The notes under the pieces are model-generated. The model worked only from the letters and a program-made list of their open reading frames with translations, did not search any database and had not been told where the DNA came from. Source: Prevotella sp. (GTDB lineage: Bacteria > Bacteroidota > Bacteroidia > Bacteroidales > Bacteroidaceae). Taken from it: a stretch of DNA of 47,010 bases. Shown here in pieces: positions 1 to 47,010 of this stretch. Made by a program: the position numbers and the translations under genes. Each line of letters opens with the position of its first letter. The stretch's first letter is position 1. The stretch lies in contig JAFWQT010000125.1 of the NCBI GenBank assembly GCA_017508965.1, forward strand, positions 1 through 47,010, given 5' to 3'.

Positions 1-1294
1 ACCTCCAGTTTCCATTCGAGACAAAGCCATCGGAGACATGGTGGCGGAAAGCGTTACCTTCAATAGTCGTGACACCTGCGGGTAATTTTAACGTTGATAT
101 TAAATAATCTTCAAAGACATCTTCCGCTATAGTCGTAATGCGATTTCTGACGATGGGCTTGTCTGCACCGACAGGAAGCGGAATGTCATCATTGATAATA
201 TAAGGAACAGGAGTGCCAAACGCGTCCTTTATCAGACTTGCAAGTTTCAACGAAGTGGCATCTATAAAACGTCCATAGTCAAGAGGGACTACAGTTCCTT
301 TCTGGTTATGATCAAACGAAGACTTCCAAATGCCGACGTCGAGGGTATCGCTTTTATTAGGATTCCAATAATAGAGGCCTTCCGGTACTGGCATAGCATC
401 TTTAGTGTATTTCCAGCCGTCGCCCATCACGTTGTTACCGCTCTTAAGATCAGTGGTATCGACTACAGAGAGTTGCTTGAAGTCTTTTTCACTTAGATAA
501 GTACCGTTCACCTGGTAGCGATTGCTGCGGTAACACCCGCTGTTTCTTGTGGCTTTGGGGTTACTGAATACCGCCCTGGGATCAGGGCTAAAGGACATAA
601 AGCAATGGGTAATGGAACAGCCGGTGCCCGTGGCTCCGTCAATAAATCCGTGGTTGATCACCCCAGAAGATTCGTCTATGAATGGGTTGCCGTATATTCT
701 TGTTTCTACGAACGAGCAATAGCTGATGGAGGTTCCGTCGTTTACAGAATGTACGATTCCGCCTGTCGTGCCTTCGTCCGAGCTCACCGTTCCACCCTCG
801 ACGTGGATATTGTTGATGGAAGCGTTCTCGCCCGTCACCTTATACACGACGAGTGCTGCATTACTGAAATGGCTTGTGACGTAAGGGTTTTTGAACAAAA
901 GATTGCGCACCACGCTTCCTGTGCCTTTAAGTTCATGTATGAAAGCAGGTTCATCAGTATATAAAATAGGTTTTGACTTAATATATAAATTACTGATGGT
1001 GCACCCCATGCCGTCGAACACGCCTTTGAAATACCTGATATAATAGTGAGCATCCGCGTAATAAGAGTCGACTTTGGGATATTCGATGTCGCAGGCCAGA
1101 CGGATGTGTTTCTCCTCGACGTCTTCCGACTCACACTGCTTGACAAGCAGCATGAACTCGGCGGCATTGGTGATATAGGTCCAGCCGTCGACTACCGTGG
1201 AGTAGCTGGTGGCCACATTCTTGTCGGAGAGCGTTTCGGCGCTGACCGGCAAACCGGCAACAAGGATTGCGGCAAAAGCGAGTATTCTTTTCAT
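1..1294 (-). CDS. Secreted BspA-like surface protein, C-terminus beyond the window
   Basis: The frame is open from an ATG at 1294 to the left edge with no stop, giving at least 431 residues. Residues 1-20 are a Sec signal peptide ending in VSA. The next part, about 30-330, has spaced motifs such as FDGMGCTISNLYI and SVVRNLLFKN that resemble GLUG or right-handed beta-helix repeats. The last visible residues (TLKLPAGVTTIEGNAF) match the BspA-type leucine-rich repeat (LRR_5), known from Prevotella and Tannerella adhesins. The start lies 1 nt after the stop of the giant gene at 1296-6440, so the two are almost certainly co-transcribed and translationally coupled. The first 90 residues are nearly identical to the short ORF at 6625-6921. 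The signal peptide and repeats are seen; an adhesin or substrate-binding role is inferred. Confidence 0.75.
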   Translation of the reverse strand, partial: MKRILAFAAILVAGLPVSAETLSDKNVATSYSTVVDGWTYITNAAEFMLLVKQCESEDVEEKHIRLACDIEYPKVDSYYADAHYYIRYFKGVFDGMGCTISNLYIKSKPILYTDEPAFIHELKGTGSVVRNLLFKNPYVTSHFSNAALVVYKVTGENASINNIHVEGGTVSSDEGTTGGIVHSVNDGTSISYCSFVETRIYGNPFIDESSGVINHGFIDGATGTGCSITHCFMSFSPDPRAVFSNPKATRNSGCYRSNRYQVNGTYLSEKDFKQLSVVDTTDLKSGNNVMGDGWKYTKDAMPVPEGLYYWNPNKSDTLDVGIWKSSFDHNQKGTVVPLDYGRFIDATSLKLASLIKDAFGTPVPYIINDDIPLPVGADKPIVRNRITTIAEDVFEDYLISTLKLPAGVTTIEGNAFRHHVSDGFVSNGNWR

Positions 1295-1295
1295 C

Positions 1296-4200
1296 TTAGT
1301 AATTGAATTTTATGGTTTCCTGATCGTTTGACACGAGATAGAGCCCACGCTGGGCAGAAGGCATGTCGAAGATGGCAACACCCTGGGACGATGCTTTCTG
1401 GCGCGCCAAGATCATGCCGTTGGCGAGATAGAGTCGCACGTCCTCGCCAGGCTTGGCTCCGCTGACCTTCACCTGGCTTCCGCTGCTGATGATGCGGAGC
1501 GAGGCCTGGCTGTCGCCCTCGTCGTAGACTTTCTCCACTGCTGTGGTTTTATCCGAGGGGTAAACGGTGACGACGTCGTATTCTTGGTTTTTGTTTCCGC
1601 TGACAAGAGTCGTGCCAATATTCTTCAACCGTCTCACCACGGCACTGATGTAGCGTGTCCCGGTCTCTTTCACGGGATAGGAAGAGACGATGAGGTCGGT
1701 CGACTCGTAGTTGGAGCGCTGTCTGAAGAAGCCGACACCTTTTTCTCTAAATGCTTCGGCAAGCACTTTCCATTCAGGAACTTCCTGTTCTGCCTTTGAG
1801 TATAAACTTTGCGGAAGAACGAATCCAACGATTTGGGATTCATGTCTCTCTTTATCTACAAGATAGAGAACGATGAGATAGGGTTGCGGCATCGGACGTG
1901 AGAACTTGTTTTTCACGTGGACAACGAACTTGTTGCGGCCTTGCTCGTCGACCATCTGCGACTTCACATAGCACTCCAATTGCGGAACGTCGGCATAGAG
2001 GCTGGCAGTCTGCTGCTCGAAGATGGCATCCTCGGCGGAATGCTCATCGGTGTACTTCATACCCCTGCGGCGGGCGAAGGCCCGCTTCTGCCGTCGTGCC
2101 AGGAAGCGGGGCAGCTGTTTCTTCTGCAAGTCGAGCACGTCGTCGTAGCTGACGGTGAGCTTCGTATTGATGGCCATTCCGCTCTTGAAGGGTATGGTGA
2201 CGCGCTCCTGTGCCGTCATTCCCGGCGGCACCACGACATGCAGTGGAATAGAGTCGTTCACATTCTCTACGCTGAGCACGCAGCGGTTGATGGTGGATGT
2301 GCCCAGATTGCTGACCTTCACCAAGAAGGTGGTTTGGATATTGTCGCTGACCGATGAGGTGAGCGCATTGTTCTCCTTCTGGTCGAACACGATGGAATAG
2401 CTGAAGGCATTGCTGAAATAGGCCGTGGCGCGCTGGATGACGGTGCCGCTGTCGTCGTTCACCAGATAGCAGCCGTTGATCTTCTCGTCGGTCATATAGC
2501 CGTCGAAGTCGTAGATTTGCTTGTCTTCGGGAACGACGGCCATGACTAGCGGCGTGCCCACAAACATGTCCTGCCCGGTGGGAACAAGGCGGGCAGCCTT
2601 GATGATGTTGCAGATGGTGTCGGTGGCGGCACTCACGCCCTGCTCCACCCACATCAGTCCGATGTTGCGCAGCGACTGCGCGCCCTGGTCGGCCACGAGA
2701 CGGAAGTTGGTGACCTCGGTGCTGCCGGTCGTCACCGAGTTGCTGAGTGCGCCGTCGGCTTTTCCGCTCATGTCGTAGCTGTTCAGGGCGATGCGTATCT
2801 GGCTGTCGCTGCCTGTGCCCACTTCGGAGAGCTGTGCCAGCACGTTGTGGCTGCCCACGCGGCGCAGTTCGAACTTGTTGTTCTTCTCCATGGGTGCTTC
2901 GCTGACGGTCACTTTGTTGTCGGCTGCGACGTGGATGAACACGGGCCTCACCTCGTTATCGCTATTTTTCTGTGTTGCGGCGATGAACACCTCGCCATCC
3001 TTCATGGTGAGCTGGTATTCAGAGAGCTGGCTGTTGCGCGCCATTGAAATCAGCTCAATGGGTTCCGACCAGTCGGTTCCGTCGAAGCGCGAGAGCATCA
3101 GCGAGCCGTAGAAGAGCAGGTTGGTGATGTCTTCCCGTTCCTCATTATTCAAGAGGAAGTTGCGTGACAGTCTTCCCTTCATCCAGATGGCTGCGGCGTG
3201 TCCGTTGTCGTCGAGTGCCACACGTGGCCTCATGTTCGTTTCGTCGTTGGTGGTGATGGGTCTCGGGCGATACCATTTGCCGCCAGCTTTCTTCATTGTG
3301 AAATAGATGTCGGAGATGCTGCCATTCTGGATGACGCAGTCCACGAGTTCATCGTCGCTGGGTGCCACCTCGGTGTCGGTGAGTTTCCGGGTGGCCTGTT
3401 CAAACACAGCGATGTCCATGGTGGGCGTTGAAGCCGAGCTGTAGTCGCCCGCCCCGCCGGTATAATAGTCGGAGACGATGGCCGGGTTGCCGGTGGAAAC
3501 AACGCGCAGGAAGCGGCTGTTGGGCGTGGTGGCATCCGACTTGTAGATGATGCTGTCGCCGCCGGAGAGGAAACGGACGGGGAAGTTGAGGTCGGCCTTG
3601 TCGGCCACGTAGCCTTCGGGAAGTCGCCGTGGAATCTTCACTGAATTCTTTGTCTCTTCGCCCGTTCTCATGTATTCCTGATATTTCTTATGGAAGGGGT
3701 TGCTGTTCGACTTGTTGCTCAGCAGATAGGGTTCCTTATAGTTGATTCCGCCCCACATCTTCTCGCCTTTCTTGTCCCAGAACAGGGCATGCACCTTGTA
3801 GTAGAAACCGAATCCGGCGCGATACGACCAGGCCGTCCCGTTGAAAGGACGGTCGAACGTCATCCGGTCGCCAGCAGCTCCGGTAATGTAGGCTCCTGCC
3901 ACACCTGTCACGCCGGCCTCAAGGCTGGCCGCAATAATGTCGAACTTGAATCCCAGACGTGCAGCGGCATCCACCCTCCCCAAGAAACTGGTGCCCAGCA
4001 AGTGGGTCTTCAGCGGATTCGTCTCTGCGCTGCCGTCGTCGTAGTAATATAGTCCGGCCTTGGCGGTGAGCAGGGTGTTGAACTTGAAGTCGATGCCCGC
4101 ATCCACAGCCTTGATCACTTTCGAGGCATACTTGTTGTTACGCATCCAGTTGACAGCACCCGAACCGCCCACCTTGCTGGTGATGGTTTCGGCAAGGTCG

Positions 4201-6440
4201 AGCAGAGAAAGTTTCACGCTGAAGTCGAGTGAAGCCCTGGCGTTGATGTTGATTTCGTCGAGAAACCTCAGGCCGCTCATATCGGCCACTTTTGGTTTCG
4301 CCGCGAACCAGTCCAACGGGATACTGTATTGCATGAAAGCCTCGATATGGGCAGCGGCGTTGAACTTGAACGGTCCGTCGTCATCGTCGTCGGAAAACTT
4401 CTTGACTATGTCTTCCCATTTTGCGGTATTTGTCAGCCCGTCCTCGTTGGTGGAGCGTATATTGATCTTGTCCTTGTTGAATTTCCCGAGCTGGCCTTTG
4501 GAAAGGCCCTGATAGCCTTCTTTCCATTTACTGGTGGCCCCGTCCTTATCGAGGAAGTCGAAGTCGATGCCTAAGCCGATGGCTCCGTAGGCGCTTACTT
4601 TCTTCTTCTTGGCAAAGTCTAAGTTCACGCCGAAACGGGTGTATAGTGGCGGCGGGGCCATGGGGAACTTGAAGGAAATGTCGAGGTCGCCGTAGCCATT
4701 GAAGAAGCCCTTTCCTTTTTCCTCACCTTCCTCGTCGGGTTCCAGCTTTTTCTTCATTTCCTCTTCTACGCTCTTCTTCGTCTCTTCAATGTCGATATAG
4801 AAGTTGCAGAGGATGGGCAGTTCCATGACAGGGGTATCGTCGACAGCCAGGTAGGGTCGTCCACTCTCGTTGATGTCGAGATAGTCGAGCAGCGAGAAGT
4901 CGGCATCCCAGTAGGCATAGTCGAATGCGGGGAAGTGGAGCTTACGCCCCTCTCCCTCGAGTTTGTCCACCTTGATTTTGTTTTCCTCTGGGCCTTCGCT
5001 CTTACGCAGGTAGAGCCGGTCGCCCGGCATCTGGTTGTTCTTGGCAGTGAACACGGCGGTGAGCTTGGCCATCCGGTCGTAGAGTGTCCCATTAACATAT
5101 TTCTGCTCATCCTTCCTCGAGCCGTATTCGTCGTAGTTGACCACGGCTGTCAGCGGCTGATTGGCCAGGTCTATATGCGCGATGTTGGCCAAGTAGAAAT
5201 CGCCGCGCTTCCCGTCTACAGCTTCAAGAGCAGTGATCTCCATCTTCGAGACGAGCACGCCCGACTCGGGCATAGGGGTCGTGCTGAGGTAGATGTTCAC
5301 ATCCTCGTTCTGTTCGTAGAGCCATCCCGTGTTGGGGTCGAAGGCGCCGCGATAGTAGGCAATGGTCGGTGCATAGCCCTTGGTATAGGCCTCTATGGCG
5401 CAGGGTTCGCCGTTGGTCACCACGAAGAAGTGGCCATCTTTCTGTCCCCAGGGCATCGACACGTTGTCCTTGGCCGTGCCGTCGTAGTTGGTCAGCGAGG
5501 TGTTGATCACCAGATTGGTCGCATCGGTGACTACTTTATCGCCTCGGAACACGTTGATCCAAAGCGTGTCGTGAGGGGCAAACATGCGGGTGTCTAAATA
5601 GGAGGGGTTGGGGGCTTCCAGCCATTTGTGCTTCAGATAGGGCATCTGGCGGCCAGTCATCACACCGATGCCACCGTCGTCGAAGTGCGTTACCAAGTCC
5701 TCGGCCCATCGGTCCACGTCGATTCTCATGCGCTTGAAACCGTCGAAGCGCAGCCAGGCTTCCTCGATGGGCGTCAGCAGATAGTCGTAGAACGTGTAGA
5801 GTTTGCCGGGCTGCAGGTCGCTGATGGTCACGGTGTCGGTCTTGGCCGTCTCGTCGTTTACCTTCACGTATTGCAGGTCGTACTTGCCGGGCACCAGACG
5901 GCTGCGGTCGAGCATCACCGAGCGTGCACCGCGCGCGCCGTAGCTGTGGCCGTGGAACGTGATGGTCTTGGCCAGTTCCTCGCCCAACCCGTAGGGCCAC
6001 ACCTTGATTTCCAACTGCTGCTCGCCGCGAAGGGGCGAAATATAGACGTAGTCGCGGGTGGAATACGTCTTCGAGGTGTTCATCTTGGGGTCGGTGGTGC
6101 TGGCGATATTCGACACACGCACGTGGAAGAGCCGCTCTCCCCGGGCCTGATCCATGCGCAGCACGATGTACTGGTTGTCGCGAGCATCAAAGAACTGCTT
6201 GTAGAAACCCACCGTGTCCTTCGGTGCGGCATTCTTCACCACCTCGACGAGCCGTTCCATCTCATCGCCGTTGTCCATCACGCCGTGGTCGATCGTTTTC
6301 CACTGGAACTTACTGATGTCGCTCCATGAGTCTAATGCCGACAGGTTGCTGGCATACTCCACCGTGAAGTCAGCATTCTGCTGTGCTGCCACCATCAGGA
6401 AAGCGAAACACGATATTATAAGTAGAGACAGTCTCCTCAT
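1296..6440 (-). CDS. Giant secreted protein, cassette copy 1 (unknown function, T9SS-like tail)
   Basis: This 1714-residue protein is of no family I can name. The frame opens at 6581, but I chose the ATG at 6440: it gives a clean signal peptide (MRRLSLLIISCFAFLMVAAQ) and lies 39 nt after a good promoter -7 box. In order: a conserved N-terminal half; a charged Glu/Lys linker near 555-580; a glycine-rich strand-forming region at about 587-905; a propeller-like part at about 930-1250 with motifs such as RPRVALDDNG and LMLSRFDG; CARDB-like strands near 1365-1430 (TTFLVKVSNLG); and a final 75 residues resembling a type A T9SS sorting domain (VRLYLANGM, GLYLV). It is a paralogue of 6923-12112 and heads an operon with the BspA-like gene. 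Secretion to the cell surface is inferred; the substrate or partner is unknown. Confidence 0.8.
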   Translation of the reverse strand: MRRLSLLIISCFAFLMVAAQQNADFTVEYASNLSALDSWSDISKFQWKTIDHGVMDNGDEMERLVEVVKNAAPKDTVGFYKQFFDARDNQYIVLRMDQARGERLFHVRVSNIASTTDPKMNTSKTYSTRDYVYISPLRGEQQLEIKVWPYGLGEELAKTITFHGHSYGARGARSVMLDRSRLVPGKYDLQYVKVNDETAKTDTVTISDLQPGKLYTFYDYLLTPIEEAWLRFDGFKRMRIDVDRWAEDLVTHFDDGGIGVMTGRQMPYLKHKWLEAPNPSYLDTRMFAPHDTLWINVFRGDKVVTDATNLVINTSLTNYDGTAKDNVSMPWGQKDGHFFVVTNGEPCAIEAYTKGYAPTIAYYRGAFDPNTGWLYEQNEDVNIYLSTTPMPESGVLVSKMEITALEAVDGKRGDFYLANIAHIDLANQPLTAVVNYDEYGSRKDEQKYVNGTLYDRMAKLTAVFTAKNNQMPGDRLYLRKSEGPEENKIKVDKLEGEGRKLHFPAFDYAYWDADFSLLDYLDINESGRPYLAVDDTPVMELPILCNFYIDIEETKKSVEEEMKKKLEPDEEGEEKGKGFFNGYGDLDISFKFPMAPPPLYTRFGVNLDFAKKKKVSAYGAIGLGIDFDFLDKDGATSKWKEGYQGLSKGQLGKFNKDKINIRSTNEDGLTNTAKWEDIVKKFSDDDDDGPFKFNAAAHIEAFMQYSIPLDWFAAKPKVADMSGLRFLDEININARASLDFSVKLSLLDLAETITSKVGGSGAVNWMRNNKYASKVIKAVDAGIDFKFNTLLTAKAGLYYYDDGSAETNPLKTHLLGTSFLGRVDAAARLGFKFDIIAASLEAGVTGVAGAYITGAAGDRMTFDRPFNGTAWSYRAGFGFYYKVHALFWDKKGEKMWGGINYKEPYLLSNKSNSNPFHKKYQEYMRTGEETKNSVKIPRRLPEGYVADKADLNFPVRFLSGGDSIIYKSDATTPNSRFLRVVSTGNPAIVSDYYTGGAGDYSSASTPTMDIAVFEQATRKLTDTEVAPSDDELVDCVIQNGSISDIYFTMKKAGGKWYRPRPITTNDETNMRPRVALDDNGHAAAIWMKGRLSRNFLLNNEEREDITNLLFYGSLMLSRFDGTDWSEPIELISMARNSQLSEYQLTMKDGEVFIAATQKNSDNEVRPVFIHVAADNKVTVSEAPMEKNNKFELRRVGSHNVLAQLSEVGTGSDSQIRIALNSYDMSGKADGALSNSVTTGSTEVTNFRLVADQGAQSLRNIGLMWVEQGVSAATDTICNIIKAARLVPTGQDMFVGTPLVMAVVPEDKQIYDFDGYMTDEKINGCYLVNDDSGTVIQRATAYFSNAFSYSIVFDQKENNALTSSVSDNIQTTFLVKVSNLGTSTINRCVLSVENVNDSIPLHVVVPPGMTAQERVTIPFKSGMAINTKLTVSYDDVLDLQKKQLPRFLARRQKRAFARRRGMKYTDEHSAEDAIFEQQTASLYADVPQLECYVKSQMVDEQGRNKFVVHVKNKFSRPMPQPYLIVLYLVDKERHESQIVGFVLPQSLYSKAEQEVPEWKVLAEAFREKGVGFFRQRSNYESTDLIVSSYPVKETGTRYISAVVRRLKNIGTTLVSGNKNQEYDVVTVYPSDKTTAVEKVYDEGDSQASLRIISSGSQVKVSGAKPGEDVRLYLANGMILARQKASSQGVAIFDMPSAQRGLYLVSNDQETIKFNY

Positions 6441-6478
6441 AACGATTGCTTTTTGATTAAAATAATTACAATATCGCT

Positions 6479-6508
6479 GCAAAAATACAAAAAAAAGTGT
6501 AAAAACAA
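6479..6508 (-). promoter_or_regulatory. Promoter of giant-gene copy 1
   Basis: On the minus strand a -33 TTG (6506-6508) is followed after 18 nt by TATTTTTGC (6479-6487), the Bacteroidetes TAnnTTTG form. It gives the second cassette copy its own transcription start, separate from the upstream copy. The rest of 6441-6624 holds nothing else I recognise. Confidence 0.65.
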
Positions 6509-6624
6509 TTATAAAATGGAGAAAAAAGTGATAATAAAAAGATAGCCGAAGAAAACACTTCTGTGATGAGCGGACGTACATAAGTACGGCGTGAGTCGGT
6601 ATTCATATAGGGTAGTATCTTTTC

Positions 6625-6921
6625 TTATTTAGCAATATATTTACGTCCATTCTTGAAATACCTGATATAATAGTGAGCATCCGCGTAATAAGAGGCGACT
6701 TTGGGATATTCGATGTCGCAGGCGAGCCGGATGTGTTTCTCCTCGACGTCTTCCGACTCACACTGCTTGACAAGCAGCATGAACTCTGCAGCATTGGTGA
6801 TATATGTCCATTCGCCGATGACCGTGGAGTAGCTGGTGGCCACTTCGCTCGTCAGCACTTCGGCTGAGGCGGGGACTATCGAAAAGAGGAATGCTGCTGA
6901 TAGCAGAAAAAACTTTTTCAT
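6625..6921 (-). pseudogene. Truncated partner of the giant gene, N-terminus joined to a tail
   Basis: These 98 codons start 1 nt after the stop of the giant gene at 6923-12112, the same spacing as in the other cassette copy. After a signal peptide (ends VPASA), residues from about 29 to 88 are almost identical to those of the BspA-like protein at 1-1294, at both protein and DNA level. Homology stops abruptly after YYIRYFK, where this copy continues with NGRKYIAK and a stop. That ending looks like the extreme C-terminus of Prevotella secreted proteins. I infer an in-frame internal deletion that joined the N-terminus to the last few residues. It could still make a small secreted peptide, so pseudogene is a judgement; the C-terminus of the intact copy lies outside the window and cannot be compared. 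Confidence 0.65.
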
Positions 6922-6922
6922 C

Positions 6923-9900
6923 TTAGAAATTGAATTTTACGGTTTCGTTATCATTTGACAATAGATAGATGCCTTGCTTCACACGGCTCATGCTGAAAGT
7001 GGCCTTACCGTCGGCCGATGCCTTCTGGCGGCCCAGAATCATGCCGTTGGAGAAATACAGGCGCACGTCCTCGCCGGGCTGTGCACCGTCTACCTCCACC
7101 TGACTGCCAATGACCCTGATGCGGAGCGAGGCCCGGCTGTCGCCCTCCTCGTAGACATTCTTCACCGAGGTGGTCTCGTTGGACGGATAGACCGTGATGG
7201 TGGCAAATTCCTGTCCCTTGTCGCCACCCGTGATGGGGATGAAATTCCAATCATCGTCGTAGGTCCGCACCACGGCTCTCATATAGAGCGACTTCGTCTC
7301 GGTCACGTTGGGAATCGTGATGACCACGTCTTCCGACTCGTAATTGTTGCGCGGCTGGAAAAGGCCTACATTTCCGTAGCCAAAATTATAGCCTTTGAGC
7401 GCTTCTCTTGTAATATACTTGCTTTGGCCGAAGACGAATCCCTTGGCCGTGTCCAGGGTATAACGCGTAGACTCCTGTTCGTCGCCCACCTGCAGAACCA
7501 CGAGATAGCTGGGAGACATCTGGCGCTTATGCTTGTTTGTCACGCGCACCACAAAGCGATTGTTGCCTTCCTCGTCGACGGTCTGCGACAGCGCGTAGCA
7601 CTCCAGTTCGGGAATGTCGGCATAGAGGCTGGCGGTCTTCTGCTCGAAGATGGCATCCTCGTGGGAATATTCATCGGCATATTTCCTTCCGTTGCGTCGG
7701 GCGAAGGCTCGCTTTTCGCGGCGGGCCAGGAATCGCGGCAGCTGCTTCTTCTGCAGTCCGAGCACATCGTCGTAGGTGACGGTGAGCGTGGTGTTGATGG
7801 TCTTACCACTGCGATAGGGTATCGACACCCGTTCCTGCTGCGAAGCTCCGGCGGGAACCACCAGATGGAGCGGAATGGGCTGCGGCGCGCCGTCCACCAT
7901 CAGTTCGCAGTGGTTGATGGTAGAGGTGCCCAGATTGTTCACCTGTACGATGAAGTTGGTGCGGGCAGCGTTCTCGGACGTAGAACTGATGGCCTGGTTT
8001 TCGTCGTCGTCGAACATGATGGAGTAGCTGAAGGCATTGCTGAAATATCCGGTCACGCGGTTGATCTGGGTTCCGCCATTGGCATCGCCCACCAGATAGC
8101 AGCCGGTAATTTTCTCGTCGGTCATATAGCCGTCGAAGTCGTACACCGGGCTCTCGTCGCTGATTTCGGCCAGTATGAGCGGTGTGCCCATGTGCATGTT
8201 CTTTCCGTCGGGCACCAGGCGAGCAGCCTTCAGCGTGTTGTTAACCGTCTCGGAGTCGGCGCTGGGCAGCGACTGCATCCACATCAGTCCGAGGTTGCTC
8301 AGCGACTTGGCGTTCTGGTCGGCCACGAGATGGAAGTTGGTAATCATGTTCTCGCCGGCATTCACCGAGCTGCACAGCTCTCCGTCTGCCTGTCCCTTCA
8401 TGTCGTAGCTGTTCAGGGCGATGCGCAACTGGCTTTCCGTCTCACCCATATCGACGAGCTGTGCCACGACGTTGTGGCTGCCCACCCGGCGCAGCTCGAA
8501 CTTGCTGTTTTCGGCCATCGGCGCATCGCTGACGGTCACCTGGTTGCCGGTCGTGACATTAATGAAGACGGGCTTCACTACATTGTCGGGCAGCAGTTCT
8601 ACGGCAGCCACGAAGACCTCGCCGTTCTTCACGGTGAGCTGGTATTCCGACAGTTTTCTTCTTCGGTTGAGCGCAAGCAGACTGACCGGTTCCGTCCAAT
8701 TTTTTCCGTCGAAGCGCGACAGCATCAGGTCGCCGGTGAGCACTAGGTTGGCGGCGTCTTGCTGCTCTTCGTATGAGAGCGTGGCATCGCGATTGAGGTG
8801 TCCCTCCTGCCAGATGGCCACCGCACAGCCGTTGTCGTCTAATGCCACGCGGGGCTTCATGCTGGTTCGGTAGGAGTTCACATAGATGGGCTTCGGGCTG
8901 TACCACTTGCTTCCGGCTTTCTTCATGGAGAAATAAATCTTCGAAATGTCGCTGGCCCGGATGATGCAGTCCACCAGATTGTTTTGGCTGGGTGCCACTT
9001 CGGTGTCGGTGAGCTTGCGGGTGGCCTGTTCGAAGACCACGATGTCGAAATTGTTCGACGAAGCGGAATGGTAGCTGGCGGCTCCTCCTGTGAAATAATC
9101 AGAGATGATGGCGGGGCTGCCGGTGGAGACTACTCTCAGGTATCGGCTGTTGGGGGTATTGGCTGCCGACTTGTAGACGATGCTGTCGCCGCCGGAGAGG
9201 AAACGTATGGGATAGGTCTGGTCCACGTTGTTGGCCACATAGTTTCCGGGCAGTTGACGGCGAACGCGGGCCGGTGCCTTTTTCTCCACGCCGTCTGCCA
9301 TATAGTCCTTATAATTCTTGTGGAAGGGGTTGCTGCTTGTCTCGTTTCCGAGGAGCATGGCCGGCTTATAGTCTATTCCGCCGAACATCAGCTCGTCGCG
9401 CAGAGACCAGAACAGGGCGTGCACTCTGTAGTATAGACCGAAGCCTGCACGATAGGACCAGGCTGCTCCTGAGAATGGCCGGTCGAACGTCAGGCGGTTG
9501 CCCATGGAGCCTTTGATGTAGGCACCGGCAGCACCTATCACGCCAGCTTCCACACCAGCGGCTATGACGTCGAATTTCAGTCCTAATCGCAGATAGGCAT
9601 CCACCTTGGCCTGGAAACTCATGCCCAGCAAGTGCGACTTCAGCGGATTATAATACTCAGTTCCGTCGTCGAAGTAGTAGATGCCGGCCTTTGCCGAGAT
9701 GAGAAGGTTGAAATTCAATTCAAGTCCTGAATCAAGTGCCTTGAAGATGCGCTTAGCGTACTTGTTGGTCTGAAGCGTATTTATGGCACCCTCGCCGTAG
9801 CCTATCTTTCCGGCTGCCCATCCGGCAAAGTCGAGCAGCGAGAAGCGTGCGCCCAGACTCACGTTGAACTTTCCGTTGATGTTGATTTCGTCGATGAAGC

Positions 9901-12112
9901 GCAGGGCAGCCCAGTCGGCCCATCTCATGTCGAGCGGGATGGCGTTCTGCATGAAGAATTCGAGCGACGCTCCAGCCTTGGCCACGAACATGTCGGGGTC
10001 GTCGCTGTCTTCTTTGAACTTGCCGCAGATGTCTTTCCATTTAGATTCCTGAATGACCTGGTTCTCGTCGGTAGAACGGATATTGATTTTGTTCTTGTCG
10101 AAATTGGCCAGACGGTTGCCGGGGCCTAAGCCTTTGTAGCCGTCCTTCCACTTGTTCGTGGCACCATCGGCATCGAGGAAGTCGAAGTCGATGCCAATGC
10201 CGATGGCTCCGAAGATGCCGATTTTCTTCTTCTTCACTATATCCATATCCACGCCGAAACGGAGATACACCGGGGGTGGCGCCATGGGGAACTTGAAGGA
10301 TATGTTGAGCGACTGCGGCCCCTTGGTGATCAGATCCATAAATGAGCTACTCTTTTCCTCGGCTTCCTTGTCGGGCTCCAGTTTCTTCTTGGCTTCTTCC
10401 TCCGCCTTCTTCTTCATGTCCTCGATGTCGAGATAGAGATTGTGGAGAATGGGAAGTTTCTGAACCTCTGTGTCGTCGATGGCCAGATAGGGACGGCCGG
10501 AAGCTTCGGTGTCGAGATAGCCGAGCAGCGAGAACTTCGCATTCCAATAGGCATAGTCGAACGACGGATAGTGGAGCTTTTGGGCTTCGCCCTCCAGGTT
10601 GTCTAACTTGATCTGGTTCTTTTCGGCGCTGTTGTCCTTCTTCAGATAGACACGGTCGCCGGGCATCTTGTTCTGCCTGGCGGTGAAGGTGACATCGAGT
10701 TCGGCCAAGCTTTCGAGTATCTGCCCGTCCACATACTTCTTCTTGTCTTTCTGTGAGCCGAACTCATCGTAGTCCACCATGCTGGTGATGGGTTTGTTCT
10801 GCAGGTCTGTGCGTGCAATGTTGGCCAAATAGTAGTCGTCGCGCTTGCCCTCTACATACTCCAGCGACGTGAGTTCCATGCGCGAGACCAGCGCTCCCGA
10901 TTCGGGCATGCGGGTTGACTCAAGGAAGATGTTCGTGTCGCCGTCGTTGGGATAGAGCCATCCCGTGGCGGGGTCGAAGGCACCGCGGAAATAGGCCACC
11001 TTCGGCGCAAAGCCCTTGACATAGGCCTCGATGACGCAGGGGTCGCCGTTGTTCACCACATAGAACTGCCCGTTTTTCTGTCCCCAGGGCATCGACACGT
11101 TATTCTTGGCCGTGCCGTCTTCGTTGAGAAGGGTGATGTTCATCACCAGGTCCTTGCCGTCTTCGAGCTGATTGCCGTCTTTATAGACGTTCACCCAGAG
11201 CGTGTCGTGAGGGGCAAACATACGGGTGTCCAAGTAGGAAGGGTTGGGGGCTTCCAGCCATTTGTGCTTCAGATAGGGCATCTGGCGGCCAGTCATCACG
11301 CCGATGCCGCCGTCGTCGAAGTGCGTCACCAAGTCCTCGGCCCATCGGCTGACGTCGATTTTCATGCGCTTGTAGCCGTCTGCCCTCAGCCAGGCCTCCA
11401 CGATGGGCGTCAGCAGATAGTCGTAGAACGTGTAGAGCTTGCCGGGCTGCAGGTCGCTGATGGTGACGGTGTCGGTCTTGGCCGTCTCGTCGTCTATCTT
11501 CACGTATTGCAGGTCGTACTTGCCGGGCACCAGTCGGCTGCGGTCGAGCATCACCGAGCGCGCACCGCGCGAGCCGTAACTGTGGCCGTAGTACGTGATG
11601 GTCTTGGCCCTCTCCTCACCCATTCCGAAGGGCCACACCTTGATTTCTATCTGCTGTTCGCCGCGAAGGGGCGAGATGTAGATATAGTCGCGGGTGGAAT
11701 ACGTCTTCGAGGTGTTCAGCTTGGGGTCGGTGGTGCTGGCGATACTCGACACACGCACGTGGAAGAGACGCTCGCCCCGGGCCTGGTCCATGCGCAGTAC
11801 GATGTAGCGGTTGTCGCGGGCATCGAAGAATTGCTTGTAGAATCCCACCGTGTCTTTCGGTGCAGCATCCTTCACCACCTCGACGAGCCGTTTCATCTCG
11901 TCGCCGTTGTCTATCACGCCGTGGTCTATCGTCTTCCATTGAAACTTACTAATGTCGCTCCACGAGTCTAACGACGACAGATTGCTGGCATACTCTACGG
12001 TGAAGTCAGCATTCTGCGGTGCGAGTTTTCTGCCGGCATCTTTCTGCTCATTCTGTGCAAATGCCACGATAGCAGTCAGAAAGACAAATATAATCAAAAG
12101 ACTTCTTCTCAT
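6923..12112 (-). CDS. Giant secreted protein, cassette copy 2 (unknown function, T9SS-like tail)
   Basis: A 1729-residue paralogue of the protein at 1296-6440, colinear along its whole length. An ATG at 12112 starts a signal peptide (MRRSLLIIFVFLTAIVAFAQ); a TTG at 12118 is a less likely alternative. After the signal it has a 14-residue insertion (NEQKDAGRKLAPQ) absent from copy 1. Approximate layout: conserved N-terminal region 35-310; acidic/Lys linker 570-600; strand-rich region 606-920; propeller-like part 945-1270 (KPRVALDDNG near 1086); CARDB-like strands near 1389 (TNFIVQVNNLG); T9SS type A-like tail from about 1650 (VRLYFSNGM, GIYLLSN). By hand alignment the first 273 mature residues are about 92% identical to copy 1, while the strand-rich middle is only about half identical. 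Function unknown; export to the surface by T9SS is inferred from the tail. Confidence 0.8.
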   Translation of the reverse strand: MRRSLLIIFVFLTAIVAFAQNEQKDAGRKLAPQNADFTVEYASNLSSLDSWSDISKFQWKTIDHGVIDNGDEMKRLVEVVKDAAPKDTVGFYKQFFDARDNRYIVLRMDQARGERLFHVRVSSIASTTDPKLNTSKTYSTRDYIYISPLRGEQQIEIKVWPFGMGEERAKTITYYGHSYGSRGARSVMLDRSRLVPGKYDLQYVKIDDETAKTDTVTISDLQPGKLYTFYDYLLTPIVEAWLRADGYKRMKIDVSRWAEDLVTHFDDGGIGVMTGRQMPYLKHKWLEAPNPSYLDTRMFAPHDTLWVNVYKDGNQLEDGKDLVMNITLLNEDGTAKNNVSMPWGQKNGQFYVVNNGDPCVIEAYVKGFAPKVAYFRGAFDPATGWLYPNDGDTNIFLESTRMPESGALVSRMELTSLEYVEGKRDDYYLANIARTDLQNKPITSMVDYDEFGSQKDKKKYVDGQILESLAELDVTFTARQNKMPGDRVYLKKDNSAEKNQIKLDNLEGEAQKLHYPSFDYAYWNAKFSLLGYLDTEASGRPYLAIDDTEVQKLPILHNLYLDIEDMKKKAEEEAKKKLEPDKEAEEKSSSFMDLITKGPQSLNISFKFPMAPPPVYLRFGVDMDIVKKKKIGIFGAIGIGIDFDFLDADGATNKWKDGYKGLGPGNRLANFDKNKINIRSTDENQVIQESKWKDICGKFKEDSDDPDMFVAKAGASLEFFMQNAIPLDMRWADWAALRFIDEININGKFNVSLGARFSLLDFAGWAAGKIGYGEGAINTLQTNKYAKRIFKALDSGLELNFNLLISAKAGIYYFDDGTEYYNPLKSHLLGMSFQAKVDAYLRLGLKFDVIAAGVEAGVIGAAGAYIKGSMGNRLTFDRPFSGAAWSYRAGFGLYYRVHALFWSLRDELMFGGIDYKPAMLLGNETSSNPFHKNYKDYMADGVEKKAPARVRRQLPGNYVANNVDQTYPIRFLSGGDSIVYKSAANTPNSRYLRVVSTGSPAIISDYFTGGAASYHSASSNNFDIVVFEQATRKLTDTEVAPSQNNLVDCIIRASDISKIYFSMKKAGSKWYSPKPIYVNSYRTSMKPRVALDDNGCAVAIWQEGHLNRDATLSYEEQQDAANLVLTGDLMLSRFDGKNWTEPVSLLALNRRRKLSEYQLTVKNGEVFVAAVELLPDNVVKPVFINVTTGNQVTVSDAPMAENSKFELRRVGSHNVVAQLVDMGETESQLRIALNSYDMKGQADGELCSSVNAGENMITNFHLVADQNAKSLSNLGLMWMQSLPSADSETVNNTLKAARLVPDGKNMHMGTPLILAEISDESPVYDFDGYMTDEKITGCYLVGDANGGTQINRVTGYFSNAFSYSIMFDDDENQAISSTSENAARTNFIVQVNNLGTSTINHCELMVDGAPQPIPLHLVVPAGASQQERVSIPYRSGKTINTTLTVTYDDVLGLQKKQLPRFLARREKRAFARRNGRKYADEYSHEDAIFEQKTASLYADIPELECYALSQTVDEEGNNRFVVRVTNKHKRQMSPSYLVVLQVGDEQESTRYTLDTAKGFVFGQSKYITREALKGYNFGYGNVGLFQPRNNYESEDVVITIPNVTETKSLYMRAVVRTYDDDWNFIPITGGDKGQEFATITVYPSNETTSVKNVYEEGDSRASLRIRVIGSQVEVDGAQPGEDVRLYFSNGMILGRQKASADGKATFSMSRVKQGIYLLSNDNETVKFNF

Positions 12113-12144
12113 AAGCAACCGATATAAAAATTAGTTTTTCAATT

Positions 12145-12153
12145 GCAAAGGTA
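12145..12153 (-). promoter_or_regulatory. -7 promoter box of giant-gene copy 2
   Basis: TACCTTTGC on the minus strand, 32 nt upstream of the ATG at 12112, matches the Bacteroidetes -7 consensus. I could not pick a convincing -33 element. Confidence 0.55.
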
Positions 12154-12347
12154 TGAAAATATTACAACACGGGGTAAAAGTATTTCTTAATAATTATTAA
12201 AGGAAAAGGAAGACAAAAAAACTGCCGGAACGTAGCGCCCTATTAAATTAAAAAACAGTGACACAAAGGCAAAGAATATGCGAAGTTCAAAAAACTATTC
12301 ATTGTGATTATTGTGATTGATGAAAAATTTCTTCGATGCAAAAAGTA

Positions 12348-12787
12348 TGATTTGCCTATACATCCCTACATTTTTGCTTTATCTGATTGATATACAACGT
12401 AATACAGAATGTATAGAGGTTGTTTTGATATGGTCGTCTATACATCTTTTGGGCTGATTTGCGCTATTTGGAGCGCAAAATATGAGTTAACATGCTGTAA
12501 ATCAAGTTGTTTTTTGTTAGTTTCAATAGGTGAAACAATTTGTTTCTTCTAGAGAAACATTTTGTTTCATCGGGAGAAACAAAATGTTTCGATTGTTAGA
12601 CACGTGTGAAACAAAGTTCATCGGCTGACTCGCTGATGGTGGATGAAAGGTGCCAAAAAAGGGGCATTAACATCAAAATACCCCAAAACCATGTATAGCT
12701 GACGATTTTAAAAAACGTCTCTACATCGTATAACGCATTTGCATACAATGGTTTACAACGAAAATGTAGGGATGTATAGGCAAATCA
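12348..12787. repeat. 440-bp segment bounded by a 27-bp perfect inverted repeat
   Basis: The left arm (12348-12374) and right arm (12761-12787) are exact reverse complements over 27 bp. Homology continues inward for roughly 80 more bases at lower identity; for example CTATACAT occurs in the same relative place in each arm. The segment holds no plausible gene and encloses the dyad array at 12520-12590. It could be a decayed non-autonomous transposon (no clear target-site duplication), an inversion substrate, or a regulatory island between the divergently transcribed giant gene and the 12970 gene. Confidence 0.7.
12520..12590. repeat. 22-bp-period array of GTTTC/GAAAC dyads
   Basis: GTTTC begins at 12520, 12542, 12564 and 12586, exactly 22 bp apart. 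GAAAC begins at 12532, 12554 and 12576 with the same period, plus a stray copy at 12608. Each unit is GTTTC, 7 variable bases, GAAAC, then 5 A/T bases. The 7-nt centres differ between units while the arms are fixed. A period of two helical turns suits a protein binding several sites on one DNA face. No protein is assigned. Confidence 0.75.
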
Positions 12788-12852
12788 AGATTTTGAGATG
12801 ACAAAAATTTAAAGTACTTCCGTTCGACAAAGCAAAAAAAAACCAGCTTTCT

Positions 12853-12885
12853 TTTGCATTTGTCCTCACTTATTCGTACCTTTGC
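12853..12885 (+). promoter_or_regulatory. Promoter of the flippase-like gene
   Basis: TTTG (12853-12856), 20 nt, then TACCTTTGC (12877-12885). A second -7-like box, TAACTTTGC at 12960-12968, abuts the start codon at 12970; transcription from it would begin inside the gene, so the upstream box is the likelier one. Confidence 0.6.
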
Positions 12886-12969
12886 CATGAAAGATGGCGA
12901 ACTTACTCTGTCTCGGCATAAAAAAGATTAAAATCTTTTGTTCTGCTCTCGACTTTTCGTAACTTTGCA

Positions 12970-13977
12970 ATGGTGAAAAAAACGCTTAACTACACGGTGA
13001 AGATTATTCTGCCCTTGTTTCTGGGCGGAGCGATTCTCTATTGGATGTACCGAGAGTTCGATTTCAAGAGCATTCGCCACGTGCTGCTCCATGAAATGAA
13101 CTGGACGTGGATGCTGCTTTCGTTCCCTTTCGGCATCCTGGCACAGACGTTCCGTGCATGGCGCTGGAAACAGACGCTGGAGCCGCTGGGCGAACATCCG
13201 CGCACGAGCACCTGCATCCATAGCATCTTCATCTCCTACGCCTCTTCGCTGGTGGTGCCCCGCATCGGCGAGTTTGCCCGCTGCGGAGTGCTGAAACGCT
13301 ACGACGGCGTTTCTTTCCCCAAGGCATTAGGAACAGTGGTCACCGAACGGGCCATCGACTCGCTGCTGGTGATGATCATCACCGGACTGACCATCCTGCT
13401 GGAGATGTCTACCTTCGGCACTTTCTTCGAAAAGACGGGTACTTCGCTCGACACGATATTCAAGCAATTCTCGCCTGCCGGCTATTTCGTGACGGCCGTC
13501 TGTGGCATAGCCGTTTTGCTGCTCGTCCACTTGCTGCTGAAACGGCTCTCTATATATAATAAGGTGAAGACCACGCTGACGGGAATCTGGCAGGGTGTTC
13601 TCTCGATGAAAAACGTGAAGAACGTGCCGCTGTTCATTTTCTACACCCTAGCCATCTGGGGCAGTTATTTCCTGCACTACTACCTGACGTTCTTCTGTTT
13701 CGACTTCACGGAGGATCTCGGACTCGGTTGTGCCCTGGTGACTTTCATCGTGGGCACCATAGCCGTAATTGTACCAACGCCCAACGGTGCCGGTCCGTGG
13801 CATTTCGCCGTAAAGACCATGCTCATTCTCTATGGCGTGGCCGATGTAAAAGCCCTCTATTTTGTGCTCATCGTCCACACGGTCCAGACCATGTTGGTCA
13901 TCGCTTTAGGCATCTATTCCGCCATCGCGTTGAGTTTTAAAGAGAGGAGAGGAGTGGCCTTACGGCCAGAAATCTAA
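12970..13977 (+). CDS. Flippase-like integral membrane protein (LPG_synthase_TM family)
   Basis: 335 residues with about eight hydrophobic segments, for example 12-27, 47-62, 120-140, 164-186, 220-240 and 252-320. The pattern SFPFGILAQTFRAWRWK near the N-terminus, VVPRIGEFARCGVL near residue 97 and VPTPNGAGPWHFA near 268 is typical of the lysylphosphatidylglycerol synthase membrane domain family (UPF0104, AglD-like). In Bacteroidetes these stand-alone membrane domains lack the aminoacyl-transfer domain and are generally annotated as flippase-like. The family match is clear from the GE and NGAGP motifs; the transported lipid is unknown. It is followed after 36 nt by the GxxExxY gene. Confidence 0.75.
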   Translation: MVKKTLNYTVKIILPLFLGGAILYWMYREFDFKSIRHVLLHEMNWTWMLLSFPFGILAQTFRAWRWKQTLEPLGEHPRTSTCIHSIFISYASSLVVPRIGEFARCGVLKRYDGVSFPKALGTVVTERAIDSLLVMIITGLTILLEMSTFGTFFEKTGTSLDTIFKQFSPAGYFVTAVCGIAVLLLVHLLLKRLSIYNKVKTTLTGIWQGVLSMKNVKNVPLFIFYTLAIWGSYFLHYYLTFFCFDFTEDLGLGCALVTFIVGTIAVIVPTPNGAGPWHFAVKTMLILYGVADVKALYFVLIVHTVQTMLVIALGIYSAIALSFKERRGVALRPEI

Positions 13978-14013
13978 CAAATATTAAAATAAATTTAACC
14001 TCGACCCTATTAC

Positions 14014-14439
14014 ATGAATCTGATTGAAGAATATAATAAACGATGGAATTTCTTCCGCGACATAACGGGAGAGGCAATGCGCGTCCATCGGAAATACAAA
14101 TCAGGATTGTTGGAGAGCGCATACGAGGCAGCCCTGAAATATCTGCTGGAGCAAAAAGGCTACAAGGTCGAGCGCCAAGTGCTTCTTCCAATTTATTGGG
14201 ATGACGTACAATTGGATCAGACATATAGAATCGACCTGGTGATAAACGACAACATCATTTGTGAATTGAAAGCAGTAAAACACACCACCGACGAACACGT
14301 CAGGCAATTGTGGAACTACATGCGATTGACCCAGCAGCCTTATGGAATGCTTATCAACTTCGGCAGTCAGCATCTATATTCGGCATGGTACAAGTTAGAC
14401 CCTGACACAGGACACATCGAACAGGTGCGGCTGATGTAA
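14014..14439 (+). CDS. GxxExxY protein (PD-(D/E)XK nuclease fold)
   Basis: 141 residues. The family name motif is G31-L-L-E34-S-A-Y37. The acidic and basic residues of the PD-(D/E)XK core follow: D74 in YRIDLVI, and E84 and K86 in CELKAV, with a C-terminal helix and NFG motif (MLINFGSQ). These are all the positions expected for an intact nuclease-like site. The family is widespread in Bacteroidetes and of unknown biological role. The gene is 36 nt downstream of the flippase-like gene and may be co-transcribed with it. Its last codons lie inside a tandem duplication: a second copy of the final 21 bases is found at 14634. No toxin or antitoxin partner is adjacent. Confidence 0.8.
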   Translation: MNLIEEYNKRWNFFRDITGEAMRVHRKYKSGLLESAYEAALKYLLEQKGYKVERQVLLPIYWDDVQLDQTYRIDLVINDNIICELKAVKHTTDEHVRQLWNYMRLTQQPYGMLINFGSQHLYSAWYKLDPDTGHIEQVRLM

Positions 14440-14445
14440 TCATAT

Positions 14446-14557
14446 GGTCGCTTCGCTCGAAATTATTTTTAAAATTATATTTATAATTATTTTGATGTGG
14501 CGGCAAAGAATTTTAAATAGAATTTTTAACTTAATTTCAAGGGCGTAAGCCCGACCA
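14446..14557 (+). mobile_element. MITE-like element, copy 1
   Basis: About 112 bp, A/T-rich, beginning GGTCGCTTCGCTCGAAATTA and ending with a GGGC/GCCC hairpin followed by CGACC. The two ends are imperfect inverted repeats of each other (GGTCG...CGACC). The same element recurs at 14660-14770 and, reversed, at 45992-46103. It has no coding capacity. Confidence 0.7.
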
Positions 14558-14659
14558 AAAATAATAGTTATTCATCAATATAAAAAGATATCATCTATGA
14601 ACGAAATCATTCTAAACCGGCATCGAACGCACTGAACAGGTGCGGCTGATGTAATCTCT

Positions 14660-14770
14660 GGTCGCTGCGCTCGAAATTATTTTTAAAATTATATTTAAAA
14701 TTATTTGGGCAATGCGGCAGAAAATTTTAAACTTAATTTTAAATTCAATTTCAAGGGCGAAGCCCGACCA
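14660..14770 (+). mobile_element. MITE-like element, copy 2
   Basis: About 111 bp, the same ends as copy 1 (GGTCGCTGCGCTCG... and ...GGGCGAAGCCCGACC). It arose with the tandem duplication, not by a second insertion, because its flanking gene ends are duplicated too. It fills most of the pepD upstream region, where no TAnnTTTG box is visible. Confidence 0.7.
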
Positions 14771-14808
14771 ATAATAATAGTTATTCATCATTATAAACAC
14801 TATCAACT

Positions 14809-16266
14809 ATGAACGAAATCTTAAATCTCAAGCCGGAATGTATCTGGCGCAACTTCTACAGTTTGACACAGGTGCCACGACCAAGCGGACACTTAGAGAA
14901 AATACAGCAGTTCCTCATCGACTGGGGAACGAAGGCTGGCGTCGAAGTATTCAAAGACCCCGCAGACAACATTGTGATGCGCAAACCGGCCACTCCCGGC
15001 ATGGAGAACCGCAAGGGTGTCATCCTGCAGGCTCACATGGACATGGTGCCGCAGAAGACTCCCGAATCAACCCACAACTTCGAGACCGACCCCATCGAGC
15101 CATGGATTGACGGCGAATGGGTGAAAGCCAAGGGAACAACCCTCGGCGCCGACGACGGACTGGGCGTGGCTGCCATCATGGCCGTGATGGAATCGAAAGA
15201 CATGAAGCACGGACCGGTGGAGGCACTCATCACTGCCGACGAAGAAACGGGAATGTTTGGTGCCAACGCACTGCCCGGAGGTGAACTGCAGGGTGACATT
15301 CTTTTCAATCTGGATTCCGAGACATGGGGCAAATTCGTGATTGGTTCAGCCGGTGGTATCGACATCACCGCCACGCTGGACTACCAGGAAGTGGAGACAG
15401 ACCCCGAGGATGCTGCCGTGAAGATCACGCTGAAAGGACTCCGCGGCGGTCATTCCGGACTGGAAATCCACGAGGGACGTGCCAATGCCAACAAACAGCT
15501 GGTGCGCGTGGTACGTGAAGCCATCGAGGAATGCGAGGCCCGTCTGGCCTGCTGGCAGGGCGGCAACATGCGTAATGCCATCCCCTTCAAGGCCGAGGCC
15601 GTGCTCACGCTCCCCAAGGAAAACGTGGAGGCACTGAAGGAACTCGTGGCCGACTGGAAGGAAGACCTCATCGATCAGTTCCGTCATATCGAAACGGGCA
15701 TAGAGCTTATTGCCGAAGATGTGGAAACCCCGAAGATGGAAGTACCCGTGGAAATACAGGACAACCTCATCAATGCCATCTATGGCTGCCACGACGGCGT
15801 ACTGCGCATGATTCCCGCCTATCCCGAAGTGGTGGAGACTTCTTCCAATCTCGCCATCATCAACATCGGCGAGGGCAAGGCCAGCTTCAAGATTCTCGGT
15901 CGCAGTTCGCGCGAGGACATGAAAGACTATCTGGTGAAGACCCTGGAGAGCTGCTTCAATATGGCTGGCATGAAGGTAGAGACCGCTGGCAGCTACGGCG
16001 GATGGGATCCCAATCCCGACTCCGAAATCCTGCACCACATGCTGAAAGTGTTCCGCGAGCAGAACGGAGAGGAAGCCACCGTGGAGATTGACCACGCCGG
16101 ACTGGAGTGCTCCATCATCCTCGGCAAATACCCGCACCTGCAGGTAGTGTCGTTCGGTCCCACCATCCGCTCACCTCACACCACCACCGAGCGCGCCCTC
16201 TGGGCCACGGCCGAACCCTTCTGGGCCACGCTGAAGAAAGCCCTCGAGGAGATTCCCGAGAAATAA
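14809..16266 (+). CDS. pepD: Cytosol non-specific (aminoacyl-histidine) dipeptidase
   Basis: 485 residues, the normal length for PepD of peptidase family M20C, a two-zinc cytosolic enzyme that cleaves dipeptides including Xaa-His. Metal and catalytic residues are in place: H76 and D78 in QAHMDMV, D115 in LGADDGLG, E145/E146 in ADEETG, D169 in FNLDSE, and H457 in SPHTTTE near the end. The first ATG with homology (MNEILNLKP) is at 14809; a truncated duplicate of this start lies at 14597. It stands alone, followed by a strong terminator. In Bacteroidales it serves growth on peptides. Confidence 0.93.
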   Translation: MNEILNLKPECIWRNFYSLTQVPRPSGHLEKIQQFLIDWGTKAGVEVFKDPADNIVMRKPATPGMENRKGVILQAHMDMVPQKTPESTHNFETDPIEPWIDGEWVKAKGTTLGADDGLGVAAIMAVMESKDMKHGPVEALITADEETGMFGANALPGGELQGDILFNLDSETWGKFVIGSAGGIDITATLDYQEVETDPEDAAVKITLKGLRGGHSGLEIHEGRANANKQLVRVVREAIEECEARLACWQGGNMRNAIPFKAEAVLTLPKENVEALKELVADWKEDLIDQFRHIETGIELIAEDVETPKMEVPVEIQDNLINAIYGCHDGVLRMIPAYPEVVETSSNLAIINIGEGKASFKILGRSSREDMKDYLVKTLESCFNMAGMKVETAGSYGGWDPNPDSEILHHMLKVFREQNGEEATVEIDHAGLECSIILGKYPHLQVVSFGPTIRSPHTTTERALWATAEPFWATLKKALEEIPEK

Positions 16267-16289
16267 GAACACATCCTATTTATTTTCAG

Positions 16290-16327
16290 CTGTCCCCATC
16301 CCCACGAGGGATGGAGACAGTTTTTTT
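16290..16327 (+). terminator. Intrinsic terminator of pepD
   Basis: A 13-base stem, CTGTCCCCATCCC against GGGATGGAGACAG with one mismatch and a 5-nt loop, followed by seven T. Confidence 0.85.
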
Positions 16328-16358
16328 ATAAAGCAGTTTTACATATTTATAATATAGG

Positions 16359-16447
16359 AACAACGAATTGAACGAATTTATACTAAATGCCGAGCGTAGC
16401 AATTCGTATAATTCGTTAAATTCATTGTTAGAAAAAAGTCGATGATT
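16359..16447 (+). repeat. Dispersed inverted repeat upstream of the sigma gene
   Basis: AACAACGAATT-type left arm and AATTCGTTAAATTCATTGTT right arm, about 30 nt apart, followed by GTCGATGATT. A sister copy with the same right flank is at 17593-17679, so the two copies bracket the sigma/anti-sigma pair. Confidence 0.65.
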
Positions 16448-16511
16448 ATATAATTTGTTACCTATTCCGGGTTAGCTTTTTAGTCTTTCGGTTGTACTAT
16501 AGATAAAAAAG

Positions 16512-16994
16512 ATGCAAGATAAAAAGACGATAGAACTGTTGTTCCGCAAGCACTATGGCCGGATGCTGCTCACCGCACGCACACTGCTCCGCAACCAAGA
16601 GGAGGCAGAAGACGTGGTGGGCGACGTGTTCGAGACGCTGATGTACAGCCAGCAAGAACTCGACATGAACCATGTGGAGAGTTTCCTGCTGGTAAGCGTA
16701 CGGAACACCTGCCTCAACCGAATCCGCCACAGGATGGCAGCAGAGCACGCCCGCCGGCAGCAGACGCAAGAGGCCGCCGAAGAAGCATACGCCGAACTGC
16801 CTCTCGAAGACATCCTCGACTATATCGCAAACGAGCTGAAGCCACAGACCAAACAAGTGATGATGCTCCGATACAACGAGGGAAAGAAATATGCCGACAT
16901 CGCTTCCGACCTTGGCATCAGCCGGGTGGCCGTCTATAAGCATCTGAACAAAGCATTGAAAATCCTTAAAAAACAATTCACATGGAAAGACTGA
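16512..16994 (+). CDS. ECF RNA polymerase sigma factor
   Basis: 160 residues, the usual ECF length. Region 2 spans about 8-74 (LFRKHYGRMLLTA, EEAEDVVGDVFETL, LLVSVRNTCLNRIR), and region 4 about 100-155 with a helix-turn-helix at 124-147 (KYADIASDLGISRVAVYKHL). It would direct RNA polymerase to a small regulon when released by the anti-sigma factor encoded next; the two genes overlap by 13 nt, so they are translationally coupled. The STN-type receptor at 17721 completes the usual Bacteroidetes signalling trio. The start at 16512 gives full-length region 2. I see no TAnnTTTG box directly upstream. Confidence 0.9.
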   Translation: MQDKKTIELLFRKHYGRMLLTARTLLRNQEEAEDVVGDVFETLMYSQQELDMNHVESFLLVSVRNTCLNRIRHRMAAEHARRQQTQEAAEEAYAELPLEDILDYIANELKPQTKQVMMLRYNEGKKYADIASDLGISRVAVYKHLNKALKILKKQFTWKD

Positions 16995-17566
16995 AGAAAC
17001 TGACCGAAATGACCGAACATCCCGACCGCTACAGCGACGAAGAGTGGCAGGAGGTATTTGGCGGAGAAACCGTAGGCAAAGAAGAAACCGACGAAGCCTG
17101 GAACCGGTTTGCATCGAAGCATTTCCCCGCTGAGGAGGAACCACAGCAGACGTCCATGCGAAGCAAGAGCCCGCTGCTCAAGATGGCGGCCGCCTTCGCA
17201 GGCATACTGATCATCTCAGGCCTCGCATTTGCGGCAATAAAGATGTCGCACCACGACGCTGTAGAGCAGGCACCGCAAACGGCACGGACAAGCCCAACCG
17301 AACAAAAACAGACCGTGGAAGAAAAGGAAGAAAAAAGAGCAGCCATGCGAACTGTCACCTTCGAGGATGCAGAGTTGCAGCAGATTGCAGACAGCCTGTC
17401 GGTCTTCTACAACGTAACGCCCGTCTTCCTTCAACAGCAGATGCGCCATCTGCGACTCTATTACGAATGGAATCAGCGGAGCAACATCAGCGAAGTCGTC
17501 AGCGAAATCAACCACTTCGACCACATCAACATCACCCTGCAGGGCGACAGTATCATCATCAAGTAA
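16982..17566 (+). CDS. Short FecR-type anti-sigma factor (DUF4974-like C-terminus)
   Basis: 194 residues. The N-terminal 60 are acidic and probably cytoplasmic, binding the sigma factor. One membrane helix lies at about 66-87. The periplasmic part is a charged linker followed by about 70 residues (MRTVTFEDAELQQIADSLS to the end) that resemble DUF4974, the C-terminal domain of Bacteroidetes FecR-like anti-sigma factors, which has a secretin/TonB short N-domain fold. The central FecR domain of roughly 100 residues found in the usual 300-residue proteins is missing; there is no frameshift to explain it, so this is a natural short form. It overlaps the sigma gene by 13 nt and precedes the receptor gene. 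Confidence 0.8.
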   Translation: MERLKKLTEMTEHPDRYSDEEWQEVFGGETVGKEETDEAWNRFASKHFPAEEEPQQTSMRSKSPLLKMAAAFAGILIISGLAFAAIKMSHHDAVEQAPQTARTSPTEQKQTVEEKEEKRAAMRTVTFEDAELQQIADSLSVFYNVTPVFLQQQMRHLRLYYEWNQRSNISEVVSEINHFDHINITLQGDSIIIK

Positions 17567-17592
17567 GTAGATGAAAACAATTATCTTATAAA

Positions 17593-17679
17593 AAACAACG
17601 AATCAAACGAATTTTACGAATTTCAGCGCTAAACAATTAGTATAATTCGTTTCATTCGTTGTTCTAAAAGTCGATGATT
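17593..17679 (+). repeat. Dispersed inverted repeat upstream of the TonB receptor gene
   Basis: Left arm AACAACGAATCAAACGAATT and right arm AATTCGTTTCATTCGTTGTT pair at 19 of 20 positions around a 40-nt centre, then GTCGATGATT. It is the second copy of the element at 16359-16447 and lies between the anti-sigma and receptor genes, where it may form a long RNA hairpin that lowers read-through. Confidence 0.7.
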
Positions 17680-17720
17680 GATAAAACTAATTTTGAATTG
17701 TTACTTAAAGAAAAAGATAT

Positions 17721-20231
17721 ATGAAGAGAATAACTGTTCTGCTGCTGTTCTGCCTCGCCATGCTCACTGCTAGTCCACAAATAGTAAGCCGTAACTACAG
17801 GAACAAACCACTGACGAAAGTGCTCATCGACCTGCGAAAATCGACCAGCCAATACAAAATAGCCTTTATCCACAACGACCTGGAAGACTACAAGGTGACA
17901 AAACGCATCGACCGCCTGACGATTCCTGAAGCCATCAGCGAATGTATCGGTTTCTATCCCATCAGCATGAAGGTAGAGGGCGACAGCCTCGTCTTCGTAG
18001 AGGCCATGCTCAAGACCGAACTGAAACTCATCGGACGAATCATAGACAAAGGAAAGCGCCCCATCGCCTACGCCAACATCACGCTGCTCAACGTGGGCGA
18101 CTCGGCCACCATCAGCAGCGGCGTGAGCAACGAGAACGGCGACTTCGTGATTCCCACCACCAGACAGCACCTACAGATACGCGTCAGCTGTGTGGGCTAC
18201 AAAACCCAGATACTGAACTGCGAGACGGGCGACGTAGGCAACATCACGCTGGAGGAAACGACCGAGCACATCGGCGAAGTGGTTGTTGAGGGCGATTTGC
18301 ACATCAGCAAACAAGACCGTGAGGTGTATATCCCCAACCGCCGTCAGCGCAATGCCGCCAACGGAGGCATCAGCCTGCTGGACAACCTGATGATTCCACA
18401 ACTGGACGTGAACCGCATCAGCGGCGAGGTGAAGAGCCTGACCAACAAGGGCATCACCTTCGCCATCGACGAACGCATGGTGGACATGGACGAGATAGAC
18501 CAGATACGGCCAAAAGATGTGCTCCGCGTGGAATACATCAGCACGCCTACAGGCAAATTTGCCGACAAGGAAGTGGTCGTCAACTTCGTCATGCGCCACT
18601 ACGACTACGGCGGCTATGTGGAAGCGAAAGACCACAGCCGTTTCCTGCACGTCATAGGTGAGAACAACATCCTGGCCAGCCTCGACCACAAGAAGATGAA
18701 CTACACGCTGCTTGTGGGCAACGGCTACAAGAACGAGCGCGGCGCCACCGACGAGAAGGAAGAAGACCTGCTGACCGACAAACGCTTCCACAAAACGACC
18801 ACCAGCCGCTACGACCATCTGAAGGAATGGCGCAACTACGGCGTGTTCCGCAGCCGCTATCGCGCAGAGCAGCTGGCACTGACGGGTGAGGTCGGCATCA
18901 CGCAGGACAGGACGCCCGAATACGGCTACACGGAAGACCTGACTTACAGCGGCGACATCGCAGCCAGGAATACGGCCAAGAGCACCACCGGCAAACGTAA
19001 CACAACGGCATACGCAAAGACATCGGCAGACTGGAATATCACCGACAAGCAGCGTCTGTTCTTCGATACCACATTCTCCTTCGGGCGAAACAGCTACGAC
19101 AACACATACCAGGAAAGTGACGGCTACGACATTGCATCGCACACCCGAGAGAAAACCTTCGGCATGGAAGGCTCCATCGGCTACGTGAACGACCTCAACC
19201 CGAGGAACAGCCTCTCGCTGAGCGTCATGGAATTCTACAACCACTACGACGACGAATACCGGGGCACACTGCCGGCCGACCAGAACACCAGCGAGTCGGA
19301 AACCATCGTATGGCCCACCTATACCTATAAGCCCAATCAGAAATGGATGTTCAACTTCCGTCCGCTGGGCTTCAGTGTAGCCTACTGGAAGACACAGACC
19401 AACAGCGAGACCTACTTCTCATCCAGAGGTGCCGTCACCGCAAGATACCAGATAGACAAGCGCAACACGCTGGAATCGGCCATCTACTTAGGCAACAGCA
19501 ATCCGAATGCGGCCAACCGTAGCGAGGTGGAGCAGATTATCAACCGCTATGAGGTGCTCAGGGGGAATCCCGACCTGAAGAAAACCATCTTCAGTACCAT
19601 CTACTTGGACTACAGCCTGATGCTGAAAAACTGGCGATTGATGACACATCTGGAGTACGAGCGACTGGGTAACATGACGGTCAGCACCTATATCCCAGAG
19701 GGCGAACGGCTCGTACACTCTTACGCCAACGACGGCACGCTGCACAACCTGACACTGAACATCCAGCAGACGCTGTTCCTCCTCAACAGGAACCTTCAGT
19801 TGAAAGGCGGCATCGCCCTGCAGCGCAACATCATGACCGCACACGAAGGAGGCACTCTGAACCACATCGACTGCAATCTGAAGGCGGTCTATCACATCGG
19901 CAACTTCTCGCTGAGCGGCTATTACAACACACCTCAGCACGAACTCAGCAACATTTACTACAAAATAGGCGCCGACTATGGCATCAGCGCCACCTACGGC
20001 AACAAAGGATTCTATGCCGAGGTGGGTGCACGGCGAATGTTCCAGAACGACAAAAGTCGCCGGTTCTACTTCGACCACATCCATTATCAATACGACCGAA
20101 AGGAGCAGCGCGACGCCTACGGTCCCTGGATATACATGCGCCTCTCCTACTCGTTCGACTTCGGCCGAAAGAGCAGCCGCCAGGACATCGAGGCAGGCAG
20201 CACTGGCAATTCAGCCATCCTGCACCGATAA
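17721..20231 (+). CDS. STN-type TonB-dependent outer-membrane receptor / beta-barrel protein
   Basis: 836 residues with a signal peptide (1-19). Residues 20-95 are an STN (secretin/TonB N-terminal) domain, the part that contacts an anti-sigma factor. Residues 99-180 form a carboxypeptidase-regulatory-like beta sandwich (GRIIDKGKRPIAYANITLL). A plug-like part lies at about 185-300, and from 310 on an outer-membrane barrel of the OMP_b-brl_3 type, ending in the family-typical SAILHR. Placement right after the sigma and anti-sigma genes indicates that it senses a ligand at the surface and signals inward. There is no SusD-like partner and no degradative enzyme next to it, so the ligand cannot be guessed. 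It ends at a strong terminator. Confidence 0.85.
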   Translation: MKRITVLLLFCLAMLTASPQIVSRNYRNKPLTKVLIDLRKSTSQYKIAFIHNDLEDYKVTKRIDRLTIPEAISECIGFYPISMKVEGDSLVFVEAMLKTELKLIGRIIDKGKRPIAYANITLLNVGDSATISSGVSNENGDFVIPTTRQHLQIRVSCVGYKTQILNCETGDVGNITLEETTEHIGEVVVEGDLHISKQDREVYIPNRRQRNAANGGISLLDNLMIPQLDVNRISGEVKSLTNKGITFAIDERMVDMDEIDQIRPKDVLRVEYISTPTGKFADKEVVVNFVMRHYDYGGYVEAKDHSRFLHVIGENNILASLDHKKMNYTLLVGNGYKNERGATDEKEEDLLTDKRFHKTTTSRYDHLKEWRNYGVFRSRYRAEQLALTGEVGITQDRTPEYGYTEDLTYSGDIAARNTAKSTTGKRNTTAYAKTSADWNITDKQRLFFDTTFSFGRNSYDNTYQESDGYDIASHTREKTFGMEGSIGYVNDLNPRNSLSLSVMEFYNHYDDEYRGTLPADQNTSESETIVWPTYTYKPNQKWMFNFRPLGFSVAYWKTQTNSETYFSSRGAVTARYQIDKRNTLESAIYLGNSNPNAANRSEVEQIINRYEVLRGNPDLKKTIFSTIYLDYSLMLKNWRLMTHLEYERLGNMTVSTYIPEGERLVHSYANDGTLHNLTLNIQQTLFLLNRNLQLKGGIALQRNIMTAHEGGTLNHIDCNLKAVYHIGNFSLSGYYNTPQHELSNIYYKIGADYGISATYGNKGFYAEVGARRMFQNDKSRRFYFDHIHYQYDRKEQRDAYGPWIYMRLSYSFDFGRKSSRQDIEAGSTGNSAILHR

Positions 20232-20247
20232 ACAACGTTTCCGTAAT

Positions 20248-20278
20248 AAAAAATGGTTGGGCCTTCCCAACCATTTTT
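20248..20278. terminator. Bidirectional intrinsic terminator
   Basis: AAAAATGGTTGGG / CCCAACCATTTTT, a 13-bp perfect stem with loop CCTT. A/T runs on both sides let it serve the receptor gene on the plus strand and the XRE gene ending at 20283 on the minus strand. Confidence 0.85.
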
Positions 20279-20282
20279 ATTT

Positions 20283-20483
20283 TCAGTCGTCCTCTTCTAA
20301 TTGAAAGAACTCGTTCACGGGCTTACCAAAAATGACCGACATCTTGAGGGCTAAAACGGTAGATGGAACATATTTGGCAGCCTCAATGGCATTGATGGTC
20401 TGACGGCTTACACCGATGCGCTCGGCCAACTGCGCCTGTGTCATACGCAGGATTGCCCGTTCCACCCGGATATTATTCTTCAT
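20283..20483 (-). CDS. Small XRE-family (Cro/CI-type) transcriptional regulator
   Basis: 66 residues, nearly all one HTH_3 domain: TQAQLAERIGVSRQTINAIEA at about 15-35 is a classic helix-turn-helix. Such minimal regulators are often encoded next to a small membrane protein, as here; its start overlaps the end of the upstream gene (20473-20940) by 11 nt, so they form one operon. It probably represses its own operon. The target is not visible. Confidence 0.85.
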   Translation of the reverse strand: MKNNIRVERAILRMTQAQLAERIGVSRQTINAIEAAKYVPSTVLALKMSVIFGKPVNEFFQLEEDD

Positions 20484-20940
20484 TTTGAGCCTCCTTTCTG
20501 AACTTGTGCAACTCGTAATAGAACTTCCCGATAAAAAGGAAAAAGATTAAATAGACTAAAATGAGCATCACAATGAACCAAATCATTCCATAGATGGTGA
20601 GCGTGGCCACGATGACCACGATGCCGAACACCCTGAATGCCCATGCCATTGACTTCATTCGCAGGTTAATGGTGTACTCATCCTCGTCTTTCAGTCGGGC
20701 AAACGAGATGAAAAGCAAAGAGAGCATCATTCCAACCATACAGATTTCGTCTTCCCAACCATCGTTCTGGACCACATACGAATGGTCGAAAGTCAAGGAA
20801 GGCACAATACTGATTACCTTACACGGAAACCAAGGGCCTATTGTATCCGTCATCCAAAGTACGTTGAGTACCGCAAAAACAACAAACATGCCCCATCCTA
20901 TCTTTTTATAGACCTCAGGGAAAAGATAATTGAATTTCAT
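20473..20940 (-). CDS. Small membrane protein paired with the XRE regulator
   Basis: 155 residues with four hydrophobic segments, at about 14-32, 66-82, 98-115 and 118-138, and a charged C-terminus (KFRKEAQNEE). I do not recognise the family. The pairing of a four-helix membrane protein with a 66-residue XRE regulator resembles the small DUF2178/DUF2975-with-YozG-like pairs of other phyla; by analogy only, the membrane protein may control the regulator. A good promoter lies upstream on the minus strand. Confidence 0.65.
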   Translation of the reverse strand: MKFNYLFPEVYKKIGWGMFVVFAVLNVLWMTDTIGPWFPCKVISIVPSLTFDHSYVVQNDGWEDEICMVGMMLSLLFISFARLKDEDEYTINLRMKSMAWAFRVFGIVVIVATLTIYGMIWFIVMLILVYLIFFLFIGKFYYELHKFRKEAQNEE

Positions 20941-20993
20941 AATCGTAAAGTTTAAAATTGTTTGACTTCATTATTAATAATTGATTTCGGCAA

Positions 20994-21024
20994 CAAAAGT
21001 ATAGTATTTATTTCTTTTTGTCAA
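20994..21024 (-). promoter_or_regulatory. Promoter of the membrane protein-XRE operon
   Basis: On the minus strand TTG (21022-21024), 20 nt, TACTTTTG (20994-21001). It is divergent from the corA promoter. Confidence 0.65.
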
Positions 21025-21160
21025 GTAAACACGACATAAAGGTTAGTAAACTTAACAATAATTAAATACTAAAGAATAGCCTTTAAGAGTTATTCACTCA
21101 ATCCAATGACTTTTCCTCCAACATATGAGAAAAACAAAAAAGTGATTATTTATACGCCGT

Positions 21161-21196
21161 TTTGCTTGCATATCACAATATTTTTCGTATCTTTGC
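21161..21196 (+). promoter_or_regulatory. corA promoter
   Basis: TATCTTTGC at 21188-21196 is a perfect -7 box. TTTG (21161-21164) or TTG (21166-21168) upstream gives spacings of 23 or 19 nt. The transcript should start near 21200, leaving a leader of about 135 nt before corA. Confidence 0.7.
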
Positions 21197-21225
21197 ACCC
21201 GTATTAACCAATTTTGTAACAAATA

Positions 21226-21261
21226 ATGGACGACTACCCGGCGGATAATTACAATTCGTAA
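21226..21261 (+). CDS. Candidate leader peptide of corA (MDDYPADNYNS)
   Basis: An 11-codon ORF inside the corA leader, about 26 nt after the predicted transcription start. Its start has the A/T-rich context used by Bacteroidetes genes. Four of the first seven residues are Asp or Pro (D2, D3, P5, D7). Acidic and proline codons early in a nascent chain are known to destabilise ribosomes at low magnesium in enteric leader peptides such as MgtL, and Salmonella corA also has a leader ORF (corL). The stop codon (21259-21261) directly abuts the hairpin at 21262. Translation is not proven, and short ORFs also occur by chance in other leaders here. Confidence 0.45.
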   Translation: MDDYPADNYNS

Positions 21262-21335
21262 GGCAGGGGGATAGCGAGCAAGGCTGCTAATCCCTTTGCC
21301 GCTAAAACCATTTCTCAAACGAAAAAGGATTAGCA
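21262..21335 (+). promoter_or_regulatory. Structured corA leader with two mutually exclusive hairpins
   Basis: Hairpin A: GGCAGGGGGAT (21262-21272) pairs with ATCCCTTTGCC (21290-21300), 11 bp with two G-U pairs, topped by two 3-bp AGC/GCT stems. Hairpin B: TGCTAATCC (21285-21293) pairs perfectly with GGATTAGCA (21327-21335), which ends 2 nt before the corA ATG. A and B share 21285-21293, so they cannot coexist. A ribosome at the upstream stop codon would melt A and allow B, hiding the corA start; a ribosome that falls off early would leave A intact and corA open. The pairings are seen; the mechanism is inferred. Confidence 0.5.
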
Positions 21336-21337
21336 AA

Positions 21338-22264
21338 ATGAAGACATACTGGAATACCATCAACGGACTAAAGCAGATTCCCCAGTGGGAACCTGGCTGC
21401 TGGATACAAGTGACGTGTCCAACGGAAGAAGACCAGCAAGAACTGGAAGAGCGTTTCGAAATACCCGACTATTTCTTTTCGGATATCAGCGATACCGATG
21501 AGCGGGCCCGCTATGAATACGACGACGGATGGACGCTCATCATCCTCCGCATACCATACGTGAAAGAGGTACGCTCGCGTACCCCTTATACCACCGTGCC
21601 ACTCGGAATCATCCACAAGCGCGACGTGACCATCACCGTCTGCTTCTACGAGACGAACATGATGATCGACTTCGTTTCGTTCCAGCAGAAGCGAGGCGAG
21701 GGATTCACCGACCATGTGGACATGATTTTCCGCCTGTTCCTCTCGTCGGCCGTGTGGTATCTGAAACGGTTGAAGCAAATCAACTTCCTCATCGAGAAAG
21801 CCAAACGGAACCTAGACCACGGCGTGAACAACGAGAGTCTGATAGGACTGTCCAGGCTGCAAGACTCGCTCACTTACTTCACCACTTCCATCCGCGGCAA
21901 CGAGATCCTGCTGCAGAAACTGAAGTTCAAGCTGCAGGTGGACGAACTCGACGCCGACCTCATCGAAGATGTCAACATCGAGATGACGCAGGCCAGTGAA
22001 ATCACCAGTATCTACTCGAATATTCTGGAATCGACGATGGACACCTACTCGAGCATCATCAACAACAACGTGAACACCGTGATGCGTACGCTCACGGCCG
22101 TCACCATCATACTCACCGTGCCCATGCTCGTGGCCTCGTTCTTCGGCATGAACCTCATCAACGGCATGGAGAACAGCGCATGGGGATTTGCCGTGGCACT
22201 CATCATCTCTGCCGTCATAGCAGGATGCTCGTGGGCTGTGCTGCGCCACAAGAGACTCGTCTGA
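21338..22264 (+). CDS. corA: CorA-family magnesium/cobalt transporter
   Basis: 308 residues from ATG 21338 (MKTYWNTING). The frame extends upstream to 21296, but the added codons overlap the leader hairpin and are not CorA-like. A long alpha/beta N-terminal cytoplasmic domain is followed by two C-terminal membrane helices at about 250-270 and 278-300, with the signature G270-M271-N272 (SFFGMNLI) after the first. The protein forms a pentameric Mg2+ channel in the inner membrane, gated by cytoplasmic Mg2+. The leader at 21226-21335 suggests post-transcriptional control. The regulator gene at 22296 follows after 31 nt. Confidence 0.93.
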   Translation: MKTYWNTINGLKQIPQWEPGCWIQVTCPTEEDQQELEERFEIPDYFFSDISDTDERARYEYDDGWTLIILRIPYVKEVRSRTPYTTVPLGIIHKRDVTITVCFYETNMMIDFVSFQQKRGEGFTDHVDMIFRLFLSSAVWYLKRLKQINFLIEKAKRNLDHGVNNESLIGLSRLQDSLTYFTTSIRGNEILLQKLKFKLQVDELDADLIEDVNIEMTQASEITSIYSNILESTMDTYSSIINNNVNTVMRTLTAVTIILTVPMLVASFFGMNLINGMENSAWGFAVALIISAVIAGCSWAVLRHKRLV

Positions 22265-22295
22265 CACCTTATCATCACACAAGCCGCAATACATT

Positions 22296-24917
22296 TTGGG
22301 AAACAGAAGACAGATCATCCTGACAAGAAAGACTGGGCGGAAGCCGCTTCGTGCTGCCGGTCAGTGGCTGTTCTCCCTGTGCGTAGCGGTTCTGTTCACC
22401 TGGCTTATCGTCTGCCCCGTAGCGGCACAGCCCGTGTGCACCGTCACAAAATACAACGAAGACACAGGCATGTCGCAATGGCACGTCACGCAGATGCTAC
22501 AGGACAAGAACGGACTGATATGGTTTTCCACCTGGAACGGACTCGACCGTTTCGACGGCCATGAGTTCGTGAATTTCAAGTCGCGTGCCGGCGACGGCAG
22601 CACCATACCCACCGACCGCTTCCGCGACATGAGACTCGACGACAGCGACGGCAGCATCTATCTGAAGGCCGACGACGAATGGTACGTGTTCCAACAGTCC
22701 GACGGCACGTTCCACGAGGCCGACAAGGCCAAAAGCCGCCAGCTGAACAGCAGCACGAAAGGGCGAATGTCACAGGGAGCAAGAAATCATTCCGTCCGCC
22801 ATCGCGACCCCAACGGCTATCTGTGGACCATCGGCACCGACGGCGGGCTCTACTACGAGAAAGAAGGAACCGCGCCCACGGCCTACCCGCTGCCGCAGCG
22901 CTTCGCTGACGTGAACTTCTACATGGCCGACCGGCAAGGCAATCTATGGTTGCTTTGCGCCAAAGACGTATTCAAGCTGAGCTTTTCCGTCCGGCCTGCC
23001 ACCCATTTTCCCCTCGACACCCCGTCGCAGCTGAGAGCCCTGTTCGTAGACAGGCAACAGCGATACTGGGCGGCCACTAAAGACGACAAGAAACTACGCA
23101 TTTTCGACAGCAGCAACCAGCTGTTGGGCTATGTCACGCCCAGCGGCCACCTCTCGAAGACACCCGTCGCCTTCGGCGCCTCCATCTATTGCATCACGCA
23201 GACTTCCGACGGCACATACTGGATGGGCAGCAAGCCCGACGGCCTTTTTCGCCTGCGCGAGACCGAAGGCGGGCAGTTCGCGGTGGAGCACCTCACCGGC
23301 ACCCTTCTCTGCCACAACATCTACGACCTGAAAGAAGACCGCCAGGGACGACTCTGGATTGCCACCATGGACGGCGGACTGTGGTGTCTGCCCCGCCAGA
23401 AAGGGCAACCCGCCGCCCGCGCCGTTTCGGTCTCCAGTTTCGCCAACCTGCCCCAACACATGCCTCAGCAGATACGCTTCCTGCACATCACCCACGACAA
23501 CACGCTGCTGGCAGCTACCACCGATGGACTGCTGGTCGGACAGATTCCACCGTCGGGCGACATCCAGAAAATGCAGTTCCGGCTCCACCGCAAGGAGGCC
23601 GACCGCAAGGAGAGCCTCAGCTGTAATGCCACGATGGACGTGCTCGAAACTCCCGACCACAGATTCTTCGTCAGCACAGAAAGCGGCGGCGTGAACGAAA
23701 TACTCTCCAGCAACATTCTGGCCGACCGGCTGGAATTCCGCCACTACAACAAGTCGAACGGGCTGAACTCCGACATTGCCCTCTCGCTGACATGGCACGA
23801 AGGGCAGGTGGTCGTCGTGAGCAGCAACCAGTTGCTCACCCTGCAGCCCGACAGCGGCACCTTCGGGTTCTACAACGCCAGTTTTTTCCATGAGTCATTC
23901 CAATTCTCAGAGGCACACCCACAGCAGCTGCCCGACGGCAGATGGGTGTTCTGCCTGACCGACGGCGGCATCAGCCTCCCTTCCGCTTTCCTCCGGAAGA
24001 GCGAATTCGCGCCACCCATCGTGCTTACAGGCATCGACACTCCGGCCGGAAGCACCAGCCATGCCACGACCACACTCCGCCAGATAGAGCTGGCACCCGA
24101 GGAGCGCAGCCTCACGGTCTATTTCGCCGCACTCGACTACCGCAACCCCGAAGCCATCAGCTATGCCTACCGGCTGGGAGCCGACACCGACTGGAACTAC
24201 ATAGGCCACAACCGTGCAGCCTCGTTTGCAAACCTTGAGCCTGGCCGCTACGAACTGCAACTCCGCTCAACCAACGGCGACGGCGTGTGGGTGGACAATC
24301 TGCGCACATTCACCATCGTGGTCAACCCCACATTCTGGGAAGCCTGGTACGGCCAGCTTCTGCTCGTGCTGATTGTCAGCGCCATTGTGGGCCTGGCTGC
24401 CTTCACATTTTTATATATTAGGAGACTGAACCGCCGACAGCACGAGACGCTGGAAAAATACCTGGCGCTGGTGGAACAGAGCGGCGCTGCCAGAGAGCAA
24501 GAGAACAAAGCCGATGCCGATGCCAACATAGACATGCCTGCCAGAGAGCAACCCCCATCGCACAGCGACCAGCACACGCTCAAGAAAGAAGACGCGATTT
24601 TCATGGACAGGGTCATCCGGTTTGTGGAAATGCATATAGCCGACCCCGACGCCAGCATCGGCGACATGGCCGACGCCGCAGCCACAAGCCGCTCGGGACT
24701 GAACCGCAAGATGAAGTCGCTCGTCGGTCTGACTCCTGCCGACTTCATGCGCGAAGCCCGCATCAAGCGCGCATGCCAACTGCTCACCACCACTGCCGAC
24801 CCTGTTTCCGACATTGCCTACCGCTGCGGATTCACCGACCCCAAATACTTTGGCAAGTGCTTCAAGGCCTCCGTGGGCACTTCTCCCACGGAGTACAGAA
24901 GTGCCAGCAGGGGGTAA
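22296..24917 (+). CDS. Propeller sensor - AraC one-component membrane regulator (no kinase)
   Basis: 873 residues from a TTG; no in-frame ATG exists before residue 59, and ATT at 22293 is the only other nearby option. Residues 22-45 are a signal sequence ending VAAQ. Repeats like GLIWFSTWNGLDRFDG and GRLWIATMDGGLW at about 55-380 form a two-component-regulator propeller, followed by a Y_Y_Y domain at about 595-675 and a membrane helix at 684-710. Only about 55 linker residues then separate the membrane from an AraC-type helix-turn-helix at 766-873. HisKA, HATPase and receiver domains of the usual hybrid two-component system are absent without any frameshift. It starts 31 nt after corA and lies directly upstream of two pectin esterase genes, so sensing of a pectic fragment is a reasonable guess. 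Confidence 0.8.
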   Translation: MGNRRQIILTRKTGRKPLRAAGQWLFSLCVAVLFTWLIVCPVAAQPVCTVTKYNEDTGMSQWHVTQMLQDKNGLIWFSTWNGLDRFDGHEFVNFKSRAGDGSTIPTDRFRDMRLDDSDGSIYLKADDEWYVFQQSDGTFHEADKAKSRQLNSSTKGRMSQGARNHSVRHRDPNGYLWTIGTDGGLYYEKEGTAPTAYPLPQRFADVNFYMADRQGNLWLLCAKDVFKLSFSVRPATHFPLDTPSQLRALFVDRQQRYWAATKDDKKLRIFDSSNQLLGYVTPSGHLSKTPVAFGASIYCITQTSDGTYWMGSKPDGLFRLRETEGGQFAVEHLTGTLLCHNIYDLKEDRQGRLWIATMDGGLWCLPRQKGQPAARAVSVSSFANLPQHMPQQIRFLHITHDNTLLAATTDGLLVGQIPPSGDIQKMQFRLHRKEADRKESLSCNATMDVLETPDHRFFVSTESGGVNEILSSNILADRLEFRHYNKSNGLNSDIALSLTWHEGQVVVVSSNQLLTLQPDSGTFGFYNASFFHESFQFSEAHPQQLPDGRWVFCLTDGGISLPSAFLRKSEFAPPIVLTGIDTPAGSTSHATTTLRQIELAPEERSLTVYFAALDYRNPEAISYAYRLGADTDWNYIGHNRAASFANLEPGRYELQLRSTNGDGVWVDNLRTFTIVVNPTFWEAWYGQLLLVLIVSAIVGLAAFTFLYIRRLNRRQHETLEKYLALVEQSGAAREQENKADADANIDMPAREQPPSHSDQHTLKKEDAIFMDRVIRFVEMHIADPDASIGDMADAAATSRSGLNRKMKSLVGLTPADFMREARIKRACQLLTTTADPVSDIAYRCGFTDPKYFGKCFKASVGTSPTEYRSASRG

Positions 24918-24999
24918 AATTGTGTCAAAAAACCCTCTGTGGAACTTTTTTGCCCCGCGGCTGGCGATTTTTTATTCCGTATTATTAAGTTTATAGTTA

Positions 25000-25008
25000 T
25001 ACTTTTGC
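25000..25008 (+). promoter_or_regulatory. -7 promoter box of the pectin esterase genes
   Basis: TACTTTTGC, 36 nt before the ATG at 25045. No clear TTTG -33 element is present at the right distance, which fits a promoter that needs an activator. Confidence 0.55.
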
Positions 25009-25044
25009 AACAGAAATCAAGTATAACTAAAAACAATCTGAACA

Positions 25045-26922
25045 ATGAGAAAAATTTCTTTCTGGCCACTTCTCGTGGCAATGATCTTCGCTTTCGCGCT
25101 GAACTCCAACGCAGCCAAGAAAGTGCACACACTTGGCGACTCCACCATGGCCAACTACAAAGAAGACCAGACCCCGACGCGCGGCTGGGGAATGTACTTC
25201 GGCAATTTCCTCACCAACGGCTGGACAAGCATCAACTATGCCCTGGGCGGACGCGACAGCCGCGGCGGCTATGAAGAACTGTGGCAGACAGCCAAGAAAC
25301 AGGTTTCGGAGGGCGACTACGTAATCATCACCTTTGCCCACAACGACGAGAAGAACAGCGGCATGGACGGTCTGCAACTGACAGCCTACTACGAGAGTAT
25401 CGGCCAGACATGGACCGAGAAGCGAGGCTCCATCCCCTCCACTACCTACAAAGAGAATCTCGCGAAAATCGTCGACGAAGCACGCGCACTCGGCGCCATA
25501 CCCATCGTGTGCTCGCCCGTATGCCGCAGCTACTTCAGCGGCAACAGCATCTCTCGTGCCGGCCGTCACGATCTGGGCGACTCCTACAAAATCCTTACGG
25601 AAAACGGTCCTGTGGATGGCCCCAAACTGGCTGCCGACGATCACACGATGGACTACGCCTATCATGCAGAGCAGCTGGCCAGGGAGAAAGGCATCGACTT
25701 CATCGACCTGACCAATGCCACTGCCGACCTTTATCTGAGCTACGGAACGCGCGACAAGTGCGAAGCCCAGCTGTTCGACGGACAGGGTTCCACCCACTTC
25801 AACACCACGGGAGCCCTGCTCGTGGCCCGCGAGTGTGCCCGTCTGATGAAGAGTCAAGGCATACTGGCCGACGACATTGTGCTGCCCACCGACCTCAGCG
25901 TGTCGCCTGATAATGCCGATCTCGGCGAAGCCTACAAGGGACAGACGCTGAGCAAGGAACTCACGCTGAACGGATTCGGACTGACCCCCGAAAGCGGAAC
26001 CATCACCATCACCGCCACCGAGGGCATCCTCCTGTCGTTCGACAAAACCAACTGGCAGACTTCGCTCAGCGTCGACTACACCAGTTCCACCCTCATCAAG
26101 ACCTTCTATGCCCAAATGGTGCTGACCGAAAGCGGAGTCAACAGTGGTGTCATCACCGTCGAGGGCAGCACAAAAGTGGAGGTTCCCGTCAAGGCCACGG
26201 CTGTCGTGCTCGAAGGTGGGGCCGACGTGAAAGCCTACTGGCGGCTGGAAAAAGACGATGCCTGCGAACTGACCGGCCCTGCCACCGTCATCGACGAAAG
26301 CTACTCCAACATGTACGTACAGCGGTACGCCAATCCCAATGCCAAGACCGTATGGCCCGAAGGCACTGGCTACGACGCAAGCCGCAAGATGCAGCGCAAC
26401 CTGATAACCGGCGACACATGGCCAGCTAACGAAATCGACGACAATCCCGACCGCTACATTCAGTTCGGACTGAAGCCCAATGCCGGCAACAGCCTCAAGA
26501 TTAGCAACATCAGCCTCTTCCTGTGCGGAGCCGGAGGCAACGGCATGTGCGCACACGTCTATTACTCCACCGACGACTTCAAGACCCGCACCACCCTCTT
26601 CGAAGGCAAGAAAATGACGGCCAACAACCCTGTGCTGGTGGAATCCACACCCGTAATCACCTTAAACGACGGAGAAGAACTGCTGCTGCGAGTCTATCCC
26701 TGGTACAACGGCGAGGCCAGCGGCAAGACCATCTGCCTGAGCGACGTCACCATCAGCGGCAGGGCGTTCGACGCCCAATCCACGGCCATCAGCAGCACCA
26801 TCGGGGATGACAATACGACAGTGGCCTACTTTTCCATTGACGGCAGACAACAGCAGTCGCTGAGCCACGGCATCAACCTGGTGCGACTGACCGACGGTTC
26901 CGTAAGGAAGATATTAAGGTAA
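25045..26922 (+). CDS. Rhamnogalacturonan acetylesterase-like SGNH esterase (CE12) with C-terminal beta domain
   Basis: 625 residues with signal peptide 1-23. The first 290 form an SGNH hydrolase of the rhamnogalacturonan acetylesterase kind: S33 in LGDSTM is the nucleophile, GGRDSRGG at 68-75 holds block II, N100 in FAHND block III, and H251 in STHFN the catalytic His. The residue three before that His, normally Asp, is Gly here; D245 (six before) may take its place. Residues 300-400 look like an Ig-type beta sandwich, and the end (YFSIDGRQQQSL, DGSVRKILR) is a Prevotella-style C-terminal tail. It would remove acetyl groups from pectin outside the cell. It precedes the pectin methylesterase by 56 nt, probably one operon. 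Confidence 0.85.
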   Translation: MRKISFWPLLVAMIFAFALNSNAAKKVHTLGDSTMANYKEDQTPTRGWGMYFGNFLTNGWTSINYALGGRDSRGGYEELWQTAKKQVSEGDYVIITFAHNDEKNSGMDGLQLTAYYESIGQTWTEKRGSIPSTTYKENLAKIVDEARALGAIPIVCSPVCRSYFSGNSISRAGRHDLGDSYKILTENGPVDGPKLAADDHTMDYAYHAEQLAREKGIDFIDLTNATADLYLSYGTRDKCEAQLFDGQGSTHFNTTGALLVARECARLMKSQGILADDIVLPTDLSVSPDNADLGEAYKGQTLSKELTLNGFGLTPESGTITITATEGILLSFDKTNWQTSLSVDYTSSTLIKTFYAQMVLTESGVNSGVITVEGSTKVEVPVKATAVVLEGGADVKAYWRLEKDDACELTGPATVIDESYSNMYVQRYANPNAKTVWPEGTGYDASRKMQRNLITGDTWPANEIDDNPDRYIQFGLKPNAGNSLKISNISLFLCGAGGNGMCAHVYYSTDDFKTRTTLFEGKKMTANNPVLVESTPVITLNDGEELLLRVYPWYNGEASGKTICLSDVTISGRAFDAQSTAISSTIGDDNTTVAYFSIDGRQQQSLSHGINLVRLTDGSVRKILR

Positions 26923-26978
26923 AAAACAGATAGAAAGAAAAACTATTAGTAACTAAAACAATAATCAAACTAACCGTT

Positions 26979-29900
26979 ATGCACGACAAACAATCAAAAC
27001 TTTCAAGACTGCTCGTCGCACTCCTTGCGCTGCTACCGCTCACGGCCTCAGCAGACACTGAGCGACTGGCTTCATGGACATTCTCCTCGGGCTACGACGC
27101 TGTAGACAATGTTTACACGCCCAACGACGGAGAGTGGAAACAAGTGGGATGGAACGGTTTCGCCGCTCTGCCCAAGATTCTGCCCAACGAATGCGTTGGC
27201 ACCGCCACCGACTACTATGTATCGGCCAAGGGCACCCGCTTCTGGGGTATCATGGACAACAATGGCGACAAGATTATGTCGCTTTATCAGGACATGGACC
27301 CCAATGCCATTACTGACTACACCGACGGCTCACAGCACAACCAGTACATCGAGGTCGGCTTCTCCACCAAAGGCTACAAGAATGTACAGTTCTCGTTCGC
27401 CTTCACCTGCGGCGACAACAACGCCCGAAGCATGGAAATGGTGGTGAGCACCGACGGCGGACAGACGTGGTTCGATGCCGGCAGCTATGCCGGAGCAGCC
27501 AACTGGTGGATCTACAACACAAGCACCGTTGACCTGACGGCCAACAACAAAGACATGGTGATTGTACGCCTCATCGCTCCCAACGATGTCACCGCACAAT
27601 GGCGCTTCAACGAAATCAGCATCACCGCTGAGAAAGCCGGCGAGGTGCAGCCCGTCAGCGAGAAAGACTTCACGCTCACCTGGCCGCTCGGCAAAGGTAC
27701 CGACGATGCCACATCGCCCGAAATGAAGACCGAAGGCCTCTTCAAGGTGGCTGCCTTCGACCATGGGAAACTGAATGTCTCCACGCAGCGCGCTGCCGGA
27801 ACAGCCCAGCAGACACTCTACAAGCCCTCGAAGAGCAATGTCGCAGTCAACGACGACGATGTGCTCACCTTCACCATCATTCCCAAGAAAGGACTGACAT
27901 TCATCCCGAAGTCGCTCTCATTCAACGCCAGCCGCTGGGGAACCAGCGGAGGCAAGTTCGATGTCGTAGCAACGGCAAAAGGCACCGAGACAACGCTGGC
28001 AGCGGGCATCAACCCCGAACACGGCAACAGCGGCCTGTTCTCAACCTGCAGCTACGACCTGTCGGGAATCGCCACCGACGAGACCGGACTGGTCATCAAA
28101 ATCAAGGTCTATAACCTGGCCGACAACAAGGAGTACGGATTCGGCAACATCGTCGTCACAGGCGACGTGGAGGGTGTGCCCGAGGCCGTGCCTTCCTACA
28201 CTCTGAGTATCAAGCAGGGCACCGAGGGCGCAGGCCACGTCTCGAGCAACCCTGCGGGGGGCGAATTCGACGAAGGCACACTGATCACCGTCAACGCCAC
28301 CGAGAACTTCAGCTACCACTTTGCCGGATGGGTGGATGCCGAGGGGAAAACCGTCTCAACCGAGAGCACCTATAAGTTTGAAATAACCCAGCACACATCA
28401 CTCACTGCCACCTACACGCAGAACAACGTCTATGCGCTCAACCTGCAGATTGAAGGCGGCGCAAATACCAACCTCGTGCAGTTCCAGCCCGAAGGCAACG
28501 TGGTCGGCGGCATCCACTACTACGAAGAAGGCACCGACGTGAAACTCACCGCCCTGAACAACCGCATCATGACCTTCACCAGCTGGGACGACAACTCCAC
28601 GGCCGCCGAACGCATCGTCAGAATGGACGGCGAGCAGAGCGTCACCGCCAATTTCGCTGCCACCGACTTCATCGTGGGTTGGGACTTCTACAGCGACACC
28701 CCCAAGAGCGACCGTGCTGCCGACTACAAGGCTGACAGCGAGAATGCCGGCATCATGACACTGCGCCAGGCCGACGGCACCAGTAGCACATGGCTCGCCA
28801 ACGGCGTGGCCGCAGGCAAGGCCAACGGCCGCTACTGCATCCGGGTGTGGAAACCCATTGCCGACAAATGGTACTTCCAGTGCTCATTCTCGTCGATAGG
28901 CTACGAGAACCTGAAACTCTCTGCCGCCATGGGCGACGACTACAACGCCTACAGCGTCAACTACGCCCAGTACAGCATCGACGGCGAGAACTTCACCACC
29001 TTCGGCACCTTCCGCCTTCCCAACCGCGGATGGGATACTCAGGAGTTCGAACTTCCTGCCGAAGCCAGCAACCAGGAACACGTCTACATCCGCTTCATGC
29101 CCGACTATAATTCAGAGAAGACAGGCGTGTCCGACAGTCGCGACGGCACCATGCTCGCCGATGTGTTTGTCCTGGCCGATGCCATAGCCAGCGGCAGCCA
29201 GAAGGCCACACTCGTAAGCAGCAATCCCGCAGAAGGCGCCACTGGTATCAGCGCCAGCGGGTCAATCATCCTGAACTTCGACAACAAGGTGAAAGCCGGA
29301 CAGGGGGCTGCCATGCTCAACGGCGAAGAGATTCAGCCCATCATCTCGGGCAAGAGCGCCGTGTTCAAGTACAGCGGGCTGGAATACGCCACATCCTACA
29401 CCTTCGAGATGCCGGCTGGCGTGCTCCTCAGCCGCAGCGACGAGCCTGTGGAATCGGTGAACATTAGCTTCACCACCATGGAGCGCCAGCAGCCGGCACC
29501 CAGACTCTACGACGCCATCGTGGCACAAGACGGTTCGGGAGACTATCAGACCCTGCAGGAAGCCATCGACGCAGCACCCGAAGGCCGCGGTCTGCCATGG
29601 CTCATCTTCGTCAAGAACGGCACCTACAAGGGGCACGTCGACATTCCCAAGACAAAGCCCTACATGCACATCATCGGACAGAACCGCGACAAGGCCGTCA
29701 TCACCAACAATGCCCTCTCGGGAGGTGCCAACGCCGTGCACGTCAGCATAGGTGCCACCGTGACGGTCAACTCCGACAACTGCTTCTTCGAGAACATCAC
29801 CCTCGAGAACTCATACGGACACGAGAAGCAGGCCGGACCGCAAGCACTGGCCCTGAACACTGGCGGCGACCGCATCGCCCTCAACAAAGTGGCACTGCTC

Positions 29901-30854
29901 TCCTATCAGGACACCTGGATCACCACTTCCACGCAGAAGAACCGCCACTACATCAAGAACTCGCTCATCGAGGGTGCCGTTGACTTCATCTACAACGGCG
30001 GCGACGTGTATCTCGACGGCGACACGCTGGAAATCAACCGCCCCAGCGGCGGCTACATCGTGGCTCCCTGGCATACCGCCGACACCAAATGGGGCTACGT
30101 GTTCCAAAACAACGTCATCCGCCAGCACCCTGGCGTGAACGTCACCGACGTGTGGCTGGGACGCCCCTGGCACGGCGAGCCCAAGACCGTGTTCATCAAC
30201 ACCAAGACCTACGTCAACATACCGGCTAAGGGATGGTACAACACCATGGGCGGACTGCCCGTGCTCTGGGCCGACTACAACACCGTTGATGCCGACGGCA
30301 ACCCCGTTGACCTTTCGCAGCGCGAGAGCTACTACTATTACACCGACGACGATACGGGCAAGAAGATGGAGACCTTCGGCGTGAAGAACCGTCTGACCGA
30401 CGATGAGGCCGCCCAATACACCATCAAGAACGTGATGGGAGGCACCGACAACTGGCAGCCCGACCTGCTCTGCGAGCCTGTAGCCGCTCCTCAGGTGACG
30501 CAAAACGGCAACACGCTCTCCTGGGAGGCCGTCCCATACGCCATCTGCTACGTGGTGTCGAAAGGCGACGATGTAGTCAGCATCCAGACGGAAACCGAGT
30601 TCCAGCTTCCCGCTGCCGCACGCGCCCCGCAGAATGCCGCCACTGCAGAAGTCTTCTGCGTGCAGGCCGTCAACGAGCAGGGAGGCCTGAGCCCCATGGG
30701 CACTGTTCAGCAGGCCACGGCCATATCCGTTGTTGAAACCGCCGCCAGCCACGCTCAGGAAACGGGCGCAGCATTCAACCTTTCGGGCCAGCGCGTCAGC
30801 AGCAGCTATAAGGGTGTGGTCGTCATCGGCGGAAAGAAAATTATCCGCAGATAG
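26979..30854 (+). CDS. Large multidomain pectin methylesterase (CE8)
   Basis: 1291 residues with signal peptide 1-25. N-terminal beta-sandwich regions (about 28-220 and 230-405) are followed by a Gly-rich bacterial repeat (about 408-480, HFAGWVDAEGK), another sandwich (560-730) and a Big_5-like Ig domain at about 738-835. The pectinesterase right-handed beta-helix occupies roughly 843-1165. All catalytic positions are present: Q955 in QALAL, D978 in SYQDTW, D1002 in GAVDFIYN, and R1062 with W1064 in WLGRPW. An Ig-like stretch and a short tail (AFNLSGQRV, GGKKIIRR) end the protein. It de-methylates homogalacturonan at the surface, next to an esterase that removes acetyl groups. The catalytic domain is certain; the binding role of the other domains is inferred. 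Confidence 0.92.
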   Translation: MHDKQSKLSRLLVALLALLPLTASADTERLASWTFSSGYDAVDNVYTPNDGEWKQVGWNGFAALPKILPNECVGTATDYYVSAKGTRFWGIMDNNGDKIMSLYQDMDPNAITDYTDGSQHNQYIEVGFSTKGYKNVQFSFAFTCGDNNARSMEMVVSTDGGQTWFDAGSYAGAANWWIYNTSTVDLTANNKDMVIVRLIAPNDVTAQWRFNEISITAEKAGEVQPVSEKDFTLTWPLGKGTDDATSPEMKTEGLFKVAAFDHGKLNVSTQRAAGTAQQTLYKPSKSNVAVNDDDVLTFTIIPKKGLTFIPKSLSFNASRWGTSGGKFDVVATAKGTETTLAAGINPEHGNSGLFSTCSYDLSGIATDETGLVIKIKVYNLADNKEYGFGNIVVTGDVEGVPEAVPSYTLSIKQGTEGAGHVSSNPAGGEFDEGTLITVNATENFSYHFAGWVDAEGKTVSTESTYKFEITQHTSLTATYTQNNVYALNLQIEGGANTNLVQFQPEGNVVGGIHYYEEGTDVKLTALNNRIMTFTSWDDNSTAAERIVRMDGEQSVTANFAATDFIVGWDFYSDTPKSDRAADYKADSENAGIMTLRQADGTSSTWLANGVAAGKANGRYCIRVWKPIADKWYFQCSFSSIGYENLKLSAAMGDDYNAYSVNYAQYSIDGENFTTFGTFRLPNRGWDTQEFELPAEASNQEHVYIRFMPDYNSEKTGVSDSRDGTMLADVFVLADAIASGSQKATLVSSNPAEGATGISASGSIILNFDNKVKAGQGAAMLNGEEIQPIISGKSAVFKYSGLEYATSYTFEMPAGVLLSRSDEPVESVNISFTTMERQQPAPRLYDAIVAQDGSGDYQTLQEAIDAAPEGRGLPWLIFVKNGTYKGHVDIPKTKPYMHIIGQNRDKAVITNNALSGGANAVHVSIGATVTVNSDNCFFENITLENSYGHEKQAGPQALALNTGGDRIALNKVALLSYQDTWITTSTQKNRHYIKNSLIEGAVDFIYNGGDVYLDGDTLEINRPSGGYIVAPWHTADTKWGYVFQNNVIRQHPGVNVTDVWLGRPWHGEPKTVFINTKTYVNIPAKGWYNTMGGLPVLWADYNTVDADGNPVDLSQRESYYYYTDDDTGKKMETFGVKNRLTDDEAAQYTIKNVMGGTDNWQPDLLCEPVAAPQVTQNGNTLSWEAVPYAICYVVSKGDDVVSIQTETEFQLPAAARAPQNAATAEVFCVQAVNEQGGLSPMGTVQQATAISVVETAASHAQETGAAFNLSGQRVSSSYKGVVVIGGKKIIRR

Positions 30855-30882
30855 GAGCCTTAAAATTATAAGATAACGCTTG

Positions 30883-30920
30883 AAAATCCTGCAAAACGAC
30901 AAATTTTGCAGGATTTTTTT
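30883..30920 (+). terminator. Terminator of the pectin esterase operon
   Basis: AAAATCCTGCAAAA / TTTTGCAGGATTTT stem followed by a T run. Confidence 0.85.
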
Positions 30921-30961
30921 AGATTTTTGCCCTAAAATTATGGTAATTCAAAAAATTTAAC

Positions 30962-30969
30962 TACTTTTG
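30962..30969 (+). promoter_or_regulatory. -7 promoter box of the DUF349 gene
   Basis: TACTTTTG, 64 nt before the start codon. The -33 element is not obvious. A 10-codon ORF (30978-31010, MQQQSRIKET) follows at once and is probably chance. Confidence 0.5.
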
Positions 30970-31033
30970 TCCAATCTATGCAGCAACAAAGCCGCATAAA
31001 AGAAACCTGAATCACGAACCAAAAATCAGTAAC

Positions 31034-32965
31034 ATGATGGACTCTCAAGAAAACGTCCTCAACCAAGAGGCTCAGTTGGAAGAAAACAAAGTAGTAGAAA
31101 ACCCAGTAGAAAACGCAGAACCTGCAGAAGTTGCCGAAGCTACGGCTGAGACGATCGCTGAAGAACCGGTAATCGCCGAAACCGAAGCCGAACCCGCAGC
31201 AGAAGCTGAAGAAGCAGCCGAACCCACAGCCGAGCAAGAACAGCCGGCCGAGGAGCGGAAGACCTATGCCACCAAACAAGAGGTCATAGCGCGACTGCAG
31301 GAATTGGCGCATGGTGAAGAAAACCCCACCAAAGACGAGGTGGACTACCTGAAGACAACGTTCTACAAGCTGCATTTCGCTCAGCGCGAAGCCGAGCAAA
31401 AGGCATACCTTGAGGCGGGCGGCGACCCCGAGAAATACGTGGTGGCTCCCGACATGGACGAAGAAACCTTCAAGGCTGAGATGGGCGTGGTGAAGGAAAA
31501 GCGCCAGAAACTCTTCCAGCAGCAGGAAGAAGAGAAATTGGAAAACCTGAAGAAGAAGCAGGCCATCATCGAAAAAATAAAGAGCATGGTCACTTCGCCC
31601 GAAGAGGCCAACCGCAACTATCAGGAGTTCAAGCAACTGCAGCAGGAATGGAAGGAAATCCGCCTGGTGCCCGCCGAGAAGGCCAACGAACTGTGGCGCA
31701 ACTATCAGCTCTATGTGGAGCAGTACTACGACCTGCTGAAGCTGAACAGCGAGGCCCGCGAATACGACTTCAAGAAAAACCTGGAGGCAAAGCTCCGTCT
31801 CTGCGAGGCTGCCGAGAAACTGGATCAGGAGGAAGACGTGATCAGCGCTTTCCACCAGCTGCAGAAACTGCACCAGGAGTTCCGCGAGACAGGCCCCGTC
31901 AGCAAGGAGCTGCGCGAAGAGATATGGACACGCTTCAAGGCTGCCTCGACCGTGATCAACAAGAAGCACCAGCAGCACTTCGAGAACATCCGCTCGAAGG
32001 AGGAAGAAAACCTGGCCAGGAAGACAGAGCTCTGCGAAAAAGTAGAGGCCATAGCACAGGAAGAAAACAAAGGTGCCGGCGACTGGGAGAAGCACACCAA
32101 GCAGATTATCGACATCCAGACACAATGGAAGACCATCGGTTTCGCCCCGCAGAAGATGAACGTCAAGATTTTCGAACGCTTCCGCGCCGCTTGCGACGAC
32201 TTCTTTGCCAAGAAAGCCGAATACTTCAAGTCGCTCAAGGCTAAATTTGCCGAGAATGCCGCCAAGAAGCAGAAGCTGGTGGAACAGGCTCAGGCCCTGC
32301 AAGACAGCACCGACTGGAAGTCGACCAGCGACAAGCTTATTGCCCTGCAGAAAGAATGGAAGACCATCGGCATGGTGCCCAAGAAACTGGGCGACCAGCT
32401 CTGGAACGATTTTCTGGCTGCCTGCAACAAGTTTTTCGAGGCACGCAACGCCGCCAATGCCGGCACCCGCAATGCCGAGCGCGACAACCTGGCACGCAAG
32501 CGCGACATCATCGCCCAGCTGAAGGCTGCTGCCGAAGAGGCAGGCGACGATCTGCAGGAGAAGGTTCAGCAGCTTGTCGACGAATACCAGAAGGTGGGCC
32601 ACGTGCCGTTCAAGGAGAAGGACAAGCTCTACGCCGAGTATCATGCCGTGCTCGACAAGCTGTATAAAGACCTCAACATTTCCATCGCCCGCCGCCGGCT
32701 CGACAGCTTCAAGAGCAACCTCAGGCAGATGGCCGACAAGGGAGCCAACGCCCTTGACAACGAGCGTGCACGACTGATGCGCCGCTACGAGGCTCTGAAA
32801 CAGGAAATCCAGACCTACGAGAACAACCTGGGCTTCCTGAACGCCAGCTCGAAGAAGGGTAATTCGCTGATCGACGAGATGAACCGCAAGGTGCAGAAAC
32901 TGAAGGACGACTGCGAACTGGTGAAGCAGAAGATCAAGGCCATCGACGCCGAGAACCAGGAATAA
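31034..32965 (+). CDS. DUF349 domain-containing coiled-coil protein
   Basis: 643 residues, cytoplasmic, with no signal peptide. The first 75 are Glu/Ala-rich low complexity. The rest is a chain of helical DUF349 repeats with the family core W-K-x-I/T-G-x-x-P: EWKEIRLVPAEKANELW, QWKTIGFAPQKMNVKIF, EWKTIGMVPKKLGDQLW, and a weaker final copy (EYQKVGHVPFKEKDKLY). A coiled coil closes the protein. DUF349 proteins are common in Bacteroidetes and have no settled function. Two ATGs in a row (31034 and 31037) make the start uncertain by one codon. It is transcribed alone: terminators lie on both sides. Confidence 0.9.
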   Translation: MMDSQENVLNQEAQLEENKVVENPVENAEPAEVAEATAETIAEEPVIAETEAEPAAEAEEAAEPTAEQEQPAEERKTYATKQEVIARLQELAHGEENPTKDEVDYLKTTFYKLHFAQREAEQKAYLEAGGDPEKYVVAPDMDEETFKAEMGVVKEKRQKLFQQQEEEKLENLKKKQAIIEKIKSMVTSPEEANRNYQEFKQLQQEWKEIRLVPAEKANELWRNYQLYVEQYYDLLKLNSEAREYDFKKNLEAKLRLCEAAEKLDQEEDVISAFHQLQKLHQEFRETGPVSKELREEIWTRFKAASTVINKKHQQHFENIRSKEEENLARKTELCEKVEAIAQEENKGAGDWEKHTKQIIDIQTQWKTIGFAPQKMNVKIFERFRAACDDFFAKKAEYFKSLKAKFAENAAKKQKLVEQAQALQDSTDWKSTSDKLIALQKEWKTIGMVPKKLGDQLWNDFLAACNKFFEARNAANAGTRNAERDNLARKRDIIAQLKAAAEEAGDDLQEKVQQLVDEYQKVGHVPFKEKDKLYAEYHAVLDKLYKDLNISIARRRLDSFKSNLRQMADKGANALDNERARLMRRYEALKQEIQTYENNLGFLNASSKKGNSLIDEMNRKVQKLKDDCELVKQKIKAIDAENQE

Positions 32966-32995
32966 CCTGAAAACGCAATCCAACGTAATCCATAT

Positions 32996-33034
32996 AAGCC
33001 GATGCGACAATTCTCGCATCGGCTTCTTCGTTTT
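32996..33034 (+). terminator. Terminator of the DUF349 gene
   Basis: AAGCCGATGCGA / TCGCATCGGCTT, a perfect 12-bp stem with a 6-nt loop, then CTTCGTTTT. Confidence 0.85.
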
Positions 33035-33087
33035 GTCCAAAGATTAGGTTCTTGTCCAAACAACTTCAGCCGAAAGGCGGTTTCATT

Positions 33088-33121
33088 TTTGCAGAGATTC
33101 AGAAAACCGCAGTAATTTTGC
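33088..33121 (+). promoter_or_regulatory. Promoter of the acid phosphatase gene
   Basis: TTTG (33088-33091), 21 nt, TAATTTTGC (33113-33121). The start codon follows 26 nt later. Confidence 0.65.
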
Positions 33122-33147
33122 AGCCGGAAACAAGAAATTGAGTAAAA

Positions 33148-34008
33148 ATGAAAAAAATGATCTTAATGGCCGTAGCCGCCATCATGGCTACAACAAGTGT
33201 TAACGCGCAGAATAATGATACGCAAGTGTATATCCAACTGAGCCAGATGCCCGAGCTCCTGGAAATCATGCCGGAGCCACCCTCGTTCGACAGCCCGGAA
33301 TTCGCCAACGACGTAGTGCGCTACGAATGGGGCAAGCAGCAGCGTCAGGATGAAGAACGCGTGGCATTGGCCGTTGCCGATGCCGAATGGGACGATCTCA
33401 CCAAGTTCTTCGGTCAGTATGCCGATGCCTTCGGACTGACCATCGACCCAATAGCCACACCCGAAATCTACAAACTATTGTCCACCAGTCTGGCCACTAC
33501 CGACCCCATGCGCAAGAAGACCAAGGCCCACTACGGCCGCCAGCGTCCCTTCGAGCGTTTCGGCGACGCCATGCCCTCACATGAGGAAGAAAGTCTGCGC
33601 GGCGAAGGCAGCTATCCCTCAGGCCACTCGCTACGTGGCTGGGGCACCGCATTGCTCCTTGCACAGATTGCCCCCGAGCGCGCCAACGAAATCTTCAAGC
33701 GCGGATGGGACTTCTGCACAAGCCGTGTCATCGTGGGTGCCCACTGGCAGAGCGATGTGGATGCCAGCCGTACGGCAGCCAGCATAGGATTCTGCGCACT
33801 GCAGGGAAGCGAAGAGTTCATCGCGCAGATGAAGAAAGCCCAGCAGGAGTACAAGGAGAAGACTGGCCAGGCTACAGCCATCGGCGCAGCTGCCACGGCT
33901 CCAGCCTCAGCCCACTCGGCACGCATCTACAACATCAACGGCACACCGGCCACACAGTCGGCCCAAGGCATCGTGATACAGAACGGACATAAAACACTGA
34001 GGAATTAA
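33148..34008 (+). CDS. Class A non-specific acid phosphatase (PAP2 superfamily), secreted
   Basis: 286 residues with signal peptide 1-20. The three-part PAP2 phosphatase signature is complete: K126 and R133-P134 (KAHYGRQRP), P157-S158-G159-H160, and S192-R193 with H199 and D203 (SRVIVGAHWQSD). Extra helices and the wording match class A bacterial acid phosphatases of the PhoN/PhoC type, which hydrolyse phosphomonoesters in the periplasm. After residue 235 a low-complexity Ala linker leads to a short Prevotella-style tail (ARIYNINGTPA, GIVIQNGHK), so the enzyme may be surface-exposed rather than periplasmic. It is a single-gene unit. Confidence 0.9.
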   Translation: MKKMILMAVAAIMATTSVNAQNNDTQVYIQLSQMPELLEIMPEPPSFDSPEFANDVVRYEWGKQQRQDEERVALAVADAEWDDLTKFFGQYADAFGLTIDPIATPEIYKLLSTSLATTDPMRKKTKAHYGRQRPFERFGDAMPSHEEESLRGEGSYPSGHSLRGWGTALLLAQIAPERANEIFKRGWDFCTSRVIVGAHWQSDVDASRTAASIGFCALQGSEEFIAQMKKAQQEYKEKTGQATAIGAAATAPASAHSARIYNINGTPATQSAQGIVIQNGHKTLRN

Positions 34009-34030
34009 TCCGACACACATCAGGCATTCC

Positions 34031-34080
34031 GTCTCCGCTCCTTCTTCCAGTCACCGGGAGGCAGGAGCGGAGACTTTTTT
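34031..34080 (+). terminator. Terminator of the acid phosphatase gene
   Basis: GTCTCCGCTCC (34031-34041) pairs perfectly with GGAGCGGAGAC (34064-34074), followed by six T. Confidence 0.85.
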
Positions 34081-34197
34081 GATAAAAAGCTCATTTTGAC
34101 ACACTTAACTGGTTTGCCCACTAAAACCTACATAGCACATAAATTATTTATGCAAAAAAAATCCTACAAAACTGATGGCGGTTTCAGAAAAAAAGAC

Positions 34198-34206
34198 TAT
34201 CTTTGC
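34198..34206 (+). promoter_or_regulatory. -7 promoter box of the hybrid regulator gene
   Basis: TATCTTTGC. It leaves a leader of about 120 nt that contains a 15-codon ORF (34217-34264) and a small GCGGC/GCCGC hairpin (34273-34287). No clear -33 box. Confidence 0.55.
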
Positions 34207-34332
34207 ATTACCATCAATGCACCGCCAATCCTGCAAAGCGAAAAACATGGTGAAAAAAAGGTGACACTGCTGGCGGCACAACGCCGCTGCGAAAACATCC
34301 AACATTGTGAAAAGAACTGAAAAACAGACACT

Positions 34333-37300
34333 ATGAAAATGAAAAGACTATCACTGCTGTTTATACTGGCTTTAACCTTGACTCCTGCCATCAGTCTGAA
34401 AGCTGCGCTTCACTTCGAGCACATTGACACACATGGGCACACCGTGACCTGCATCTGCCGGGGAGCCGACAGCGTGGCATGGGTGGGCACATCCAACGGA
34501 CTCACCACCCTGGCACAGCTGCAATGCAACTTCCCCTTCAGCTACGTGCGCCACAAGGCACTCAACGAACAGATAAACGAAATAGACAAAGACGAGACGG
34601 GGCGCCTGTGGCTGCTCACCAACTCCAACCGGCTGCTGGTCTACGATGCCCACCGCAACCACGTCATTACCGACGTGCCGGCCTATCTGAAACTGCTTGG
34701 CATGCCGTATGCCAACGAGCGGCTCGTCACCATCGGCCCGCAGGGCAGACTCTGGACCAGCGACGGCAAGAACCTGTGTTGCTACGACTTCACCGACAAG
34801 CGCAAGCAGCTCATCGCCATGCCCGCCAACATCGGCGCCATCCTCACCATACAGCACAACGACACCAACATTTTCGTGGCCACGGCCCACCATATCTACG
34901 GCATCAAGACACCGCAGAACCACGTGGAACGCATCGGAAAAACACCGATACCGCTCGCCGACAACCGCGTCATCATGGTGCGCGACAAGGAGCACAACAT
35001 GTGGATGGCTGCAGAAAACCGGTTCTTCAAGCTCGAAAAAGGCAGCAGCCAGTGGACAGAGCCTGGCAATGTGCACCACGTGAAGGGCATCATCACCACC
35101 AATACGGGAGAAACCTACGTGGCCACCACCAACTACGGCTTGTTCATATTCCGTCCCGGCTCCGCCACTCCCGTCAATCTCAGGCAGGCACCGCCTAACA
35201 CCAACGGACTGATGACCAGCCACATAGAGAGTCTCTACTACAGCAGCAAGCTCGACGCCGTGGTCATCGGCTACAACAAGGGCGGACTGAGTGTGGTCAA
35301 CCAAAACAACCTGAAATATGCCATCATGAGTCTGGCCAACCCTGCCAACCAGTTCAATCCGGCCGACGCCATCTCCTTCGCTCCCGCCCAGGGTGGCCAG
35401 TCGTTCTGGACAGGCACCGAAGACGACGGCATCTACCGTCTCGAGAATAAGGGCGAAATGGCCATGCTCGAAAACAGGCACCGCGGCAAGACCGTCACGG
35501 CACTGTTCACCGACAGCGAGCAGCACCTCTGGACAGGCATCTACAACGAAGGCCTGACCACCGACGACGGCCGCTGGTTCTTCAAGGGGAAATCGCCCTA
35601 CTCCATCGTGCAGCCCCAACGCGGAGGACGAATCTTCACCGCACTCCTCGGCCTGGGCATCCATGCCGTCGACCCCGCCACCGGAGCCACCCAGCTCATA
35701 AAGACCGACAACCCCTGGATTACCGACCTGACAAGCGGAAACGGGCGACTCTATGCCATCACCAACAAATTCATCTACGACATCGACCCCGCTACGCTCG
35801 CCGTCAGGAAAATACCCACCACCGTGCTCGGTGCGGGCAACTTCATGCTCAACGGCCACCGCGACCTGCATGCCGACAGCCGCGGATGGCTGTGGATGGT
35901 GAGCAGCATGAACCACGCCCCCATCTACGCCTACGAGACCGCCACAGGAAAGACCCACACGCTGAACAACATGGCAAAATACATCGTCGTTGCCATCAGC
36001 AGCGATGACAAGGGGAACATCTGGTGCACTACCGACAGAGGGCTGGTGCGCATCAGCCACGACGGGAAACGGTTCACCACCAACAGATACTTCTTCAACA
36101 TCCGCCACAACTTCCACTACAACCCCAGGGCACTCTGCCCGCTGCCCGACGGCGACATGGTGGCAGGCACCAACCAGGGCATCATCAAGTTCAACCCGCA
36201 ATTGCTCGACGAAGAACAGGAAAAAGCCCTAAGACAGCAGCAGCCCATCATCACCACACTGCGCATCAACGGCGTGATACAGGCGCCACTGAGCAGCGAC
36301 GACGACACCCAGTCGGACACGTCGGTGGAAGACATTATCTATACAAAGTCGCTCGACCTGGACCACGAGGATAAAAACATCTTCATCGAATGCCGCCCAC
36401 GGGGTTTCATGTCTGAGATTGCCGAGCAATACTATTTCCTGCTGAAAGGCTATGGCGAACAGTGGCTGCCCGCAACAGACAACAGCATCTCGCTGTCGAA
36501 CCTGCCGCCGGGCAACTACGACCTCATGCTGCGCACGGCACCGCCGGGCGACCCCTCGTCGGAAGACATCCACATGCTGCACATCAGAATCCGGCAACCC
36601 TTCTGGCTGACGCCCTGGGGCATCGCCATGTGGCTGTCGCTTGCCGCCATCATCGGCACCATGCTGTTCTACTTCTTCAGGAACAGGCACATCTACCAGC
36701 GGCAAATCCGCCACATCGAGCGGCAGAAACGGCAGGAGGCTGAACTCAACGAGATGAAGACCCGCTTCTTCACCAACGTCAGCCACGACCTGCGCACACC
36801 GCTCACGCTGATCATCGCCCCCGTGGACCAGCTCATCAAGCAGTTCACCGAGCATCCCACCAAAGACAACACGCTGCGGCTGCTCGACACCGTGAAACGA
36901 AACGCCAACCGGCTGTTGTCGCTCACCAACCAGATTCTCGACATGCGGGAGAACAACATCAACTACGAAGCCCTGCAGAAGACGCCCACCGACATCGGGA
37001 AACTGCTCAACGAACTGGCCGCCACCTACATGGTGCTGGCCGAGAAGCGGAACATCAGCTTCAGCGTGAACGTGCCCGAAGAACAGCACATCTTGCAGAC
37101 AGACAAAGAGAAGATTTACAAGATTGTGAGCAATCTGGTGTCCAACTCGTTCAAGTTCACGCCCGACGGAGGAAGCATTACACTCGACTGCAGCATACAG
37201 CCGACCACCGAGAGCGCCACCATGACACTACGCGTGGCCGACACGGGCATGGGCATCAGCGAAAAAGAGCTGCCGCACATCTTCGAGCGGTTCTACTACT

Positions 37301-38277
37301 CCAAGCAGCTGCACACCAGCCACGAGAGCAGCGGCGTGGGGCTGAACATCGTGAAGCAATACACCGAGCTCATGGACGGCACCATCAGCGTCGAGCGGAA
37401 CGTCCCGCAGGGCACCGTCTTCACCATCGACATCCCCGTCGACGAGATCGCCCCCGAGGAATGGCAGCAAGCAGGACAGCAGAAAGGGGAGTCAGAAGAA
37501 GGCCGCCCCACCATCCTAATTGCCGACGACAACACCGAGCTGCTCAGCTTCATTGCCAACTCGCTGAACGAGGAGTATAACATAGTAGCCGTCACCAACG
37601 GTGAAGAGGCCCTCAGGGTGCTTGCCGACGAACAGCAGACTGTTGACGTGGTGGTCAGCGACATCATGATGCCCGGCATAGACGGACTGGAACTGACACG
37701 CCGCATCAAGGAGGATGTCAACCTGAGCCACATCCCCGTCATCCTGCTCACGGCAAAGGCACTGGAAGAAGACCAGCTGAAGGGACTGCAGATGGGCGCC
37801 AACGACTACATCACCAAGCCATTCAATGCCGACATCCTCAGGCTGCGAATCCGTGCCTGGATGCAGCGGCGGCAAGTGGCTCGCGAGCGATTCAGCGAAG
37901 TGCCCGTGGTGGAACCTGAGAAACTCGCCATCACTACCCTCGACGAACAGCTGCTGCAGCGCACCGTCAGCGTGGTGAGCGAACACATGCACGACCCCGA
38001 CTTCAACGTAGACCAGCTGGCATCGCTCATCGGCATCCACCGCACAGGCCTGAACCGCAAACTGCAGTTCATCACCGGACAGACGCCCATCGTATTCATC
38101 CGCACCCTGCGACTGAAGCGCGCCCGCCAGCTGATGGAAGCCGACCCGCAGCTGCCCGTCTCGCAGGTGGCCTATCAGGTGGGATTCAACAACCCCAAAA
38201 TCTTCTCACGCTACTTCGCCGAAGAGTTCGGGTGCAAGCCAAGCGAATACATCAGGAAGCAGAAGGAAGAAGGCTGA
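34333..38277 (+). CDS. Hybrid two-component system sensor/regulator (HTCS)
   Basis: 1314 residues with all parts of a Bacteroidetes HTCS in one chain. Signal peptide 1-24; periplasmic two-bladed-propeller repeats at about 30-650 (VAWVGTSNGL, SFWTGTEDDGIY, HLWTGIYNEGL); Y_Y_Y domain at about 670-750; membrane helix at about 757-780; HisKA with phosphorylated H818 (NVSHDLRTPLT); HATPase at about 925-1035 (GMGISE, SSGVGLNIV); receiver domain at about 1060-1175 with D1065/D1066, phosphoacceptor D1110 and K1162; and an AraC helix-turn-helix at about 1213-1314. HTCS proteins bind oligosaccharides in the periplasm and switch on polysaccharide-use genes. It has no co-directional target operon beside it; GH31 (38695-40890) is the nearest enzyme gene. 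Confidence 0.93.
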   Translation: MKMKRLSLLFILALTLTPAISLKAALHFEHIDTHGHTVTCICRGADSVAWVGTSNGLTTLAQLQCNFPFSYVRHKALNEQINEIDKDETGRLWLLTNSNRLLVYDAHRNHVITDVPAYLKLLGMPYANERLVTIGPQGRLWTSDGKNLCCYDFTDKRKQLIAMPANIGAILTIQHNDTNIFVATAHHIYGIKTPQNHVERIGKTPIPLADNRVIMVRDKEHNMWMAAENRFFKLEKGSSQWTEPGNVHHVKGIITTNTGETYVATTNYGLFIFRPGSATPVNLRQAPPNTNGLMTSHIESLYYSSKLDAVVIGYNKGGLSVVNQNNLKYAIMSLANPANQFNPADAISFAPAQGGQSFWTGTEDDGIYRLENKGEMAMLENRHRGKTVTALFTDSEQHLWTGIYNEGLTTDDGRWFFKGKSPYSIVQPQRGGRIFTALLGLGIHAVDPATGATQLIKTDNPWITDLTSGNGRLYAITNKFIYDIDPATLAVRKIPTTVLGAGNFMLNGHRDLHADSRGWLWMVSSMNHAPIYAYETATGKTHTLNNMAKYIVVAISSDDKGNIWCTTDRGLVRISHDGKRFTTNRYFFNIRHNFHYNPRALCPLPDGDMVAGTNQGIIKFNPQLLDEEQEKALRQQQPIITTLRINGVIQAPLSSDDDTQSDTSVEDIIYTKSLDLDHEDKNIFIECRPRGFMSEIAEQYYFLLKGYGEQWLPATDNSISLSNLPPGNYDLMLRTAPPGDPSSEDIHMLHIRIRQPFWLTPWGIAMWLSLAAIIGTMLFYFFRNRHIYQRQIRHIERQKRQEAELNEMKTRFFTNVSHDLRTPLTLIIAPVDQLIKQFTEHPTKDNTLRLLDTVKRNANRLLSLTNQILDMRENNINYEALQKTPTDIGKLLNELAATYMVLAEKRNISFSVNVPEEQHILQTDKEKIYKIVSNLVSNSFKFTPDGGSITLDCSIQPTTESATMTLRVADTGMGISEKELPHIFERFYYSKQLHTSHESSGVGLNIVKQYTELMDGTISVERNVPQGTVFTIDIPVDEIAPEEWQQAGQQKGESEEGRPTILIADDNTELLSFIANSLNEEYNIVAVTNGEEALRVLADEQQTVDVVVSDIMMPGIDGLELTRRIKEDVNLSHIPVILLTAKALEEDQLKGLQMGANDYITKPFNADILRLRIRAWMQRRQVARERFSEVPVVEPEKLAITTLDEQLLQRTVSVVSEHMHDPDFNVDQLASLIGIHRTGLNRKLQFITGQTPIVFIRTLRLKRARQLMEADPQLPVSQVAYQVGFNNPKIFSRYFAEEFGCKPSEYIRKQKEEG

Positions 38278-38306
38278 ACGCCCATACGCAATGGATTTCA
38301 TTTGAT

Positions 38307-38347
38307 GAAAAAGAGGGTATCATTTGTAGAAGACTCTCTTTTTCAGC
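38307..38347 (+). terminator. Weak terminator after the HTCS gene
   Basis: GAAAAAGAG / CTCTTTTTC, a 9-bp stem with a 20-nt loop. The A/T-rich base doubles as the T tract. Confidence 0.5.
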
Positions 38348-38357
38348 GTTTTATATT

Positions 38358-38388
38358 TTTGTTTCTTTCCGGATTTCCATATCTTTGC
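38358..38388 (+). promoter_or_regulatory. Orphan promoter
   Basis: TTTG (38358-38361), 18 nt, TATCTTTGC (38380-38388). It is one of the best promoter matches in the window, yet no recognisable protein gene follows on this strand. Confidence 0.65.
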
Positions 38389-38393
38389 AACGA

Positions 38394-38677
38394 AATACGA
38401 TTGGTGAATCGTGGTTCGTCAATAAAGCTATTCTTGATTTCTAAACGAAATTTGTCTTATTAATACTTACTTACACCTTATATATATGAATTAGGAAATA
38501 GCTGCCTGAAAAACGATTCGCAGGAAAATCAGTATTGATGGGAAATAACAGGGCAGCAATAATATATAATATACACATAGAACAAGAATTAGCTCAAAGA
38601 AGATTAGGATTATGCCTACTCTCTTTAAAGTTCTTGCCAATCTTGCAGAAACTGCAAAATTGGCAAGACTTTTTTTA
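38394..38677 (+). ncRNA. Candidate small non-coding RNA
   Basis: The interval runs from the predicted start of the orphan promoter to a strong terminator, about 285 nt. The only ORF of note inside is 46 codons (38538-38678, MGNNRAAIIYNIH...), which runs through the terminator stem and has no recognisable features, so coding is unlikely. It lies between the HTCS gene and the convergent GH31 gene. Expression is a prediction from the promoter and terminator alone. Confidence 0.4.
38632..38677 (+). terminator. Strong intrinsic terminator of the candidate small RNA
   Basis: TCTTGCCAAT (38632-38641) pairs with ATTGGCAAGA (38659-38668), with an inner TTGCAG/CTGCAA stem, then seven T. The T run is on the plus strand, so it ends plus-strand transcripts; on the minus strand no T run follows the stem. 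Confidence 0.85.
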
Positions 38678-38694
38678 GTATAGTACCTAAACTA

Positions 38695-40890
38695 TCAGTT
38701 GCGAATGAAAACGGGGATATGCGCCTTGTCAACACGGGTGGTGACGGTCTGTCCGCCATTGTAGTGCTGCCCCGTGCGGTAGTCGGTCCAACCGCCCTTG
38801 TTCTTGGGCAGGTAAGTATTCCACTCGGTAACACCCGGTTCAGTGACAGGACTAATCAAATACTTCGGACCGAACATATACTCGTATTTCTGCTTGAGCG
38901 CTTCCGTATCATCGGCAAAATCGAAGACGAGTGGACGCATCAGCGTGTATCCCTGTTCGGCAACCATTGTGGCGCAAGAATCAATATAAGGACGAAGGGC
39001 CTCGCGCTCCTTCAGACAGTCGGTAATGATTTTCTGCGCCTCCGGACCATAGTTCCAGGGCTCGGTGTTGCTCATATAGCCATGGACGCGCATGAGCGGC
39101 AGATAGACGCTGGTCTCAATCCAGCGCAGCATCCGCTCGATATATTCCTGGTTATTATACTGGTCGGCAGGACGGAAGAAACCGCCGGCATCGTAGGTCC
39201 ACCAGGGAACACCAGTCGCCTGAAGTCCCAAGCCGCCGGTAATCTGACGGCGGAAAGTCTCCCAGTCGTTACCCACGTCGCCCGACCACAGGGCGGCATT
39301 ATACCGCTGAATGCCCGAGAAGCCGCTTCGCGTCAGGATCATCGGCTCGCGTCCGGCCTCCAACAGTCCTTCGTAGACGGTCTTGCAGACAAGCAGCGGA
39401 TAAACGTTACGCACCTGTTCACCAGCCCATCGGCCATTGTTGACTCGCCGTCCCTCGAGGTCATCGTTCTCAGGTTCCGTGGCATCCTGCCACCAGGCAT
39501 CGATGCCCAGCGGCACCAGCCGCTCGCGGAAATTCTTCCAGTAGGCAGCGGCAGCATCGCCATTGAAGAAGTCAATCCAGTCGGTATTGGGGATATAGTA
39601 TCCGTCGCGCTCCATCTGCTGTCCCACCACCGAACGTTTGTCAATCTTCGACCACACGCTTAGCATTAGCCGGATGTCCATCTGGTGAAGGGTGTCGGTC
39701 AGTGCCTTGGGGTCAGGATAGTTCACGGGGTCGAACTGCATCGAGTTCCATCCGGTATTGCCCCAGTACTGCCAGTCCTGCACAATCATGCCGATGGGCA
39801 TGTTCTCGCTTTTGAAGCGGCGTGCCGTCTGCAGTATTTCATCCTGCGAGTGGAAGCGTTCACGGCAATGAATATAGCCCAATGCCCACGAAGGCATCTT
39901 CGGTGCCGGACCGGTCAGCTTGCGATAAGTTGCTATCACCTCGTCGGCCGTTCCCACAAACACCGTGTAGTCAACGGCTTCGGCAACGGGCGAACGAAAT
40001 ACCGTCTGGTCGGTCACCTTATTATAATATAGCGTAGGCTTGTCGTCTCTGGTCAGTTCCGACGTCAGATGATAGCACCCTGCCTTCAGATGCACAACGA
40101 GCGAAGAGGTTGGCGGCAGCCACACGTTCTTCATCTCCATCACCGTCTGTCCATTTCCCGTAGGCTGTCCGCCTTCGCCCAGCCATTCCATGCTGAGGTT
40201 ATGGCGGCGTGCCATCTTCTGGCCTACATCGAGCAGCAGCGAGTAGTCGCCCTCTTCGGCAATGCGGATGTCAGCCTCGAAGAGGTTGCGTTGGCGCACC
40301 TCCTGCTTGCCGCCCTCGGTCGAAGTGACATTCACCACTTCCTGCGTGCCAGCACCCTCGCGCCTCGTGAGACTTACCGACTGGTCGGCAGGATTAAACT
40401 CCGTCAGTCCGTAGTTGTTCCACAGCACGCCGTAGCCTTTGCTCGACAGGAGCATCGGTATAGATATCTGGGTATTCACCTGCGTCAGTCGCCTCGAAAG
40501 TCCGCGAACATTCGAGATACCGTCCTGAAACTGACCCAGACCATAGAGGAATTCATCCTTTGGCGAGTCGAAGGCCATCGTTGCCCTGCCGTTCTCCAAC
40601 TGATGACGGGTAGCCGTGAAGACGGTCCTGCCCTTGGCATTCTTCACCGAAACCTTCTGCTGCTTCTTGTCAACGACCACCTTGACATCAGCCTTTTTCA
40701 GGTTGTCGTGGCTGACATAGGCCCAGTCGGGCAGCTCGTTTTTGATTTCACCTTCCGAATACTGTATGCGCACGGCATTACTGGCAACGTAAGTCACTGT
40801 CAGCTTGCCCTTTCCGAAGGGAACGGTTTCCGCAAATGTCATCGCTGCCATCAGCCAGCAGCAGACCATTATCATTGGAATTCTTTTCAT
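38695..40890 (-). CDS. GH31 alpha-glycosidase (alpha-xylosidase-like) with PA14-like insert
   Basis: 731 residues with signal peptide 1-20. The GH31 (beta/alpha)8 barrel starts near 325 (MPSWALGYIHCRERF). The nucleophile is D469 in WWQDATEPE and the acid/base D538 in WSGDVGNDW. The N-terminal beta-sandwich is interrupted at about 205-275 by a stretch (FEADIRIAEEGDYSLLLDVG) that resembles a PA14 domain, as found in the Bacteroides xyloglucan alpha-xylosidase BoGH31A. The WQYWGN motif before strand 4 also fits alpha-xylosidases. It likely removes xylosyl units from xyloglucan oligosaccharides in the periplasm; alpha-glucosidase activity is the alternative. It is alone on this strand, and I see no good promoter box upstream. 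Confidence 0.85.
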   Translation of the reverse strand: MKRIPMIMVCCWLMAAMTFAETVPFGKGKLTVTYVASNAVRIQYSEGEIKNELPDWAYVSHDNLKKADVKVVVDKKQQKVSVKNAKGRTVFTATRHQLENGRATMAFDSPKDEFLYGLGQFQDGISNVRGLSRRLTQVNTQISIPMLLSSKGYGVLWNNYGLTEFNPADQSVSLTRREGAGTQEVVNVTSTEGGKQEVRQRNLFEADIRIAEEGDYSLLLDVGQKMARRHNLSMEWLGEGGQPTGNGQTVMEMKNVWLPPTSSLVVHLKAGCYHLTSELTRDDKPTLYYNKVTDQTVFRSPVAEAVDYTVFVGTADEVIATYRKLTGPAPKMPSWALGYIHCRERFHSQDEILQTARRFKSENMPIGMIVQDWQYWGNTGWNSMQFDPVNYPDPKALTDTLHQMDIRLMLSVWSKIDKRSVVGQQMERDGYYIPNTDWIDFFNGDAAAAYWKNFRERLVPLGIDAWWQDATEPENDDLEGRRVNNGRWAGEQVRNVYPLLVCKTVYEGLLEAGREPMILTRSGFSGIQRYNAALWSGDVGNDWETFRRQITGGLGLQATGVPWWTYDAGGFFRPADQYNNQEYIERMLRWIETSVYLPLMRVHGYMSNTEPWNYGPEAQKIITDCLKEREALRPYIDSCATMVAEQGYTLMRPLVFDFADDTEALKQKYEYMFGPKYLISPVTEPGVTEWNTYLPKNKGGWTDYRTGQHYNGGQTVTTRVDKAHIPVFIRN

Positions 40891-40957
40891 AGTTTTTTAA
40901 AAAGACCTTAATTGTTAGATTGGTTGTGATAATAAGTAATTCGACCGTAATGGTAAT

Positions 40958-40992
40958 AAAAAAAGCTAAGTGCTGACAGCCAGCGACTTAGC
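40958..40992 (-). terminator. Terminator downstream of tRNA-Gln
   Basis: GCTAAGT (40965-40971) pairs with ACTTAGC (40986-40992), plus an inner GCTG/CAGC stem. On the minus strand it is followed by seven T (40958-40964). Confidence 0.8.
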
Positions 40993-41003
40993 AATTCTCT
41001 TTG

Positions 41004-41074
41004 TTGGGGTACCCGGACTCGAACCAGGAAAGGCAGGACCAGAATCTGCAGTGTTACCATTACACCATACCCCA
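41004..41074 (-). tRNA. tRNA-Gln (anticodon CTG)
   Basis: 71 nt folding as a full cloverleaf: acceptor TGGGGTA/TACCCCA, D stem GTGT/ACAC, anticodon stem GCAGA/CCTGC (one A-C at the base of the loop) around loop TTCTGGT, and T arm CCTGG-TTCGAGT-CCGGG. The CCA end is not encoded. CTG decodes CAG glutamine codons. Confidence 0.93.
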
Positions 41075-41103
41075 ATCGGATGGCGTCTTTCCTAAACGCG
41101 GTT

Positions 41104-41134
41104 GCAAAGGTACTGCTTTTTTTGTAACTACCAA
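41104..41134 (-). promoter_or_regulatory. tRNA-Gln promoter
   Basis: On the minus strand TTG (41132-41134), 19 nt, TACCTTTGC (41104-41112), divergent from the rsfS promoter. Confidence 0.7.
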
Positions 41135-41169
41135 ACTTTTTCCTAAAAAAAAACAAATAAATCTTCATT

Positions 41170-41203
41170 TTTGATGTTTTTCCGCGATTTAGGTGTACCT
41201 TTG
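41170..41203 (+). promoter_or_regulatory. Promoter of rsfS-ftsH
   Basis: TTTG (41170-41173), 22 nt, TACCTTTG (41196-41203). The start codon of rsfS follows 26 nt later. Confidence 0.65.
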
Positions 41204-41229
41204 TACCCATATTATAGTACATATTATAA

Positions 41230-41589
41230 ATGATTAAGACAAACGAATTAGTAGAGACAATTACAAAGGGAATTCAAGAGAAGAAAGGCAAGGGCATCGT
41301 TGTGGCTGACCTGTCTGGAATAGAAGGTTCCATCTGCAACTATTTCATCATCTGCACGGGCAACTCGCCCACCCAGGTGGATGCCATTACCGACTCTGTG
41401 GAAGAATACACCCGGGAACATACCGGCGAGAAACCCGTTCATGTGGTAGGACGCGAGAACGCCCAGTGGGTAGCCATGGACTACACCGACGTGCTGGTGC
41501 ATATCTTCCTGCCCGATGTGCGTGAGTATTACAACTTGGAAAACCTGTGGGAAGACGCCAAACTGGAGCGTATTCCCGACTTAGACTAA
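41230..41589 (+). CDS. rsfS: Ribosomal silencing factor RsfS
   Basis: 119 residues, the standard length for the RsfS/YbeB/Iojap family. Family marks include GIVVADLSGIEGSICNYFIICTGNS at about 22-46, VGRENAQWVAMDYTDVLVHIF at about 73-93 and REYYNLENLW. The protein binds ribosomal protein uL14 and blocks subunit joining when nutrients are short. It is 9 nt upstream of ftsH, as in most Bacteroidetes, and shares its promoter. Confidence 0.95.
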   Translation: MIKTNELVETITKGIQEKKGKGIVVADLSGIEGSICNYFIICTGNSPTQVDAITDSVEEYTREHTGEKPVHVVGRENAQWVAMDYTDVLVHIFLPDVREYYNLENLWEDAKLERIPDLD

Positions 41590-41598
41590 ATTCGCAGC

Positions 41599-43605
41599 AT
41601 GGAACAACAGAACAATAACCAAAAACCAAAGATGCCTAAGTTCAACATGAGCTGGTTCTATGTGCTGGCTCTTGTGGGACTCATCGCTGCCTATTTTGCC
41701 ATGGGCGACAATTCGGTGGCCGAAGGCAGCAATGCAAGCAAGGAGGTGTCGTACGAACAGTTCAAGAACTACGTCACCAAGGGATATGCCTCGAAAATCG
41801 TGGTCAACAAGACCGAGAACACGCTCCAGATGTATGTCAAGCCCGAGCGCATCCGCGAGATTTTCAAGGCCGGCACCCAGCAGACGGGCAAAAACCCGTT
41901 CCTGAAAGTGCAGTTCGGCAGTGTAGACCAGGTGGAGAGCTTTGTTGAAAAGCAGCGCACCGAAGGCAAGTTCACCGGCGACTTCGACTACGACAACAAG
42001 AACAGTGGCGACATCACCACGTTCCTGCTCAACAATCTCTTCTGGATTGCCCTCATCATCTTCTGGATTTACCTGTTCCGCCGCATGGGCTCGGGTGGTG
42101 CCGGAGGCGGAATCTTCAACGTGGGCAAGTCGAAGGCCAAGATGTACGAGAAAGGCGGCGACCTGAACATCACGTTCAAGGACGTGGCCGGACAGGAAGG
42201 TGCCAAGCAGGAGGTGCAGGAAATCGTTGAGTTCCTGAAGAATCCGCAGAAATACACCGAACTGGGAGGTAAGATTCCCAAGGGAGCTTTGCTCGTGGGA
42301 CCTCCGGGAACGGGTAAGACGCTGCTGGCCAAGGCTGTTGCAGGCGAGGCCGGTGTGCCCTTCTTCTCCATGTCGGGCAGCGACTTCGTAGAAATGTTCG
42401 TGGGCGTGGGTGCCAGTCGTGTGCGCGACCTGTTCCGTCAGGCCAAGGAGAAATCGCCCTGTATCATCTTCATCGACGAGATAGATGCCGTGGGCCGTGC
42501 TCGCTCCAAGAATCCTGCCATGGGCGGAAACGACGAGCGCGAGAACACGCTGAACGCACTGCTCACCGAGATGGACGGCTTTGGCACCAACAGCGGCGTC
42601 ATCATCCTTGCTGCCACCAACCGTGCCGACATGCTCGACTCTGCCCTGATGCGTGCAGGCCGCTTCGACCGTCAGATATATGTTGACCTCCCCGACCTCA
42701 ACGAGCGCAAGGCCATCTTCGAGGTTCACCTCAAGCCCATCAAGGTAGATAAGAGTCTTGACATTGAGCAGCTGGCCCGTCAGACGCCCGGTTTCTCGGG
42801 TGCCGACATTGCCAACGTCTGCAACGAGGCCGCACTGATAGCCGCCCGCCACAACAAGCAATGTGTGGAGAAACAGGATTTTCTGGACGCTGTTGACCGC
42901 ATCATCGGCGGACTTGAGAAAAAGACCAAGGTGATGACCGCCTCCGAGAAGCGCACCATCGCCCTCCACGAAGCCGGTCATGCCACCATCTCGTGGTTCT
43001 GCCAGCACGCCAATCCGCTGGTCAAGGTCACCATCGTGCCCCGCGGCCGTGCCCTCGGTGCCGCCTGGTATATGCCCGAAGAGCGTCAGATTACGACCAA
43101 GGAAGAGATGCTCGACGAAATCTGCTCGCTCCTGGGCGGACGTGCTGCCGAAGAACTCTTCACCGGACATATCTCCACAGGTGCCATGAACGACCTGGAG
43201 CGCGTCACTAAGACCATCTACTCGATGATTGCCTACGCCGGCATGAGCGACAAGCTGCCCAACATCAGCTACTACAACAACCAGGAATACAACTTCCAGA
43301 AGCCCTACTCCGAGACCACGGCCAAGATTATGGACGACGAGGTGCTGAAGATGATTGCCGAGCAGTATGAGCGTGCCAAGAAGCTGCTCATCCTCCACAA
43401 GGAGGGCCACAACCAGCTGGCCGAGCTGCTCATCGAGCGCGAAGTCATCTTTGCCGAGGACGTGGAGCGCATCTTCGGCAAGCGCCCCTGGATCAGCCGT
43501 TCGCAGGAAATCATGGAAATCAACAAGAACGCTGAGGCCGCCGAGAAGGCTGAGGAACCCGCAGAGACCGCAGAACCGGTGGAACCCACTGAACCTGCAG
43601 AGTAA
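41599..43605 (+). CDS. ftsH: ATP-dependent zinc metalloprotease FtsH
   Basis: 668 residues. Two membrane helices (about 19-37 and 143-162) flank a periplasmic domain. The AAA+ domain has Walker A G234-PPGTGKT, Walker B with D293-E294 (IIFIDEID) and a second region of homology ([19 protein letters not shown]). The protease domain carries the zinc site H457-E458-A-G-H461 and D532 (MNDLERVT). The last 30 residues are an acidic Glu/Ala/Pro tail ([15 protein letters not shown]), longer and more regular than in most relatives. It degrades membrane and some soluble proteins. It is followed by a GC-rich repeat cluster and then cdsA. Confidence 0.96.
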
Positions 43606-43608
43606 CTT

Positions 43609-43755
43609 ACTCCCCTCCCTTCAAGGGGAGGGGTTAGGGGTGGGGTCTGTAATATCAAACATCCACCCGAAAACCTGAATACTGTCCCCACCCCTTGCCC
43701 CTCCCCTACAGGGGCGGGGAGTATAGAAAGCCTCCCCTCGGGGAGGTATGGAGGG
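43609..43755. repeat. GC-rich inverted-repeat cluster between ftsH and cdsA
   Basis: An arm at 43624-43645 and a reversed arm at 43686-43707 pair at 20 of 22 positions (AGGGGAGGGG...GGGGTGGGG). Each end also folds locally, for example CCCCTACAGGGG. A related cluster lies at 46451-46556. Such repeats are scattered in many Bacteroidetes genomes. Confidence 0.75.
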
Positions 43756-43773
43756 GGTTAAATATTATCTATT

Positions 43774-44640
43774 ATGAAGAATCTCATCGTAAGAACCATC
43801 ACGGGCATCTTCTTCGTTGCTGCCATCGTGATTTGTTTCATGAAGCCCACCGCCATGGTCTTCCTGTTCGCACTTGTCACCGGACTGACCATCTGGGAGT
43901 TCACCGGACTCGTCAACGAGCATGTGCCTGCCGTCACCGTCAACCGGTTCATCACCACCGTGGCCGGCGTTTATTTCTTCATTGCCATGGCCGGCTACTG
44001 CAGCGGCATCACCCAGAGCGCGTCCGTGTTCATCCCCTACCTGCTCACGCTCGTCTATCTCTTCGTCTCGGAACTCTATCTGAAACAAGAGAATCCCATC
44101 AACGACTGGGCCTACACCATGCTCTCGCAGATGTACATCGCCCTGCCCTTCTCGTGCATCAACGTGCTGGCCTTCAACAACACCGGAGAACTCACGGCCT
44201 CGTTCAACACATGGCTGCCCCTCTCCGTCTTCATCTTCCTTTGGGTGAGCGATACCGGCGCCTACTGCTGCGGTTCGCTGCTGGGCAAGCACAAGCTGTT
44301 CCCCCGCATCTCGCCGGGCAAGAGCTGGGAAGGCAGCATCGGCGGCGGCCTCTTCGTGCTCGTAGCCGCAGCCATCATCTGGTATTTCGTTGGTAACAAC
44401 GAGGATTCTACCATTTTCACCCTGCATTCCTCACTCCCCTTCTGGCTCGGCCTCGGACTTGTGGTCTGCATCTTCGGCACCTGGGGCGACCTGGTGGAAT
44501 CGCTGTTCAAGCGTACCATCGGCATCAAGGACAGCGGCAACATTCTGCCCGGTCACGGCGGCATGCTCGACCGCTTCGACTCGTCGCTGATGGCCTTCCC
44601 TGCTGCTGTAGTCTATGTATTTACCTTTACATTATTATAA
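43774..44640 (+). CDS. cdsA: Phosphatidate cytidylyltransferase
   Basis: 288 residues with about eight membrane helices. It ends with the CDP-diglyceride synthase signature SLFKRTIGIKDSGNILPGHG followed by GMLDRFD, all positions intact, including the paired Asp/Lys and the HGG. It makes CDP-diacylglycerol from phosphatidic acid and CTP in the inner membrane, the first committed step of phospholipid head-group synthesis. The order rsfS-ftsH-cdsA is conserved in Bacteroidetes; here the 168-nt repeat-filled gap before cdsA may weaken co-transcription. Confidence 0.95.
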   Translation: MKNLIVRTITGIFFVAAIVICFMKPTAMVFLFALVTGLTIWEFTGLVNEHVPAVTVNRFITTVAGVYFFIAMAGYCSGITQSASVFIPYLLTLVYLFVSELYLKQENPINDWAYTMLSQMYIALPFSCINVLAFNNTGELTASFNTWLPLSVFIFLWVSDTGAYCCGSLLGKHKLFPRISPGKSWEGSIGGGLFVLVAAAIIWYFVGNNEDSTIFTLHSSLPFWLGLGLVVCIFGTWGDLVESLFKRTIGIKDSGNILPGHGGMLDRFDSSLMAFPAAVVYVFTFTLL

Positions 44641-44646
44641 ATTAAT

Positions 44647-44711
44647 GGAGTTTAGGAGTTTAGGATACAAGGAGTTTTGATGACTCCCACCCCCCTAAAC
44701 TCCTAAACTCC
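44647..44711. repeat. 18-bp perfect inverted repeat before the GH5 gene
   Basis: GGAGTTTAGGAGTTTAGG (44647-44664) and its exact reverse complement (44694-44711), 29 nt apart. The right side continues with a third CCAAACTCCTAAACT unit. It occupies almost the whole cdsA-GH5 gap and ends 15 nt before the GH5 start codon. Confidence 0.8.
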
Positions 44712-44726
44712 CAAACTCCTAAACTT

Positions 44727-45677
44727 ATGAAAAAACTCTTATCCTTATTGCTCTTAGCCCTCGCGCTGAATGCCGCTGCCCAGACACCCGTCAAGCGGCA
44801 CGGACAGCTGCAAGTCATCGGAACCCAACTCTGCGACCAGAACGGACAGCCCGTCGTCCTGCGCGGCGTCTCCTTCGGTTGGCACAACATCTGGCCCCGC
44901 TTCTACAACAAAGGAGCCGTGAAGGAGCTCGCCACCGAGTGGAATGCCTCTGTGGTGCGCGTTGCCATGGGCATTCAGATTGAAGACAACTACCTGGAGA
45001 ATCCCGAATTTGCCAAGCAATGCATCGAGCCCGTGGTCAAGGCCGCCATCAAGCAGGGCATCTACGTCATCATGGACTGGCACGCCCACAAGATGCACAC
45101 CGAGGAAGCCCGCCAATGGTTTGGCTACTTCGCCCAAAAATACGGCAAATACCCCAACATCATCTACGAACTCTTCAACGAGCCCGTCAACGACTCCTGG
45201 GAATCGCTCAAAGAATATGCTGTTGTACTGATTAACGAAATTCGCAAGTACGACCCCAACAACGTCATCCTGATGGGATGCCCCCACTGGGACCAGGACA
45301 TCGACCTCGTGGCCGCCTCCCCCATACAGGGACAGAAGAACCTGATGTACACCGTGCATTTCTATGCCGCCACCCACGGACAGCAACTGCGCGACAAGAT
45401 GGTGAAGGCCCACAAGCAGGTTCCCATCTTCGTCAGCGAATGTGCCGGCATGGAAGCATCGGGCAACGGACCGCTCAACTTGGAGGAATGGCAGAAATGG
45501 ATCGACTGCATGGAAGCCGAGAAAATCAGCTGGGTGAACTGGTCGCTGAGCGACAAAGACGAGACCTGCTCCATGCTGCTCCCCCGCGCCAAGGCCACAG
45601 GCCGCTGGACCGAAGACGGTGTCATCAAGACCTACGGTCAGCACGTGAAGGACAACCTGGCCAAATACAACAAATAG
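44727..45677 (+). CDS. Secreted GH5 endoglucanase (cellulase)
   Basis: 316 residues with signal peptide 1-19 (ends NAAAQ). Glycoside hydrolase family 5 marks: LRGVSFGWHN near 46-55, VVRVAMGI near 76, WHAHK near 118, acid/base E152 in ELFNEPVN, HFYAATHGQQ near 212 and nucleophile E238 in VSECAG. The motif set is that of bacterial single-domain endo-1,4-beta-glucanases, subfamily 2 being the closest by eye. It has no binding module and no T9SS tail, so it is probably periplasmic. It may be read from the cdsA transcript; no separate -7 box is seen. Confidence 0.92.
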   Translation: MKKLLSLLLLALALNAAAQTPVKRHGQLQVIGTQLCDQNGQPVVLRGVSFGWHNIWPRFYNKGAVKELATEWNASVVRVAMGIQIEDNYLENPEFAKQCIEPVVKAAIKQGIYVIMDWHAHKMHTEEARQWFGYFAQKYGKYPNIIYELFNEPVNDSWESLKEYAVVLINEIRKYDPNNVILMGCPHWDQDIDLVAASPIQGQKNLMYTVHFYAATHGQQLRDKMVKAHKQVPIFVSECAGMEASGNGPLNLEEWQKWIDCMEAEKISWVNWSLSDKDETCSMLLPRAKATGRWTEDGVIKTYGQHVKDNLAKYNK

Positions 45678-45706
45678 GAAAAACAGCGCCCTAAAAAATC
45701 AGTGTT

Positions 45707-45773
45707 AATCCGTGTAATCCGTGCCCAAAGATTCCTGTTCGGCAGACTCTTTTTGGCACGGATTACACGGATT
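45707..45773. terminator. 19-bp perfect inverted repeat, likely terminator of the GH5 gene
   Basis: AATCCGTGTAATCCGTGCC (45707-45725) and its exact reverse complement (45755-45773), 30 nt after the GH5 stop. A further partial copy (ACACGGATT) follows at 45776. No T tract, so termination is uncertain; it is a dispersed-repeat type. Confidence 0.6.
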
Positions 45774-45871
45774 TACACGGATTGTTTACCATTCACTGCG
45801 GCTAACAACAGACTGTATTTCAACGTTTTGCGGTGAAGGGATTTTGGCTCCTTGCTCCTAACAATGAATAA

Positions 45872-45954
45872 ACCACAGAGGCACAGCGTCACAGAGTTTT
45901 TACTCTGAGTTTTTATTTTTTACTCTATGACCATATTCTCTGTGACTCTGTGGT
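45872..45954. repeat. Inverted repeat with CACAGAG core
   Basis: ACCACAGAG and TCACAGAG on the left (45872-45880 and 45889-45896) pair with CTCTGTGA and CTCTGTGGT on the right (45938-45954). An 8-nt insertion interrupts the left arm. Confidence 0.65.
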
Positions 45955-45991
45955 GAAAGAAAGATTTTTCTGCTTTTTTCGTAAGGGATGG

Positions 45992-46103
45992 GGCGGGCTT
46001 CGCCCTTGAAATTATTTTTAAAATTAAGTTTAAAATTATTCTGTTCCCTTGTTCCCTCCAAATTTTAAATATAATTTTATATATAATTTCGAGCGAAGCG
46101 ACC
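45992..46103 (-). mobile_element. MITE-like element, copy 3 (reverse orientation)
   Basis: About 112 bp, reading on the minus strand from GGTCGCTTCGCTCGAAATTA to the GGGC/GCCC hairpin end. It matches the two elements at 14446-14557 and 14660-14770 in ends, size and A/T-rich middle, while its flanks are unrelated. This shows it is an independently dispersed unit. Confidence 0.7.
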
Positions 46104-46150
46104 AAAAGTATGGGAAATAGTTATCGGTCAGGAAGCAAATGAACTTTATT

Positions 46151-46247
46151 TCGACTACAAACTAATTTACTTTGTACCTCAAAACTCCATTATTTGGAAG
46201 TCAATTAGACTTTAATTGAAGTACAAAGTAAATTAGTTTGTAGTCGA
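46151..46247. repeat. 97-bp palindrome with 27-bp perfect arms
   Basis: 46151-46177 and 46221-46247 are exact reverse complements, and pairing continues inward with one mismatch. The stem is A/T-rich and starts TCGACTACAAAC. It has no open frame and no other copy in this window. Confidence 0.8.
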
Positions 46248-46372
46248 TCCTGAACGGAAGTTTAGAATTAAGAATTTAGAGTTTTGAGTTATCGCTTCGC
46301 GATTAAGAATTAAGAATTATGAATTAAAAATAGTAAAATCGTAAAATAGTCAAATAGAATACTCCTTTGTTC

Positions 46373-46393
46373 AGGCGAATTTGTAATTCGCCT
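46373..46393. repeat. Short palindrome AGGCGAATT/AATTCGCCT
   Basis: A 9-bp perfect stem around TGT, preceded by degenerate AATTAAGAATTA repeats (46265-46327). REP-like filler; no T tract of note. Confidence 0.6.
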
Positions 46394-46450
46394 GGCATGA
46401 ATATAAGAATTTATAATTCGATTAAATAACGGAGTTTAGACAATACTGAC

Positions 46451-46556
46451 CCCACCCCTGCCCCTCCCCTACAGGGGCGGGGAGTTCGTTAGCCTCAAAA
46501 CACCGCTACAACTATTTGCTCCCTCCCTTTAGGGAGGGTTGGGGTGGGTCCCCCCT
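46451..46556. repeat. GC-rich inverted-repeat cluster, second copy
   Basis: ACCCCACCCCTGCCCCTCCC on the left pairs imperfectly with GGGAGGGTTGGGGTGGGT on the right. The left end contains the same CCCCTACAGGGGCGGGGAG word as 43609-43755. Confidence 0.7.
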
Positions 46557-46973
46557 TCACCGCACCCCCCTATTGTCAAACGAGTTACACCACACGGTGA
46601 AGTTTTTATTATTCGTGTTAATACTTAGTACTCTATTCACCTATGGACATTTTGAGCCCTTTGATAAGGGGCGGCTATACAGCAGGGGTGAAATAGAAGT
46701 TGGATAGAGAATTCTTTATGGCCATGCAACAAGGCTAAAGGGAAAGATTTGTGTTAGATTTTTGAAGATTTTTGTGGTTCTTCGTCAATTTAGTTGAAAA
46801 GTGCGACGAGACATCACTACTCTGATGTCTATCTGCTTACTGCTGTTATTCACGATTACAGATTTGTTATATTAAGTATAATTAACTGATAATCAATATT
46901 TTATAATACAAAATATTAGGATATCTGACAAATTTTTCGTAACTTTATATCGCCAAACATAAAGGAAAAATCA
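46557..46973. other. Gene-free stretch before the last gene
   Basis: I see no gene, RNA or strong hairpin here. Near the end TAACTTTA (46940-46947) is a one-off match to the -7 box, at a plausible distance from the start codon at 46974. Confidence 0.5.
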
Positions 46974-47010
46974 ATGTACAAATATCCTAACGACGACAAA
47001 GTTACAACAA
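46974..47010 (+). CDS. Start of an unidentified gene, cut by the window edge
   Basis: Twelve codons (MYKYPNDDKVTT) and one base, open to the right edge. A/T-rich upstream sequence and a near-consensus -7 box support a start here. Too short to assign. Confidence 0.35.
   Translation, partial: MYKYPNDDKVTT

Follow-up and report, generated by a model that had tools for sequence, protein, structure and literature searches.

The corA gene of a Prevotella genome is preceded by a regulatory leader which is real, widely conserved and beyond the reach of chance. It consists of a short upstream open reading frame (uORF) that begins with acidic codons, a hairpin (“hairpin A”) which follows the uORF stop codon, and a competing helix (“helix B”) which joins part of that hairpin to the region of the corA start. 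Since the same layout is found before two unrelated families of Mg2+ transporter, the leader is probably a magnesium switch that is read by the ribosome, and we consider it likely that it attenuates the translation of Mg2+ uptake genes under the control of the uORF. The evidence supports the Asp-rich uORF, the coupling of its stop to hairpin A, helix B as the competitor of that hairpin at the corA start, and the link with Mg2+ transporters; within this reading we infer the Mg2+ trigger, the pausing or drop-off of the ribosome, and the sign of the response.

The corA leader in the Prevotella window

The window is the whole stretch of Prevotella DNA that was analysed, 47,010 nucleotides in length, and the features of its corA locus are collected in Table 1. 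The original prediction placed a uORF encoding MDDYPADNYNS at 21226, an 11-bp hairpin touching the stop codon of this uORF (21262-21300), and a perfect complementarity of 9 bp between 21285-21293 and 21327-21335, just before the corA ATG. All three elements are present: the uORF ends in TAA (21259-21261), hairpin A forms 11 pairs between 21262-21272 and 21290-21300 with a gap of 0 nt to the stop, and the 9 perfect pairs of helix B end 2 nt 5' of the corA ATG (21338). The two structures can never both be complete, because they share 21290-21293 and the remainder of the helix B 5' strand lies on the loop side of hairpin A.

Table 1. Features of the corA locus, in window coordinates
Feature	Position	Strand	Evidence
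Presumed Bacteroidetes-type promoter: TTTG 21161-21164, TATCTTTG 21188-21195	21161..21195	+	Sequence; consensus
Leader uORF MDDYPADNYNS, stop TAA (ATG 21226, stop 21259-21261)	21226..21261	+	Sequence and conservation
Hairpin A 5' arm (segment 2), GGCAGGGGGAT, 0 nt after uORF stop	21262..21272	+	Fold, arm swapping
Inner hairpin A' (possible), in which GCAAGG 21278-21283 pairs to CCTTTGC, alternative segment 3 partner in close relatives	21278..21299	+	
Helix B 5' strand, TGCTAATCC, overlaps segment 3	21285..21293	+	Duplexes, MAFFT covariation, arm swapping
Hairpin A 3' arm (segment 3), ATCCCTTTGCC	21290..21300	+	Fold, arm swapping
Hairpin D, weak, in the spacer (GCTAA pairing to TTAGC)	21302..21335	+	Minimum-energy fold
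Helix B 3' strand (segment 4), GGATTAGCA, corA start region	21327..21335	+	Duplexes, MAFFT covariation, arm swapping
corA, CorA-family Mg2+ transporter, 308 aa	21338..22264	+	Pfam PF01544, E 3.1e-45

The TTTG and TATCTTTG elements upstream of the leader are presumably a promoter of the Bacteroidetes type, and a TAnnTTTG-like motif can be recognized by eye 5' of the uORF in many relatives. Placed from this promoter-like site, the corA transcription start would lie at about 21200-21203, which would give a leader of about 137 nt, and since the site is upstream of the uORF, the uORF should be within the transcript. The site likewise argues against a start 3' of 21261.

The region 21188-21345 folds with z = -2.86 relative to dinucleotide shuffles (0/200 as good), and a 3' arm that matches the real one in its pairing to both sides is produced by none of 100 shuffles of the window leader. 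The GCTAA partner of hairpin D appears by eye to be missing in many relatives. A search for intrinsic terminators (a hairpin followed by a T run) between 21100 and 21400 yields no site on the plus strand and one on the minus strand. The window leader has no match at the gathering score among the 4227 families of Rfam 15, the sole match in the window being a tRNA gene elsewhere (41004-41074, minus strand); a gathering-score scan of 20 related loci gives no match, and a scan of 21150-21400 at E values up to 5 gives one sub-cut-off match, on the minus strand.

Distribution of the uORF across genomes and transporter families

The set of close relatives comprises 80 related corA loci, mostly from Prevotella and Prevotellaceae, which together with the window make 81 leaders; 80 of these have at least 100 nt of upstream sequence, and the remaining one (L056, 24 nt upstream) is excluded from leader counts. 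An MDDY uORF precedes corA in 79 of the 80. The sole close relative that lacks it, L077, has different upstream DNA. If the extra codon carried by L008 is ignored, all 79 have GAC as codon 2; codon 3 is GAT in 66 and GAC in 13, codon 4 is TAC in 49 and TAT in 30, codon 5 is CCG in 54, CAC in 23, and CAT and TAC in one each, and codon 6 is GCG in 77. The use of GAC at codon 2 may reflect the avoidance of GATGA, that is, of a second, out-of-frame ATG. The expectation that both Asp and Pro codons would be important is thus borne out for Asp, while Pro is dispensable, since at position 5 the Pro that 54 of the 79 have is replaced by His in 24 and by Tyr in one.

The uORF is 11 codons long in 67/79 close relatives and ends in TAA (44), TAG (28) or TGA (7), and the hairpin stays behind the stop. 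Among leaders with a hairpin at or below -9 kcal/mol, the gap between stop and hairpin A has a median of 3 nt in 66 close relatives and 4 nt in 30 other leaders, over uORFs of variable length. Given the usual footprint, a ribosome at the stop would cover approximately the first 5-10 nt of the 5' arm.

Beyond these relatives, a search with ATGGAYGAYTAYCMNGCGGA, allowing at most one mismatch, finds a match in 22/393 Bacteroidales genomes, at one place each. By inspection, 15 of these places, the window among them, are leaders of corA, and at 12 of the 15 this corA is just 36-46% identical. Two others precede different genes related to Mg2+ (L096 and L103), and five are apparent stretches of longer genes. 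A search with corA itself finds a match in 36/157 Bacteroidales genomes, for all of which the upstream DNA was covered (33 fetched and three already in the set). A uORF starting with MDD, MDE or, once, MDG precedes corA in 29 of the 36, with the usual layout in 27 and a position more than 200 nt upstream in two (L122 and L129), and is absent before the other seven. The variants include MDDYHSEY, MDDYHPDS, MDDSNPRPY, MDDGPYHSK, MDEGPYHSR and MDEVPDYRQ. Across the phylum, corA is matched in 44/257 genomes, and the upstream regions of 20 of these 44 were examined, another two being already in the set. In family f124, which belongs to the same class and another order, the uORF is present in 5/5 leaders examined (four MDDYY and one MDDSQRKYY; 11 genomes of this family have a corA match), and there is no uORF in 15/15 corA upstream regions from families f136, f131, f125, f122 and f147. 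The pattern ATGGA[C/T]G[A/G] is absent from 22 of 67 further corA upstream regions, 15 of the 67 having been chosen by means of the uORF pattern. The element is therefore not universal before corA. Pattern matches at L158 and L159 were rejected as lying inside a longer frame which adjoins an unrelated gene, and duplicate entries for the same place were merged (L109 with L093, and L094 with L105).

What is retained over these distances is the acidic start. Asp occupies position 2 in all 45 other leaders, and Asp or Glu occupies position 3 in 44 of them, much of which is fixed by the search pattern; as a contrast set, ATGGAYGA occurs in 0/20 CNNM and 0/20 MgtE upstream regions. The change from D to E at position 3 preserves the charge. 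After the acidic pair the residues vary (Y, G, S or V at position 4; H, P, Y or N at position 5), and the length ranges from 8 to 27 codons, so that the N-terminus is conserved and the C-terminal residues are variable.

The leader is also found before MgtE (PF01769), which belongs to a family unrelated to CorA and is present in 30/60 Bacteroidales genomes. The layout occurs in 2/20 MgtE upstream regions, whose uORFs are MEEDPYRSYSREKETMC and MKDDPYSCCLINH; in both, a hairpin and a TGTAAGGA anti-arm come next (the second by eye). Homologues of the MgtE that bears MKDDPYSCCLINH were found in 24/294 genomes, and examination of the upstream DNA of all 24 gives a uORF before 12, for example MKDDPYSCGLIKH, MDEGPYSSKN, MDDVPDSCC and MDDGPYHSWREQKY, and none before the other 12. 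An out-of-frame MDEGEYR at L288 was regarded as a chance match.

Two genomes that belong to one genus (L096, region 1501-2356, and L161, region 730-1540) have a uORF that overlaps the start of ksgA out of frame in a ksgA-corA operon. The uORF is MDDYHAENATS at L096, a locus checked with Pfam, and MDDYHPDNANRS at L161, a locus identified by its likeness to L096. In several genomes (L236, L243, L247 and L248) MgtE lies directly behind ksgA, which encodes a 16S rRNA dimethyltransferase, and the ksgA-Mg2+ channel operon is a recurring arrangement. For ksgA-mgtE, ksgA was recognized in 10 of 20 further-upstream regions, with no ATGGAYGA uORF near its start; a match at L256, where no ksgA was seen, was taken as chance, as were two ORFs upstream of the ksgA motif at L258, one of 5 codons at a distance of 278 nt and one without an ATG (MDDLARGVC) at 187 nt. 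At L103 (1501-1628) a 41-codon uORF beginning MDDYHAE ends 1 nt before a CNNM/CorC-type gene, and in that genome corA itself (L126) lacks a uORF of this kind. CNNM was rejected as a regular member, since none of the 20 CNNM upstream regions has an ATGGAYGA uORF and L103 is a single case.

The occurrence of the same uORF before CorA, MgtE, ksgA-corA and CNNM indicates that the peptide tracks Mg2+ transport genes and not one gene family. A tentative extension of this observation, which we regard as a serious possibility short of an even chance, is that Bacteroidota possess one ancient ribosomal Mg2+ sensor based on acidic codons, which would have been re-wired onto unrelated transporters: through the hairpin coupled to the uORF stop for CorA and MgtE (on at low Mg2+), through overlap of the uORF with ksgA in the ksgA-corA operons, and with the opposite sign at CNNM. 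Under this extension, a uORF that ends 1 nt before the CNNM gene would reverse the sign through coupling, which would fit an exporter.

Selection on the two competing helices

The uORF and the helices are both conserved among close relatives, as the original prediction held that they should be; loops and spacers appear by eye to be unconserved. Across the 79 close relatives, the hairpin region was paired with the 25 nt that immediately precede corA; these duplexes average -16.1 kcal/mol for a leader's own two regions, compared with -14.1 kcal/mol when the regions are swapped and -8.7 kcal/mol when they are shuffled, and in L059, a quite divergent sequence, the same duplex still reaches -21.5 kcal/mol.

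Compensatory change was evaluated on 53 of the 79 leaders, all distinct and of suitable length, which were aligned with MAFFT. Helix B has 87.3% standard pairs in these 53 sequences, 7/10 of its pairs have changed on both sides, and its covariation score is 0.169 versus 0.105 for shuffled alignments, a level which is reached by 0/500; when the partner is slid by 1 to 3 columns, pairing falls to 21-43%. The outer helix A has no covariation excess on this alignment, and a version slid by one column scores higher, which we attribute to a poorly aligned 5' arm. For the inner hairpin A', 67.8% of cells are paired versus 59.4% when shuffled and the covariation is 0.287 versus 0.205 (0/500 each); the excess is present on three of five measures, and the pairs changed on both sides are no more numerous than in shuffled data.

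The strongest test for selection on both helices is an alignment-free one, in which arms are swapped between leaders (2000 permutations). It was applied to 38 leaders from Bacteroidales, of which two belong to the genus of the window, and to 71 close relatives, those with more than 100 nt between stop and ATG having been left out of the 79. In the 38 Bacteroidales leaders, the arms of hairpin A pair at -11.56 kcal/mol with their own partners and at -6.45 kcal/mol with swapped ones, and helix B gives -11.91 versus -7.68 kcal/mol (0/2000 for each), while a control pair, the 5' arm with the start region, is null (-5.66 versus -5.52 kcal/mol). In the close relatives the values are -16.55 versus -13.96 kcal/mol for A and -15.23 versus -13.18 kcal/mol for B, again with 0/2000 permutations each, and the control pair is again null (-3.77 own, -4.15 swapped). 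Compensatory changes are thus found for helix B on the alignment and for both helices by arm swapping, though not for the outer helix A on the MAFFT alignment.

A score for the sharing of one arm by both helices has p <=0.05 in 49/75 close-relative, 26/38 Bacteroidales and 4/5 f124 corA leaders, and fails at that level in 26/75, 12/38 and 1/5; leaders with more than 130 nt between stop and ATG were left out (79 to 75, and 40 to 38). All 12 MgtE leaders pass at p <=0.05. Arm swapping among the MgtE leaders is significant for A (0/2000) and marginal for B (74/2000), because these leaders resemble one another.

These results also bear on the view that the leader is an ordinary uORF with hairpins kept by descent and without a regulatory role, a view which can be dismissed as extremely improbable, since both helices covary while the control pair is null, and the same layout recurs before MgtE.

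Mechanism, alternatives and known systems

In the proposed mechanism, segment 3 would have a choice of two partners, segment 2 just after the uORF stop and segment 4 at the transporter start. A ribosome at the uORF stop would cover the foot of hairpin A and so free segment 3, and the transporter start would be closed (off). If the ribosome instead paused on the early acidic codons (Asp2-Asp3 or Asp-Glu, in many cases with His or Pro next) or dropped off there, it would never meet hairpin A, so that the 2:3 pairing would hold and segment 4 would be open (on). Adjacent early acidic residues stall or dissociate E. coli ribosomes, an effect that is counteracted by EttA and L31, as reported in PMC11282234, and MgtL and MgtQ are described as exploiting such acidic-codon pausing or drop-off (PMC11282234, PMC8092293, PMC11552253). 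Because early acidic codons destabilize ribosomes at low Mg2+ in MgtL and MgtQ, low Mg2+ should switch the importer on.

That the position of the ribosome decides between A and B was part of the original prediction, and equilibrium folding with a ribosome on the early codons or at the stop agrees with it in direction, if not everywhere in extent. The modelling covered 74 close relatives (one further leader, without a shared arm, was dropped), 38 other Bacteroidales and five f124 leaders. A clean switch, with A above B for a ribosome on the early codons and B above A for one at the stop, is predicted for 57/74 close relatives, and for just 11/38 other Bacteroidales and 1/5 f124 leaders; a reversed switch is predicted for 0/117. 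From early codons to stop, the modelled pair probability in close relatives goes from 0.68 to 0.03 for A and from 0.14 to 0.49 for B, and in other Bacteroidales from 0.33 to 0.03 and from 0.51 to 0.83, so that the low count of clean switches in the latter is due to B being favoured already. In the window, B has a modelled probability of 0.007 even with the ribosome at the stop, because the model prefers the inner hairpin A' and other pairings; the A state is favoured and B lies about 16 kcal/mol above it. The two states are within 4 kcal/mol of each other in 30/74 close relatives, 16/38 other Bacteroidales and 4/5 f124 leaders. Modelled accessibility of the start region changes weakly: a drop of more than 0.2 is found in 11/79, 10/38 and 2/5 leaders, compared with 15/395, 9/190 and 0/25 controls (L122 and L129 left out).

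Among the alternatives, the one that survives best is a sub-variant with four segments of the MgtQ type, in which untranslated RNA would form 1:2 and 3:4 and be off, and only a ribosome on the early codons would turn the gene on. The two models coincide as long as the uORF is being translated; it is for untranslated RNA that their predictions diverge. MgtQ itself works in this way according to PMC8092293, and of the six leaders for which naked minimum-energy folds were printed, L006 and L014 form a 1:2-like pairing with 3:4 as naked RNA and change to 2:3 once a ribosome occupies the early codons; in some leaders CACGC/GCGTG replaces CCGGC/GCYGG. Against this, the naked window, L030 and L100 leaders fold into hairpin A. 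Pairing between the uORF codons and the arm behind the stop in 78 close relatives (L008 left out) is stronger for own (-8.9) than for swapped (-8.1) or shuffled (-7.0) partners, but the gain is lost when the swapping is done within the P or the H type, and may therefore reflect shared descent. Pairing of the uORF codons with the region of the hairpin A 3' arm has no excess (-8.84 versus -8.73). We regard the sub-variant as somewhat unlikely, with odds that overlap those of the main model.

An arrest of the nascent peptide at or near the uORF stop, in response to an effector other than Mg2+, could set hairpin A open or shut, and the conservation of the peptide start across wide distances would fit; it is nevertheless improbable, since the C-terminal residues and the length vary while the N-terminus is conserved, and arrest peptides are not known to combine a conserved N-terminus with a variable C-terminus and length. 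A direct metal or ligand riboswitch with an incidental uORF, to which the two exclusive structures might belong, is quite improbable: neither the window leader nor the 20 related loci have a gathering-score match in Rfam, the loops and spacers appear unconserved by eye, the reading frame is maintained, and the acidic class survives changes from D to E.

An observation which points to some constraint on codons or nucleotides, as a riboswitch might impose, is that in codons 4-7 of the close relatives (window 21235-21246) every codon with a middle C is NCG (GCG, CCG or TCG; 133/133), while in the corA genes of these relatives GCG makes up just 8% of Ala codons and CCG 13% of Pro codons. In the other 45 leaders the proportion is 34/49, versus 11/137 in the first 20 corA codons. 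This constraint is outside the reach of the main model; slow decoding or an RNA contact are possible causes. An account based on rare tRNAs was rejected, since the relative G327 has tRNA-Pro CGG and tRNA-Ser CGA but, for Ala, only tRNA-Ala UGC within the set of its tRNA genes that was examined, from which no simple rule emerges.

The abundance of D, Y, H and N codons in many leaders, codons which are read by queuosine tRNAs, would suit an attenuator that senses an amino acid or the modification state of tRNA through them. Such an attenuator is very improbable, given that the residues after the acidic pair change freely, which argues that no single amino acid is read, and that the downstream genes are mostly Mg2+ transporters.

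If the preferred reading, a uORF-controlled attenuator of Mg2+ uptake, is correct, it would be the first leader-peptide control by Mg2+ in Bacteroidota as far as the literature searched goes, and Mg2+ sensing by ribosome instability on early acidic codons would be far wider than the enteric bacteria. The search of the open PMC literature, made mostly at the level of listings, found no description of the present element, and the strings MDDYPA and MDDYHA do not occur in it. Short ORFs or leader peptides have been suggested for attenuation in 5' UTRs of Bacteroides thetaiotaomicron and Flavobacterium psychrophilum (PMC7366714, PMC9723704), in the latter before amino-acid operons (PMC9723704); the word corA is absent from the main texts of both papers. 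Ribosomes of Bacteroidia are reported not to recognize Shine-Dalgarno sequences (PMC9976891), yet a GGAGG or AAGGAG sequence is retained at the starts of leaders from other families (for example L100, L114 and L125), where it is one strand of helix B, and a role in helix B would explain why such sequence is kept before many genes though unused for initiation. The 136 natural variants (124 corA and 12 MgtE leaders) make it possible to test uORF translation against direct RNA binding as the Mg2+ sensor.

The leader shares several features with a known class of element, the uORF-controlled leaders of Mg2+ transporters such as MgtL, CorL and MgtQ: a Mg2+ transporter downstream (PF01544 or PF01769), a uORF with an acidic start, and two exclusive conserved helices. 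In MgtL-mgtA, early acidic and proline codons form a Mg2+-dependent destabilizer, which acts on Rho termination of mgtA and has an EPDP motif in place of the MDDYH or MDEGP found here (PMC11552253, PMC11282234). CorL-corA of Salmonella and E. coli shares a uORF in a corA leader and two exclusive structures, and CorL translation is inversely tied to corA; its own features, as described in PMC11552253, are a uORF inside a three-way junction, Rho-dependent termination and fewer acidic or proline residues. The MgtQ-mgtB element of Salmonella is described as a short uORF with early acidic residues which exerts translational control over a Mg2+ transporter, with a segment 3 that takes part either in an on-helix (2:3) or in an off-helix (3:4), the latter covering the start of the transporter gene; it differs in lying between operon genes, in its clear 1:2 helix, and in peptide, transporter family and phylum (PMC8092293), whereas the present element lies at the 5' end of genes for CorA and MgtE and has hairpin A coupled to the uORF stop. 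The leader is best read as functionally akin to MgtQ and CorL, a kinship of function and not necessarily of descent.
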